From Rhizophagus irregularis (lineage: Eukaryota; Glomeromycota; Glomeromycetes; Glomerales; Glomeraceae): a stretch of 64,000 nucleotides of DNA. Every line of letters begins with the position of its first letter. The stretch's first letter is position 1. Below the pieces are notes generated by a model, which had not been told where the DNA came from, made no database searches, and saw only the letters and a program-made list of their open reading frames with translations. A program made the position numbers and the translations under genes. The stretch is from NCBI RefSeq assembly GCF_026210795.1, contig NC_089457.1, positions 2,976,001 through 3,040,000 on the forward strand, written 5' to 3'. Positions 1 to 64,000 of the stretch are shown here, piece by piece.

Positions 1-101
1 GTACGCTAAATAACGCTAAAAATATATATATACATATATATCTGTATATATATAATTTTTTTTATATAAATAATATATAAATAATATAAATTACTCTATT
101 A

Positions 102-1034
102 TTAAAAATCATTAAAACAACAAGATTCAAGAATTTTAATATAAAATTTATCATCAAAAATATTTTTGAATGGTTTGATTTTTTGAAAAAAATCCTCACG
201 ACTTATTTTATCGAAATTAACGTAAGAAAGAAATGGATTAACTATTTTACCAAATGTTTTTACATTATCATCCGTCCAATTTGTAATATTTGATGATAAT
301 TCATCTGATTGAACAATAACCCATGCTGAAAGTTTATCCCAAATTTCAATTGGTTTTAGTGAATGATTATTTTTAATTAAAAGTTCAAGAAGAAATTCTC
401 GTTTAATATCAGTAAAATCTTTTGCTTTGAAAATTAATGAAGGATTCTGTCGATAAGTTTCTTTATAAAATTGTGATATTCTCGTAAATTGATCAAATTC
501 GGTTGTTACATGTAATAAAAGTACTAAATTGGATTTTAATGATTCTCTATTATTGAGTAAAAAATCTTCGGCATATGTACATAATTCATCAAGACACAAT
601 TCATCCGCCGCAATCATGAGTTCAACATTCGTCTTAACATTATCATTCACAAGTTTAAGTTCACCGCCGTATATATATCTAAAAGATAAAAAAAGCAATA
701 TATCGTAAATATAAGATTATTCTTTCTAATATATGATAAATTTTTCAATACGCTTTCTTCTTATGCCTTACCTGGTAATAATTTCGAATACTTTAACGGA
801 AATATTCGGTTTTTTAAATTTGATAATATTATTTTCAATTTTTACCCAATTACTATTCGTTAATGCGATACGAAAATATGGTGAACATACTTTTAATACG
901 AAAGTATGTAAACGAAAGATTTTAGTGTTTGGTTCTTTTCCAACTAATATTTCTATATCAGAGAATTCTCCAGATTCGAGAATTTTAATATATTCTTTAA
1001 ATAATATATTCGATAATTCCATCGACGTCGACAT
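102..1034 (-). CDS. BTB-BACK protein, truncated before TLDc
   Basis: Two exons on the minus strand: 1034-772 and 678-102, joined across an intron at 679-771 (GTAAGG donor, TTTTAG acceptor, phase 2), giving 279 residues. Exon 1 holds the BTB/POZ fold with the family signature 'SDIEILVGKEPNTKIFRLH' and 'LKVCSPYFR'. Exon 2 opens with 'YIYGGELKL' and continues through a BACK-like helical region. BTB-BACK proteins are usually Cullin-3 substrate adaptors. Three relatives in this window continue past this point into a TLDc domain; here the frame stops right after 'CCFNDF', where they read on. The stop is TAA and the aligned relative has CAA, so a single C-to-T change may have cut the protein. A poly-A/poly-T tract lies just before the ATG, as in its relatives. 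It could be a functional short form or a decaying copy. Confidence 0.8.
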
Positions 1035-1080
1035 AATTTTTTTTTTAAAAAAAAAAAAAAAAAAATTTAAAAAAAAATAA

Positions 1081-4000
1081 GGAAAAAAAATAAGAGGAAA
1101 ATATTATTTGTAACGCAACGCATTAAACTGCTTCACAGTTTAAAAATAATTTTTTTTTTGTTAATGATATTCATCCGTTTGGTGTTACTTTACTGCGACC
1201 ATTTTTCGAAACAATTACGTTGTTCATCATGGATACTATACAATATTATAAGAAATATTATATTTTGCAAAAAATATAAGATAATCAAATAGATAGAAAA
1301 ATTGACAAATATGTCTCTATTATTTAAAGATACAATAGCTTATTGAATAATGTTGGGATGAACAAAGGTTAATGCGGTTTTTGTTTTTTTTGAAAGAGCT
1401 ACAATACCCCAAAAAAAAGAGATCTTTTTTTGTCTTTCCAGAATGAGTTTAACCGACTTATAATAATACATAAAATCATGTGGTCAAAGCTCCTTTTGTA
1501 TAGATAAGGAGTGCAAACTCCACAAGTATTCCGGCTGGGGCTAATTACTGCATTGTGTGACAAATAGATCACTTGCCTGTAGAATTTTAGAAAGTTACTA
1601 CGGCAACTTTTTGCTTTAACCTAAAATGGAAACAATAACTTTTTTTAAAAAAACATGAAAATCCAAATGAAAAATCTTAATTCCGGCCGAAATAATAGTT
1701 CGGCTAGAATTAATATCGGAGAATTCCTGGTAGTAGTTAACAAATTTATTAACATACTAGTATGGTCCATTAAAATTATGTGAAATGTGTATTTTCCATA
1801 TGTGTCTACCAAGATCTGAAAGGCGAATCTTCCAAGGTTGTACTAAACATCTTATGGCCGAACTGAACATCCATCTCAAGACCAGCGGAAAAGAAGCATC
1901 AAAATCGCAATATGTATGTTTGAACTTGGTTGTTGGTGCGAATCTAACGTAGGCAAGTTTGAACTTTAGCTAGAAAAAAAACATCCCAGGACCCATGGAC
2001 ATTGGCTCAGTCGATTTTGCAATACTGTACACTTACTAGAACAGCTAAAGTGAAGGACGAGGATTTTTAAGGGTATTGCTCAGAATGTCGTACAGCTTGA
2101 TTCAACTTTATCAAACAGTAAGCGTAATAAGGCGAGTGAGATTGAAAAAGAAGGCCTGTTCATGGATAAGAATTTTGTAATCGTCCCAGATCAGATGTGG
2201 AAAAGTGTATTTTGTGGAATGTTCGTTTGATGACCAATAAAGGCAAGATTCAAACGATTCAAACTATCAAAACCGATAATCGTTGTGCATGGCAATGAGG
2301 ATATAGATACGAAAGGTATGGTTGAAAAGGTTCTAGGTCATATTGTTTGATTGTTGGATGAAGGTCAAAACCGGAGGAAGATTCACAAAGCGGTGAACAA
2401 TCGAGGGTAATAAAAAAAGGTCAAGTCATTGAATAATCGAATATAGAGCTTAGGATAGGGAAGTTTCATCATGTATCCGAAACATGTAATCTTTTTATAG
2501 TAACATAATATATCACGAGAAAGTCCCGATTCATGTAATGTCTTTTTTATCTTTACTGTGTTGTATAAACAATAAAAAACTTTACAATACTATAGATCGA
2601 TCCTACAAGAGTTTTGTGCGGGTAATTGATAATAATTTTTGGAGTTGGCAACTATCGATCACGGGATCACGTGACTTTTTGTCATGCAACTTGTAAAAAA
2701 TTCTATCTCGACATCACGTAGTGAAAAAGTTCCGGCAAATTTATTTCATCTTTGAATTAAATGACTTACGCGGGTTAATCCGGTGTTCCTGAATTGGATG
2801 TCGTACAAATTTTATGGATCGTGATGTGGAATGGGCCAGATCTCTCTCAGAATAAACGGTGGATTTTTGTTATTCCATTGACATTAGTTTGAGGTGTACA
2901 TTCAATATTATGTGAATTATTATTTTCTCATTTTCCTACTTAAAGATTTACGCGTATTAAAAGTTTTTTTATAATGATTTCGAGCGAATTTATTAATCAG
3001 ATTTCTGTGATGTGATCGAATTGACGTGATTTTCAATTCTTGGGCCGCTACAAATCATATAAGAAGGTGAAGGCTCTGGTTAGCGAATCATTTTATCTAT
3101 CTTGTGCAAGTGAAGAAAAAAATCTCACAAAATATCGAACTTACTTTTTGCGTCATCAATCCAAACTTTTGCTAATCGATGTTATAAAAAAATAAACCCT
3201 CGAAGCCAGGTCACATAGCCAAAATACATTGTTATCTATATTTCTGAACATGAAAAAAAAAAATGTTGACAGGATGTTTCAACATAATATGGACATATTA
3301 CTGTCCTTGTTGTATATGGATGCCAGCATGAGTATATAAGCGCACTTACCTGATTTTTGTTACATACATCGAAGTCTGGCTGTGTATATTTTATCTTGCA
3401 TAGCAATTTCATTCTTGATATTTGGAGCGTACAATACAAAATCGAAGCAAAAACTTACCTTTTGTTGTAACGCATCAACAATTCTAGATCTCTTCTTCGA
3501 AAAAATCACGTACGACTGCTCGTTGAGGTATCTGCCGATGAATCGTCACATAGTACAAAGCGAATGAAATGTGAAAATGAATTGTAGCGGTAAGTATGAA
3601 TTAGATATATTACATTGATCTCCAGACTTTTCTATAGTTTGTTATCTTGGAGACGTTCTCTTGCAAAAATAATATTTTTCATGATCTGTGTGGGTGGGAG
3701 TGCAACAAATAATGATAGATTATTTCGAAAATTCAGTGTTTGTAAATGGGCTTATGAGAGTTTCGTAGTTAGTAATATACAGTAGATAGAAACAAGTTAG
3801 CTATAAAAATTTTATGAAGTGGAGAAATAAAAGATGATGGGAGTGTCATAGTTAACCCTCCTTGTTTGATAAAGAAATTTTTTAGTAGGAAAATTCCAAT
3901 GTATACCACACTTAATTCCAGCCGAATGTCATAATTCTCAGCCATTTCGGGACATTTTTTCGTGGTTACGCTAGGTAGTCACAAAAAAATAATGTTGAAA

Positions 4001-5040
4001 ACTTAATTTTTAATAAATCATTATACAAATAAAACAAATATAAAAATCTTACTTTCAAATTAAAGCGTAAATAGTTATATAAGCATATTTTTTTTAATTG
4101 TTAAACAATTTTAAAAAGTTTGATCGTGACTTATTAATGTTTTTTTTTCCTACGCACAATTTAAAAACCAACTACAAAATTCAGACCAATTACAAAATTC
4201 AGTTTTAATTTATGAGTTAAATTTTGATATTATTTATCAAAAGAAATTCGAAATCATATAAAAATTATAATTGACCTATAATTGTTGTCCTTAGAATTGA
4301 TAATAATATCAACGAAAAATAATTATTTTTTTAAGTTGGTAACACTCACTTCGATATTATGATTATTATTTTGTGTAAGAAATTTTATGTTATTATGAAA
4401 GGCGAAAAAGAAGTGACAGAAACGGTTAACTTTTAAAGTGCCTCCTTAATGCTCTGGTAAATATACTAATTAATTACTGTATAGCACTGACTCATTTTGG
4501 CGTACCCTATATATAATGACGTCATCATCTAAAAATCTACTATAATAGTACAGTCTATCCTACGCGTTGTTTTATAGCTTTTACAGTATCTCTAATGTTT
4601 GATTATCAGTGTATTAATATCGATAATCGATAATATCGATAGGCGCAATCACAAAATTACGTCACAGAGTCTACAGAGTCTCCAATTCATTATTAGTCAT
4701 GTTATGTGTAACTTTTTTTTCGCGTAAATAGATTTTTTACAAATATATATATACCCCAACTTTCCTCTAAAAAAAAAAAATTTGCCTTCTTTTTCCATAT
4801 TATCCTCCGTTTACAAGAAAACTTCGATTATATTTATGCAACTCCTCCTTACTTACTCTTTATTACCTATCTTCCTCCTATACCTATTTCGATCTGAAAG
4901 TCTCCTAAGAGAAGTTCACATTGAATAGGAGTAGAGAAGACCTAAAAAAAAGAAAAAGGAAGTCTTAAAGAAAAAAGAAAACATGAAAGAGAAGACAAGG
5001 AAAGTGAAAATTTAAAGAAAAGAGAAGACAAAAAGAGAAG
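1081..5040. other. Gene-poor stretch with possible decayed coding relics
   Basis: I see no intact gene over almost 4 kb. The part at about 1,900-2,420 is less AT-rich and has short open pieces broken by stops, such as one reading 'KEGLFMDKNFVIVPDQMWK' near 2,135-2,200. That suggests an old relic, but I cannot name the family. Short pieces containing 'ttccggc' and 'ggctagaattaat' near 1,520, 1,680 and 3,920 resemble scattered MITE-like sequence seen elsewhere in the window. Small ORFs near 3.2-3.6 kb show no recognisable domain and I do not call them genes. Confidence 0.4.
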
Positions 5041-5059
5041 ACATGAAAGAAAAGACATG

Positions 5060-5640
5060 TCTGAGTGCAAAGTGGCTTAAGAGACTTTAAAAGAGGTGTG
5101 TTTTTTTTTTATTTTGCAAAGTGAGTAAACTCCTAAGCAAAGTAAAGAACGGATAACTCATTGAGTCGGGGAGTTCCTATGTTTGTCTTAGGAGATTACT
5201 GGAATTGTTTGCTTGGGTTGGTGAAGAGTGAATTAAATTTTTATTTTTCAAAGTGGGTAACTCCTAAGCAAAGTAAAGAACGGATAACTCATTGAGTCGG
5301 GGAGTTCCTATGTTTGTCTTAGGAGAATTATCTGCTTTTCTATTATTCTTTTATTTTTTTTATATTTTTGTTTTTTTTTATACTTTTATTTTTTTTTATA
5401 CTTTTCTTTTTTTTTATACTTTTATTTTTTTATTCTTTTATTTTTTTTATTTTTTCTTTACTTTTTTTTATTCTTTTTTTTTAATTCACTTATTAACCAA
5501 CTTAAGCAAACATTCTAACTTTGTTATTGGTAAAGTCTGCTGGTTCTAAAGGAGGAATTGGCTATGTCTTCTTTACCATTAAATAAAAATTTGGCACACT
5601 ATTAACAATTTCTTTTTTCTTATAATAGGTAAATACTGAA
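5060..5640. repeat. Dispersed repeat, copy A, with internal direct duplication
   Basis: A unit of about 80 bp containing 'gagtcggggagttcctatg' occurs twice, near 5,115-5,207 and 5,249-5,335. It is followed by a T-rich tract (5,338-5,490) and a segment with 'ggctatgtcttctttacca'. The same order of sequences recurs at 14,990-15,085 joined to 21,319-21,700, where it is split by a hAT-like element. This copy is therefore the unoccupied reference for that insertion. The short ORF over the T-rich tract is low complexity and not a gene. Confidence 0.75.
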
Positions 5641-8600
5641 ATTTACAACATTTGGAAATTTTTTAAAATTATACCTAATTTTATTAGAGATACAGTATGT
5701 TAATGTGATTTATATAATTTTTTGTTAAAATTTTGCTAATTTACCAGTAACTCCTTTGACAAATATTCATACACATTCAATATTTCTTGCAATTATCTAA
5801 TAGTAATTAATTTAAAACTTCTAGAATTGTTTTTTACAATTAAGCCATAATGTTCATTTGCATATTTCTTTATTCACAATACATTTATATAATGGTATTT
5901 AGAATACATATGCATTATAAACTCATTACTACTGGCAAATTTGACTATGTATAAATTGCGATTTTATTTATTTAATCTAATTTTTAAGTATTTCAGCTAT
6001 TTTCAATTTTTCATGGCATTTCCTTAAGAATGATTAAGAATGATCAATAAAATACACACATCTACATCAAATGTGGCTGATTTGCACTTTATTTCACAAA
6101 ATTTGTTAGTTTTTAAAGGCTAAAACTTATAATGGTGTTCAATTTTGTTTTATAAAGATTCTAACAGATAATTTTCAGTTAGATTTTTTGAAATACTAAT
6201 ATTTTTTTAAAAAAATTTTTGAATTGGTCAATTGTTACTATAAGGTGCTAGTTGAGCATAGATGTTGCACACTGTATTTATTTCAATTTATGGAATATTG
6301 CAATATTGCACAATCAATTGGCAAAATCAATGACTTTACCCAATTAGGTAAATCCAATATGTTGCATAACCAACAAAATTTATCTTCATTGCATTAAATT
6401 TTTTTTTTTAAAAAAAATAGTATATTATTCTATTAGCTGTTAGTACTATTACTTGTTGTATAATAAAAAACAAAATAATAAGATCTTTAAAATTAATTTT
6501 AAATCTTAACATATTCAATAATTTGCCTTTTTACAAACTAAAATCAGAATTTTGTAAAGTACGTAGATAATCTTATAAGTTATAACAGTTCTTCACCACT
6601 TTACCAACTAGTATTATATTTATTTAGAAATACATCAATAAAATTGTGTATGTTAGCTTGTTTTGCAACAGTTTCAATTTCATCCTATGTGGCACCATTA
6701 CCAATAGTTAAATCAAATAAATTGGTTCTTTTTCTGATCAATTATTTATCACTACTACTTATGCCATGGTTTTATTAATGATGCGTTCATTATGATATTT
6801 TTACCTGTGATCCTATTTTTGGAGTTGGAAATCATTTATAATATTAGTGACAAGATATTTAGTTTCTGTAAAGTATCTTACCTTACAGGCGTATTTGCCT
6901 GCTAAAATCCAGGTATTATCTGAAAATTTAGCATGTGATACAAATTGTAACAAAATATACATTTTTAGATAGCTCAATTTTATGAACTTTTCGCCCATTT
7001 GAAAGGTTAGCGTAGTCCTAGCTTTTTGAATAGATAGTCCGAAGGGTGAGGTCCCGTAGGGGATTAACGTCCAAAATTCTATACACGTATATTAGTAGTA
7101 GAACATGTAAATGTTGTCTTTCTTCTTTTATTTGTAATAGTTTTGGTGTACCACTCTTCTAGTAATAAAATAAATAAATAAATAAATTTTATGAACTTTT
7201 CGCGTAAAAGATAGTTTTTTATAAATAGTTATAAATAAGAAAAGTTTTTTATGATATGTTAAAGTAATTCCATTATTTATAATTTTCTATTATTTGTAAT
7301 TTTTTAAATTTTATTTAGACCTTTCAAGTTCAATTTTATTAGTACAGTTGCATCATGATTAATAATCTATTTATACAGTTGTTGCACCCACGTCTCCATA
7401 ATGCTGTAACTGCACCAATAATGATTAATATTAATGGAGTAAAAAAGAAAATTTTCTTTTAAAGTGATAATTTATTTATCTGCTAAAATAATAGTAAAGA
7501 CAACAATCAACAATAAGTGTGTTATATATAATTTTTAATTTGTTGTTTAATAATGTGTTTAAAAAAATTTCCTCTCCTTTTATCAAAGTGTTTATATAAG
7601 AAAATTTTCTAGAATTATTTCATAAATCAATGAAGGCGAAGTAAAGGAGGTATACAAGAGTATTTTGCACATTTCTCTATATTAAGCCATGGCCATGTTG
7701 AAATTTACAATTGAAGAGCAGAAGAAAATGTGAGATTTTGATGTTAATTATTTTAGCCACAATTATCTGTATAATTGTTGTTTTATCAATGAGAATGAGG
7801 CAAAAGAGATGTATGAGAGTATTTTTGCAACTTTTTTTTTGCGTGCCACAATTGGAACAAACATTCCATTTTGAATTAATAATGTGGAAATAGATGGTTC
7901 TATTTTTTTTCTTAAAAAAAAAGAATAAATAAATAAATATAAATATATTTGTTCAAAATGGAAATTAAGATCAGGAAAGTATAACTCACTTCTTTTATCT
8001 GATTGTTCACTTCACAGCCACATCAACAGAAAATGGTTTCATGATTATTAAAAAATAAAAAGGTTATTGACATTTTATAAAAAATTAAATGAAAAAATTT
8101 ATAATGAGAAAAATTTTAATTAAAGTGAGATCAATTACAAAAGTTTTGAATTATTTATTTCAAAAATAATGCAATATTTCACAAAGTTTTCAGAATTCTT
8201 CTTCTTTATGCTAACTAAAAATAAAAAAAAAACCAAGCAAAAGAAAATAGGATTCAAACAATAAAATATACTATATTTATACTCGCTGATGGCAATGTGA
8301 TATGCTATAAAACATTTTTACTATTTCTATATAAATGGCAGGTGATAAGTAATAGTTATTTCACGAGAGACTGTAGATATCAATGATTTTCATGGCACAG
8401 CTGTGAAAATCATGAATAAAAGAATTATATCACAAGAAAACTACAAGTTGACAGCAGACTTAATAATTTTATAAATAAAATAAAATTCAATTTATAGACT
8501 TATTTCTTTTACCATCAAGTTAATTTTTCTACATTTTAAATCATATTCAGTTCTTATGGAGAATATGGATTTAATGGATTTGATTTTTGAATTTTCATAA

Positions 8601-9047
8601 ATAATGATTTTAGTCTGCTTTAAACTGGTACTATCCTATGTGTTTCATGTTGTCATAACTTTAATTTCAAAATTGTTAGTTTTAGTTCAAATAGAACACT
8701 ACATTAATGATCTAATGTTGCATGATATGTATAATTAACAATAAAAAAAAATTTATAAAAATTTGTCTGCTCAATTACAAACTGATTTTATTTATGTAAA
8801 AAGAAAAAAAGGTTTACACATACTCTATAATCAGTGTTGAACAAAACTATTATTTAACATTATCAATAATAGTATAAAAAATAAATAAAAAAAGTTTAAT
8901 AACAAATTGTTTAATAGATAAAAGTTTAGTTGTCAATCCTTTCTAGTAGTATTTATTCTAGTTAATTTTTCATATCTAATCTATAAAATTTCAATAAATT
9001 TCCGTTAATATAGAAGATGAAAACAATAGAATTTAAATGAATATGAC
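5641..9047. other. Gene-poor AT-rich stretch
   Basis: No supported gene. It contains the SINE-like insert annotated separately and several A/T runs. A small inverted repeat with arms ATGATTTTCA/TGAAAATCAT lies near 8,380-8,412. A possible last exon of the neighbouring kinase gene lies at 8,962-8,980. Small ORFs at 6,813-6,998 and 7,711-7,893 have no recognisable domain. Confidence 0.5.
6976..7203 (+). mobile_element. SINE-like retroposon with perfect 19-bp target duplication
   Basis: The direct repeat AATTTTATGAACTTTTCGC occurs at 6,976-6,994 and again at 7,185-7,203. Between them lies a 190-bp insert (6,995-7,184) that is less AT-rich at its 5' end ('ggtgaggtcccgtagggg') and ends in a (TAAA)n-type tail. 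A long duplication plus a simple-repeat 3' tail is the hallmark of target-primed reverse transcription, so this is a SINE or a heavily 5'-truncated LINE. I see no convincing pol III A and B boxes, so which of the two stays open. The perfect duplication indicates a young insertion. Confidence 0.8.
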
Positions 9048-12000
9048 TTACTCTGTAAAATCAAATGCTTCAAGGTCTTCTGATATATAGTGATTAAGTA
9101 CTTGAGATTTATAACTAGTTTGTGGACTAGTAGTTAATTGATCATCTTCCCTGTGACCTTTATCAAAGAGATATTTTTCTGCTTTTTCAAGTTCATCCAT
9201 CAAAGTTAACCTATTCGTATCATATAAAATAGTGCCAATTGATTCAACATTCGGTCTATTCTCTGGATTTTGATCCCAGCACTTTTTCATTAGGTCAATA
9301 TACCAATTTGATTTTAACTCAGGTATTTCGAGTATTTCGGGTCTAATTCCATTGCATATACTTAATACTAGTTGATGATCATGTGCACGATTTTCAAAAG
9401 GTTGTCTACCAGTTATTATAAAATACATAACCATACCAAAACTATATACATCTGCTGCTTGAGTGTAAGGTTTATCTCTTAATACTTCAGGAGCTACATA
9501 AGGCATAACTCCGTAAATTTTTGTTTTATCTGTATTACTAGCTTCTCCACATAATCCCATGTCTGAAATATATGCAGCCACAGGAAGATTAATATCAGTA
9601 GATAAATGATATCTATTGTTATTAGGTAAAGTCAAATTATGATCATTATTAATTAATATATTTCCTATATGAAAATCACGATGAACCATCTTCATTTGAT
9701 GAATTTCTTTAAGACCATTAAAAATATTACACAATACTTCTAATTTAGCACTATAATTAATATTTTCGGAGTAATAACGTATCCAATTATTAAAATTTCC
9801 ACATTTTGCATATTGAAGTACCATGATATAATTTTTTGTATCAGGATCTTGAGATATTCCGTATATTTTAATAATAGTGCTATGAGAATAACTTTTGATC
9901 GAATATGTTTTAACCTAATTAAAAATAATGTAAAAAATTTAATATAACTTAAAATCATTTAAATTTATATAAAAATTACATACCTCATTTATAAATTCAT
10001 TAGTAATGTTTTGAGAGTTATCTAAAGACTTAAGTGCAACTTCTTTAAAATATTCTCTTTCATATTTCTTTTTATGCCTATCATATGTTAATGGACCATC
10101 CTTCCATATTGCTGAATACACTGTAGCAAAACCACCTTTATCTATTTTTTCAACACGATAAAACTGAGTGTATGGTATCCATTCAAGTATTATATCATCA
10201 TATCTATTGATCTTTAGCTGTATTTCTTGAATAAAATCATCAATTTTTTCATTTTCACTGGTCCAGTTTATAAAATTATTTTTTAAACAATTTATCTGGC
10301 ATGGTTTACACCATTTATTATATAAATCTATATAATGATCACCACATTTTACACAATATTGGTCTTGGAGAACCATAATATAATTTTTTGTATCAGGATT
10401 TTGAGATATTCCATATATACCAATTCCATCGGATGGATTAGTTGAATAATCTTTAACCTAGGTTTAATAAGATTAATTTTAATTATAAAATGATTTGTTT
10501 AATTAAATTGTCAAACTTGACGTTTTTAAATTAAAAAAATAGAATAAAAGCTTTCTTACCTTATTAAGAAACTCATCAATCATATTATATGAGTTACTGT
10601 CTAAAGGTTTTAATGTAATTAATGCAACTTCTTTATTAGATATTCTTGTCCATTCCTTTTTATAATCATCATAGTTTAGTGGGCCATTATTCCATATTGC
10701 TGAATATTTTGTAAAAACATCATCATTACCATCATTATCATATTCCATCTTTTTAATATCAATTAACTGATTATATGGTATCCATTCAACTATAATATCA
10801 TAATGATTACTAATATTTAATTGCATTTCTTGAATAAAAATATTAATCTCTTCATTTCCACTAGTCCAGTTTGTAAATTTATTTTTTAAATGAGTCATAT
10901 GACATGATTTGCACCAATTGTAATTTAAATCTGCATATTGTTCACCACATTCTTCACATTGTTCATCTTGACAAACTATAATATAATCTTTTGTATTTGG
11001 ATTTTGAGATATTCCATATATGTAATTTAATCGAATATAATTTTTAACCTATTAAATATAAATAAATTATAAATTAATTATGATAGTAATGAGTCATTTA
11101 AATTAATCTTACAAATAATTTTCAATACCTCATTAAGGAATTCATTAATATCTAATGATAAGCATTTTAATGTAACTTTTTTGTTAGATTCTCTTATACG
11201 TTTTTTCTTAAATTCTAATGGCCCATTATTCCATATTGCTGTATATATTTCTATTCCAACTTCTTTAATATTAATAAATTGATCGTATGGTATCCATTCA
11301 ATTATTGTTCTATCAAAAATATCAATTGCTAATTGCATTCCCTGAATGAAAATATCAATTTCTTTATTTCCGCTGGACCAGTTTGTAAAATCATCTTTTA
11401 AATAATTTATGTAACATGGTTTACACCATTTAGTATACATATCTGTATATTGTTCACCACATTCTCCACAATATTCATCTTGACAAACTATAATATAGTC
11501 TTTTGTATTTGGATTTTGAGATATTCCATATATTACATTATTAATTATATAATTTTTGATCTAATAAATATAATAAGATTATTAAATTAAAGTATTTAAA
11601 ATAACTTTTAAATAAACTTCATACCTCTTTAAGAAATTCATTAATATCTAACGCTAAGCATTTTAATGTGACTTTACTATTAGATTCTCTTACCCATTTC
11701 CTTTCATCATTATCATAATATAGTGGCCCACTATTCCATAATGCTGAATATATAATAGCAACATTACTATCACCCTTTTTTATTTCTTTAATATCAATTA
11801 ACTGATTGAATGGTACCCATTCAACTACTGTTTGACCATAATAGTCAGTTGCTAATTGCATTTTCTGTATCATATTATTGATTTTTTCATCTTCACTAGT
11901 CCAGTTTGTGAAATTATTTATTAAATAATTTATGTGACATGGCTTACACCAATTAAATATATCTGTATATTCTTTACCGCAATTTTCACAATATCCATCT

Positions 12001-12535
12001 TGACAAATTAAAATATAAACTTTTGTATCTGGATTTTGAGATATTCCATATATTTTATTACTAATTGAATAATTTTTAGCCTAATAAATATAAATAAGAT
12101 TATTATATTAAAGTATTTAAATTAGATTTTAAACAGATTTCATACCTCATTAAGAAATTCATCAACATCTAATGTTAGATATTTTAATATAACTCTTTTA
12201 TTAGATTCTCTTATCCATTCCTTTTTATTATTATCATAATTTAATGGCCCATTATTCCATAAAGTTGAATACATAGTAGCGACATTATCATCATCATTTC
12301 TTATTTTTATAATATCAATAAATTGATTATATGGTACCCATTCGACCACTATATCACTATAATAAATAATTTTTAATTGCATTTCTTGAATAAAAATATC
12401 AATTTTTTCATTTCCGCTGGTCCAATTTGTAAAATTATTTTTTAAATAATTTATGTGACATGGTTTACACCATTTAATATATATATCCATATATTTTTCA
12501 CCACACTTTTCACACTGGTTGCTTTGAGACGACAT
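9048..12535 (-). CDS. TKL-like protein kinase with five tandem zinc-segment/N-lobe modules
   Basis: Six exons: 12535-12146, 12080-11625, 11560-11129, 11048-10560, 10457-9984, 9914-9048, about 1,035 residues. All five introns are phase 0, start GTATG/GTATTG/GTAAG and end in AG. Exon 1 and each of exons 2-5 carry a CxxC..WCKxC segment (one has C..S), an 'FTNWTSGN'-type stretch, 'EWIPYNQF', and a kinase N-lobe. Exons 2-6 each open with a short 'YGISQNPDTK'-type piece that in this family leads into the hinge. Only module 5 keeps the glycine loop (GGFATVYSAIW) together with the VALK lysine; modules 1-4 have lost the loop. Exon 6 gives the single C-lobe with HRDFHIGN, DMG (DFG position) and APEV. 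The last codons read GAGTAAGT, which could be a 5' splice site leading to a seventh exon at 8,980-8,962 (about six residues); otherwise translation stops at 9,048. The alternative, separate decayed kinases, is less likely because every junction stays in frame. Confidence 0.8.
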
Positions 12536-14120
12536 TATTTTTTATTTCGATTTTAACTTTTTTTCATTAAAAAAAAATAAAATAAAACAAAATGAACCGA
12601 AGAAATGATAAGCTGCATTTTATATAATTTGCACTATACAATCGCCGATCTTGCCATAATGATATGTATGATTTTCCAAGCGAACAGTACATAAAAAGGC
12701 AACAAAACCAAAATAATGTGTAGATCCTTTCTTTTTTGCTAATTCCAGGCAGCATTACGTAATTCTGGCCCTGAAGAGATAGAGCTAATGCCTAATAGTA
12801 AGCTAGAGCAGTGAGGAGCTTAATAAATAGTCATTTGTTTTCTTCATTTTTTTTTCTTTAGGTTCGGTCAGGGATCTACATATGATACAGAAAGTTACTC
12901 GGAATTTTTACCTTCTTTTTTTTTAGCAATAATTGATTACAGTTTATCTTTCAATTAATACTTTAATTTTATTTTTTCAGAGAGAGAGAGAAGGAGAAGG
13001 AAAGAAGGAAAGAGGGAAGGGACAGGGACGAGAGAAAGGAAGGGAGAAAGAAAATTAAACCTAGTTGTTAAAGCTTACTGTCATATTTTACAGTATCTTT
13101 GAGCGTAACTACTTTTGACATTATTAAATTATTATATTTTTAAATTTTAAGAAATGTCATTAAATACCAAAATTGGTTTAAAAATAAAATTTCATGTTAT
13201 TAAGAAAATGATGTTAAAATAAATGGAAATTTTAATAATTTATTGTTTTGTCATAATAATTATTTTTTTTATTTACAAGCAGATTGAAATTTTTTATAAT
13301 TATTAATTACTTTAATGATGAATTATATTATAACAATTCATTTGTTAATACGAATTTCCTTTATATAATAATGGTAAAACATAGAATTTAAAACAACTAA
13401 ACTAATCGGATAATATATTTTTAATCTAATAATTTTACCGCGATTCTAATTATCATAATTTTTAATACACGTTGTTACTGATAATGATAATATAACTTAT
13501 GATTAATAAGAAATAGACTTTCAGTATACTTTTTTATTGTCCGAGATGTAAGTATAGTAAGTACAGTACACACTTCAACTCCAAACTAGGAAAGATTAAA
13601 TTCTAGGATCTTGTGTAACTATTGAAATGTCATTTTTGTTATGTATATCACGCGTGTTTAATCTATTTAAGCTTTCAAGTACTCAAAGGGCTGAGCTTAT
13701 TTTTCGGTAATGTATACATACGATAAAAACTAAATACAAAAACCATTGCTAAACAAGTTAATTAAATGGTTTATAGGGAGTAAATTATAATATCATATTA
13801 ACAATGTATTATTATTATTATTATAAACCAAAATTATACATATTAGTCATCATTAAATCAATTAATATTTGTTTAGGTTAAATAACATTGTTGTCTGACT
13901 TTAACTAGAAAATTTATATAAAAGGCCTTTCCACCACAAATTTTTTTTAAAAAAATTCTCTCTTCCTCTCTCCACAGCTGAGTAGCCAAAAGACTATCAA
14001 TTTCTCCTTCTCTCCAGCGAAGTAAACAAAAAAAAGCTATTCTTTATTTTATTCCCACTTTATATTTCCTAAGTAAAAGCTTTATTTTTAGCAATGAGCC
14101 AATGACAACAAAGCTTTGTT
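12536..14120. other. Non-coding stretch with GA-rich microsatellite
   Basis: I see no gene. It contains a purine tract (about 12,980-13,060, GAGA and GGAAGG type) and one copy of a short dispersed repeat at 12,716-12,800. The rest is AT-rich. Confidence 0.5.
12716..12800. repeat. Short dispersed repeat, copy 1 of 3
   Basis: The block starting 'gtgtagatcctttc' with 'aattccaggc' and 'ccctgaagaga' recurs near 46,957-47,050 and, more diverged, near 54,465-54,540. It is probably a MITE or SINE fragment. Termini are not defined. Confidence 0.55.
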
Positions 14121-14830
14121 TGCAGAAGTAGACATAACCTAGGCGAAGAGAGTGGGTTTGGAGCGTGGGTTCGTGTGTATAGGTGGTGGTGTTTTAACTT
14201 CTTTTTTTTTCATCTTCTTTTTTTTAGGTCTATCTTCTCTCTTTCAAGGTCTTCTCTTTATTAGGCCTTCTCTTAAGTGAGTTAAGTCCCTTTTTTTGCA
14301 TCTTTCTTTAGGTACATGGTTCATGGTTGTGTGTGGTTTGGGAGTGTGGGTTGGAGTGTAGGTGGTGGTGTTTTAACTTCTTTTTTTTTTCTTCTTTTTT
14401 TTAGGTCTATCTTCTCTCCATCAAGTCTTCTCTTTATTAGGCCTTCTCTTAGGTCCTTTCTTTACATCTTCCTTTAGGTATGTGAGTTGGAAGTGTGGAT
14501 TGGGAATGTGGATTTGTGTGTTGTGCTTTAACTTCATTTTTTTTCGTCTTTTTTTTTTTTTAGGTCTATCTTCTCTCTGTCAAGATTTTCTCTTTATTAG
14601 GTCTTCTCTTAGATCCCTTTTCTTTACATCTTCCTTTAGGTATGTGAGTTGGGAGTGTGGATTGGGAATGTGGATTTGTGTGTTGTGTTTTAACTTCATT
14701 TTTTTTTGTCTTTTTTTTATTAGGCACCAAGGTTTTCTCTTTATTAGGTTTTCTCTTAGATCCTTATCTTTATGTCTTCCTTTAGGTATGTGGGTTGGGA
14801 GAGTGGAGAACACATATTTTCTTGAAAAAG
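14120..14830 (+). repeat. GT-rich/pyrimidine-rich tandem repeats, array 1
   Basis: Imperfect tandem units of about 150-170 bp alternate 'gggttgggagtgtgg'-type G/T stretches with 'ttttttaggtctatcttctc' pyrimidine stretches. The same two components form the array at 58.1-59.4 kb, and a fragment occurs at 38.5-38.7 kb. Apparent ORFs across it on both strands are low-complexity artefacts. Confidence 0.75.
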
Positions 14831-16770
14831 AGTGCATATTAAGTATTAAAAACATGAAATTTTTTTTTTTGATGTTTATACTTTGCATTTGTTATCTGAC
14901 CTCTTATCATTGGATTGTATTTATTCTTTTTTTATTTATCAGTTACAGAACTATTTTGTATTGAAACACTGGACAACAGATGAAAGTTCTCTGAATGGAG
15001 CATTACTGATTTTCTAGAGAGTGTAAATGGCTCAAGAGACTTTAAAAGAGGTGTATATTTTTTTATTTGCAAAGTGGGTAACTTCTAGTGCTCCAAATGA
15101 TACAAGTCAACCTGGGTTAATTTGACCCAATTCAACTTTTAAATCAGGTCATCAGTACTAATGATTTTTAATGACCCGTGACTTGCATGACCCACATGAC
15201 CTGACCCGCCAGGTCAGATTATAAATTTCCTTAACCTGGGTTTGACCTGGGTTTGACCTGGATTGACCCAAATGTTTTTAATTCTGGCAAAATTATAATT
15301 TTAGCCAAAATTAAGCACAGAATTAGTTTTAACAAATATTAATACCCTATAAAAAATATATATACGGTTAGTATACTGTATTTTCATATTTTGCGAACAG
15401 TATATTTATAGTATTATTACCGTATGATTACAGTATTTTCACATACTGTATATATTCGGTATTCTGCACACCGTATCATATATACGGTTTGTGTACAGTA
15501 TATTTTTCCAGTTTTACCCGTATGTTTTATACTTGTAAACAGTAGAAAAACCGTATGTTTTATACTTATAAACAGTATATTGTTTTATATTTTATATTGC
15601 AAACAGTATACTTTTCCAGGATAAACCGTATATTTTATACTGATAAACAGTACTTTTTTCCAGTTTAAACTGCATATTTTGTACTGATAAATAGTATATA
15701 TTATTCAATTAAATCGTATATTTTATATTCGCAAACAGAATTTAAAATGCATTTATAATCAATAAAATTTTTATTAAATAATATTAAATATACAAATATT
15801 TTTTATAAATAATATAAATAAAAAACTAGTATTAAATAATATACTATTTGTAAAAAAAATAATATTAGCAAAATATAAACAAAAAAAAAGAAATTTAATT
15901 AGTAATATTATCATTATTTTAAATATAAAAAAGGAATAATAAAAGGTTAGTAAAAAAAAAGAAACTTAATTAGTAATATTATCATTATTTTAAATATAAA
16001 AAAGAAATAATAAAAAGTTAGTAATATTATTAATATATTAGTTAGATATAAAAAAGTAATAAAACGATAGTAGTAATGTTAGTAATATATTAAAAAAATT
16101 AAATAAAATACATAAAAGTAAAAAAAATATAATTAATATATGTTAACATATAATATTAATATAAAAATAAAAACATAAAAAGGTGTACATATAGTTGTTT
16201 AATTAATATTGTTAAAATTCACCATTACAATTCCAGAGAGATATTAGCGAAAGTAATTGTTAATTGATATACGTGCGTATCACTTTTTGTATAATTAGTA
16301 GTTTAGTACAAATATATATATTGTATATTATCAAAATAAGTTTTTTATTTAATTTTTATTATTATATGTTAAAATAGTTTTGGTATTCATTTTTATTGTC
16401 TTTTTTTTTTCTAAAAAAAAAGAAGAGAAAAGAATATTTTTGAAAAAATAAACAAAAAATAAACAATAACGTGTTATTAATGCATGTGATCAGCGATCAG
16501 CTGAATTTTAATTGGTTAAATATAGAAATGCGAAAATTAAAAAGCAGAAGTATTTTTTTAAAATTTAAATCATACAGATTGTTTTTAAAGTTCAATTAGT
16601 AATTTAAAAGTTCTTTTTTTTAATAAGAAAATTTGTAAAAATTTTTTTTAATACTGCTTAATTTTTAAATTAAAGCCTTAATATTAAATTAGTTAAATTA
16701 GAATTAAGCAGTATTAAGAAAAATTCGCAAGAATTTTCCTTAATACTGCTTAATAGTTAAATTAGAATTA

Positions 16771-16949
16771 GGGAGCTTACACATATTATGTAATTATTAT
16801 AGGGGGGGAGGGGGTAGTTAAAATTTTACGTTACACTTATTTAAATCATATGATTTATAAATATTATAATTTGATTGGTTATGAAATCTAACAGGGGGGG
16901 GGGTAAGGTTTATAATAAAATGAATATTACGTGATATGTGTAACTCCCC
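16771..16949. mobile_element. PIF/Harbinger-like MITE with poly-G tracts
   Basis: A 179-bp element with imperfect TIRs of about 24 bp (GGGAGCTTACACATATTATG against GGGGAGTTACACATATCACG) is flanked by TTA on both sides. A TTA duplication and a GGG start fit PIF/Harbinger MITEs. Two G runs (GGGGGGGAGGGGG near 16,801 and a ten-G run near 16,892) are striking in such AT-rich DNA. Confidence 0.7.
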
Positions 16950-18074
16950 TTAACATATGGGCTGATTTATGGAATTAAGTTTTTATATTCAAAAAACTAA
17001 CTTTATTAAGCAAATGCAAATACAAGTTACATGAAAATGATAGATTCACACCAGCTGACATAAATAAAATTGATTTGATTATATTATTTTTTGATTTTTT
17101 TTAATAATATCATTAAAATTAAAAAATTTAAATATAATTGTCATGACAAAATATTGAATAACTTAACGTGTATCTGTGCTAGATGAATGAATTTATATTC
17201 ATTAGAAAGAGGTAATCAAGAGCTATCTATAAACCAAATATCGCATGAATTGAATCACAAGTTGCTGAATAATTACGTTCAATGTATTTGTTTTTAACTT
17301 TTGACTTTGATCGTTAATATCTTCACATCTAGTAATTCAATTTGAATGATCTTTTTTCGTTCAGGTAGTTTAGGTTCTGGCCTTTCATATGAATATAAAT
17401 ATATGTGTTTAGCATGTATTTACGCTGATATATTAACGATTTTGTTAATTGAATAAAACTCTGATACAAAAATTTTTAAAATTATAATTCTTACCAAAAG
17501 ATGATCTTTACAGGTATTATTGAGCTCTTTTTACTTTACTTAATAAGGTTTTATTTGCTATTTCTGTTTTAAATTGAATAAATTAATAAAATCAATTTTA
17601 AAAAGTAATTAACAAGTAGAATAAAATCAGTATAGTAAAAAACAAAAAAAAACATCTCAAAAACTCTAAAGCATAACTCACATTTTTATTTTGTATATTT
17701 TTACTAAAAAAAAGAAGGAACTAAGGTTAAAAATAAATGAAAAAAGATTTTTCTTATTAATATAAATTATTAATATTTGTTTTCTTAATTATTGATTAAA
17801 AAAAACCTGCTATATATGCCTATAAACTTTTCTAAGTCACCTAACAAAAATCTGATTGAAAAGTTATTGAAAAGTGATTGAAAAGTGATTAAAAAAGAAA
17901 GTAGTTGCCATTGTTATTTTTGAATAAACGTTAAAAAATTTTTTTTTATTTTTTGATAGATTTAGATCATCTGATTATGTAACACATATAATTTAAGCTT
18001 GTGAAACATAATTCTTGTTAAAATGTGCAAATCTTTATGAAAATCTTAATTTTGGCTAATTCCACAAATTGGCG

Positions 18075-18410
18075 AATATAAGCAGTATTAAGAAAAATTC
18101 GCAAGAATTTTCCTTGATACTGCTTAATTTTTAAACTAAAGCCTTAATACTATTAAATTAGTTAAATTAGAATTAAGCAGTATTAAGAAAAATTCGCAAG
18201 AATTTTCCTTGATACTGCTTAATTTTTAAATTAAAGCCTTAATACTAAATTAGTTAAATTAGAATTAAGCAGTATTAAGAAAAATTCGCAAGAATTTTCC
18301 TTGATACTGCTTAATTTTTAAATTTAGTTAAATTAGAATTAAGCAGTATTAAGAAAAATTCGCAAGAATTTTCCTTGATACTGCTTAATTTTTAAATTAA
18401 AATCTTAATA
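18075..18410. repeat. Tandem array of palindromic units
   Basis: Four units spaced about 74-95 bp (near 18,081, 18,176, 18,268 and 18,342) each contain an imperfect palindrome: GCAGTATTAAG...CTTGATACTGC with inner arms AAAATTC and GAATTTT around GCAA. A related partial unit lies near 16,640-16,760. Each unit could form a hairpin of about 40 nt. No coding potential. Confidence 0.75.
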
Positions 18411-18607
18411 CTAATTTATAAAAATGATTTATAATTGAGTTTTGAATTTAGTATTATCAATCAGACTTTGAACTTAAAAATTAAACAGTATTAACAAAAA
18501 TTCTTGCGAATTTTTAATAATTGTGATTTTACATCAGTAAGTTTTTGGGTAGTATATATTAGTGGATACTAGTATTGTTTGATGCTTTAAAGTGTAGAAA
18601 AACTTAC

Positions 18608-20519
18608 GTCAAATAAATAAAAACTGGCAAAAAAATCAGATAGCCAATTTTTGGCTATATTTGTCCGATTTGTAACTTTTTGTAGCTGATTTTTTAGTAC
18701 GAATTGACAAAAATTGGATATGCCAATTTTTAAATTGCATATTCAAATCGGATTGCTGATTTTAGCTATATTTGTCTGATTTGTGACTTTTTACAGCCGT
18801 ATTACCAATTCTTAACTACATTTTTCAGTTTTTTCACTATACAAAAAAATTGTATATACTGTACATTATGAAATATATATTTTTATAAAAAATTATATTG
18901 TAATATTGAATTAAATTTTAAAAAATATTTTATTAAGCAATATTAAATAAAAAACTAATCTTAAATAATTAAATTTTAAACAAAATACATTTAAGAATAT
19001 AAATTTACTTGTAATTCAATGTAATATGCACAATTATAAAAATTAATAATTCCACAAATATTAACTGTACCTTCATTAAAATAAATATTCAAGTAGATTC
19101 TAAGCTGCTGAACAATTTTCAATTAATAAATGAAGTCGATTTGCTTTGGCTAAAGTGCTCAAAATACGCTCTGAAGTGACAAAACGGAAAAAAATAAAAT
19201 TCGTGAATGAGTACCGTTGTGAAAATCGTGAATAACTCATCAAGTATTAACTGTACCTTCGTGAAAATTAATATTCAAGTAGATTTTGACATGCTGAACA
19301 ATATTCAATTAATATAAGAAGTCGATTTACTTTGACTAAAGTGCTCAAAATACGCTCTGAAGTGACAAAATAGAAAAAATAAAATTCGTGAATGAGTACC
19401 GTTGTGGAAATCGTGAATAACTCATCAAGTATTAACTGTACCTTCGTAAAAATTAATATCCAAGTAGATTTTGACATGATGAACAACTTTCAATTAATAT
19501 AAGAAGTCGATTTACTTTGGCTAAAGTGCTCAAAATACGCTCTGAAGTGACAAAACGGAAAAAAATAAAATTCGTGAATGAGTACCGTTGTGAAAATCGT
19601 GAATAACTCATCAAGTATTAATTGTACCTTCGTGAAAATTAATATTCAAGTAGATTTTGACATGCTGAACAACATTCTATTAATATAAAAAGTTAGTTTA
19701 CTTTGGATAAAGTGCTCAAAATACACTCTGAAGTGACAAAATGGAAAAAAATAAAATTCGTGAATGAGTACCGTTGTGAAAATCGTGAATAACTCATCAA
19801 GTATTAACTGTACCTTCGTGAAAATTAATATTCAAGTAGATTTTGACATGCTAAACAACTTACAATTAATATAAGAAGTTGATTTACTTTGGCTAAAGAT
19901 CTCAAAATACGTTCTGAAGGTAAAAAAATTTGTAACTTAATACTACTGTATTATATAAAAAATGTAAATAATTCCAAAAATATTAACTGTACTTTTATGA
20001 AGATTAATATCTTAACAGTTTTGAACTTACTGAACTACTTTTAATTAAAAGAATAAGATTTACTTTAACCAAAATGCTCAAACCATACTTTGAAATATGT
20101 GTAAAAAAAATATAATATTTGTTTATATTTTAAATTATGAGTTATTTAATTTAAATGTGTTTATATTTAAGAAAAAAAATATTTTAATTCTATTTTATAA
20201 AGTATTTAAAAAGTATTTTAGTAAAGTTTTTGAGGCAAAAAAATAATTATAACTGAAATAAAAAAAAAAATCTAAGTTAATAAATAAATATTAAACCGTA
20301 ATACATAATCACATGTTATATATTAAAATTAGAAATTTTATATTAAAATCGAAAAATCCTACTACAAATAGCCTAAAATTGGCAATTTCATGTTAAAAAT
20401 CAGAAATATTATATTAAAATCAAAAATATTTATTAAAATCGGAAATATTATATTAAAATTGCCAAAAAATCAGATAGCCATATTAAAAAGGGCAAAAATC
20501 TGATTTTTATTTATTTGAC
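18608..20519. mobile_element. Third-level nested TIR element, 1.9 kb
   Basis: The left end GTCAAATAAATAAAAA is matched by its reverse complement at the right end. Internal 'aaaaatcagatagcc' motifs sit near both ends (18,630 and 20,465). The 184-bp satellite lies inside. I could not identify a target duplication, and there is no transposase ORF. Confidence 0.55.
19040..19960. repeat. Tandem satellite, unit about 184 bp, five copies
   Basis: Units marked by 'attaactgtaccttc', 'agtgctcaaaatac' and 'gtgaataactcatcaag' repeat about every 184 bp. Central copies are nearly identical and the outer ones diverge, with degraded flanking units to about 20,100. The short ORF at 19,268-19,486 spans a unit and is not a gene. 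Confidence 0.85.
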
Positions 20520-21318
20520 CTGTGTATATCTGTAGAAAATACGTTATAAACGTATGAATTTTAATATACTGTAGAATAATACGTATACCGTATCCTTCAT
20601 TTACAATATTTTTGTGAACCGTATACAAAATACTGATATACAGTAGAAATGGTATACGTTATAGACGTATGAATTTAATATACCGTATCACACAGTATGT
20701 TTACCGTATACTTTATTGTATTTTTTACTAAACACATTTTGCAAACAGTATACATTATACTGATATGCCGTATGTAAAAATGCGAACTGTATCAAAAATA
20801 CGTATATACAGTGTAAAAACCGTATACATATTTTTTATAGGGATATAGCTTAATCAGAAAAATAAAAAATTAACCTTTGGCTTTTGAAAATAATATTTTT
20901 CTGATAGCTTTAGAATTCCAATTTATCTTTGATTTGAATATCTGCTAATTATTTTGCCTAATTCTTTGACTTTTATTATATTAAACTAGGTTCAAAATTC
21001 GTATTTTTAATTTTATTTTAGTTAATACAAATTTCAGGTGGCTACTAGTGGTTAATCACTAAGTTGCCTTTTTTTCAAATAAAAGGAAATTAATTTTGTT
21101 ATTATATAAGAAAATCTCACATAATATAAGTTAGTACCCATTTTACTTAAATGTTCAGGTCTAATCCAGGTTACACAAGTTAAATTATACTCGGTTGAGT
21201 CAAGGGTCAGGTTACGAAAATATGAGACTCGAATAAATATGAGTCTTATATTTTTTTATTCAGATCGGGTTGAATATTTCCTCAAAACCTGACCTGACTT
21301 GACCCGGTAGGAGCACTA

Positions 21319-21712
21319 GTAACTTCCTAAGCCAAAATTAGAACAGATAACTCATTGACAAATTTTACTTAGAAGGGTACTGGATTTGTTTGCTTGGGTT
21401 GGTAAGGGTGAGCAAAGTGGGTAATTCCTATGAAATTACCTGCTTTTTCTTTTTTATTTTATTTTTATTTTTATTTTTTTATTCCTTTTTTTTTATTTTT
21501 TATTTTTTTTTTATTTCTCTTGTTCATTTGATAACCAACTCAAGCAGATAAAATCCTACTTTGTTATTAGTAAAGTCTGCTAATTCTAAAAAAGGAGAAA
21601 TTAGCTATGTCTTCTTTACTATTAAATAAAAAATTTAACACACTATTAATAATTTTTTCTTTTTCATAATGGGTAAATGCAGAGATTTACAATCACTGGT
21701 AGAATGAGAAAG
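21319..21712. repeat. Dispersed repeat, copy B, right half
   Basis: This continues the repeat that begins at about 14,990 and is interrupted at 15,085. It matches the downstream half of the copy at 5,249-5,640, including the T-rich tract and 'agctatgtcttctttacta'. Confidence 0.75.
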
Positions 21713-22141
21713 TTTCACTAGTCAAAATAGGACAATTCGGCCTAAATTTGACCAGGTCGAATATAGGTCGAATGATGATCTAACCTGTGTCAAATTGAGG
21801 TCGAATTTTTGGGCACATTTAGGGTGCCAATCATCCAAAATTCAGACTAATTATTCAACCATTATTTAGGCTTAAATTGACCAATATTCGACATTAAAAC
21901 TTTAAGCCGAATTATGGTCTAACAACAACCCATTTATTTATGAATTTATTTCAATTTTTTTTATCAAATTTATTAAATAAATGTATTTATTAATACTTAA
22001 ATACTTTATAATTATATTATTATTATTGCATCTATCTAATTTACAAATAAATATTGCTAATTCAAATACAATTCTACAATTACATGATTCATATATTCGT
22101 ATATATGAATCTTTGATCATTCTTTGGCAATCCACCTGAAC

Positions 22142-22310
22142 ATATAAAAAAAGAGAAGAACGGTTAGTAACCGTTCATAATATTAAAAAAATAAGAAAAA
22201 AACCAAGATTTGTACTTACGAATCTTGGTTCCACTTTTCTGAAGATTGGAAGCCAACCCGAAATCTAAAAAAAGAAAGGAACGGTTATTAGTAACCGTTC
22301 ATAATAATAT
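22142..22310. repeat. 115-bp satellite, left remnant
   Basis: One full unit and part of a second, with palindromes GATTTGTACTTACGAATC and ACGGTTAGTAACCGT. The array is broken by the Maverick and resumes at 34,417. The last six bases (22,305-22,310, TAATAT) are the Maverick target duplication. Confidence 0.85.
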
Positions 22311-22751
22311 AGTAGTATGAAAACCCCAATTCTGGCTCACCCCCACCATATAATCTAATTACTACCACTTTATATAATCTAGTTACCACCATCATATAAC
22401 CTAATTACCACCACATAATCCACCTACCACTTTTACTATAATTCAACTACCACTTTCATATAATCTAGTTACCACCATCATATAATATAATTACCACCAT
22501 ATAATCCACCTACCACTTTTCATATAATCTAGTTACCATCATATAGTTTTATTACCACCATACAACTCTATTACCACCATATAATCTGAAAAATATCAAC
22601 CGAACAAGAAATAGGATTTCAAAGCTAACGGAGCCAAAAAAAGGTAAGGAATATTAACCCATCCAGGAAACCAGCCATGGAGTCAATAGAGCGGAATAGC
22701 AAGGCAAGCAATTACCCTTATACCGAGAAAAAATGTAATTGAATAAAAGGT
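22311..22751 (+). repeat. Maverick left TIR, 441 bp
   Basis: Matches the right TIR (33,976-34,416) in inverse orientation with one difference, near 22,625 (GCTAAC against GCCAAC). The outer half is built of degenerate units such as 'ataatctagttaccaccat' about 20-45 bp apart, possibly sites for integrase or terminal protein. The inner end carries a promoter-like motif. Confidence 0.95.
22728..22749 (+). promoter_or_regulatory. Element-specific promoter-like motif, copy 1
   Basis: The 22-bp motif, with core ATGTAATTGAATAAAAG, occurs three times, each time just upstream of an ATG. This copy is in the left TIR, 39 nt before the first ORF. The exact repetition outside the TIR, at 23,400, argues for function rather than mere TIR identity. 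Confidence 0.6.
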
Positions 22752-22788
22752 AGGTACCAAGTAACTATACAGATAAATAGTACATAAC

Positions 22789-23235
22789 ATGGTATATACC
22801 ACAGAAAAGTTAGCAACAATCTTTGGTTGCACAGTCTCCGATCTTATGGCTATCAATAGGGAAATCCTAAAAAGCTGTCAAACCCCGCACGCAGTATCAG
22901 CACTCCCCGAACTTGTAGGCCATATCCTGGAATACATTCCAAGTAGCAATTTCGGACCACATCTTCTAGAAGTCAGCCCAATCTGGAGAGCCGAAGCTGA
23001 ACGAATACTCTGGAAGCGGCATAAAGAAGCTGAGGAGGCATACGACAAAGCAGTAGAAAAGAAGGAAAAAGCAAATGATGCTCTTGGTCGATCAGAGGAG
23101 GAAGGTAATAGAAATCGTGACCTCCGTGAACTTGAATGGGAGGCATATCAAAAGGCTTGTAAAGAGAGAACAAATGCCGCAATAGAGCATTTTATAGTAA
23201 AAGAAGCTATTCGCCGTTGTAGCTTACAACTATAA
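22789..23235 (+). CDS. F-box-like protein with helical C-terminus
   Basis: 148 residues. Residues about 38-75 read 'LPELVGHILEYIPS' then 'LLEVSPIWRAEAERILW', the spacing of an F-box (LP.E...I...L.....l..vs..wr..a...lW). F-box proteins bind Skp1 and recruit targets to SCF ubiquitin ligases. From about residue 76 the sequence is charged and helical (EAEEAYDKAVEKKEKAND), probably coiled coil. I chose the first ATG after the TIR promoter motif. Downstream in the same frame, after three stop codons, an open acidic stretch (DSDDNPDDSDGEE, ending at 23,322) may be the lost original C-terminus. The F-box call rests on pattern only and is moderate. Confidence 0.65.
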   Translation: MVYTTEKLATIFGCTVSDLMAINREILKSCQTPHAVSALPELVGHILEYIPSSNFGPHLLEVSPIWRAEAERILWKRHKEAEEAYDKAVEKKEKANDALGRSEEEGNRNRDLRELEWEAYQKACKERTNAAIEHFIVKEAIRRCSLQL

Positions 23236-23399
23236 GTTACTTAAGGATAGAGAGTACATCGGGACGAGGATGTGCTCAGTGACTCAGATGACAATCCCGA
23301 TGACTCAGATGGTGAGGAATAGTTTAGGAAGACAGTACTAATATGTCTCCCTCTTTTTTTACCTCATAGGGTAAGCAGACAATTAATTTTTATTTTCAG

Positions 23400-23435
23400 A
23401 AAAAATGTAATTGAATAAAAGAGGAGTATAAAAAG
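23400..23435 (+). promoter_or_regulatory. Element-specific promoter-like motif, copy 2, with TATA-like box
   Basis: The core ATGTAATTGAATAAAAG is repeated exactly outside the TIR (23,400-23,421). It is followed at once by a TATA-like GTATAAAAAG (23,426-23,435) and, 8 nt later, the polymerase ATG. Confidence 0.65.
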
Positions 23436-23443
23436 TTTACAAG

Positions 23444-26400
23444 ATGTCAACACATCAAGCAAGAAGTGCCCAACACAGACAAGTCACCCGATCAGTTCTA
23501 GCTGAACTCAAGCAGGTACCTGTCAAGTCCATCCCATATCCCCGCTCAAATGCAAAATTGCAGGAATATGAGGATGAGATCCGCCAAATCCATGAAGCAC
23601 AAGCGGCGGTAACCAATGAAGAGATAACCCGCATGATGCAAATTGACCCAGACCCACATTATGAGGTAGTCTTTGAACGTCGTGATCAGGTACGTATAGA
23701 AAAGGAGTTAACAGACTCAAACTTTACGGCTGATATTGCTATAGGAACACCTGGAGAGCATGACTATGCTTCATTTCTTACAGCACACAGTCAAACAATC
23801 CAGAATATTCTTCAGGATGAAAGAAATCGATTGGGATCAATAAAAGTAAGAATTGGAATATTTGCCACAATAAGACGTTTAGATTCTTACCTTGAGGGAT
23901 TATTCGGAGATGGTAACTTTAGTGAAGATGATGGAGTAGAGTATATCTACAGATATAACATACCATTTAAAACTCACAATATGCCAATCCTACCATCAAC
24001 AGATATTAATGGTACATTTAACTTTGCATTAGCAAGAATCATGCAGAAAGTAGAAGACTATGTAAATTACGGATCAGGTTGGGAATTCTATCGTGTAGAA
24101 AAAATATTTATAGAAATCTCGCAATTCCAACCACCCACAGGAGCAGGACATATACCACTCCCAAAAGATCTTGCCATGAAAAAGGGAGTAGTAAATCCAG
24201 CTAATGATGACGACAAATGCTTCCAGTGGGCAATCCTAGCAGCATTACATCCAGTAGAAAAGAACGCAGAAAGAATTTCCAAGTATAAGGAGTATGTAAA
24301 TGAGTTAAACTTTGAAGGTATCGAATTTCCAGTACAAGCTGATGAGGTAATTCTAAGAAGATTTGAGCGACAGAACCCAACTATTGCCCTCTGCATCTGT
24401 GAATGGCGTGACCACCGCCTATGTCCAATATATGTTACCGATAGGGATGATGCAGAGGGCCGTAAAATAATAGATTTAGTACTTATCAGTAACGGGGAAA
24501 AGCAGCACTATTGCTGGATTAAGAATATGAGCCGTTTAGTAAATAAACGTACAAAAGATGGACATGCAACATTTGTCTGCCGATGGTGTATCTCCCACTT
24601 CACACATCAACAAGAAATCCATGACAAACATGTAGCAATATGTCGAGGATTAAAGAAAACCCCACAAGCAGACCGAATGCCATCAGTAAAGAAAGGAAAT
24701 GATATATATGAATTCAAGAACTGGAAACGCCGCATGCAAGTCCCATATTACTTTGTTGCAGACTTTGAAGCCCTAGTAATGGACATACCACCCACAGATG
24801 AAGACAAAGATAAGAAAACCAAGAAAGTACAAGAGCAAATCCCCTGCTCATACTCGTATATTAAGGTAAGATATGATGGTGTAAGTGAATCACAGAAGAT
24901 ATTTACAGGAGAAAATGCAGCACAAAAATTTGTAATCGAAATGCTAAATGAGGCTGAAGCAATCCGTAATGAATTCAGAAACCCAATGGAAATGATGCCG
25001 TTAACAACCCAAGAGCAAGCAAGTTATGATAATGCAATAAACTGCTGGATATGTCGCAACCCCTTAGATGGAAATAAAGTAAGAGACCACTGCCATATTA
25101 CAGGAAGGTATCGAGGTGCAGCACATAGAGGATGTAATCTTGACTTATCCATAAAACCTCGTGAAATGCATATCCCAGTAATCTTTCACAATTTATCAGG
25201 ATATGATGGACATATAATTATGCAAGGAATTGGTGCAATGGAATGTGAGGATGATATCGATCCTATCCCTTATAACATGGAAAAGTATATGGCATTCAAG
25301 TTAGGTTCCCTTCGATTTATAGACAGCTTACAATTCATGAAATCAAGTCTCGACAAATTAGCATCCAACCTAGGTGCAGAAAAATGTAGAGCACAAGAAT
25401 GTAGTAATCCACAACACTTATGGCGAATTGATGCAGGTAGATGCTTTGCACATCCCGAAAACTTTAAGATAACACGAAGTCAAATACCACCTGAATTACT
25501 CGAGATTTATCTTAAGAAAGGTGTCTACCCGTATGAATACATGGATGACTGGAAAAAGTTCGAGAAAACTAGTTTACCACCTAAAGGAGCATTCTATAGC
25601 AAACTTAATGAAACCCACATTAGTGATAAAGAATACGAATATGCACAGTATGTATGGGAAAAAGCAGGATGTAAAACAATGCAAGATTATCATGACATTT
25701 ATCTCAAAACTGACGTCCTCCTACTAGCCGATATATTTCAGAATTTCCGAGAAATGGCCTTGAAAAAATATGGGTTAGATCCTCTCTGGTACTATTCAAC
25801 ACCAGGCTTTACATGGGATGCACTATTCTTAATGACAGGGCAAAGATTGGATCTTATAACTGACCAGGACATGTACATGATAGTAGAACAAGGATTACGT
25901 GGTGGAATCTCTATGGTAAGTAAACGATATGCTCATGCAAATAATCCAGGTATGGGAGAAGGTAAATGGACCGCAGATAAGCCCAAGTCATCTATTCTAT
26001 ACTTAGACGCAAATAACCTATATGGATGGGCCATGTTGCAATACTTACCTACAGGTAACTTCCACTGGATAAAGGAGGAAAACGAGTTATCTAACATTCA
26101 AAGGCAATTAGAAAGTAATGAAATACCAGACGATTCTTCTGAAGGATATATCCTTAAAGTTAAACTGGAATATCCCCAAGCCCTCCATTCACAACACACA
26201 GATTACCCCCTTGCACCAGAACGAATGAAGGTTAAGAAGGAATGGCTTAGTAAAAAGCAGCAGGAAATAATAGCATGCTCAGGACAACGATACACACCCA
26301 CAGATAAGCTCATCCCTAACCTATTTGATAAGGATGAATATGTAGTTCATTATAGAAATCTCCAGTATTATGTTAGCCAGGGCTTAGTAATCAAGAAGGT

Positions 26401-27340
26401 CTATGAAGCTATAAAATTCAAGCAGGCTCCATGGATGAAACCATATATAGAATTTAACACCGCCGAACGTGCTAAGGCTAAGAATGATTTTGAGAAGGAC
26501 TTCTATAAACTCATGAATAATAGTGTATTTGGTAAAACTATGGAAAATCTCAGGAAACGTGTACGTGTCTCAGTAGTACAACCCCAAACCCATCCCAAGA
26601 AATATAAAAAGCTTACCTCAGATCCTGCATTCAAGGGTCGTAAAATATTCTCAGAAAATCTTGTTGTAATCCACTGACGAAAAGTGGAGGTAATGCTTAA
26701 CCGTCCAACATATGTGGGTATGAGTGTGCTTGACCTCTCGAAGCTCTGTATGTATCAATTCTACTATGATACTCTTAAGGTACGTTATAGTGAAAAAATC
26801 CAGTTATGTTATACAGACACAGACTCACTCCTCGTACAAATCCAAACTGAGGATATTAATGCAGACCTTATAGATATGGCAGACCAATTTGACTTCAGTG
26901 ATTATCCTAAAGATCATCCTGTACGAAAAGCATTAGGTGATAAGACTGACATAAATATGAAAATCCCAGGGAAATTTAAGGATGAATGTAATGGAGCAGT
27001 TATAGCAGAATTTATTGGCCTCCGCCCCAAAATGTATTCCATTCTCAAGGTAGGGGATGAGACCACCAATCCAAAACATGGTATCCGTAAAGCTAAAGGT
27101 GTCCCCTCAAAGGTAGTTAAAAAAGAGTTCCACCATGAGCGGTATAATAAGGCACTCTTTGATCCTAAACATAATGATACAGTTACCTTTAGAGCAATCC
27201 GATCTGATAGACATGCCATAAATGTTATAGAAATGTCGAAGGTGGGGTTATCCCCTATGGATGATAAAAAATGGATTGCACAAGATAATATCACAATGTA
27301 TGCACATGGAGATTATAGGATACCACAACTTGAAAATTAA
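23444..27340 (+). pseudogene. polB: Protein-primed family B DNA polymerase (Maverick type), one in-frame stop
   Basis: The frame spans 1,298 codons with a single TGA at codon 1078 (26,675-26,677); the same frame resumes at once. Replicative polymerase of the element. Order: a region with NANDDDKCFQW (C259) and HYCWIKN (H355, N361) that may be a cysteine-protease-like fold; a CxxC/H..H..C finger from C379; Exo I DFE (D440, E442); an HNH/endonuclease-VII-like segment (CWIC at 534-537, DHCHITG from 548) typical of Maverick polymerases; Exo II FHNLSGYDGH (581-590); Exo III KTDVLLLAD (D757); Pol A LDANNLYGW (D855); Pol B NNSVFGK (from 1025); and, beyond the stop, Pol C YTDTDS (D1125). The stop removes motif C, so unless it is read through the product cannot polymerise. 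All other motifs are intact, so the lesion is recent or a sequencing error. Its TAA overlaps the stop of the convergent integrase in a shared TTAA. Confidence 0.93.
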
Positions 27341-28407
27341 TATAATATATGAGTAGGAGGCAGCATAGTATCAGATGGCACAACTAATAATTCTTCTTGA
27401 GTAAATATTTTTTTAGGTCCATCAGATAACCTATATATAACCGGCTGCCCATCAACAACTGTGGAAGATTCAATTGTATAAACTTTAGTAGACCATATTG
27501 GATCAGTTGCACGTCTCCTACCTTGGTAATCTGAGTTATCAAGTAAGTATCTCACAAGAGAACCAGCTGGTAAACGTATTTCTTCTGCACCTACAGGTCT
27601 ATCCTTCCGAATTTTTGAAGGTAGTGCATACACTTGATCTTTCTGGATTGCCTCAACTGGAGACATACCTAGTAGACGAGTATTAGAATTATTTAGCTCA
27701 TTCACAATATCAGAAAGGTTCTTAACCCAGGCAGTATTCACACCTTCTGTAAGGAGTTCCTTTGCATCCTGTATTTTGAAAAGTCTCTCTGCTAAAGTTC
27801 GATTATACCGTTCAACAATAGCCTGACTCTTATGAGTAGTACCCACCCGAATACGTACACCTTTTTCATCCATTAATCGGATAACTTCATCCTTAAATTC
27901 TGATCCCCCATCTACTTGTAAAACTTTTGGCCAAATAAGCGGGCAGTCTGCTTTACCATAAATCTTTTTAAATGCCTTAGCAACACGTGCAGAGCTGCGA
28001 TCTTCTAGAGGTACTGAAGCTTTATATCGGCTAGCAACATCTACAATATTCAGACAGTATTTATACAGCTTTCTATCTACAGTATCATAGGGCATATATA
28101 AGATATCTGCTTGATGATACGTATTTGGTCGAGTAATCTTATTAAAAGAAACCTGTGGAACATACTTGGGTATAGGTGAGTGTATTTGCCATATAGCCTG
28201 TTTATGCAACCACTCTGTAATATCAGATATGTTAAAATCATGGCCCTCAGCTTGCACTTTAGCCCAAAGTTTTTCAGGAGTACGATAATATCCACATGGA
28301 TGGTAATAGATTTGTTGAAGGATATAATTTTGTTCGATTTGTTTATTAAATGTAGGGTCTATAAAAATCTGTGGAACTGGCAATGGAAGATACATCATTA
28401 AAGACAC
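27337..28407 (-). CDS. RVE-type integrase (Maverick class)
   Basis: 356 residues. Inserts the linear element DNA into the host genome. The N-terminal part has the Maverick pattern 'IYYHPCGYYRTPEKLW' followed by 'ITEWLHKQAIWQIH'. The RNase H-fold core carries the DDE residues D101 (HQADILYM), D166 (LQVDGGSEF) and E199 (AIVERYNRT). The C-terminus, from about residue 305, has 'DPIWSTKVYTIES' and 'VIYRLSDGPKKIF', like the chromo-like tail of these integrases. I see no clear HHCC zinc finger. The frame is intact. Its 5' end overlaps the divergent Gag ORF by 37 nt, so M1 may not be the used start; M4 (28,398) and M5 (28,395) are alternatives. Confidence 0.93.
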   Translation of the reverse strand: MSLMMYLPLPVPQIFIDPTFNKQIEQNYILQQIYYHPCGYYRTPEKLWAKVQAEGHDFNISDITEWLHKQAIWQIHSPIPKYVPQVSFNKITRPNTYHQADILYMPYDTVDRKLYKYCLNIVDVASRYKASVPLEDRSSARVAKAFKKIYGKADCPLIWPKVLQVDGGSEFKDEVIRLMDEKGVRIRVGTTHKSQAIVERYNRTLAERLFKIQDAKELLTEGVNTAWVKNLSDIVNELNNSNTRLLGMSPVEAIQKDQVYALPSKIRKDRPVGAEEIRLPAGSLVRYLLDNSDYQGRRRATDPIWSTKVYTIESSTVVDGQPVIYRLSDGPKKIFTQEELLVVPSDTMLPPTHILY

Positions 28408-31400
28408 AGATTACAAAGCTTGCACATACATTGCAATCACAAGAGCAATATATAAAATACCTGTATGGTGTAATCGAGGGTCATGAATCTGAGATAGAAG
28501 AACTTAGGCAAAAAAATGCTGAGTTGCGTGCAAAGCTTAAGAAAGCATTAGAAACGGCATCACTAAAGGAGGAAGGGCTTCAAGCATTAGAACGTCAGCT
28601 GATTGAAGTTGATACTCTAAATATTCAACTCAAAGATCGAATAAAAGAACTTGCTAATAGACAACGGAAAAATATGGCAGCAATTCCTCCTGACCCTATT
28701 ACAGAAATCTTAAATAATCGGACAACTATAGCAAATAGTATAGCTGGTATTCGTATTCACCTTGATCGTACAACTATAGCAGCACACCCTCATATAAATC
28801 ATTTATTTAACACTGCAAATGATAGTCTTGATGCCATTATCCGATATGCTAATGAGTTGCGAAATATTATAGAAGATCAAGATAATATGGAGGATAGACT
28901 TGAAGGTTTGTTAGATGATGCACATAACCGTGAAGAATATCTTAGACAAGAACTTAATAATACACGTGCTACTATACTAAGAACAAGACGTACCTATGAG
29001 GATGCATATGCAAATGAAGTGCGTCATCGCCAACATTGGGAAGGCCTTGCACAAAATACTCAGATCCAATTGGCTAACATCCAGGCTCAATTTGCTAACA
29101 GTCAAATCCAACTAGCTAATGTCCAGAGAGAATGTGATGAGAGTAGAATAAATGCTCATAGATTATTACAGCGCTATAATACTGAAACAGAGCGAAGTAG
29201 AAGGCGGGCTAATGGTATCATTCAGCAAGCTCGAGCATGGAGAGGGCAATTTTTAAACTGTCGCAATCATGGTCAAAATTTGCAAAATCAGGTCAATAAT
29301 TTGAATCAACAGATTCTAGCATTACAAAATAACCCTCCGGTAATACAACAACCTATAATGGCAGGATATGCACCTAAAAAATTTAGAGGAGCATCTGGTG
29401 AAGATCCAGAACTTTGGCTTCAAGAATTCAGGCAATGGTGTGAGTCTGCTGGACTTGATCCTGCTGCTAATGCTAGGACTCGTGTTAGGATTCATGGGAT
29501 CTTTGAAACTTTACTTGAAGATGATGCTAGAGATTGGTATGAAACACATATCAAAGGAAAAAATTGGGAATGTGTAAATCTTCTGGATAATACTGGTGTG
29601 GCCAATCTTGCTGCTTTTAATGCTTTGAATAATGCTGCTATACAGGCTGTAGCGGCGAATCAATTTCGTGGAGGGGCTGGTGTATTACATGGACAAGCAG
29701 CTGCAGTTAATACTATTACTGGTGCTAATTTTATACCTGATCATACTGTATGGGATGAAGATTGGTCAATAGTCGAGGGTCGTCCTACTGATATAGCTGT
29801 TAATAATCCTAATGCTAATAATGGAGGTACAATTGTGGCTCCTGGAATACGTATTGGACAATTAATATATCGTTTTAAGCATTACTTCCCTACTATAACA
29901 TCTGAAAAGTCTAAGCTTGCATTTAATGCTATTGTTCAGAGTAGTGATACTGTAAGCCGATTCTATTCTAAATTACGAAGAATGGTTAGACTTGCATATC
30001 CAACTCTTCCAGAGGTAAATCAGAATGAATTAGTACGGCAACAGTTCTTAAATGGTCTTTCCAGTGAAAATAAGTTGGATGCACGACGTATTGGTTTAGA
30101 AAATTCAGTTGCATCTATTCTAAATAAATTGGAAGAAGTTGAGAAATACAGGACAGATATGCCACCTACTCCTATAGTTACATATCAGGGTCCAACTTTA
30201 GCGGATATTGAGAATCTTATAAATTCTAAAATTCCTATGACTACGGCTAAATCATCTGCAGTACCAGTACCATCTTCTAGCCCATTTTCAAGTCCTCAAA
30301 ATGATACATCATTTCAGAGATTACTCGCTTTAGCATATAAATTAGGTCTTCCAAGAGATGTCGATATAAGCAAAGTAACCCTTAGTGATCTTGAAATATT
30401 CATTGATACAGAACTTAATAAAAAATTACCACCTGACCATATTTACCATGGTAATCAGGTATTTGGTATGAGCTCAGGTACACGCAAACCAAAGAAATCA
30501 AAGAAATGCTCAAGTTGTGGAAAATCTGGTCATACTAAGAGTTCCTGTCCAAAATCTAAGAAGGGAAAGAGGAAAACAAATTATGCACATGACTCCTCTG
30601 ATTCCTCTAACTCTTCTGACGCCTCTGACTCCTTTGACTCATCTGATAGTGATTCAGACTCTGGACATGCCTGCTATGGATTAAAAAAAAAGCCTACAGA
30701 AAGGAAACGTGTAGATAAAAAGCCTACTGATAAGAAAAAATCACAACTTGAAAGGCAGCGTATTATCTTTGAGGTTTTTATACAACTCTTAAAGCTTCTG
30801 GTTCAATCCTTCATTAATGCTGTACCAAAAGAGACTGTTATATCTGCTTACAATGCTCTGAATGCTGAATTCATTAATTATAAAGAACCAGTACTCAGTC
30901 AGCTTAAAGGAGAACCCTCGATAAAAACACGTGAAAAAGTTTGGGATAATGTTAAGGACCTTTTCACATCTATCCTTCATCCTATGATTTCGGTTGTAAC
31001 TAATAGTATGGCTGCAAATTTAATCCGTAAAAATGATGATGTTATATGTAATAATGACTTATGGTCTTCTATAGCAGGTATTGGAATTGTTAATCGCAAG
31101 TCTGCTAGTGATGTAGTCACTATTAAGACCAAAGTAGTCGCACCTGAGAGTGAAAAATCTTTAGTTATTCCTACGACAATTTTCGATACTGGTTCTGATA
31201 GTTCTCTGATATCTAACAATATTGTAAAGCGCCTAAATCTTGACGTTGATAGAAGTAATGCTCCTGACCTTAGTGGTGTTGCAACAAAATCTGATACTAT
31301 TGGGACAGTATATGGTCTTGGTATTCTTGTATATGATGGGGAGAACTCTAAAAAAATTGAAGATGACTTCATGGTTGTTAAGAGTGATAAGGACTTTTTA

Positions 31401-31592
31401 TTGCTAGGTGTACCTTGGATTGATCGTGCTAATGTCATTCTAGATTTCCAAAATCGGCAACTGACCATCCCTCTATCATCACGTAAAAAAATTACCATTC
31501 CAATTTCTCTACATAAACGGAAAACTAACGTGACTTCCTTGCAGATGGATACTATCGACTTAAAAAAAATTCACACTCTCGAGGAAGATTAA
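28371..31592 (+). CDS. Gag-like polyprotein with CCHC knuckle and aspartic protease
   Basis: 1,073 residues (1,069 if ATG 28,383 is used). Residues about 10-330 are largely coiled coil, Gln/Asn-rich towards the end. Residues about 335-600 resemble a retrotransposon Gag/capsid domain, with 'FRGASGEDPELWLQEFRQW' at the start and 'VSRFYSKLRRM' with 'QQFLNGL' late. A CCHC knuckle (C713, C716, H721, C726) is followed by a Ser/Asp-rich acidic stretch and Lys-rich linkers. A retropepsin-like protease starts at D939-T-G-S (IFDTGSDSSLIS) and ends with 'LLLGVPWIDRANVILDF'. No reverse transcriptase or RNase H follows. In LTR elements Gag forms the particle and the protease matures it; by inference this protein could supply particle and maturation functions to a Maverick lacking the usual ones. 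The frame is intact. A slippery run near the 3' end is annotated separately. Confidence 0.85.
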   Translation: MELAMEDTSLKTQITKLAHTLQSQEQYIKYLYGVIEGHESEIEELRQKNAELRAKLKKALETASLKEEGLQALERQLIEVDTLNIQLKDRIKELANRQRKNMAAIPPDPITEILNNRTTIANSIAGIRIHLDRTTIAAHPHINHLFNTANDSLDAIIRYANELRNIIEDQDNMEDRLEGLLDDAHNREEYLRQELNNTRATILRTRRTYEDAYANEVRHRQHWEGLAQNTQIQLANIQAQFANSQIQLANVQRECDESRINAHRLLQRYNTETERSRRRANGIIQQARAWRGQFLNCRNHGQNLQNQVNNLNQQILALQNNPPVIQQPIMAGYAPKKFRGASGEDPELWLQEFRQWCESAGLDPAANARTRVRIHGIFETLLEDDARDWYETHIKGKNWECVNLLDNTGVANLAAFNALNNAAIQAVAANQFRGGAGVLHGQAAAVNTITGANFIPDHTVWDEDWSIVEGRPTDIAVNNPNANNGGTIVAPGIRIGQLIYRFKHYFPTITSEKSKLAFNAIVQSSDTVSRFYSKLRRMVRLAYPTLPEVNQNELVRQQFLNGLSSENKLDARRIGLENSVASILNKLEEVEKYRTDMPPTPIVTYQGPTLADIENLINSKIPMTTAKSSAVPVPSSSPFSSPQNDTSFQRLLALAYKLGLPRDVDISKVTLSDLEIFIDTELNKKLPPDHIYHGNQVFGMSSGTRKPKKSKKCSSCGKSGHTKSSCPKSKKGKRKTNYAHDSSDSSNSSDASDSFDSSDSDSDSGHACYGLKKKPTERKRVDKKPTDKKKSQLERQRIIFEVFIQLLKLLVQSFINAVPKETVISAYNALNAEFINYKEPVLSQLKGEPSIKTREKVWDNVKDLFTSILHPMISVVTNSMAANLIRKNDDVICNNDLWSSIAGIGIVNRKSASDVVTIKTKVVAPESEKSLVIPTTIFDTGSDSSLISNNIVKRLNLDVDRSNAPDLSGVATKSDTIGTVYGLGILVYDGENSKKIEDDFMVVKSDKDFLLLGVPWIDRANVILDFQNRQLTIPLSSRKKITIPISLHKRKTNVTSLQMDTIDLKKIHTLEED

Positions 31593-31708
31593 CCTGTCAT
31601 CTATGTGGAGCAAGTTTTGACTTTCCCTCTAAGTTAAAGCGTCATCTTGCTAGGAAAAATCCATGTGTTTCCCAAACTTCTGCGGCAATGATGGGCAGTG
31701 GCGGGTAG
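31560..31708 (+). other. Candidate -1 frameshift extension with zinc finger
   Basis: Near its end the Gag frame reads TTA AAA AAA, containing A_AAA_AAA, a classic -1 slippery heptamer (31,561-31,569). The -1 frame is open through the Gag stop and encodes CHLCGASF..KRHLARKNPC, a C-x2-C-x12-H-x4-C finger, before ending at TAG 31,706-31,708. It could be a regulated C-terminal extension of Gag, or a once-fused domain cut off by a one-base indel in the A run. Confidence 0.45.
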
Positions 31709-31820
31709 TGACAGGGCAGTGCCCAAATTTTTTCGGCAGTGACGGGTAGTAACAGGGCAGTGCCCAAATTTTTTTGACAGTAACGGGCAGTAACAAGGTA
31801 GTGCCCAAATTTTTGGCAGT
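31707..31820. repeat. Tandem repeat between convergent genes
   Basis: Three imperfect copies of about 45 bp share 'cagtgcccaaattttt'. Two carry GGGCAGTGCCC, a near-perfect inverted repeat. The array separates the 3' ends of Gag (+) and the F-box gene (-), so it may help terminate either transcript. Confidence 0.7.
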
Positions 31821-31822
31821 TA

Positions 31823-32353
31823 CTAGTCTTTGCAAATATTACATTTACGTGTTACTCTGATTTCTAGGTCTTTACGGGTTTCTATAAGTTTATCAATGGC
31901 ATTTCCCTTGTCAAAATATCTCTGACTACATCTGATATCTAGCTTTTGAAGGTTTGGTAATATATGCAGGATTTCACTTAGCAAATCTCTAACGTCACCT
32001 TTTTCACCATAGTATTGATAATCTATTATGCTAAGTTCCTGGATATTGGGACAAGCTTGTAGCATTTTTACAATACAAATGGGCCATAATTTTACCCCAT
32101 CCATATTAAGCTTTCTGATATATTTTCCACATACTGTCCCTGGTTTTGTGAGATGTTTGTACATTTGGAACTCCTTAATATTATAGCGGTTATAAAGGTC
32201 TGTTTCACCCCATAGGAGAGAGTTTGCTACTACAGCCCATTTTCGACACACTAATGCAAAATTGCAAAGATAATGCCAACGGGAGTAAGTACCTTCATAT
32301 GAAGTTTTGAATATCTTTTCTAAAAGTTCGAAAGGTAAGCTATTGTTTGTCAT
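31823..32353 (-). CDS. F-box protein with LRR-like C-terminal half
   Basis: 176 residues. The N-terminus 'LPFELLEKIFKTSYEG' then 'CNFALVCRKWAVVANSLLW' is a textbook F-box. The C-terminal half has leucine-rich-repeat-like spacing ('ACPNIQELSIID', 'LPNLQKLDIR'), the usual substrate-binding partner. Host genomes of this group have very many F-box/LRR genes, so this is probably captured host cargo that could engage the SCF ubiquitin ligase. The C-terminus ends in CNICKD. Intact, no intron. It diverges from the gene at 32,458 across 104 bp. Confidence 0.85.
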   Translation of the reverse strand: MTNNSLPFELLEKIFKTSYEGTYSRWHYLCNFALVCRKWAVVANSLLWGETDLYNRYNIKEFQMYKHLTKPGTVCGKYIRKLNMDGVKLWPICIVKMLQACPNIQELSIIDYQYYGEKGDVRDLLSEILHILPNLQKLDIRCSQRYFDKGNAIDKLIETRKDLEIRVTRKCNICKD

Positions 32354-32355
32354 GG

Positions 32356-32371
32356 TATCTCATATGAGATA
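32356..32371. promoter_or_regulatory. 16-bp perfect palindrome, candidate operator
   Basis: TATCTCATATGAGATA lies 2 bp upstream of the F-box ATG, within the 104-bp divergent intergenic region. A dimeric regulator site is possible; chance cannot be excluded. Confidence 0.35.
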
Positions 32372-32457
32372 TTGATGGAGAAGTTTTATTTAATTAGATT
32401 TTTTCTTAGGATAAAATAATTTGAACATTTCTTTTCTATCAATAGAAAAAACCAAAC

Positions 32458-33249
32458 ATGCTTACTTTTAGTGAACTTACTCCATCTCTTACTGTTACTG
32501 AATTTAAGATCAATGTTGAAGGGCTTGATTACACCGTGCTTGGTCATAAGCTTGAACCTACTAAGGATGTTATTGCCATTAATAGCAACTTTATTCATAA
32601 AGCTTTTGAGGGTTATGAACAGTACTTGTCTAAACCAAAAGGTGAGAGGCGATGCAGACGAAGTACACCTGACAATCCATTAAATAGACGGCGACGTACA
32701 GGGGATGGTAGCACTTTTAATGCATGCATTGAGTTTGTTATCATCTTAGCTGATACTGTACATACTATTCGTTATTTTCCTAAATCTGGTAGTATACAAG
32801 TTTTCGGGTCTTTTGATCCTGTTGCTATCTTCTTACGTTACCTTTCTGAATGTTCCCTACCTGAATTTTCTTCTGTAGAACTTGTGGGTGAAAATAAGGC
32901 TCTCCTGTGCAATTATAAATTTGTGATTAATATTGGGGGTGATAAGTTTATTAATCTTTCTACCTTAGCATATGCTTTAGAATCTATAGATGGTATTCGT
33001 GAGATTCTTCCCTTTCCGATAAAGTATATTAAGAATGATGCAGGTGATATTCATTCTAAAATTGCTATAATCTTTACTTCAAAGATTCGGGTACATATCT
33101 GGCCTAAATCTGGTAAGGTTAATATATTTGGCACTAAGACTGAATTGGATGCTGATATGGTTTATAAGTTCTTACAGAAGTTGTTTTCTAATCCGAATGA
33201 TTTTGGGGATTTTATTTGTGATGCACCTATTCCAGATTGCGAGAGGTAA
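32458..33249 (+). CDS. Two-repeat protein, possible TBP-like fold
   Basis: 263 residues, family not recognised by name. Two internal repeats align: about residues 92-135 (FVIILADTVHTIRYFPKSG, then SIQVFGSFDPVAIFLRYL) and about 202-245 (IAIIFTSKIRVHIWPKSG, then KVNIFGTKTELDADMVY). The pattern of a beta hairpin, 'F/WPKSG', beta strand, 'FG', then a helix resembles the half-repeats of TATA-binding proteins and their large-DNA-virus relatives. A basic patch (RRCRRSTPDNPLNRRRR) precedes repeat 1. If right, it would be an element-encoded transcription or DNA-binding factor. The gene is intact, without introns, and convergent with the next gene 20 bp away. Confidence 0.6.
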   Translation: MLTFSELTPSLTVTEFKINVEGLDYTVLGHKLEPTKDVIAINSNFIHKAFEGYEQYLSKPKGERRCRRSTPDNPLNRRRRTGDGSTFNACIEFVIILADTVHTIRYFPKSGSIQVFGSFDPVAIFLRYLSECSLPEFSSVELVGENKALLCNYKFVINIGGDKFINLSTLAYALESIDGIREILPFPIKYIKNDAGDIHSKIAIIFTSKIRVHIWPKSGKVNIFGTKTELDADMVYKFLQKLFSNPNDFGDFICDAPIPDCER

Positions 33250-33269
33250 AAAAATGGTTTCACTGAAAA

Positions 33270-33953
33270 CTAGAAACCCTCTATTTGTAAAATCCAGCAA
33301 TCGCATTCATGACTTCTTGTTGGCATAAGACATTCGTCACATAGAGTTATAGCCAACTCATTTTTTAGCCTATCTAGCTGACTCTCGGTGGTTGGTGCAA
33401 GATTTTGGTAGTATTCATTGAATTCATTCTGCTCTTCTTCATTTATGTCTTCATCTGTGTCTTCATCTGTGTCTTCGTCCATATCTTCATCTCCTTTAAT
33501 ATGGTAGATGCTGAATTCATTTCTATATTCATCATTAGGATTTGTGAATATTCTTTGTATATTGTAATCTATAATGTTGAATGTTGTAGGTTTCTTTTTT
33601 GATAATATTTCTACTAAGTCTAATAATGCATATGCTAATTCTTTATCCTCTGAGAAGTTCTTAATGATATCTGAAAATCTTTCATATATTGCCATCTCAT
33701 CTGGTAGAATAGAATATCTTATTCGTGATAAAAGTGATGGATGTATCCATATATCATCACCTTCTAACATCTCATCAAATATTTCTACTAGCTCTTCTAA
33801 TCCAGATACTAACATACTTTCTTTGCTAAATTCGGAATCTAAAGCTTTTAAATATGCTATATCTAAATACCACATTATTTCCTTTACCCATTCTTCTATG
33901 TTGAGTTCAAACTGACCTAGTATACGTCTTAGTGATGGTCTGTATTGTGACAT
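33270..33953 (-). CDS. Acidic protein of unknown function
   Basis: 227 residues, not recognised. The N-terminal two thirds are predicted helical ('LEELVEIFDEMLEG', 'ALLDLVEILSKKKP'). Residues about 154-172 are a degenerate D/E repeat (DEDMDEDTDEDTDEDINEEE). The C-terminus has CDECLMPTRSHECDC, a compact CxxC..HxCxC set that could bind zinc. It starts 24 nt inside the right TIR promoter motif, mirroring the first gene at the other end. Intact, no intron. Confidence 0.7.
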   Translation of the reverse strand: MSQYRPSLRRILGQFELNIEEWVKEIMWYLDIAYLKALDSEFSKESMLVSGLEELVEIFDEMLEGDDIWIHPSLLSRIRYSILPDEMAIYERFSDIIKNFSEDKELAYALLDLVEILSKKKPTTFNIIDYNIQRIFTNPNDEYRNEFSIYHIKGDEDMDEDTDEDTDEDINEEEQNEFNEYYQNLAPTTESQLDRLKNELAITLCDECLMPTRSHECDCWILQIEGF

Positions 33954-33975
33954 CTTGTAAGTCTTTTATATGTGA

Positions 33976-34416
33976 ACCTTTTATTCAATTACATTTTTTC
34001 TCGGTATAAGGGTAATTGCTTGCCTTGCTATTCCGCTCTATTGACTCCATGGCTGGTTTCCTGGATGGGTTAATATTCCTTACCTTTTTTTGGCTCCGTT
34101 GGCTTTGAAATCCTATTTCTTGTTCGGTTGATATTTTTCAGATTATATGGTGGTAATAGAGTTGTATGGTGGTAATAAAACTATATGATGGTAACTAGAT
34201 TATATGAAAAGTGGTAGGTGGATTATATGGTGGTAATTATATTATATGATGGTGGTAACTAGATTATATGAAAGTGGTAGTTGAATTATAGTAAAAGTGG
34301 TAGGTGGATTATGTGGTGGTAATTAGGTTATATGATGGTGGTAACTAGATTATATAAAGTGGTAGTAATTAGATTATATGGTGGGGGTGAGCCAGAATTG
34401 GGGTTTTCATACTACT
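33976..34416 (-). repeat. Maverick right TIR, 441 bp
   Basis: Inverse of 22,311-22,751 with one difference. Near-identity means either a young insertion or gene conversion between ends. The TAATAT duplication follows at 34,417-34,422. Confidence 0.95.
33978..33999 (-). promoter_or_regulatory. Element-specific promoter-like motif, copy 3
   Basis: The same core ATGTAATTGAATAAAAG, on the minus strand at the inner edge of the right TIR, 24 nt before the ATG of the 227-residue ORF. Confidence 0.6.
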
Positions 34417-35710
34417 TAATATTAAAAAAAAATAAAAAAAATAAACCAAGATTCATACTCACGAATCTTGGTTCCACTTTTCCAAAGATCGGAAGCCAAC
34501 CTGAAACCTAAAAAAAGGAATGGTTATTAATAACTGTTCATAATAACATTTAAAAAAAAATAAACCAAGATTCGTACTTACGAATCTTGGTTTTCTGTTC
34601 TTCATGAACCTATAAAAAGAAAGAAAGAATGGTTAGTAAACTGTTCGTAATAATAAAAGAAAAAAAAATATATAAATTCGTACTTACGAATCTTTGGGTT
34701 TTTCTGTTCTTCAGAAGCCCACACGACCTATAAAAAAAAAATACAAGAATGGTTAGTAAACCGTTAATAATAAAAAAATAAAATAAAATAAATACAAAAT
34801 TCGTAAAAACAGTCTTACAAATCTTTGGGTTGTTCCATTTTTCGGAAGCTCACCTGACTTATAAAAAAAAAGAAAGAATAGTTAGTAAACTGAACCATTT
34901 GTAATAATAAAAAATAAAAACATTAAAGATTCGTACTCGTACTTACGAATCTTTGGGTTTTTGTTCTTCGAAAGTCCACCCAAACCTATAAAAAAAAAGA
35001 AAGAATGGTTAGTAAACCATTTGTAATAATCAAAAATAAAAAAATTAAAGATTCGTACTTACAAATCTTTGGGTTTTCATTCTTTGGAAGCCCACCCAAA
35101 CCTATAAAAAAAAGAAAGAATGGTTAGTAAACCATTTGTAATAATCAAAAATAAAAAAAATTAAAGATTCATACTCGTACTTATGAATCTTTGGGTTTTT
35201 GTTCTTCAGAAGCCCACCTGAACCTATAAAAAAAAGAAAGAATGGTTAGTAAACCATTCGTAATAATCAAACATAAAAAAAAATTAAAGATTCGTACTTA
35301 TGAATCTTTGGGTTTTCGTTTTTTGGAAGCCTGCCCAAACCTAAAAAAAAGAAAGAATGATTATTAGTAACCATTCATTAATATTAAAAAAAAATTGAAG
35401 AAAAATAAACCAAGATTCGTACTTACAAATCTTGGTTTTTCTTTTCCGAAGGTCGGAAGCCCACTCCACTCGATCCTAAAAAAAAAGAAAGAATGGTTAT
35501 TAGTAACCATTTGTAAAAAAAACCAAAAAAAGAAAACCAAGATTTGTACTTGTACTTACGAATCTTGGTTTTCCGTTCATCAGAAGTTCACCTGAACCTA
35601 TAAAAAAAAGAAAGGAACGGTTAGTAAACCGTCCATAATAATAAAAAAGAAAAAAAAATTTAAGATTCATAATATAATACTACTTACGAATCTTAAAAGT
35701 ACGTCCTTCA
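34417..35710. repeat. 115-bp satellite array, about 11 units
   Basis: Units of about 112-127 bp each hold two palindromes, GATTCGTACTTACGAATC and a variant of ACGGTTAGTAACCGT, separated by a conserved 'gaagcccacc' segment and 'cctataaaaaaaag'. It continues the left remnant at 22,142-22,310. Short ORFs within it are not genes. Confidence 0.9.
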
Positions 35711-35714
35711 GAAG

Positions 35715-36060
35715 TCCATCCCTTTTACTTTCATTTTTCATTTTACTCTTCACTTTCGTTTTACTTTTCCCTTTCGTTTTACTTTTCCCTTTCGTTTTAC
35801 TTTTCCCTTTCATTTTACCTTTCCCTTTCATTTTACCTTTCCCTTTCATTTTTCCCTTTCTTTTTCGTTTTACTCGTCCCTTCAGTTTCGTTTTACCTTT
35901 TGTTTTCCCCTTTCTTTTTTGTTTTCCTTTTCCTTTTCATTTTTATCCTATCCCTTTTGTTTTACCCTTTTCCTTTCATTTTACCCTTCCCCTTCAGTTT
36001 CGTTTTACCCTTTCGTTTTCACTTTCTCTTTCATTTTCTCTTGCCCATTCATTTTCCTGT
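35715..36060. repeat. Pyrimidine-rich minisatellite
   Basis: Tandem units of about 17-18 bp such as 'ttttacttttccctttcg' and variants. The ORFs on either strand (KGK repeats, or Phe/Leu-rich) are translation artefacts. Confidence 0.85.
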
Positions 36061-36302
36061 GAAACCTATATGGAAAATATGAACAGTTAGTAAACCGTTC
36101 ATAATATTAAAATAAAATAAAAAAAACTGACTTCCCCTCCCATTTACCTTATTATCCCTGGTGCGTAGTTTCAACCGGCATTCTAGGAAGGGAAAGATGA
36201 AGTCACGCACGCACTAAAATTTTAAAAAAAATAATAAAAAAAAAATTTTTTTTTTTCCTGCGCCTATAGAGCCAAAGGACGAGGAAAAGAAGGAATAAAA
36301 GG

Positions 36303-36318
36303 TTTTTTTTTTTTTTTT
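36303..36318 (-). other. Possible poly(A) tail of the adjacent retroposed unit
   Basis: A run of T on the plus strand, i.e. poly(A) on the minus strand, lies about 0.5 kb downstream of the RRM-like ORF. It may mark the 3' end of a retroposed transcript. No target duplication was identified. Confidence 0.35.
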
Positions 36319-36803
36319 GGTAACCGTATTTAGTCATTTTATTAGTAAATATAACGCATCATAATACATAATAATCATAACATTAATACATTGAAATTCA
36401 AAGTTTTTCAACGATGAACCCTCCATACCAAAGCCATGGGTTATCTAACCATGGCGCGGATAAGCGTAACCAAAGATTTTCTAAACTACTAATACTAAAA
36501 AAAAAAAAACAACTATGTATTGAATCAAAATTTCTATCTGTTTGTTAGAGCTATTGTTAAAATATATACGACCAAGTATATTGATGTGTCGTCTACTAAC
36601 AACGGCAAATTTATACATTTTACTAAATTGGTATGATGCTAAGCTAATCTATTCTAAAAATTCTGGAACTACTAAACTAATATGTTACCTTTTCTTTATA
36701 GTTTTTTGCTATTTTTGCTGTATTTAAATCTTTTAATATGTTTTTGCTGTTTTCTATATTTTTATTTGTTAAGTTTGTTTGGATTATGAAACTTCCTTCA
36801 TGG

Positions 36804-38249
36804 CTACCATTGATTATGCCTTCTTGATGGTGCGGAATGTCTATATGAAAAGTCTTGTTGTTCCCACTCCCTACGAAAACCATATTGTCTTGGGGCGTAG
36901 CTCTTGTAGAAATATCGTCTGTTACCTTCTTGTAATTCGCCATTATCATCGATGTAGTCGTTTTCTTTCTTGATCCATAATCCCCTTCCGATATCAGATG
37001 TCTCTATGGATTTATTAATTGCCGACATCAAATCTGATTGTTTGTTAAAATACAAAATAATAAATCTTTTCCCTTTGACTCTGATAATTTTTCCAAAGAA
37101 AGCGTGAAACGCTTTCACCATTTCTTTTATAACCGAAATATCGTCGTCCTATACATCATCTTCCAGTCTTTTAAGCACTTGCCAACGAAACTTCTCTTTA
37201 AATTTACTGTATGGTAAATGCGAATCGAACATTCTAATGAAGTAAGTTCTGTCATTATTTCTTGTTAATGACACGTTAACGCCGCCCTCTGTGTATATCT
37301 TTTCGTAAGCCTTGCTGAAGCGCAGCATCGTTCTAACGGTCTTATACTTATGACATCGTTTAAAATTAATGAATTCAACTACTCCCACATTTGCATTTAG
37401 CAATCCTAAAATTTCCTCGTCACTCCAATACGCAGGTATGTCGTAAAAAGTAATGTCATGTGACTTGTCAGCAAAATGTTTTTCCAAATAATCTTTATCT
37501 TTATCTCCTTTATCGATCACCAAATCGGTGATCATTCCAGTTTTAGCAATTGCTTGCGCCCTTTTTCTTTTTTTATTTGTAGGGCGTTTTTTCTTTTTCT
37601 GCGTCTTTTTATCTATTTCCATATCTGTCGCTTGACTCGTTGGCTGTTCCTCTTTTTTTTCTTTTATTTTTTCCCATAAACTATTGTTCGTCTCATTTTT
37701 CTCTAATATTATTCGTTCTTTTGCTATGACATCTGCTTCTAAATTTCTAATTTTATTTTCTAGATCTTGTATGATGACTAATCCGTTTATCAAAGCACTA
37801 TCTGCACTATTTTCCACTTTTTTTTCCAAATCCTCAAATTTTTTTTGTAGGTCTGAATACCGTGTTTCTATTCGTTTAAGTGATACCGCCGCAGTATACT
37901 CACGGCGAAGAAGAAATTCTACAACACTATCAACATGTACTCCTGCAAATTTTATTAGGAATAAAGATAAAAAATAATACACCGCTGGTACTTTCGTCTC
38001 CGGTTTGTTGAGGCGTATAGGTATCTTTCCCGGTTTAGAAACAGAAGTACTTTTTATTATCATTGTTTCCAAGTCTATATATTCTTCAATTTTTTTACAC
38101 TTCACGACTTCTACTAAAAATCTATCAAAAATATCGTAAAACGGGTTGAAAAAAGCTTTCATACATGTCTTCTTGTTGTTGATAACCCACGTCGAGACCT
38201 CTTCTTCGTTTTCTATTATTGTCGTATCCATATTATCCATATTATCCAT
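36804..38249 (-). pseudogene. RRM-like, LINE-ORF1-type protein with one in-frame stop
   Basis: The frame runs 38,249 to 36,804, about 480 codons, with a single TAG at 37,151-37,149 and an in-frame continuation (DDDISVIKEMVKAFHAFF). Residues about 120-205 are coiled coil, followed by a Lys/Arg-rich segment (KKTQKKKKRPTNKKRKRAQ). From about residue 268 there is an RRM-like fold ('DITFYDIPAYWSDEEILGLL' to 'VRTMLRFSKAYEKIY'). A second RRM-like stretch lies beyond the stop ('FFGKIIRVKGKRFIILYF'). Coiled coil, basic linker and RRM resemble LINE ORF1 proteins, but no reverse transcriptase follows, so this may be a truncated retroposon or a CACTA passenger gene. Assignment is tentative. Confidence 0.55.
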
Positions 38250-38312
38250 ATTGTATTTTATTTTTTTTAAAAAATTGGTTTAAGAGATCGTTGGAAAGCG
38301 TCCTATCGGAAT

Positions 38313-38353
38313 AAAAGTTTAAAAAAGAATGCATGATTCTTTTTTAAACTTTT
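38313..38353. repeat. Perfect hairpin, 18-bp arms
   Basis: Arms AAAAGTTTAAAAAAGAAT and ATTCTTTTTTAAACTTTT flank the 5-nt loop GCATG, about 60 bp upstream of the RRM-like ORF. It could be a fold-back structure or part of that gene's 5' control region. Confidence 0.7.
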
Positions 38354-38507
38354 GATATGCGTAATGCGACTAACGTGTGACGTGACCATGGTTGGTTATT
38401 CGACCAATGTCTAATCGTAGATCATTGCTAATTGAGGTCGAATTTTTGATTTTAGTCGAATATAGGCCGAATTTTACTAAGGCCGAATATTCCTTTTTCG
38501 ACTAGTG

Positions 38508-38665
38508 TTTCTCAAAGGAGTTTTTGAAAAAGAGTGCGTATTAAATATTAAAAATGTGATTTTTTTTTTTTTGATGTTTATACTTTATATTTGTTATCTG
38601 ATGGTGTTTAACTTCTTTTTTTTTATCATCTTTTTTTAGGTTTATCTTCTCTCTGTCAAGGTACT
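38508..38665. repeat. Fragment of the 14.1-15.0 kb repeat family
   Basis: Matches about 14,820-14,900 ('gaaaaagagtgc', 'gatgtttatactt', 'tgttatctga') and the 'aggtttatcttctctctgtc' piece of the GT-rich arrays. This is the sequence just outside the right end of the CACTA element. Confidence 0.65.
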
Positions 38666-39689
38666 GGACATTTTGGAAAATTTGAAATACATAAACATGA
38701 GTGTATAAATAACAACTTAATAGAATTTCTTTCTAGTATCTCTTCCTTAAAACTTTTATTATTTCATAAATAATCAATCTTGTTTCTTATAATCCCATTT
38801 ATCTATCCATCTAACAAAATTGCTTCATAAAAATAGCAAACCAATTTTTAATATAGCAAAAAAAGATATTTATTAACATCATTACATAATTACATGGAAA
38901 AAAGTTTTTTGCGACTTCGGGCAAAATTCCGTGAAGGCCGATCACCGTCCTGCTCAGTCACTGTGCTCACTGTAATCAACAATTGAATTTTCCTAATTTT
39001 CTTTGTTATATACTACTTTGCAGAAACCTTTGGTTTTTACAAAATATGTTGGCGATATTTTTAAAATATACCAGACATATGATATTCCTATTTATGTTAT
39101 CTCTGTTTTAACTATATGCTGACAATATGTTGAACATATAATATAAAAATCTTATTTTTATATAGTAACTATATGTTAGAGACATGGTAAAATATTATTT
39201 TGAATGTTAAATTTATATGGTTATTATATGCCAAATATGTGTCAGAGATATGATAAAAATATTATTTGAAATATTAATTTTATATAGCCATCATATGGTA
39301 AATATGTATCAATAATATAATAGAAATTCAATTTTATATAACAATCATATATTGAAAATATATCGAAGACAGAGTAATAATAATAAAATAATATAATAGC
39401 CATGTTTCAAAAATAATAAAATAATATAATGATTGTATGATAAAAATTTCGATTTAAATTAAAATTTCCTCCAATAAATTCATCTACGACTTGATTTTTG
39501 AAAGAATTTCTCTAGTGTAATATAATAACATAATGTTAGCAATATAGTTGTCTAGCTGATTAAACTGCAGTATAATAAAAACTATTTAAAACATAACTTC
39601 AATTAGCCTCATCATGCTTGGTGCTACATGTACTTTTATATTCGTGAATAAAGTGAATTTGAGACATGTGATCAATAAAATTGATTGGA

Positions 39690-40145
39690 AAGATTCAAAA
39701 CTAACGTGATTCTTCCAGCTTCTGAATATTATAAAGTGGACATCTTGATATAAAATCAACATAGTTCGTCACCTGAAATTAAATAAAAAATAGTGTAAAA
39801 TTTGACCATTGTTTGCTTTATTATGTTAAATAATAAATTCAATTTTAGCATATGCGACACCTTTAGATTTTTCATTTAGATCTACAATATTGCCAATATG
39901 AAATTTCAATCGTACAGGTTCTTGATTGTCTTTAATAACCATGTATGAAATTGAACTATAAAATTCTCTGTTTTTGTTCAATATTGCTGCACTTTAATTT
40001 AAATAATCTGCATAAGCTCTATAGAGATTTTGATAAAATGGATGATTATCAGCCAACTTTTTTGATACGTCTTTACACTTAACTTTTTTGGCACTCCATT
40101 GATCTTTAATAGCCACCTCTATTTCCAGAAAGAATCGGCAAAACC
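39690..40145 (-). pseudogene. Decayed coding relic
   Basis: Minus-strand pieces such as 'KDNQEPVRLKFHIGNIVDL' and 'GVAYAKIEFII' are coding-like but broken by stops and frame changes. I recall similar stretches from transposon-associated proteins in these fungi but cannot name the family, so no function is assigned. Confidence 0.4.
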
Positions 40146-40860
40146 TAAAAGAGAAAAACCAAAGAATAAACTGTTAAGTTGTTAAAATAAAATTATTAAG
40201 AAAAAAAATTAAAATTACTTATCAAAATTTCATATCCAAAGATTTGAGAGAACGCCTTAAAAAACATAAAATGTACTGTTAGAAACCATTTGTTAAAAGG
40301 CGAAAAAAATTTTGAAAAGTGAAAACATATACTTACCAAAATCCAATATCTTAAGAAATCCGAAAAACTGTCTAAAAAAAAAAAGAAATGTATTAGAAAC
40401 TGTTCGTTGAAAGATGGAAGAGTTAAATAAAAAAATAGTCAAAAACTTACCAGAATGTAACCTCTAAAAAAACCTGATAGAACCATCTAAAAAAAGAGAA
40501 AAAATGAACAGTTAGTAACTATTTATTATTAAACTAAAAAAGAAAAAAATAAAAATTTTACTTGCCGAATTTTCACATCCAAAGAGACTCAAAGAATTAC
40601 CTAAAAAAAAGAACTAAACTGTTAATAATAGTTCGTTAAAATATTAAAAAAAAAGAATGAAAAATATATTTACCGAAATCTGGTTTCTTAAAAAATAAGT
40701 TTTGCAAAAATTGCGAAACTTTCTATATTCAGAAAAAAAATGGAACCTACAAAAAAATGAGAAAAGTTAGTAACTTTTCTCAAAAAAAAAGTAAAAATTT
40801 GTTCATAAAACTTACTATATCAAAATCGAACCCAAAAAGGAAAAAGCTTATTTTTAGTTT
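40146..40860. repeat. Satellite related to the 115-bp array
   Basis: About six or seven diverged units of roughly 100-115 bp repeat 'cctaaaaaaaagaaa', an 'aactgtt..aaccatt/agttcgtt' palindromic core and an 'acttaccaaaatc' segment. The organisation (short palindrome, A-rich spacer, 'ccta' start) matches the array at 22-35 kb, so they are probably one superfamily. Confidence 0.6.
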
Positions 40861-42723
40861 AAATAAATAACTGCGGCTGTGGCTGCGGTTATATTAATAT
40901 TGTATCACATGATTCATGTGATATATAATTTTATATAAAATAGTATAAATAGGAGGCTTCCCCGAAATAAAATTTTTTTTTTTTATATTTTTAATGATAT
41001 TTATATATGTGCTCATATATATACACACATATATATATCTAATACAAATAATATAAATAATGATATGTATTCGTCAGAGAATACATTATCAGTTATACTA
41101 AATATAATATCAAGTCTATTAAGAAGCTTAATAACGTTGCCTTGAGACTTTCATTAGATTAGAATGAATAAACCATATACTTTAATTAATTAACTCATTT
41201 TATTCTTTATGAACTCTGTATAATATTATATATTTAATGCATTTTAAATGTTTATTTTACATATTCTTTACAATTATATCTTATACACTTTTAGATTGAA
41301 ACAATTATATTTTATTATTCTTTAAATCATTTCATCTCTTTTTTAAAAAAAGTATTTAAAGCTAATCTTTGACGAGATTAGACAGGAACCACTAGAGTAA
41401 GAAGCTTAAAATTTTTGGATTTCCGATGAATATTTGCTCTTTAGAAGGATCTAGACGCGTAAAATTTGGTTGATAATTGATATATTGATGATCGTATGGC
41501 TGTAATTTTTCCGGGATTGTCTGTACAAGTCTGAAGTGTGAACTGTTATCTCAATTGATACCATGTGATTATAAACAAAATGAAAGTATTTTATTTTTTT
41601 TTTATTTTAATTTGATGAATGTTTACTAATTGCTCATTTAATTTTTTTCTTTTTAGGGATTCTTTGAATTACCTTAACTATACTTATACTTTTTATTAGT
41701 GGTGCAAACAGTCTGGGTTTATTAGTATAACAGATTTGAGGTTAAAGGTCATAAGCTATCCCACCAGCTGGCAAAGTGTATGAAATTTCTTTAATTCACA
41801 AAGAAAGCCTTGCTAAAGTCATCTTTAGTGTAGGTCTAGTAATACATTGCCTTAATTGAGCGTGGCTACGAAGTTTATGATTCTTAAGTAAGCTCCAACT
41901 ATATATATATATCAAAATATCTTATGTTTAATTACACAATTTATTGACTACCATTTAAATTTAACATGTGTATAAAAGTCACAATTTGTTATTATACATT
42001 TTTGCTATATATAAATAAATTAACAACTATTACTTTTTAACATTAGGTAAATTTGAACACAATTTTATTTCAGATAATATTTTCGTTAATGGATTAATAA
42101 AAAAAATTGTTATATTTACATTCTTATTGCCGAGTTGAAGTGAAAGGACAAAAAGGATAAAATCTATAATTTAAATTTTTTTTTTTAAAAAAAAATAATT
42201 GTATTATTTAAAATTAAAAAAAATTAAGGTTTCATACTGTCTTCATATAGCCAATATAGGACAGCCGAGACGAAAAAAAATGCCACTAGCGATCGACCTT
42301 ATAGTCATATGATAGTCACATGCTAGAAGCGTTGTTATTCATATATCAACAACATATTCAAAATATATTATTCGTATTTTTACTTCAAATTGGTTTTTCT
42401 ATTCAAAATATGTTATTCATATAACAACAACATATTTGAAATATATTAACAATGTATTCAAAATATTCACTATATCATTAGTTTGAGTACATATTTTAAC
42501 ATACTTTGAAAATATTGTAAAATTATTTTATTCATATTAAAAAATTATTTACTACATTAGTTTAAATTTCAACATATATTAAAAATATTATAACATTATT
42601 TTATTAATATTACAAACATATTACGTATATTAAAATACGTAGAACATATATATACCATCTGTTAGTAACATGTAGTGATTATGTCTAACATATTTTGTGA
42701 AAATCAGAGGTTTCTGCAAAGTA

Positions 42724-43153
42724 TAATATCCTCAACCCCGTAGTCAACATCATTCTAGTTGAAAGTTCTAGAAAAAAAAAAATTCAATATTACTATTATT
42801 ACTGTATATGTTATATGTAATGTGACCAAATTTATCTATCAAGTGCGATAATTTTCAAAACCTGCGTAACGTTTGGGACAATTTATGAAACCAAATGTTG
42901 ATCATAAAAGAATATGTTTCACTGTAAAAAAGAAAATGGAAAGAGAATTCTATTTTTTGTAATTATTTTCTTTATTGTTTCCACATTAAATCGTAACGCA
43001 AAAGACAATTGTAACAAAGTAATAACCGACTTGAATTCATTATGAGTTTGAAAGAAAAAGCCTTATCCTTTTTTATTTATTTATTTATTTATTTTTTTAA
43101 TAAAAAAGAAAAATTTGACCTCGTTTAATTAATATCTCGATTTTTTTTAAAAA
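42724..43153. other. Intergenic, upstream region of the BTB gene
   Basis: AT-rich with no ORF of note. Ends in a (TTTA)n tract and a poly-T/poly-A run just before the ATG at 43,154, a context shared by most BTB genes here. Confidence 0.5.
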
Positions 43154-44673
43154 ATGTCTACACTATCAAATTCATTAATTAAAAATTATACAAATATTGT
43201 TGATACTGATGCATTATCTGATATAGAGATATTAGTTGGTAAAATTCCAAATACCGAAATTTTTCGTTTACATTCTTTCATATTAAAAGTTTGTTCTCCT
43301 TATTTTCGTAATTTATTATCAAATGAACAACAGATAAAAATTGAGAATAATATTATTAGAATTAATATACCAAATATTTCCGTAAAAATATTTAAAATTA
43401 TTATAAAGTACGTATATACATTATAATAAATAACTTTTTCATAAATAAGAATATAAGTTTATAGAAAGCAGCCCATTAAATACTTTTTATTATCTTTTTT
43501 TATTATCTTTTTTTTTTGAAAAAAAAAAATTTATAATAATGTTAATTAATTTCATAATTTTATTCTTAATTTTTTAGGTATATATACGTTAATAATTTTA
43601 AACCTGAAAAATATGATTTTAAAACAAATGCCGAACTTTTAATTGCAGCTGATGAATTGAGTCTTAATAATTTATCCAATTTTATTGAAAATTATTTATT
43701 AAAGAAAGAAGAATTATTGAAACAAAACTTTGTTTTCGTTTTACAAGATATTACAAATGAGTTAAACCGATTTGTAAGATTATCATATTTTTGTAATGAA
43801 TCTTTTCGAAATGATCCCTTAATAATTTTTAAAGCAAAAGATTTCACTTTAATTAAACAAGAAGTACTTATTCGATATCTTGATATTATTCAACATTGTG
43901 CAAGACCAATTGATATTTGGGATAAAATTATAGAATGGACCAACGCACAATCTAATGGAATATCATCAAATATTACAAAATTAATAATTCAACCATTTAT
44001 TTCATTCATTAATTTTAAAGAAATAAGTCGTTTAGATTTTTATTTAAAAGTCAGATCATTTGAGAATATTTTTGATGATAAATTATATATTGAAATATTA
44101 GAACATTATAGTTTTAATGATTTTCAAATAGTAAATCATATAGATTCTCAAATTATTAATTTAAAAGAAGCTTCGTTTATCGCTAATAGAATAAGAATTA
44201 CGAAAAGACAAAGACGAGAAGTTATTTATAATTTTAATTTACTTGTACGTGGAAGTAGAGATGGATTTAGCGAAAAAATATTTCATGAATATTGTGATGA
44301 TAAAGGACCTACAATTACTATCATTCACGTTAAAAATTCTAATGAGATTCTTGGAGGATTTAATCCATTTAATTGGGAATCTTGGAAATCCAATAAAGGA
44401 TTTATTGAAACTAAAGAAAGTTTTATTTTTTCTTTAGATAGAAATAATTTAGAAAATTCTATTTTTAGTAAGGTTGTTGATAATAAAAATGCAATATATA
44501 ATAGTCCAGATTATGGTCCATGTTTTGGAGGTGAAAAATCAGATATCGAATTATTTCGTAGAGAAAAATATGGTCGATGTGTTATGACAAGTTACGAAAA
44601 AGAAATTAGACAAGATGAAAAGTTTTTTGAAGTAGATGAATATGAAGTATTTCAAGTCAGTAAAATAATTTAA
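43154..44673 (+). CDS. BTB-BACK-TLDc protein
   Basis: Two exons, 43,154-43,407 and 43,578-44,673 (donor GTACGT, acceptor TTTTAG, phase 2), 449 residues. BTB: 'ALSDIEILVGKIPNTEIFRLH' region (residues about 18-40), then 'LKVCSPYFR'; the intron falls within the K-YIY codon as in all five relatives. BACK-like helices span about 120-260. TLDc starts near residue 300 with 'NFNLLVRGSRDGFS' and includes 'GPTITIIHVKNSNEILGGFN' and 'GPCFGGEKSDIEL'. BTB domains usually bind Cullin-3; TLDc domains are linked to oxidative-stress protection and V-ATPase regulation, though the role of this fungal family is unknown. Complete and intact. Confidence 0.92.
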
Positions 44674-44738
44674 AAATAAAAAATATTTCACCTAAATTGT
44701 AATAATTATCGAATATAATTAAGTCGGGCCAATAAGCA

Positions 44739-44776
44739 TAGTGCTGGCCAGAATTAATTTTGTCGGCTGGCACTAT
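44739..44776. repeat. Imperfect hairpin, MITE-like
   Basis: ATAGTGCTGGCC and GGCTGGCACTAT are imperfect inverted arms around 'agaattaattttgtc'. Related 'ccggc/ggctagaattaat' words occur near 1.68 kb and 54.5 kb. The rest of the 480-bp intergenic stretch to 45,155 shows nothing else. Confidence 0.45.
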
Positions 44777-45154
44777 CTTTTGTATTCACGTGATCACGAT
44801 TTAGAGCTACACGAGTCTAAATCTCTGATTGATACTAAAATTGTCAATACTATACCAAGTATGATAATAATAAATTTCCTCATTTAAACTACATTAGATC
44901 TAACAATAATATTAAACAAAGAATAAAAATAACAATGTTTAGTAGTTCTGAAACGCATCACAAAAATGTTGATCATAAACTCAAGGTAGCACGAGTTCAT
45001 TGACAAATGTTGTCGGTTTCACCAAAAAGGTGATTTATTGTTTTCATTTTAGGTTATGCATAACGAAATGACTCCGAGAAAAAAAGTAATTTATATTGCG
45101 GTTTATTTTTTTATTCTACTAGTATCTTTTTTTTTTAAAAAAAAAAGAAAGAAA

Positions 45155-46705
45155 ATGGTAAAGGAAATGGAATCATATAGATCTTTTGACATGACATGTT
45201 TATTATCTAAAGAATATATCGAAATTTTCGAAACTGGTGAATTCTTCGATACAGAAATATTGGTTGGCGAAAATTCGAACACTAAAACTTTTCGTTTACA
45301 TTCTTTGATATTAAAAGTTCGTTCCCCTTATTTTCGTATTGCGCTTTCAAATAATTGGAAAAAAGTTGAAAATAATATAATTAAATTTAAAAAGCCAAAT
45401 ATTTCCGTAAAAGTATTCGAAATACTTATCAAGTAAGTATTTAACATTTATGGTTTCATATACAACTACGTTATCTCATTTATGGTTTCAATATATATAT
45501 ATATATATTATACAACTACGTTATCTCATTTATGATATAAAATCTAACTACGTTATCTACGTTATCTACGTTATTTTATCCTTAATTTTAGGTATATGTA
45601 TAGCGGTAAACTCGATCTTGAAAATGATGTAAAGACAAATATCGCAATTTTAATCGCAGCTGATGAATTATGTCTTAATGAATTATGCATTTATATTGAA
45701 GAATATCTACTTGAGAACGAAGAGTTATTAAAACAAAATCTTATTCTTATACAAGATATTACAAGCAAGTTCACTCAGTTTAAAAAATTGACACAATTTT
45801 ATAACAAACAAGATGATTCCTTAATTTTTCAAGCGAATGATTTCACTTCAATTAAACAAGAAGTTCTTCTTGATATTATTTCTAAACAACATAAACTCGG
45901 TTTAAAACCCGTTGAATTTTGGGATAAAATTAAAGATTGGGCAATAGTACAATCTAGTGGGTTGACATCAGATACTACAAAAAAGTCTGATATTAATATA
46001 AAATTATTTAAAACCTTAATTCAACCATTTATTTCATTTATTAATTTTAAAAAGATAAGTAAGATAGAATTTTTTCGAAAAGTTAAACCATACAAATATG
46101 CATTTGATGATAAATTTTATATTGAAATAATGGAATATTATTGTTTTGATAATATTCAATTAGTTAATTATATAGATTCTCAAATGATTAATTTAAAAGA
46201 AGCATCATTTATTGCTAATTGGATAAGTATTATGAAACAACAAAAAAATGATATTACTTATGATTTTAATTTACTTGTACGTGGTAGTAGAGATGGATTT
46301 AGTGAAAAAACATTTCATGAATTTTGTGATAATAAAGGACCTACAATTACTATTGTTCGTGTTAAAAATTCTAATGAAATACTTGGAGGATTTAACCCAT
46401 GTAATTGGATATCTGAAATTGGTTATAATAGTGTTGAAGAAAGTTTTATATTTTCTTTAGATAGAAATAATTTAGAAAAGTCCATTTTTAGTAAAGTTAT
46501 TGATAATGAAAATGCGATTTATAATAGTGCAAAGTATGGTCCATGTTTTGGGGGTGGTGGAATTTCTTCAGATTTTGAATTATTTTATAAGGAAAAACAA
46601 GGTCAATGTATTAAAGAAAGTTATGAAAAAGCAATTAGACAAGATGAAGAATATTTTAAAGTTGATGATTATGAAGTATTTCAAGTTATTATTTATAGTT
46701 CTTAA
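45155..46705 (+). CDS. BTB-BACK-TLDc protein
   Basis: Exons 45,155-45,432 and 45,592-46,705 (GTAAGT donor, TTTTAG acceptor, phase 2), 463 residues. I start at ATG 45,155 because, as in relatives, it follows a poly-T/poly-A tract; an in-frame ATG at 45,056 would add 33 residues read through that tract. BTB: 'FFDTEILVGENSNTKTFRLH', 'LKVRSPYFR'. TLDc: 'DFNLLVRGSRDGFSEKTFHE', 'NSNEILGGFNPCNW', 'GPCFGGGG'. Closest in the window to the gene at 43,154, with which it shares long identical stretches, so a tandem duplicate. The intron carries short repeats of 'ctacgttatct'. Confidence 0.92.
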
Positions 46706-47515
46706 TATTTATACGTTAAAATTAATTTTTATAATAAGTTCGTCTCGTGTTTTAATTAATATATAGAATTTTTAATTTAAGCTTTTATAAATAAATAAAA
46801 AAATCAATTCATTTATTTAATTTGATGAACAATTTTATCTTTTTAAAGAAAAGAGGTTTTCACAAACAATTATTTATATTGGGCTGATTTACGACAATTA
46901 TTTTATAAAGATAATGTTATCATTTTGGGCTACTCTAGCAATACATCCAATACCGTGTAGATCCTTCCTTTTTTGGATAATTCCAGGCGGCATTATGTAG
47001 GTTTTGCCCTGAAGAGACGTTAGAGACGCGTAGAGCTAATGGTAAATGGTGCCGCCTGCTGATTTCTATAATTACCTAATCTATTGTCACACTTGCGTAA
47101 TTGATGAAACAGTAGCAGATTGGCCATAATAATTTTAATGCGACTTTTTTAACTGTAGTCCCTATATGTAAAGCATATGAAACATCCTTATTGAAGATAA
47201 TAACGGAATGAAAAAGGGTACGTTATACTTTATTTGTTCTAAAAATAAATACTATATATTATTATGTCCCAATTTATCAATTCAAGACATCCTTTAACAT
47301 AAATGATTGACAAAGAATTTAAAAATGTCGCGTATTACAAATGTCGATCGCATTAATTGTTTGGTTTCACCCAAATAAGAAGAATTTTTGTTTCTATTTT
47401 AAGCTAATAAAAAGATTTTCGTAAAAGACAATATTTTTGCGTTTATTAAATATATATTATAAATTTATGGTTTATTATTTCATTTTTCTCTATTAAATTT
47501 TTTTGTTAAAGAAAA
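46706..47515. other. Intergenic with short dispersed repeat, copy 2
   Basis: The block 'gtgtagatccttcc' ... 'aattccaggcgg' ... 'ccctgaagagac' (46,957-47,050) is the second copy of the repeat at 12,716. Nothing else recognised. Confidence 0.5.
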
Positions 47516-48457
47516 ATGGTATCATTTCAATTTAATGATACTACTATGTATACAGAAAATATAGAAATATCAAATTTATTATTTAAAAAATACACAAAAA
47601 TTCTTGAAACTGGTGAATTATTCGATACAGAAATATTGGTTGGAGAAAGGCCAAATAATAAAATTTTTCGATTACATTCTTTTGTATTAAAAGTTGGTTC
47701 ACCATATTTTCGTACTGCATTTTCAAAAAATTGGAAAAAAGTTGAAAATAATATTATTAAATTTGAAAAACCAAATATTTCAGTAGAAGTATTCGACATT
47801 CTTATCAAGTATGTTTTATTAATTTTATTATTATTAATAAATATTTTATAAATATTTTTCATTTACTAAACTTTACCTTTAATTTTCAGGTATATATATG
47901 GTTATAAACTTGAACTTAAAAATTATAATTTTAATACAAATGTTGACCTTTTAATTGCGGCTGACGAATTGTGCCTTAATAATTTATGTATTTTGATTGA
48001 AGAATATCTTCTTGGAAATAAAATTTTATTAAAACAAAATTTTATTCTCATTCATGATACAACAACCAAACGTCCTCATTTTGAAAAATTATCTAAATTT
48101 TGTGCTTTTACTTTAACGCATGATCCTTCGATAATTTTTAAAGCAATTGATTTCACTAAAATCAAAAGAGAATTTCTTCTTAATATAATAACTAAAAACA
48201 ATCATTTATTTAATCCTATTGAAATTTGGGATAAAGTTATGGAATGGGCTATTGCACAACTATCCGAACCATCCGTTGTAAGAAAAACATCATTAAAAAC
48301 CTTAACTCATCCATTTATCCCATTCATTGATTTTAAAGAGATAAATCGTAAAGATTTTTATCAAAAAGTCAGACCGTTCAAGTATATTTTTGATGATAAA
48401 TTTTATATTAGATTAATTGACCATTATGCCTTTAATGATATTTATATAGAGATTTGA
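47516..48457 (+). CDS. BTB-BACK protein, truncated before TLDc
   Basis: Exons 47,516-47,808 and 47,890-48,457 (GTATGT donor, TTTCAG acceptor, phase 2), 286 residues. BTB: 'LFDTEILVGERPNNKIFRLH', 'LKVGSPYFR'; then the BACK-like region ending 'FDDKFYIRLIDHYAFNDIYI'. Homology to the tandem neighbours stops at the same position as in the gene at 102-1,034, immediately before the TLDc linker, and unrelated DNA follows from about 48,445. Unlike that gene, where one base change could explain the stop, here the TLDc part is physically absent. It may still act as a BTB-only dimerisation partner. Confidence 0.85.
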
Positions 48458-49275
48458 CTCACTTACGTTGTCCATGAGCGTCTGGTCTAACTTTAACCTG
48501 GGGACAATGAGATAATGAGATAATGCCCGTCCGACAACCTAAACCTCAATTTCAATCTATCCCGAACCCAATCCCCATATTATGTATTTATCTTCACTTC
48601 TACGCTCTTAGACAACGTTTCACTAGTAATTATAAATTGCAGTCTCTCGAGTCAAAATTCGAGCCAAAAGTTAAAGTGCAGGTCAAAATACCTTCCGTAA
48701 TTTTACCCGGTTTAGAAGAAGTGTAGTGCTTACTGAAATTACACATAGTATCAGCTGGTACTGATAATATACGTAATATACGATCGCGATTCGTGTTGAA
48801 GTTTTAATGAAGATTGAATTTAATTGACTATAGTTTAGATAGTAAAAATGGATTGATTACAAAGATTATCAGTTATTGCAAAGTATATCAATAATTTCAA
48901 TAAAAAAAAGTCATTTTTTTCTTATATAACATATTTTTATTAAGATTTCGTAAAGTTGTCATAATAATTTGATTTCCTTATAATCCTTTATAATTTTTAT
49001 ATTTGTGACTGTAATTTTAAAAAATTCTTAAAGCTAAAAAATTTATTGTAGAAAGAATGAAATAATAAATATAAATGCAAAATTTTGACTTAATAATTTT
49101 CTTTATCATAAACTGATTAATATTAGTTGTTATAATAATTTGATTTCTTTATAATTCTTTATAGTTTTTATATTTGTGACATTAATTTTAAAAAAATTCT
49201 TAAATCTTAAAAATTTCTTGACAGAAAGAATGATAAACTGATTAATATGTTAAAATTTGAAATAATATAAATACT
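48458..49275. other. Intergenic, includes a duplicated AT-rich segment
   Basis: A segment containing 'ataataatttgatttcctta' near 48,960 recurs near 49,134 with 'tttatatttgtgac' and 'taaaaaattcttaaa', a local tandem duplication of about 170 bp. The ORF at 48,523-48,726 shows no recognisable domain. Confidence 0.5.
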
Positions 49276-50763
49276 TTAGTTAGAATTCTTAGTAATTTGG
49301 AAAACTTCATATTCTTCTATTTCAAATTCAGCTTCGATTTGTCTTATTTTTTCTGAATAATTATTCTTGCAATATTGACCTCTGTTAGTATTATTAAGTA
49401 GTAATTTTAAATCTGATCCAAATTCAGGCCCACTATTCACATCTTTCAACAGACTTCTGATTGTACTAAAATCTACAAAATTGGCACGCAATGGTTCTAC
49501 CGTGCAGGTTGATAGAAGTGAAGAGTCATCAACCTCGCCAAAAGTACTAGGGTTGACTTTACTTAAAGAAAAAATCAAACTTCCTCTAATTTTATTACCA
49601 TAACATCCATATTTCCAATCGCATGGGTTATAACCTCCAAGAATTTCATTAGTATCTTTAACTTTTGCAATAGTAATAGTTGGTCCTTTGTTATCACAAC
49701 GTTCGTGGAAATTTCTACGATCAAATCCATTATCGCTTCCACGAACAAGCAATTTTAACTTATAGAAATTTACGTTGGATACAAAAAAATCAGCAAAATT
49801 ACGATTCTCAATATAATATTTAATATATTTAGTTAATATACAAGCTAATTCATAATCGAGAATCTTAGAATTTATATTTACAGTATTATAAACATAATTT
49901 TCTAGAATTTTGGTATAAGTGTTATTATCAAAACTATCTTTGAGGGGTCTGATTTTTTGAAAGAACTCATAAGCAGGAATTTCTTCAAATTTAATATACG
50001 GAATAAATTGTTTAATTAAAGTTCCACATGTTTTCACGTTATCAGTAGTCCACTTTGTAATTTCCGATGGTAATTCATTAGATCGAGCAATTGCCCATTC
50101 TATAATTTTATTCCAAACTTCAATTGGTTTTAAAGAGAGATTGTCTTTAGTAAGAATACGAAGAAGAAATCCTTCACTGATATCGGTAAAATCATTTGCT
50201 TTTAAAAATAATGAAGGGTCTTGCTGATAAGCGTTCTTATAGTATTTTGACAGTTTCGTAAATTTGTGGCGATCTGCAACAGTCTGAATAAGAACAAAAT
50301 TTTGTTTTAATAATCCCTCGTTCATAAGTAGATGTGTTTCAATGAAAGAACATAATTCATTAAGATGCAGTTCATTAGCTGCGACTAAAAGTTCAACATT
50401 TATTTTAAACCCATTATTTTCAAGTTTAAGTTTGTCGCTATATATATACCTAAAATCAAGTAACGATTAGAATGTTTACACAGTCTACAAATTTAACATC
50501 ATAAAATTATATACTTACTTAATAAGAATTTCAAATGCTTTCGCAGAAATATTTTTATTTGCGATTTTAATACCATTTTCAATTTTTATCGGCTGTTTCT
50601 TTGATAATAATTCACGAAAATAAGGAGAACAAACTTTTAATATAAAAGAATGTAAACGATAGGTTTTGGTGTTTGGTTCCTTTCCGACCGTAATTTCTAT
50701 ATCAGAAAGTTCACCAGTTTCAAGAATCTTGGTATATTCCGCAAATAATATACTTTGCATCAT
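49276..50763 (-). CDS. BTB-BACK-TLDc protein
   Basis: Exons 50,763-50,519 and 50,449-49,276 (GTAAGT donor, TTTTAG acceptor, phase 2), 472 residues. BTB: 'ELSDIEITVGKEPNTKTYRL', 'LKVCSPYFRELLS'; exon 2 opens 'YIYSDKLKLENNG'. TLDc: 'KLKLLVRGSDNGFDRRNFHE', 'GPTITIAKVKDTNEILGGYN', ending 'EYEVFQITKNSN'. Complete. Opposite in orientation to the three genes to its left and more diverged from them, with a longer acidic loop (about 375-420). Tail-to-tail with the truncated gene at 47,516. Confidence 0.92.
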
Positions 50764-52155
50764 TGAATTGTATAGGTATTTTTTTTTTTTACTGCCAGAT
50801 TAAGGTAAATCTAATAAAATGAATAATTTATAATAATTTATTCCAATATAACAACTTACTTAAGAATACTATTATATATTTATAAATTATTTTTTATTCA
50901 CAGTGTAAGAAATTGAAAAAGAATAAAATTGAAGGACGAATTTTGATAGTTTTCACGTCACAAATTCGCACTGGAGGAGATTATTATATAAAAATTTTTT
51001 TTCATTCCCAAAGTTGGAAACAATAAACAATTTACATTAAGAAAACAAGGAATTAACAATATAATGCCAAATTAATCTTTTTAATTCAATATATGATATT
51101 AATGATGTTTCACGAATCAAAGACTCCTTTGTTTCATAAACTTATTTGATCGACAGTTTCAAATACTACGATTCTCGACAAACTTAATTTCCGGTGAAAC
51201 CTCTGAAACCCATCACTTAAGTTATTGATATACTAAATTAAATAAAGATTCAGAATTGGAGTGAAATGACCAAAACTTGTCAATAAATCTAAAAGTGAAT
51301 TTGTACTTCTGGATATTACAGCGGGTATTCGTATAGCCGAACATTTTGAACGTTCATGTTACGGCATGGACCTTAGTGTAAATTCAAATAATTAGCTTCA
51401 AGGAAGTGGCTTAGAGAATTGAACATAAAAAATACATAATAAAGTTTAACAAAATTAACAAAATTAAATAAATGAATTACGCCCTTTATTATTAAATAAT
51501 TTTTTTAAATAAAGAATTTAGTTAGTTTAAATCATATATAATTATTATATAAATATATAATAATAGAATTAAATAAATAACTAATAACTTACTATAACTT
51601 TTAAGTAAAGAATTTAGTTTAAATTAATATGTAAATATTGTAATGATAACATTAAATAATAACTTATAACTTACTAACTAAAATAAATTATCAAATAATT
51701 TTATGATAAAGAATTTAATTAGTTTAATTATACACGTAATAGAAATATAGAAAATACATGACTTACACGCTGTAGTATTAACTTTATATGGAGACGTCCA
51801 AAGAGGCAAGTCACGTGATTATATTGCCTTTCATTTTACTAAGTATTCTTAGGACTTAATTTTTTTTCTCCATTCATATTTTGCAAATATCTTGCTACAT
51901 CGAATTCAATCCCTGTCAAAAAAGCAGTTTTTAAAGCTTGTGCTTTTTTTTTCCGTAGCATCTTCTACTATTTGAGCCGTACAGGTGCTTTGATAAATTC
52001 ATGAATTTTATCTAATTCTGTTCATCTATCATCGCTGTTGTAACTGAAATTCAGATATATGAAATTAAAGTTTGACGATCAATTAAATGAAATTGAAATT
52101 TCAATTTCAGTTATCTGAATTTAAAGATTAGCTAGATTTCAATTTCAGTCACAAC
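50764..52155. other. Intergenic AT-rich stretch
   Basis: No gene. Between 51,480 and 51,770 a short A/T sequence ('aaagaatttagttagttta' and variants) is repeated irregularly four to five times. 'ctgaatttcagt'-type inverted pieces lie near 52,030-52,140. Confidence 0.45.
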
Positions 52156-54159
<2,004 letters not shown>

Positions 54160-55747
54160 ATAATAATTGAACTTAATAGCGTAAATAATCCTTCATAATC
54201 ATCTTAATTTAAAAATATGTTTGATAAATTTCATGAAATTAATCATGTCATTCTGTAATCGATGATATTTTCGTTTTTATTTATATTGCATTCCTGAATC
54301 AAAATTGTATAATATGATCGATGGCTATCTTTATTTTAGAAAGGATTATTAAATACATATAAAAAAGCATATTCACACCTTATCAATACAGTTAAAAGAA
54401 GAAAGAATCTATGAAACATTCTGATAAGAATAACAAATACTCATTTTAGCGCGGGTTAACTTCGTGTAGATCTTGTCAATTTTTTTACTAGATACAGGCC
54501 GACATCATCTTAATTCCGGCCCTGAAGAAATGAATTTTTCGGGGTTCAATATAGTAATCATCAAAAGCAATTTGAGCGTATTTTTTATCATTATAAATTT
54601 AATAAATTTAATAGAAAACTAAATTAAAATTTCTTGTTTATCCATCGTAATTATTAATAACTATATTATTATTGTTATTTTGCTTTGGATTAATCACTCA
54701 TAAAACTATGATTCTAATAAGTTCTGGTCAACAATTTATTTAAGAAAAATGGGTAAATGGATAACTTTAATATAACAAAAATGCGAACATAATTACAATG
54801 AGTAAAGTAGGAAAGAACAATCAAATTGAAAGTGAAGAAAGTGTTACGGAAAAGGTAAAAAAGGATTTGACAAAGATATAACATTTGATAAGTAAGATCG
54901 TCGAGCACCTACCCAACATGAAAAAACTACTATATTAAAACTAGATACAGCTCGCTCCATTATATTCATCATCTTATCGTGGGAGACATTGTGATTAAGT
55001 TCGGTATCAAAAATTTTTATTTAATAAGCGGTAAATCGATGATTGAGACTAACAGACAGTTATTTATCCATTTACAATTCATATTATTATTATTTTTCAA
55101 CATCTAAATTGCAGTAATATCATAATAGTGAAAAATGTATATCGAGCATTTATTTAAACTAAACATAATGAACAAACATATTTCAAGAATATTAGTTACT
55201 GCTCAATCTTTCTTTATAAATTGGTTTCAAATTTTATTGATAATCTACCTACAGTATAAGGTAATTTTTAAATAAAATATAGTAAAGTAAAATTTAACTT
55301 ATTTTGTATAATCAAATAAATTCTATTGAATTATTATTGAGTTTCTTTTTGATATCCATCTGTTTCTTTAAGTGCCCGTCTATTTTTTTTCAATTTTCAT
55401 AATAAGTTTAAATTATGATGTATCCAACATATGAGCAACGAAATAACCAAATTAATTCTTACAATTCAATAACAGAATTTTGCCTGTTCTTTGAGTTTGA
55501 ATCCCGACACTTTCCATTAAATCAATATAACGATATTGTGATTCGCTGCTATCACGTGATACATTCGATAATTATGAGTTTAATCATTTAGAATTCTCAC
55601 TCAGCAGATGCATAACATGAATTGAAACATGCATCCTCAACTTCGCTCAACAATATACATTTATCTAATATATCGTTCTATTTATTATTATTATTTCAAT
55701 AGTATCTAAGAATAAATTCTAATAAATTTACAGTATTTTAAAAAATA
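54160..55747. other. Intergenic with short dispersed repeat, copy 3
   Basis: A diverged copy of the 12,716 repeat ('gtgtagatcttgtc' ... 'ccggccctgaagaaatg') lies at about 54,465-54,540. No gene recognised; the ORF at 54,714-54,908 lacks any domain. Confidence 0.45.
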
Positions 55748-55819
55748 AGCAGCGTAGCGCAGAGGAAGCGCGCGGGGCCCATAACTCCGAGGTCGGGGGA
55801 TCGAAACCTTCCGCTGCTA
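55748..55819 (+). tRNA. Initiator tRNA-Met (CAT)
   Basis: 72 nt, no intron. Acceptor AGCAGCG pairs with CGCTGCT, followed by discriminator A. D stem GCGC/GCGC; anticodon stem CGGGG/CTCCG around loop CCCATAA with anticodon CAT at 55,780-55,782; T arm contains GGATCGAAACC. An A1:T72 first pair and GATCGAAA in the T loop instead of GTTCGA are marks of eukaryotic initiator tRNA. A T run follows. Confidence 0.95.
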
Positions 55820-55826
55820 TGTCATA

Positions 55827-55835
55827 TTTTTTTTT
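55827..55835 (+). terminator. RNA polymerase III terminator
   Basis: A run of nine T begins 7 nt after the tRNA end, a standard pol III stop. Confidence 0.85.
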
Positions 55836-58140
55836 TCTTTTTATTTTGCTTTTTGAAATTATAGATATGACTCATCATATGTCATTTAGTCATTACTGCG
55901 CAAAAGGCGCAAACTGCGCATGTTAATTGCTGCGTATTGGAAATTACTTCCAAATACGTTTAATAAATAATTTCATTTTTTGCTTCTAATATAGGATTGG
56001 AAATAAGAGTGCTAAAGATTTAATATTTATTTTATTATTATAAATTTTAATTCAAGCTACGATAAGACCTGAAATAAGTTTAGGGTCATGTTTGTTTGTT
56101 TTTTGCTGTGTAATCCAGATCGATGCTATGATTGGACAATGTTTGATATACTTACAATAATATTCATAGGAGTAAAGAAATAAATATATAATTTATATTG
56201 GCGACATTTATCAATTATTATTTAACTAAACATATAATTCTATTTTTTTCTTTTCTTCTTTCTTCACCATTACACGATTTAATTGAATTGATATTTGGAG
56301 CTGAAATAAACAATTTATGAATCTACTATTTAAGTGGAATTGTAAAAGTCATTCATACTAGAAGCTGCAAATTTAAGAGATGATTTAACTATACTGAAAT
56401 GAAATTGCCTATATAGACCGCCAGAAATTCTTAAGTCCATTTTAATCTCAATCCCATTGTTAAAGTTCAAGATGTAAACTTCTTTATCGTAATTGGTTTT
56501 GAGCCAATTTTCTATTGCATAAGCAGTAGTTGTCTTGGTACTCTGCCGATGCCCATATAGGAAACAGACTTGCCATTAAGGAGAGAATTTCCTAGGTTCA
56601 ATGTAGTAGTTAATTGCTTCATACACCCTGCTTGAAGACCAGGTCCTACACAAAAAGAAGTATTCGCTCAGATATTCAACTTTTGCAAAGCAGATCTTCC
56701 ACTTTTTATGTCAATACTTTTTCTGTCTTCCGAATAGTTCAGGTTTCTTTTTCTATTGAGGAAATCATTTAACGTGTTACAAAGAAAAAAAAGAGATCAG
56801 AACAAACTCGATATTTTGTTACTGCATATTTCTTGTTCGAGAGGTAAAAACATGAAAGACACGTACTGGAGAACATCCACAACATCGTACATGTGCCCTC
56901 TATTGGTAAAAGTTTAATTGAAAAATACTCCTTAACCATGTAGTCAGGTTTCATCATCTCGCCAATAAGAATGTCTTTAATGTTATTTTTTTTAACTTTT
57001 CAAGCAGGTGTTCTTCATTTTCAGCGATGTCAACCCAATCAATGTTTTTTTTTTCTCAATACTTGAGATGTCCAATTTTGAGTAAATCATATTCGACTGA
57101 GTGTTACCAATTAAGCTGCTTTTAGCAACGGTAACCTGAAAACTTTCATTAGAAGTCTCTCCTAAGAGTAAACAATTTAATGAAATTCAATTTTGGAGAT
57201 TTTCTGTAAATTAATAAAATGAATTTTTAGACAAAGTAGTATTTTATTAGAGGAAGAAATTTTTTAAAAAAAACTGAAAAAGTTTAATATCTTTTTGATT
57301 CGTCATGACTAATAATAAAATAGACTCTTGAGTGGCTTATAATGACGATATAGGTAAAATAGTATAAAAAAGTAAAAAAATTAGTTTATCAGTAAAAATT
57401 TATGTGAAAGAAATGATTAATAAGGTCTGCATGAGATGCAATTTTGGAAACTATTTCATACCAGAATTTAGTAGTCCATGAATCCATGATACAACTGAAA
57501 TATGCACCGCAATGTTGTAATATGCTGATTTTGAATTTTGATGAACTGAAATTTATGTTAACGACTAAAGTTACATTCAAAATTGGTGTAAATACTAATC
57601 TCGTTATACTTTTCAAATAAAAAAAACTAATTTATTCATCTAATTAGTTCATGAGGAGTTGGAAATAATAGGGTTTTCCTTCCCAGGAAATAAATAGGTA
57701 ATCAATCGTCCCCTGGAGCGTGTCACTCAATTAACGTGATTAACTATTTTTAACTATTTAAACTCAAAAATTAGTAGGAGATTACTGAAAAAATTTGCGC
57801 TACTTTTTTATTTATTTTATTATAAAAATAGTATGTATAATTGTAGTTCTTTTTGTGTAAACCATTAACTGTTAATGAAAAAAGTGAAAAACAGAAAAAG
57901 AAAAAATGTAGTTTTTTTTAAATCGATTGGAAAGTAATTTGGGAAGCTGAGATAATTGGTACAACTCCGGCACATGACAATGTACAATAACACTTCGGAC
58001 TTTAATTACTCATATCGGTCATATGAATAAAAAGTACTTACGCGAAAAAAATTGCAAATAATAATTCCTTATGATATGTAACATATAATCTTGATGTCAT
58101 GATATGGGTTTCGTCATGAGTAATTTCAGGTAATATAAAT
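55836..58140. other. Gene-poor stretch with a decayed coding relic on the minus strand
   Basis: Between about 57,150 and 56,380 the minus strand has coding-like pieces in shifting frames, for example 'IDWVDIAENEEHLLEKL' and 'NIKDILIGEMMKPDYMVKEY' (within the ORF at 56,957-56,769). Several frameshifts and stops interrupt it. I do not recognise the family. The rest shows nothing specific. Confidence 0.4.
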
Positions 58141-59380
58141 AACTTACCACCATCTTTTTATCTTTTTTTTCAACTTTTTTTTCTCCTTTTTTTCATCATT
58201 TTTTTTTCATCTTTTTTTCCGTCTTCTCTTTTTTTCGTCTTCATTTTTTCGTCTTCCTTTTTTTTCATCATCCTCTTTTAGGTCTGTCTTCTCTCTGTCT
58301 AGTTCTTTGCCCTTTTCTTTACGTCTTTCTTTAGGTATGTGGGTTGGGAGTGTGGGTTTGTATGGTGTGGGTGTTTGGGTTTGGGTGTGGGTTGGGAGTG
58401 TGGGTGTTTGGGTTGGGAGTGTGGGTTTGTTTGGTGTGGGTGTTTGGGTTGGGAGTGTGGGTTTGGGTGGGTTTGTGTGTGGGCTGGGAGTGTGGGTGGG
58501 AGTGTGGGTTTGCGTGGTGTGGGTGTTTGGGTTGGGAGTGTGGGTTTGGGTGTGGGTTGGGTGTGTTGTTTTAAAATCTTTGTTTTTTTTTCGACTTCAT
58601 TTTTTTAGGTCTAATTGTGATGCACTCTTTCGTTGTTGCTGAGAACTCCTGTACCATTCAAAAACGTTAGTAAATCTTTTCTTAGGCCTCTTTTCTTTAC
58701 GTCTTTTTTAGGTATGTGGGTTGGGAGTGTGGGTTTTGGGTGTGGGTTGGTTTTGGTGCGGGTTTGGGTGTGGGTTAGTGTGGGCTGGGAGTGTGGTGTT
58801 TTGGGTTGGGAGTGTGGGTTTGCGTGGTGTGGGTGTTTTGGTTGGGAGTGTGGGTTTGGGTGTGGTTGAGTGTGTTGTTTTAAAATCTTTGTTTTTTTTT
58901 TTCGTCTTCTTTTTTTAGGTCTAATTGTGATGCACTCTTTCATTGTTGCTGAGAACTCCTGTACCATTCAAAACCGTTAGGAAATCTTCTCTTAGGCCTC
59001 TTTTCTTCACGTCTTTTTTTAGGTATTTGGTTTTGTGGGTTGGGCGTGTTGTTTTATCTTGTTTTTTTATCGTCATCTTTTCTTAGGTGTATCTGTCTAA
59101 TTGTGATGCACGTTTTCGTTGTTGCTATAATTGATGGAGAGATCCTGTACCATTCAAAAACGTTGGTTTATTCCGAATCAGTTCTTTCTAAAATATCCAT
59201 GATAAATGCATATATTTTTGTCAGTAAAATGCCACGTCAATGCAACAAACGTCATAAGAATGTTCGAGAGGCACCTTATGTTGTTAATAGTCACAGAATG
59301 GTGTTGTATCTTTTTTTTTTCGTCATCTTTTTTTAGGTTTATCTTCACTATTGGAGATTACAAAATCAGAAGGCAATGAT
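58140..59380 (+). repeat. GT-rich/pyrimidine-rich tandem repeats, array 2
   Basis: Three large units (about 58,310-58,680, 58,680-58,985 and 58,985-59,340) each contain 'ttaggtatgtgggttggg', a run of 'gtgtgggtttgggtgtgg'-type G/T sequence, 'ttttttaggtctaattgtga' and 'gcactctttcgttgttgctg'. ORFs rich in Gly/Val/Trp or Pro/His across it are low-complexity artefacts. Shares its components with the array at 14.1-14.8 kb. Confidence 0.85.
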
Positions 59381-59620
59381 CTTGCAGTGTACTGTTGTTA
59401 AAAAAATTATATGTACAGTTTATTTATAAGTAGTTTTTATTAAAAATTTGTAAAATGATTAATAAATTAAATACTTAATAATAAATAAATGAAAAAAATT
59501 GATTTTTTTGTATAATTATTCTCGAAAGGAGGCGGGTCGTCAGGACTCAGAAGAGTTAAACGTATAGTAAGTTTAAATTTTTTCATAAAAATATTATTAT
59601 ATTATCAGTTATTAATAAAT

Positions 59621-59676
59621 AGTTATTGGATGGGAATAAAGATATCGGTCTAAGACTGATATTCCATCCAATAACT
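59621..59676. repeat. Hairpin-forming inverted repeat
   Basis: Arms AGTTATTGGATGG and CCATCCAATAACT enclose a second, imperfect pair (GATATCGGTCT against AGACTGATATT). It may be the core of a small fold-back element. The surrounding 59,381-60,369 has no recognised gene. Confidence 0.65.
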
Positions 59677-60369
59677 GAGTTATAGTTCGGTCATTAGGAC
59701 CAATAGGAATTAATGCTACTAATACTGATTTCAATATTGGATGTCTCATAAAATTATATTCCTAATCAACTGAACAATAACTATTAATATTGTTTTCTAG
59801 ATTATTATAATATTTATATTAAATATTTTAATAAATTTCGAAATAAATAAAAATACTTTTAATGGCCTCTTCGATGAAAATAATCTATACATGTTATTTT
59901 TTTTTTTAAAAAAAATACCTCAAGAAATGATCATAGAACGACTCTTTAAAAATGTCCGATTTTGCAAAGTGTTTTTATTTGGTTATATATTTTTAACTGG
60001 TCACTTTTAAATCAATATGCATATTCTTTAATTTGAACAATTAAAAAAGGATCTATTTTGCCATGATCATTGCATAAAATGTTACTAAACGTTTAAAACG
60101 TTTAAAGCGTGTTTTGTTCACAATTTTAAAATATTCGTCAGAGTATGAAGGAAAAAAATGGAATTTTAATTTTATTCGTAAAAAACCAATGTACGTGTCA
60201 ATGGATCTACCAATGCAAGGAAAACTGATCAAGTGGAGTAATTTAAGAGCAAACAGATATTTTAGTTTGGTCATTTTTTCATCAAGTGTGATAAATCCAT
60301 CTTATTAAAGAGACAAAATTTTTTTTATCTGGATTTCAGGTGGTTTTTAATCGGATATTTTTTAACCGG

Positions 60370-60978
60370 TGTAATGCCGTAGTATACATAGTAAATTTAT
60401 TAATTGTAAGGCGCAGTATTATATTTAATCTTAGTGTATAAAATTGTAATTTATTTTTAGTTGTATTAATAGTTAGACCGAAAAGTCGTTAAACTATTGA
60501 TCAGGTGATTCAAGGATAATTGGTCCGAGATGACATTAAACTATTAGTCACGAGATTTAAGGATAAATGAAGATCCGAAAGATATTAGATTGAATGAAAT
60601 CAAGTGATCTGAGGTGTCAAGTGATTAATTTGTTGATCACTACGTTAATATTATAAATCATAATTTAGGAGTTTATGATGATCAAATGGATACAGAATTA
60701 AGATAATGGAAATACTTTAAACTAATGGAAATACTTTGATAATTTAAACCCATGAATTGAAATTATGAATTTGGTTACACGAAAAACAAATATAAAAGGG
60801 CGTGAAGATCACCTTTTGAGAAGGATATTCTTGAACTAATTTTGATGATGAATTATTTATTTGTTATTTAACTTTATTAAACCAAGCATATTATTGTATT
60901 TATTTACATTATTAATAAAGAGATATTTTGTTAATACCTAAGGTGGCAACGTGATTTATCACGGGCTTAGGTGTTACA
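60370..60978 (+). mobile_element. 5' LTR of an LTR retrotransposon, 609 bp
   Basis: Starts TGTAATGCCG and ends AGGTGTTACA, i.e. TGTAA..TTACA inverted ends. A TATA-like TATAAAAG (60,791-60,798) and AATAAA (60,914-60,919) are placed as expected for U3 and R. Two bases after the LTR, TGGTGCATGCTCCGAG looks like a tRNA primer-binding site (starts TGG, complementary to a CCA end). The matching 3' LTR would lie beyond the window, so the call rests on these internal marks. Confidence 0.75.
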
Positions 60979-62198
60979 AGTGGTGCATGCTCCGAGAAAG
61001 GAAAAGTGATCATCCTCACATGATCACTACAGGTAAAAGATTAAAATCTTTCACCTAAGGATCGACAAAATTAAGAAGTTATAAAATTAAAAGTTTAAAG
61101 TCTTGGTTGAAAAAGAATTTAAAAATGTATTAATGTTAAAATTTTAAGATATGCGAAAATAAAGGTTACCAATGAAAAAAATATATATTAATTAGAATAA
61201 ATATAAACATATATGTAAAAATGATGTTCAAAAATTATAATTTTTGATCTAACTTGACCACCGGCTGATATGTCAATGAAAAATTATTATTACAATAATT
61301 TCCATGCATATGAATCAAATATGCATGGCAGTAATTGATTATCAAGGGAAATGCGAGGCTAATCAAGTTAGAAGGGGTCTTGAATAAAAATATTGTAAAC
61401 AATTGAATGAAAGGATTAAGATTAAGTCTTGTATGGACTTTGATCATACTAAGTGTACCCAGAGCCGACACTATAAATTAAGATGGCGGGGATAATATAA
61501 AAGTGTACCCAGAGCTGACACTATAAATTAAGATGGCGGGGATAATATAAAAGTGTACCCAGGGCCGACACTATAAATTAAGATGGCAGGGTTAATACTG
61601 TGTGATTCTGTGTGAACTCAATTGAGGTATTCTGTGTGATCAATTGGGAATAGGTCTGGGAAGGACCTTTAAAGATAATTCTGTGTGAACTTAGCTAAGA
61701 ATAATTCTGTGAGGGTACCCAAGAAAAATCATGATTAACGTTAACAAAAATTAAGATAATATTTGCTGGACAAATATACAAAAGTTAAGGATGAATTGAA
61801 GGTAATAAAATATAAATATAGGAGGGAGATTTGGATCTCCCACTTATTATTTAAAATATAATAAAATAACGATAATAATAAAATAATAATAATTATAACA
61901 AGAAATTAAAATGATTGTACATAAAATCAATTTAACTGAAGAAGAAATGGGAAAATACGTGTATAAAAGGAATTAAATTAAAGATACATAATGAAATTAA
62001 TGAAATCAAATATGGAATCACATCCCAACCTTAGGTTGGAAAATTTTATGGAATATAAATTTATTTGTACAAACCTGTAAACTACCATACTCAGTAATGA
62101 ACAAATGAGGTAAAGGCAAGCCCAGTATAGGTCAAATAAAATATAAAAGAAGGATAAAAAGTAAAAGACGTGAAAATTTTCAGAGAATTTTATTAAAA
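60979..62198 (+). other. Retrotransposon leader with 50-bp tandem triplication
   Basis: A 1.2-kb stretch between primer-binding site and ORF. It contains three copies of a 50-bp unit ('aagtgtacccagagccgaca' ... 'agatggcggggataatat') at 61,451-61,597, then repeats of 'ttctgtgtgaac'. No long ORF; a 22-codon ORF starts at ATG 61,911. The leader may hold packaging or translation signals. Confidence 0.55.
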
Positions 62199-64000
62199 AT
62201 GGAATGGTACCATATTTGGAACGCTGGATATATAAACCATAAACAAGAACATGACCTAGGAGTGATAGAACCAGAGGAATGCTTAGCATGTGAAATATGT
62301 AACCCAATAGAAAGAGAAGTATCAGCAGCATTCAAGAAATTTTGGGATGCTTTATTTAAATTCGAGGATACAATACTAATGTACAATAATGTGACACATA
62401 AAGAATTATTGAATTTATTAAGTATGGACAATAGGGAAAGGGAAGACACAATACATAAAGGAAAATGTAGGAATATAGTAGATAGAATAATTGAATCAAT
62501 AAGGTACAGACAACAACCAAAAATGAAAGAAAAAGGTTTAAGAATAATAATTGTAGTAATTGTAAGGGATTGTATTGAAGGAGACTTAGAAAATGAAGTA
62601 TTTGATCGGTTAATTGGATGTCCAGAAATAATGGAACATGGATACATTTTAGAAGATTGGGATGTTGAAAATAGATTTCAAAAGTTTTGGGATTGGTACA
62701 ACACGATATTGGAAAATGAAATGAAAGCAATACATGTTAAGAAGTTAGCAATAAAGTTATTCAGGGATTTATTATATGAAGAAACAGAAGATCTGGTGAG
62801 GGGAGAAAAGGTAATTGAATTGTTACTCCAGATAAAACACCAGAATAGATGTGAGGCAGACACTCAAGAAGGAAAGGATGCATGGAAGAGATTGATACAG
62901 AAAGTAAGTCAAAGATTTATTGACACCAAACAATTTACAAGGGAACCTGAGGACCCAGAAAGTGATAGTCCTGAAAGTTATGAATTAGAGGACAGTGATG
63001 GTAGTATACATTATGAAATAAAAATAGAGGATGATGTCGAATGGACAGTGGAATCATTAAAAAGAAAAATTGAAGAAATGGGTGGAAGGTTCACCGACAA
63101 AGATATACAAAGAATGTGGGACCTAAGGATAAGGATAGAATTGATATTAACAGAGGACTTTTTAGGTACATTTTTCGAATTAATGAGACTAAGTGATGAA
63201 AAATTAAAAGATGAAATAAATGAATGGTTAACAAAAGAAACATTAATATGTGGAAATTGTAGGAATAGAAAGTTACCTGATATGATAACAGACATTGGAC
63301 AATGTAAAAATTGTGAACAAAAAGAATTATTAAAATTAAAGGATGACTTAGAAAAACTAGGATACGAATTAAATGTATCAGAAATAGAGAGAATAAGAAA
63401 ATTCAGGATAAGCAATAGTATGATATTAACAACGGAATTTATGGAAAAATATTTCCAGGAAATGGATACGAATGATAAAGAATTAAGGATAAAATTATAT
63501 GAATGGATAAATGAAAATACCACATTTTGTAATGAATGTGGAATAAGATGGATGAACAATAAATTTGACGAAGGAAAAACCAAGTGTAGGGATTGTGAGA
63601 ATGACGAAAATGAAATTGATATCAGGGTCAAAAGATTAAAACAAATATGTGATGATAATAAAATAGAAATAACTAATGGAGAGTTATTGAGGTTAATCAG
63701 TATGGGATATACTGATGGAGAAATATTGGATCAAGAATTTATTGAAATATTCCAAGGAAATAAAAATGAATTGGAGAAAAATTTAAGGCGGATATTAAAT
63801 AAATTTCTAAAACAGCAAGCTGGAATTAAGGATAGTGAAAGCAGTGGAAATGAATCTGATAATGAAAAATCTGATGGATCTGAAAAAGAATCAGATGGAT
63901 CTGGAAAAGACGGAGAAATTTTAAATCCAAATGATACCGATAACAATGAAAATTTTGAAGAACCTTATGAAGAAAACATTATAAATAGACCTGGTTTTGA
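62199..64000 (+). CDS. Gag-position ORF of the LTR element, open at the right edge
   Basis: The plus strand is open from ATG 62,199 to the last base of the window, 600 codons without a stop; several minus-strand ORFs over it are its shadows. In-frame sequence is open back to 62,109, so a start or splice site further upstream is possible. Features: CLACEIC (C28, C31, C34), then a helical region with 'FQKFWDWYNTILENEMKAIH', an acidic stretch (about 250-270), and two homologous modules of about 93 residues. Each module runs 'R..W/F.LRI...ILT..F', 'EW', then CxxC...CxxC: CGNC/CKNC at 351-372 and CNEC/CRDC at 444-466. The end is Ser/Asp/Glu-rich. Position after an LTR and leader suggests Gag, but I recognise no canonical capsid or CCHC motif, so it could be an accessory ORF. 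Confidence 0.7.
   Translation, partial: MEWYHIWNAGYINHKQEHDLGVIEPEECLACEICNPIEREVSAAFKKFWDALFKFEDTILMYNNVTHKELLNLLSMDNREREDTIHKGKCRNIVDRIIESIRYRQQPKMKEKGLRIIIVVIVRDCIEGDLENEVFDRLIGCPEIMEHGYILEDWDVENRFQKFWDWYNTILENEMKAIHVKKLAIKLFRDLLYEETEDLVRGEKVIELLLQIKHQNRCEADTQEGKDAWKRLIQKVSQRFIDTKQFTREPEDPESDSPESYELEDSDGSIHYEIKIEDDVEWTVESLKRKIEEMGGRFTDKDIQRMWDLRIRIELILTEDFLGTFFELMRLSDEKLKDEINEWLTKETLICGNCRNRKLPDMITDIGQCKNCEQKELLKLKDDLEKLGYELNVSEIERIRKFRISNSMILTTEFMEKYFQEMDTNDKELRIKLYEWINENTTFCNECGIRWMNNKFDEGKTKCRDCENDENEIDIRVKRLKQICDDNKIEITNGELLRLISMGYTDGEILDQEFIEIFQGNKNELEKNLRRILNKFLKQQAGIKDSESSGNESDNEKSDGSEKESDGSGKDGEILNPNDTDNNENFEEPYEENIINRPGF

Follow-up and report, generated by a model that had tools for sequence, protein, structure and literature searches.

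Results

The window analysed here, a stretch of 64,000 nucleotides of Rhizophagus irregularis DNA, contains a Polinton/Maverick element of 12,106 bp (positions 22311-34416). In the repeat listing, the element is bounded by two terminal inverted repeats (TIRs) of 441 bp that are 100% complementary (left, 22311-22751, plus strand, starting with AGTAGTATG; right, 33976-34416, minus strand). Its termini, AGTAGTATG...CATACTACT, are of the AG..CT type, and a target site duplication (TSD), TAATAT, can be read from the sequence on either side (22305-22310 and 34417-34422, no strand assigned). AG..CT ends and a 6-bp TSD are hallmarks of Polintons/Mavericks, and the comparison of the TIRs and the reading of the ends bear out the termini, repeats and duplication described in a first-pass annotation of this DNA. 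The sequence AGTAGTA starts both ends in nine further copies of the family; across the window element and these nine, the TSD is 6 bp long in six cases, 5 bp in two and 7 bp in one (the latter read by eye), with none in the tenth. In the left TIR, a 25-nt repeat unit occurs 11 times (22343-22598, identity of at least 72%), many of the copies with CATATAATCTA-like cores, and a 41-bp repeat is listed in three copies in an intergenic stretch (31694-31816, no strand assigned). ORFs in mixed orientation make up 94.4% of the interior, with no gap larger than 230 bp. The earlier count of seven ORFs holds if the two PolB pieces are taken as one gene; counted as pieces there are eight, since a TGA splits PolB.

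The first part of PolB (23444-26677, plus strand), delimited by ORF and alignment, contains the DANNLYGWAM, NNSVFGK and exonuclease-type motifs and comprises 1,077 codons up to an in-frame TGA (26675-26677), after which the ORF continues for 220 codons with the YTDTDS motif (26678-27340, plus strand). Among ten other copies read, one has a stop at this codon and nine do not; some of the other copies have stops elsewhere in PolB. In alignments, the protein is at least 45% identical to relatives with DNA_pol_B_2 (PF03175), and the only Pfam match of its first piece is a sub-threshold one to Endonuclease_7. By its sequence, it is a family-B DNA polymerase of the putatively protein-primed type. 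The RVE integrase (352 aa, 27337-28395, minus strand) matches Pfam rve with 37.8 bits (cut-off 32.6) and has a putative catalytic triad, D97/D162/E195, assigned by eye; PHROGs gave weak, transposase-type matches only, and the integrase profile found no relatives among viral contigs. The expected pairing of PolB and RVE integrase is thus present, with the qualification that PolB is interrupted by the TGA in this copy. PolB, RVE integrase, long TIRs and TSD together place the element among the Polintons/Mavericks.

On the right of the element, an F-box protein of 176 aa (31823-32353, minus strand; F-box-like, 28.6 bits, cut-off 24.3) is followed by ORF7 (263 aa, 32458-33249, plus strand), whose structure model has a TBP fold and, as its best named viral structure match, a homologue of asfarvirus B263R. 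ORF7 had been a beta-rich candidate for a jelly-roll protein, a reading rejected on this model; its profile matched none of the PDB sequences. ORF8 (227 aa, acidic, 33270-33953, minus strand) and, at the left end, ORF1 (148 aa, 22789-23235, plus strand) have no Pfam match over cut-off and no assignment. The C-terminal part of ORF1 has a coiled-coil look by eye; a reading of ORF1 as an F-box protein, also by eye, was dropped as Pfam gives no match.

The largest remaining ORF encodes a Gag-protease (Gag-PR) of 1,069 aa from its first ATG (28383-31592, plus strand), identified by profile matches, and its start overlaps that of the integrase by 13 nt, head to head. Residues 325-597 (29355-30173) are CA-like and model as a retroviral CA domain, in a structural comparison where the absence of non-CA folds does not count against such folds. 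Motifs mark a CCHC zinc knuckle, CSSCGKSGHTKSSC (residues 709-722, 30507-30548), and the DTGS of a retropepsin-like protease (residues 935-938, 31185-31196). Between them, comparison of copies places a gag-pro junction, CYGLKKK, over an A-run (30672-30692) that is 8, 9 or 10 long depending on the copy. For the window protein, none of the Retrotrans_gag, zf-CCHC and aspartyl-protease matches reaches its Pfam cut-off; with E allowed up to 0.1, they are found again in 11, 11 and 14, respectively, of 17 aligned proteins. A search of PDB sequences with the Gag profile returned 19 rows with E between 0.0013 and 0.94. Most are CCHC proteins, TUT7 being the best, with nucleocapsids, Arc1 and Copia also present; the other rows were the DDI1 protease twice and one unrelated protein. 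CA fold, CCHC and retropepsin are thus found together, weakly for the window protein alone. Pfam found no reverse transcriptase family among the eight ORF pieces, and RNase H was likewise not found. The annotated Gag-like ORF with CCHC knuckle and DTGS and no reverse transcriptase is confirmed by the 1,069 codons from the ATG and by the recurrence of the Pfam matches.

Gag was found in 28 of the 29 scored loci that have PolB and integrase together, and PolB or integrase adjoins Gag in all 36 scored Gag clusters, in a census that scored 43 of 603 Gag candidates. In a second family (length 11.8 kb, TIRs of 912 bp, ends AGTAGGA, a 5-bp TSD in the one copy read), whose PolB is 34% identical to that of the window family, integrase and Gag-protease form the same head-to-head pair. 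The long coiled-coil N-terminal part of Gag is conserved between the two families, and the protease of the second scores 30.5 bits in Pfam (cut-off 24.3) and matches DDI1 among PDB sequences (E 0.037). PolB pieces of a third family lie on C14, C4 and C22, with 61-78% identity to the second. The dN/dS of Gag is similar to the values for PolB and integrase, which indicates that Gag-PR is under purifying selection, its CA-like fold, CCHC and protease being retained as a set. These data support Gag-PR as a regular, selected part of both the window family and its distant relative. That a fragment of an LTR retroelement inserted by chance into the window copy has next to no likelihood: all that speaks for it is a pair of short TIR-bounded copies with no Gag match among the scored rows. 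The census refutes it, and the matching pair of the second family and dN/dS speak against it. The first of these copies (C6:1851788-1861549, 9.8 kb) has PolB and ORF7 and neither integrase nor Gag among the scored rows, and the second (C23:462913-468529, 5.6 kb) has ORF7 alone; with scored rows covering 43 of 603 Gag candidates, we read both as internal deletions. Gag is a regular component of the scored loci, a point that the first-pass annotation had proposed be checked, and a secondary insertion is rejected.

We consider an RNA stage, in which Gag packages a transcript that is copied by a reverse transcriptase supplied by another element, PolB being secondary, to be improbable. Gag-PR and a Gypsy-type integrase do form a retroelement set, and Gypsy elements have recently expanded in R. 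irregularis according to the available text of one report (PMC8647823), but the element ends in inverted repeats rather than LTRs and its PolB is under selection.

No ORF of the window element is a recognisable double-jelly-roll MCP or penton, PolB, integrase, Gag-PR and ORF7 being otherwise assigned. Silence of Pfam is weak proof of a missing capsid, since the presumed capsid protein of the Polinton-like viral contig L052 (IMGVR_UViG_3300007522_001028) escapes it too; we therefore rely on ORF occupancy. Because the interior is 94% ORF, there is no space for a double-jelly-roll capsid gene; a penton is excluded less firmly than an MCP, because ORF1 and ORF8 have no models. That this is an ordinary Polinton with capsid genes diverged beyond recognition is very improbable. 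It would draw on the failure of Pfam to recognise the PolB of L052 as well as its capsid protein, and on the lack of a positive control for the search of the genome with the presumed MCP of L052 as query, which gave no match. The occupancy of the element by large, otherwise identified ORFs, with only short gaps, and the TBP fold of the beta-rich candidate argue against it, as does a published search that, in its available part, gives no MCP for five R. irregularis strains, possibly not including the window assembly (PMC10640383).

Pfam found no Ulp1-type cysteine protease in the eight ORF pieces (ORF1 and ORF8 being without assignment), and no match to Pox_A32 falls inside the 15 TIR-bounded elements examined (11 of the window family, four of the second). 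By contrast, A32-like ATPase matches lie within 5 kb of 19 of 70 integrase rows of other families, 12 of the 19 also having a protease; their A32 label rests on a genome search whose controls also matched in 2 of 14 named cellular genomes. For L054, 137 residues of one such ATPase, FtsK_SpoIIIE is matched weakly (E 0.23) and PF04665 not at all, and a comparison with the L052 ATPase gave nothing usable; it contains stretches that we take by eye to be Walker A and hhhED. Because such matches adjoin these integrases, relatives of the window family may have kept a packaging ATPase, in disagreement with the reported absence of A32 from the five strains in the available part of that search (PMC10640383). 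The claim that the element has no recognisable capsid or ATPase gene is upheld by the ORF assignments and the TIR-bounded elements. The further claim that its morphogenesis module was replaced is supported, as genome architecture, for the two families, where Gag-PR is regular and selected and neither capsid nor ATPase was recognised, and calls for caution at the level of the clade, given the A32-like matches.

Discussion

Our best reading is that Gag-PR took the place of the capsid module before the window and second families diverged. We think it fairly probable that this Polinton/Maverick of R. irregularis uses a retroelement Gag-PR instead of the jelly-roll capsid, penton and Ulp1-type protease, and that it forms particles; its sequence suggests a DNA element that may be enclosed by a capsid of the retroviral kind. 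PolB would copy the element as linear DNA, around which, or around the replication complex, Gag (coiled coil, CA and CCHC nucleocapsid) would assemble intracellular particles. The aspartic protease would mature these particles and the integrase, whose gene is paired head to head with that of Gag, would insert the DNA and generate the 5-7 bp TSD. Recoding at the gag-pro junction may set the ratio of Gag to Gag-PR.

It is possible, if rather unlikely, that Gag-PR is instead kept for a capsid-free job, as a nucleoprotein or scaffold for PolB, integrase and DNA ends, in nuclear carriage or in interference with competing LTR elements. The conserved coiled-coil part of Gag would suit such a role, as would the lack of a recognised envelope, packaging ATPase or exit gene in the window and second families and of Gag relatives among viral contigs. 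The joint retention of CA-like fold, CCHC and protease under purifying selection points the other way, and a maturation protease is hard to account for without assembly.

Extending the Gag particle reading, we tentatively raise the idea, which we would not call likely, that a clade of elements in mycorrhizal fungi are, except in name, DNA viruses with a retro-capsid, with PolB-copied DNA in Gag particles, retropepsin maturation and gag-pro recoding. A packaging ATPase of the A32 type would, in some lineages, serve a capsid of retroviral type; in the window family, a giant-virus-type TBP would drive transcription at the TATA-like repeat arrays of the TIRs. If replacement by Gag-PR is correct, elements that join a Polinton polymerase and integrase to a structural module of retroviral type would exemplify directly how two great types of shell are exchanged within one replicon, and would show what MCP-less fungal Polintons did once their capsid was lost. 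It also predicts particles to look for in R. irregularis, which grows in root-organ culture.

The element shares with Polintons/Mavericks the Polinton-type PolB, RVE integrase, long TIRs, AG..CT ends, 6-bp TSD and mixed gene orientation. It differs from them in having Gag-PR, with neither the MCP/penton and FtsK/A32 genes of polintoviruses nor a Ulp1-type protease found, and its 12.1 kb compares with 15-25 kb typically, as given in the accessible text of one account (PMC6431247). The PolB of L052 is 36-39% identical to that of the element; in contrast, L052 has ORFs read as capsid, ATPase and penton and no Gag among its listed ORFs; in Pfam, the ATPase matches P-loop families weakly and the capsid goes unnamed. 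Ginger DNA transposons likewise combine TIRs with a Gypsy-type integrase, but have 4-5 bp TSDs and, in the accessible part of their description, no polymerase or Gag-PR (PMC2836005). Ty3/gypsy (Metaviridae) Gag-PR has the same CA-like fold, single CCHC, DTGS retropepsin and possible gag-pro recoding, the resemblance of the window Gag to Ty3 Gag appearing in weak Pfam scores only; the element differs by a family-B polymerase in place of reverse transcriptase, RNase H and LTRs. Fungal Polintons with no detectable capsid gene are already known and Gag is the new part, a limited search of the open-access literature having found no report of Gag in a fungal Polinton. The available portions of published surveys list Polintons with no detectable MCP in Glomus intraradices (= R. 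irregularis), Phytophthora, Trichomonas and Entamoeba (PMC7805220), and nine that lack MCP, PRO and ATPase in a set of 72 (PMC4028283). These are probably the same elements as the window family or sisters of it; as far as those portions go, they describe a loss, whereas in the window family Gag-PR occupies the position of the module that was lost.

Results

Our analysis showed that Polinton-class DNA transposons of at least two families carry a retroelement-type Gag-protease (Gag-PR) that is conserved and, judging from its sequence, apparently selected. The element at window 22311-34416 belongs to a Rhizophagus irregularis genome of 146.7 Mb in 32 contigs, and R. irregularis entries match the window proteins with up to 99% identity. 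The 441-bp terminal inverted repeats (TIRs) and TAATAT target-site duplication described in the first-pass annotation were both recovered, the TIRs being perfect and the duplication readable at both ends. The genes follow in the order ORF1, PolB, integrase, Gag-PR, F-box protein, ORF7 and ORF8. PolB is split by a TGA (26675-26677); this codon is a stop in one of ten other copies and not in nine. Since it lies upstream of the YTDTDS motif, the polymerase of the window copy is probably dead. The F-box gene (31823-32353, over the Pfam cut-off) occurs in all ten other copies, in decayed form in the copy on contig C28, and is separated from Gag-PR by three copies of a 41-bp repeat (31694-31816). 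The element is embedded among diverged tandem repeats with a spacing of about 105-130 bp, present on either side (22141-22300 and 34428-34999).

The first-pass annotation had named other copies without Gag as the observation that would make the gene a secondary insertion. The gene order of the window element recurs in all ten other TIR-bounded copies read, Gag included; among these, the C28 copy is decayed and the left TIR of C7:3049908 is partial. When search rows linked within 6 kb were grouped into clusters (n=50), Gag was present in 28 of the 29 clusters with both PolB and integrase, and integrase or PolB in 36/36 Gag-bearing clusters; these counts are lower bounds, because candidates were scored only in part (43/603 for Gag). 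The sole PolB and integrase cluster lacking Gag (C7:4126132-4135106) is followed 6.7 kb beyond by an integrase and Gag cluster. Two TIR pairs, of 9.8 kb and 5.6 kb, have no Gag among the scored rows and count against a regular presence of Gag; the shorter (C23:462913-468529) contains ORF7 and no PolB, integrase or Gag row, and is probably a non-autonomous deletion form. Given the cluster counts and the shared gene order, we rejected the view of Gag as a passenger in the window copy. A total of 27 Gag homologues were found among 7,994 scored candidates, from sources that include R. irregularis and Paraglomus brasilianum; one Gag and one ORF7 homologue from the same source each lie on a 7,818-base contig, perhaps the same one.

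When nine copies, C28 excluded, were set against the window, dN/dS was 0.32 and 0.29 (Gag) and 0.22 (PR). The two PolB pieces had values of 0.25 and 0.10 and integrase 0.25; the remaining genes gave 0.35 (ORF1), 0.47 (F-box), 0.55 (ORF7) and 0.10 (ORF8). Because the Gag values are similar to those of PolB and integrase, Gag looks to be selected much as the replication genes are.

The integrase query also returned rows at 37-54% identity, and a second family was recognised at C8:5072892-5084718 (11.8 kb; 912-bp TIRs identical at 910/912 positions; ends AGTAGG; flank match 5 bp). It carries an intact PolB frame of 1,376 aa, one of nine full-length rows of this type in the genome, and an integrase head to head with Gag, plus PR. 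Identity to the window proteins is 34% (first part) and 33% for PolB, 48% for integrase, 34% for the Gag N-part (E 7e-48), 27% for the Gag NC region (E 4e-15) and 29% for PR (E 2e-32). If each gene is taken to begin at its first ATG, the integrase and Gag frames share 13 nt in the window (28383-28395) and 19 nt in the second-family sequence (L051, 4488-4506), so that with these predicted starts no promoter would fit between the two genes in either family. A search with the PR of the second family placed a protease row within 8 kb of 43/70 other-family integrase rows, divergent in all 43, and none at the other 27. Since both families share the head-to-head arrangement and divergent protease rows accompany other-family integrase rows, the Gag-PR/integrase pair looks to have been in place before these families diverged.

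An A-run marks the gag-pro junction (30672-30692; Gag codons 764-770, CYGLKKK). Its length among 31 distinct copies is 9 in 16, 10 in 12 and 8 in three, and the Gag frame continues into PR only with a run of 9. The Gag homologues P0026 and P0025 stop 12 and 3 residues past the same KKK, and P0009, P0015 and P0019 are among those reading through into PR. The second family encodes Gag and PR as two ORFs that share a frame and are divided by a stop at the matching place; 16 near-full-length PR rows of this type have frames of 305-331 aa, three with internal stops. These patterns fit retroelement-like recoding; a homopolymer mutation hot spot or assembly error would fit them as well.

As the first-pass annotation had noted for capsid, ATPase and cysteine protease, neither family yielded a recognisable major capsid protein (MCP), penton, ATPase or Ulp1-type protease. 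Silence in Pfam is by itself weak evidence, and a genome query with a viral capsid protein, which had no positive control, gave no match. Since ORFs fill 94.4% of the element interior and the widest gap is 230 bp, there is no room in the window element, as its ORFs are read, for an MCP gene. Excerpts of a published search likewise report no MCP in five R. irregularis strains (PMC10640383).

The Pox_A32 profile (PF04665), which also matches in 2/14 control genomes, gave 88 rows over cut-off in this genome. A packaging ATPase would have spoken against the first-pass annotation, and none of these rows falls inside the 15 TIR-bounded elements of the two families (11 and 4, respectively). Among the relatives, 19/70 other-family integrase rows have a PF04665 row within 5 kb, in every case in the same orientation; a protease row is also present at 12 of the 19 loci. 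Sixteen of 20 weaker protease rows have a PF04665 row 2.5-3.0 kb off on the opposite strand. The pairing of protease and PF04665 rows occurs at 12 loci with integrase and 16 without an integrase row near (examples: C8:1667787-1673432, C23:432430-437942 and C1:1439508-1442779). If these matches are packaging ATPases, some relatives combine a packaging motor with a retropepsin-like protease.

ORF7 (32458-33249; 64 genomic rows, 69/69 candidates scored) has a predicted TATA-binding-protein (TBP) fold (pLDDT 88). At E <=0.001, 41 PDB rows matched the model: 33 name TBP in their titles, six represent initiation or transcribing complexes of RNA polymerase and two (3eik) are titled 'double stranded DNA binding protein'. 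In BFVD, the top named match was to the B263R homologue of Abalone asfa-like virus, with 22% identity, E 5.5e-18 and a TM score of 0.75 in both directions. Excerpts of PMC10640383 describe a 1.5-Mb asfarvirus-like insertion in R. irregularis strain 4401 that four other strains lack. The ORF7 gene could possibly have come from such a virus, or reflect a virophage-like tie to one. The TIRs contain 11 copies of a repeat (22343-22598, mirrored at 34129-34384) with CATATAATCTA-like (TATAAT-like) cores, an array that might be a candidate binding site for the ORF7 protein.

Discussion

The Gag-PR-bearing Polinton proposed in the first-pass annotation stands as a conserved arrangement in at least two families; that Gag-PR makes capsids for DNA is an extension that we favour with moderate confidence. 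In the open-access literature searched, we came across no description of a Polinton that carries Gag; one may be recorded in subscription papers or Repbase. An R. irregularis Polinton without detectable MCP is already in print (excerpts of PMC7805220), and joint loss of MCP, PRO and ATPase is given for nine Polintons in a set of 72 in excerpts of PMC4028283. PMC8647823 and PMC11075540 count Mavericks among the R. irregularis transposable elements that have recently expanded or are newly curated, and their excerpts do not mention Gag in them. The Polinton-like viral contig IMGVR_UViG_3300007522_001028 has a PolB related to that of the window (36%), whose own neighbours there are ORFs read as ATPase, capsid and penton.
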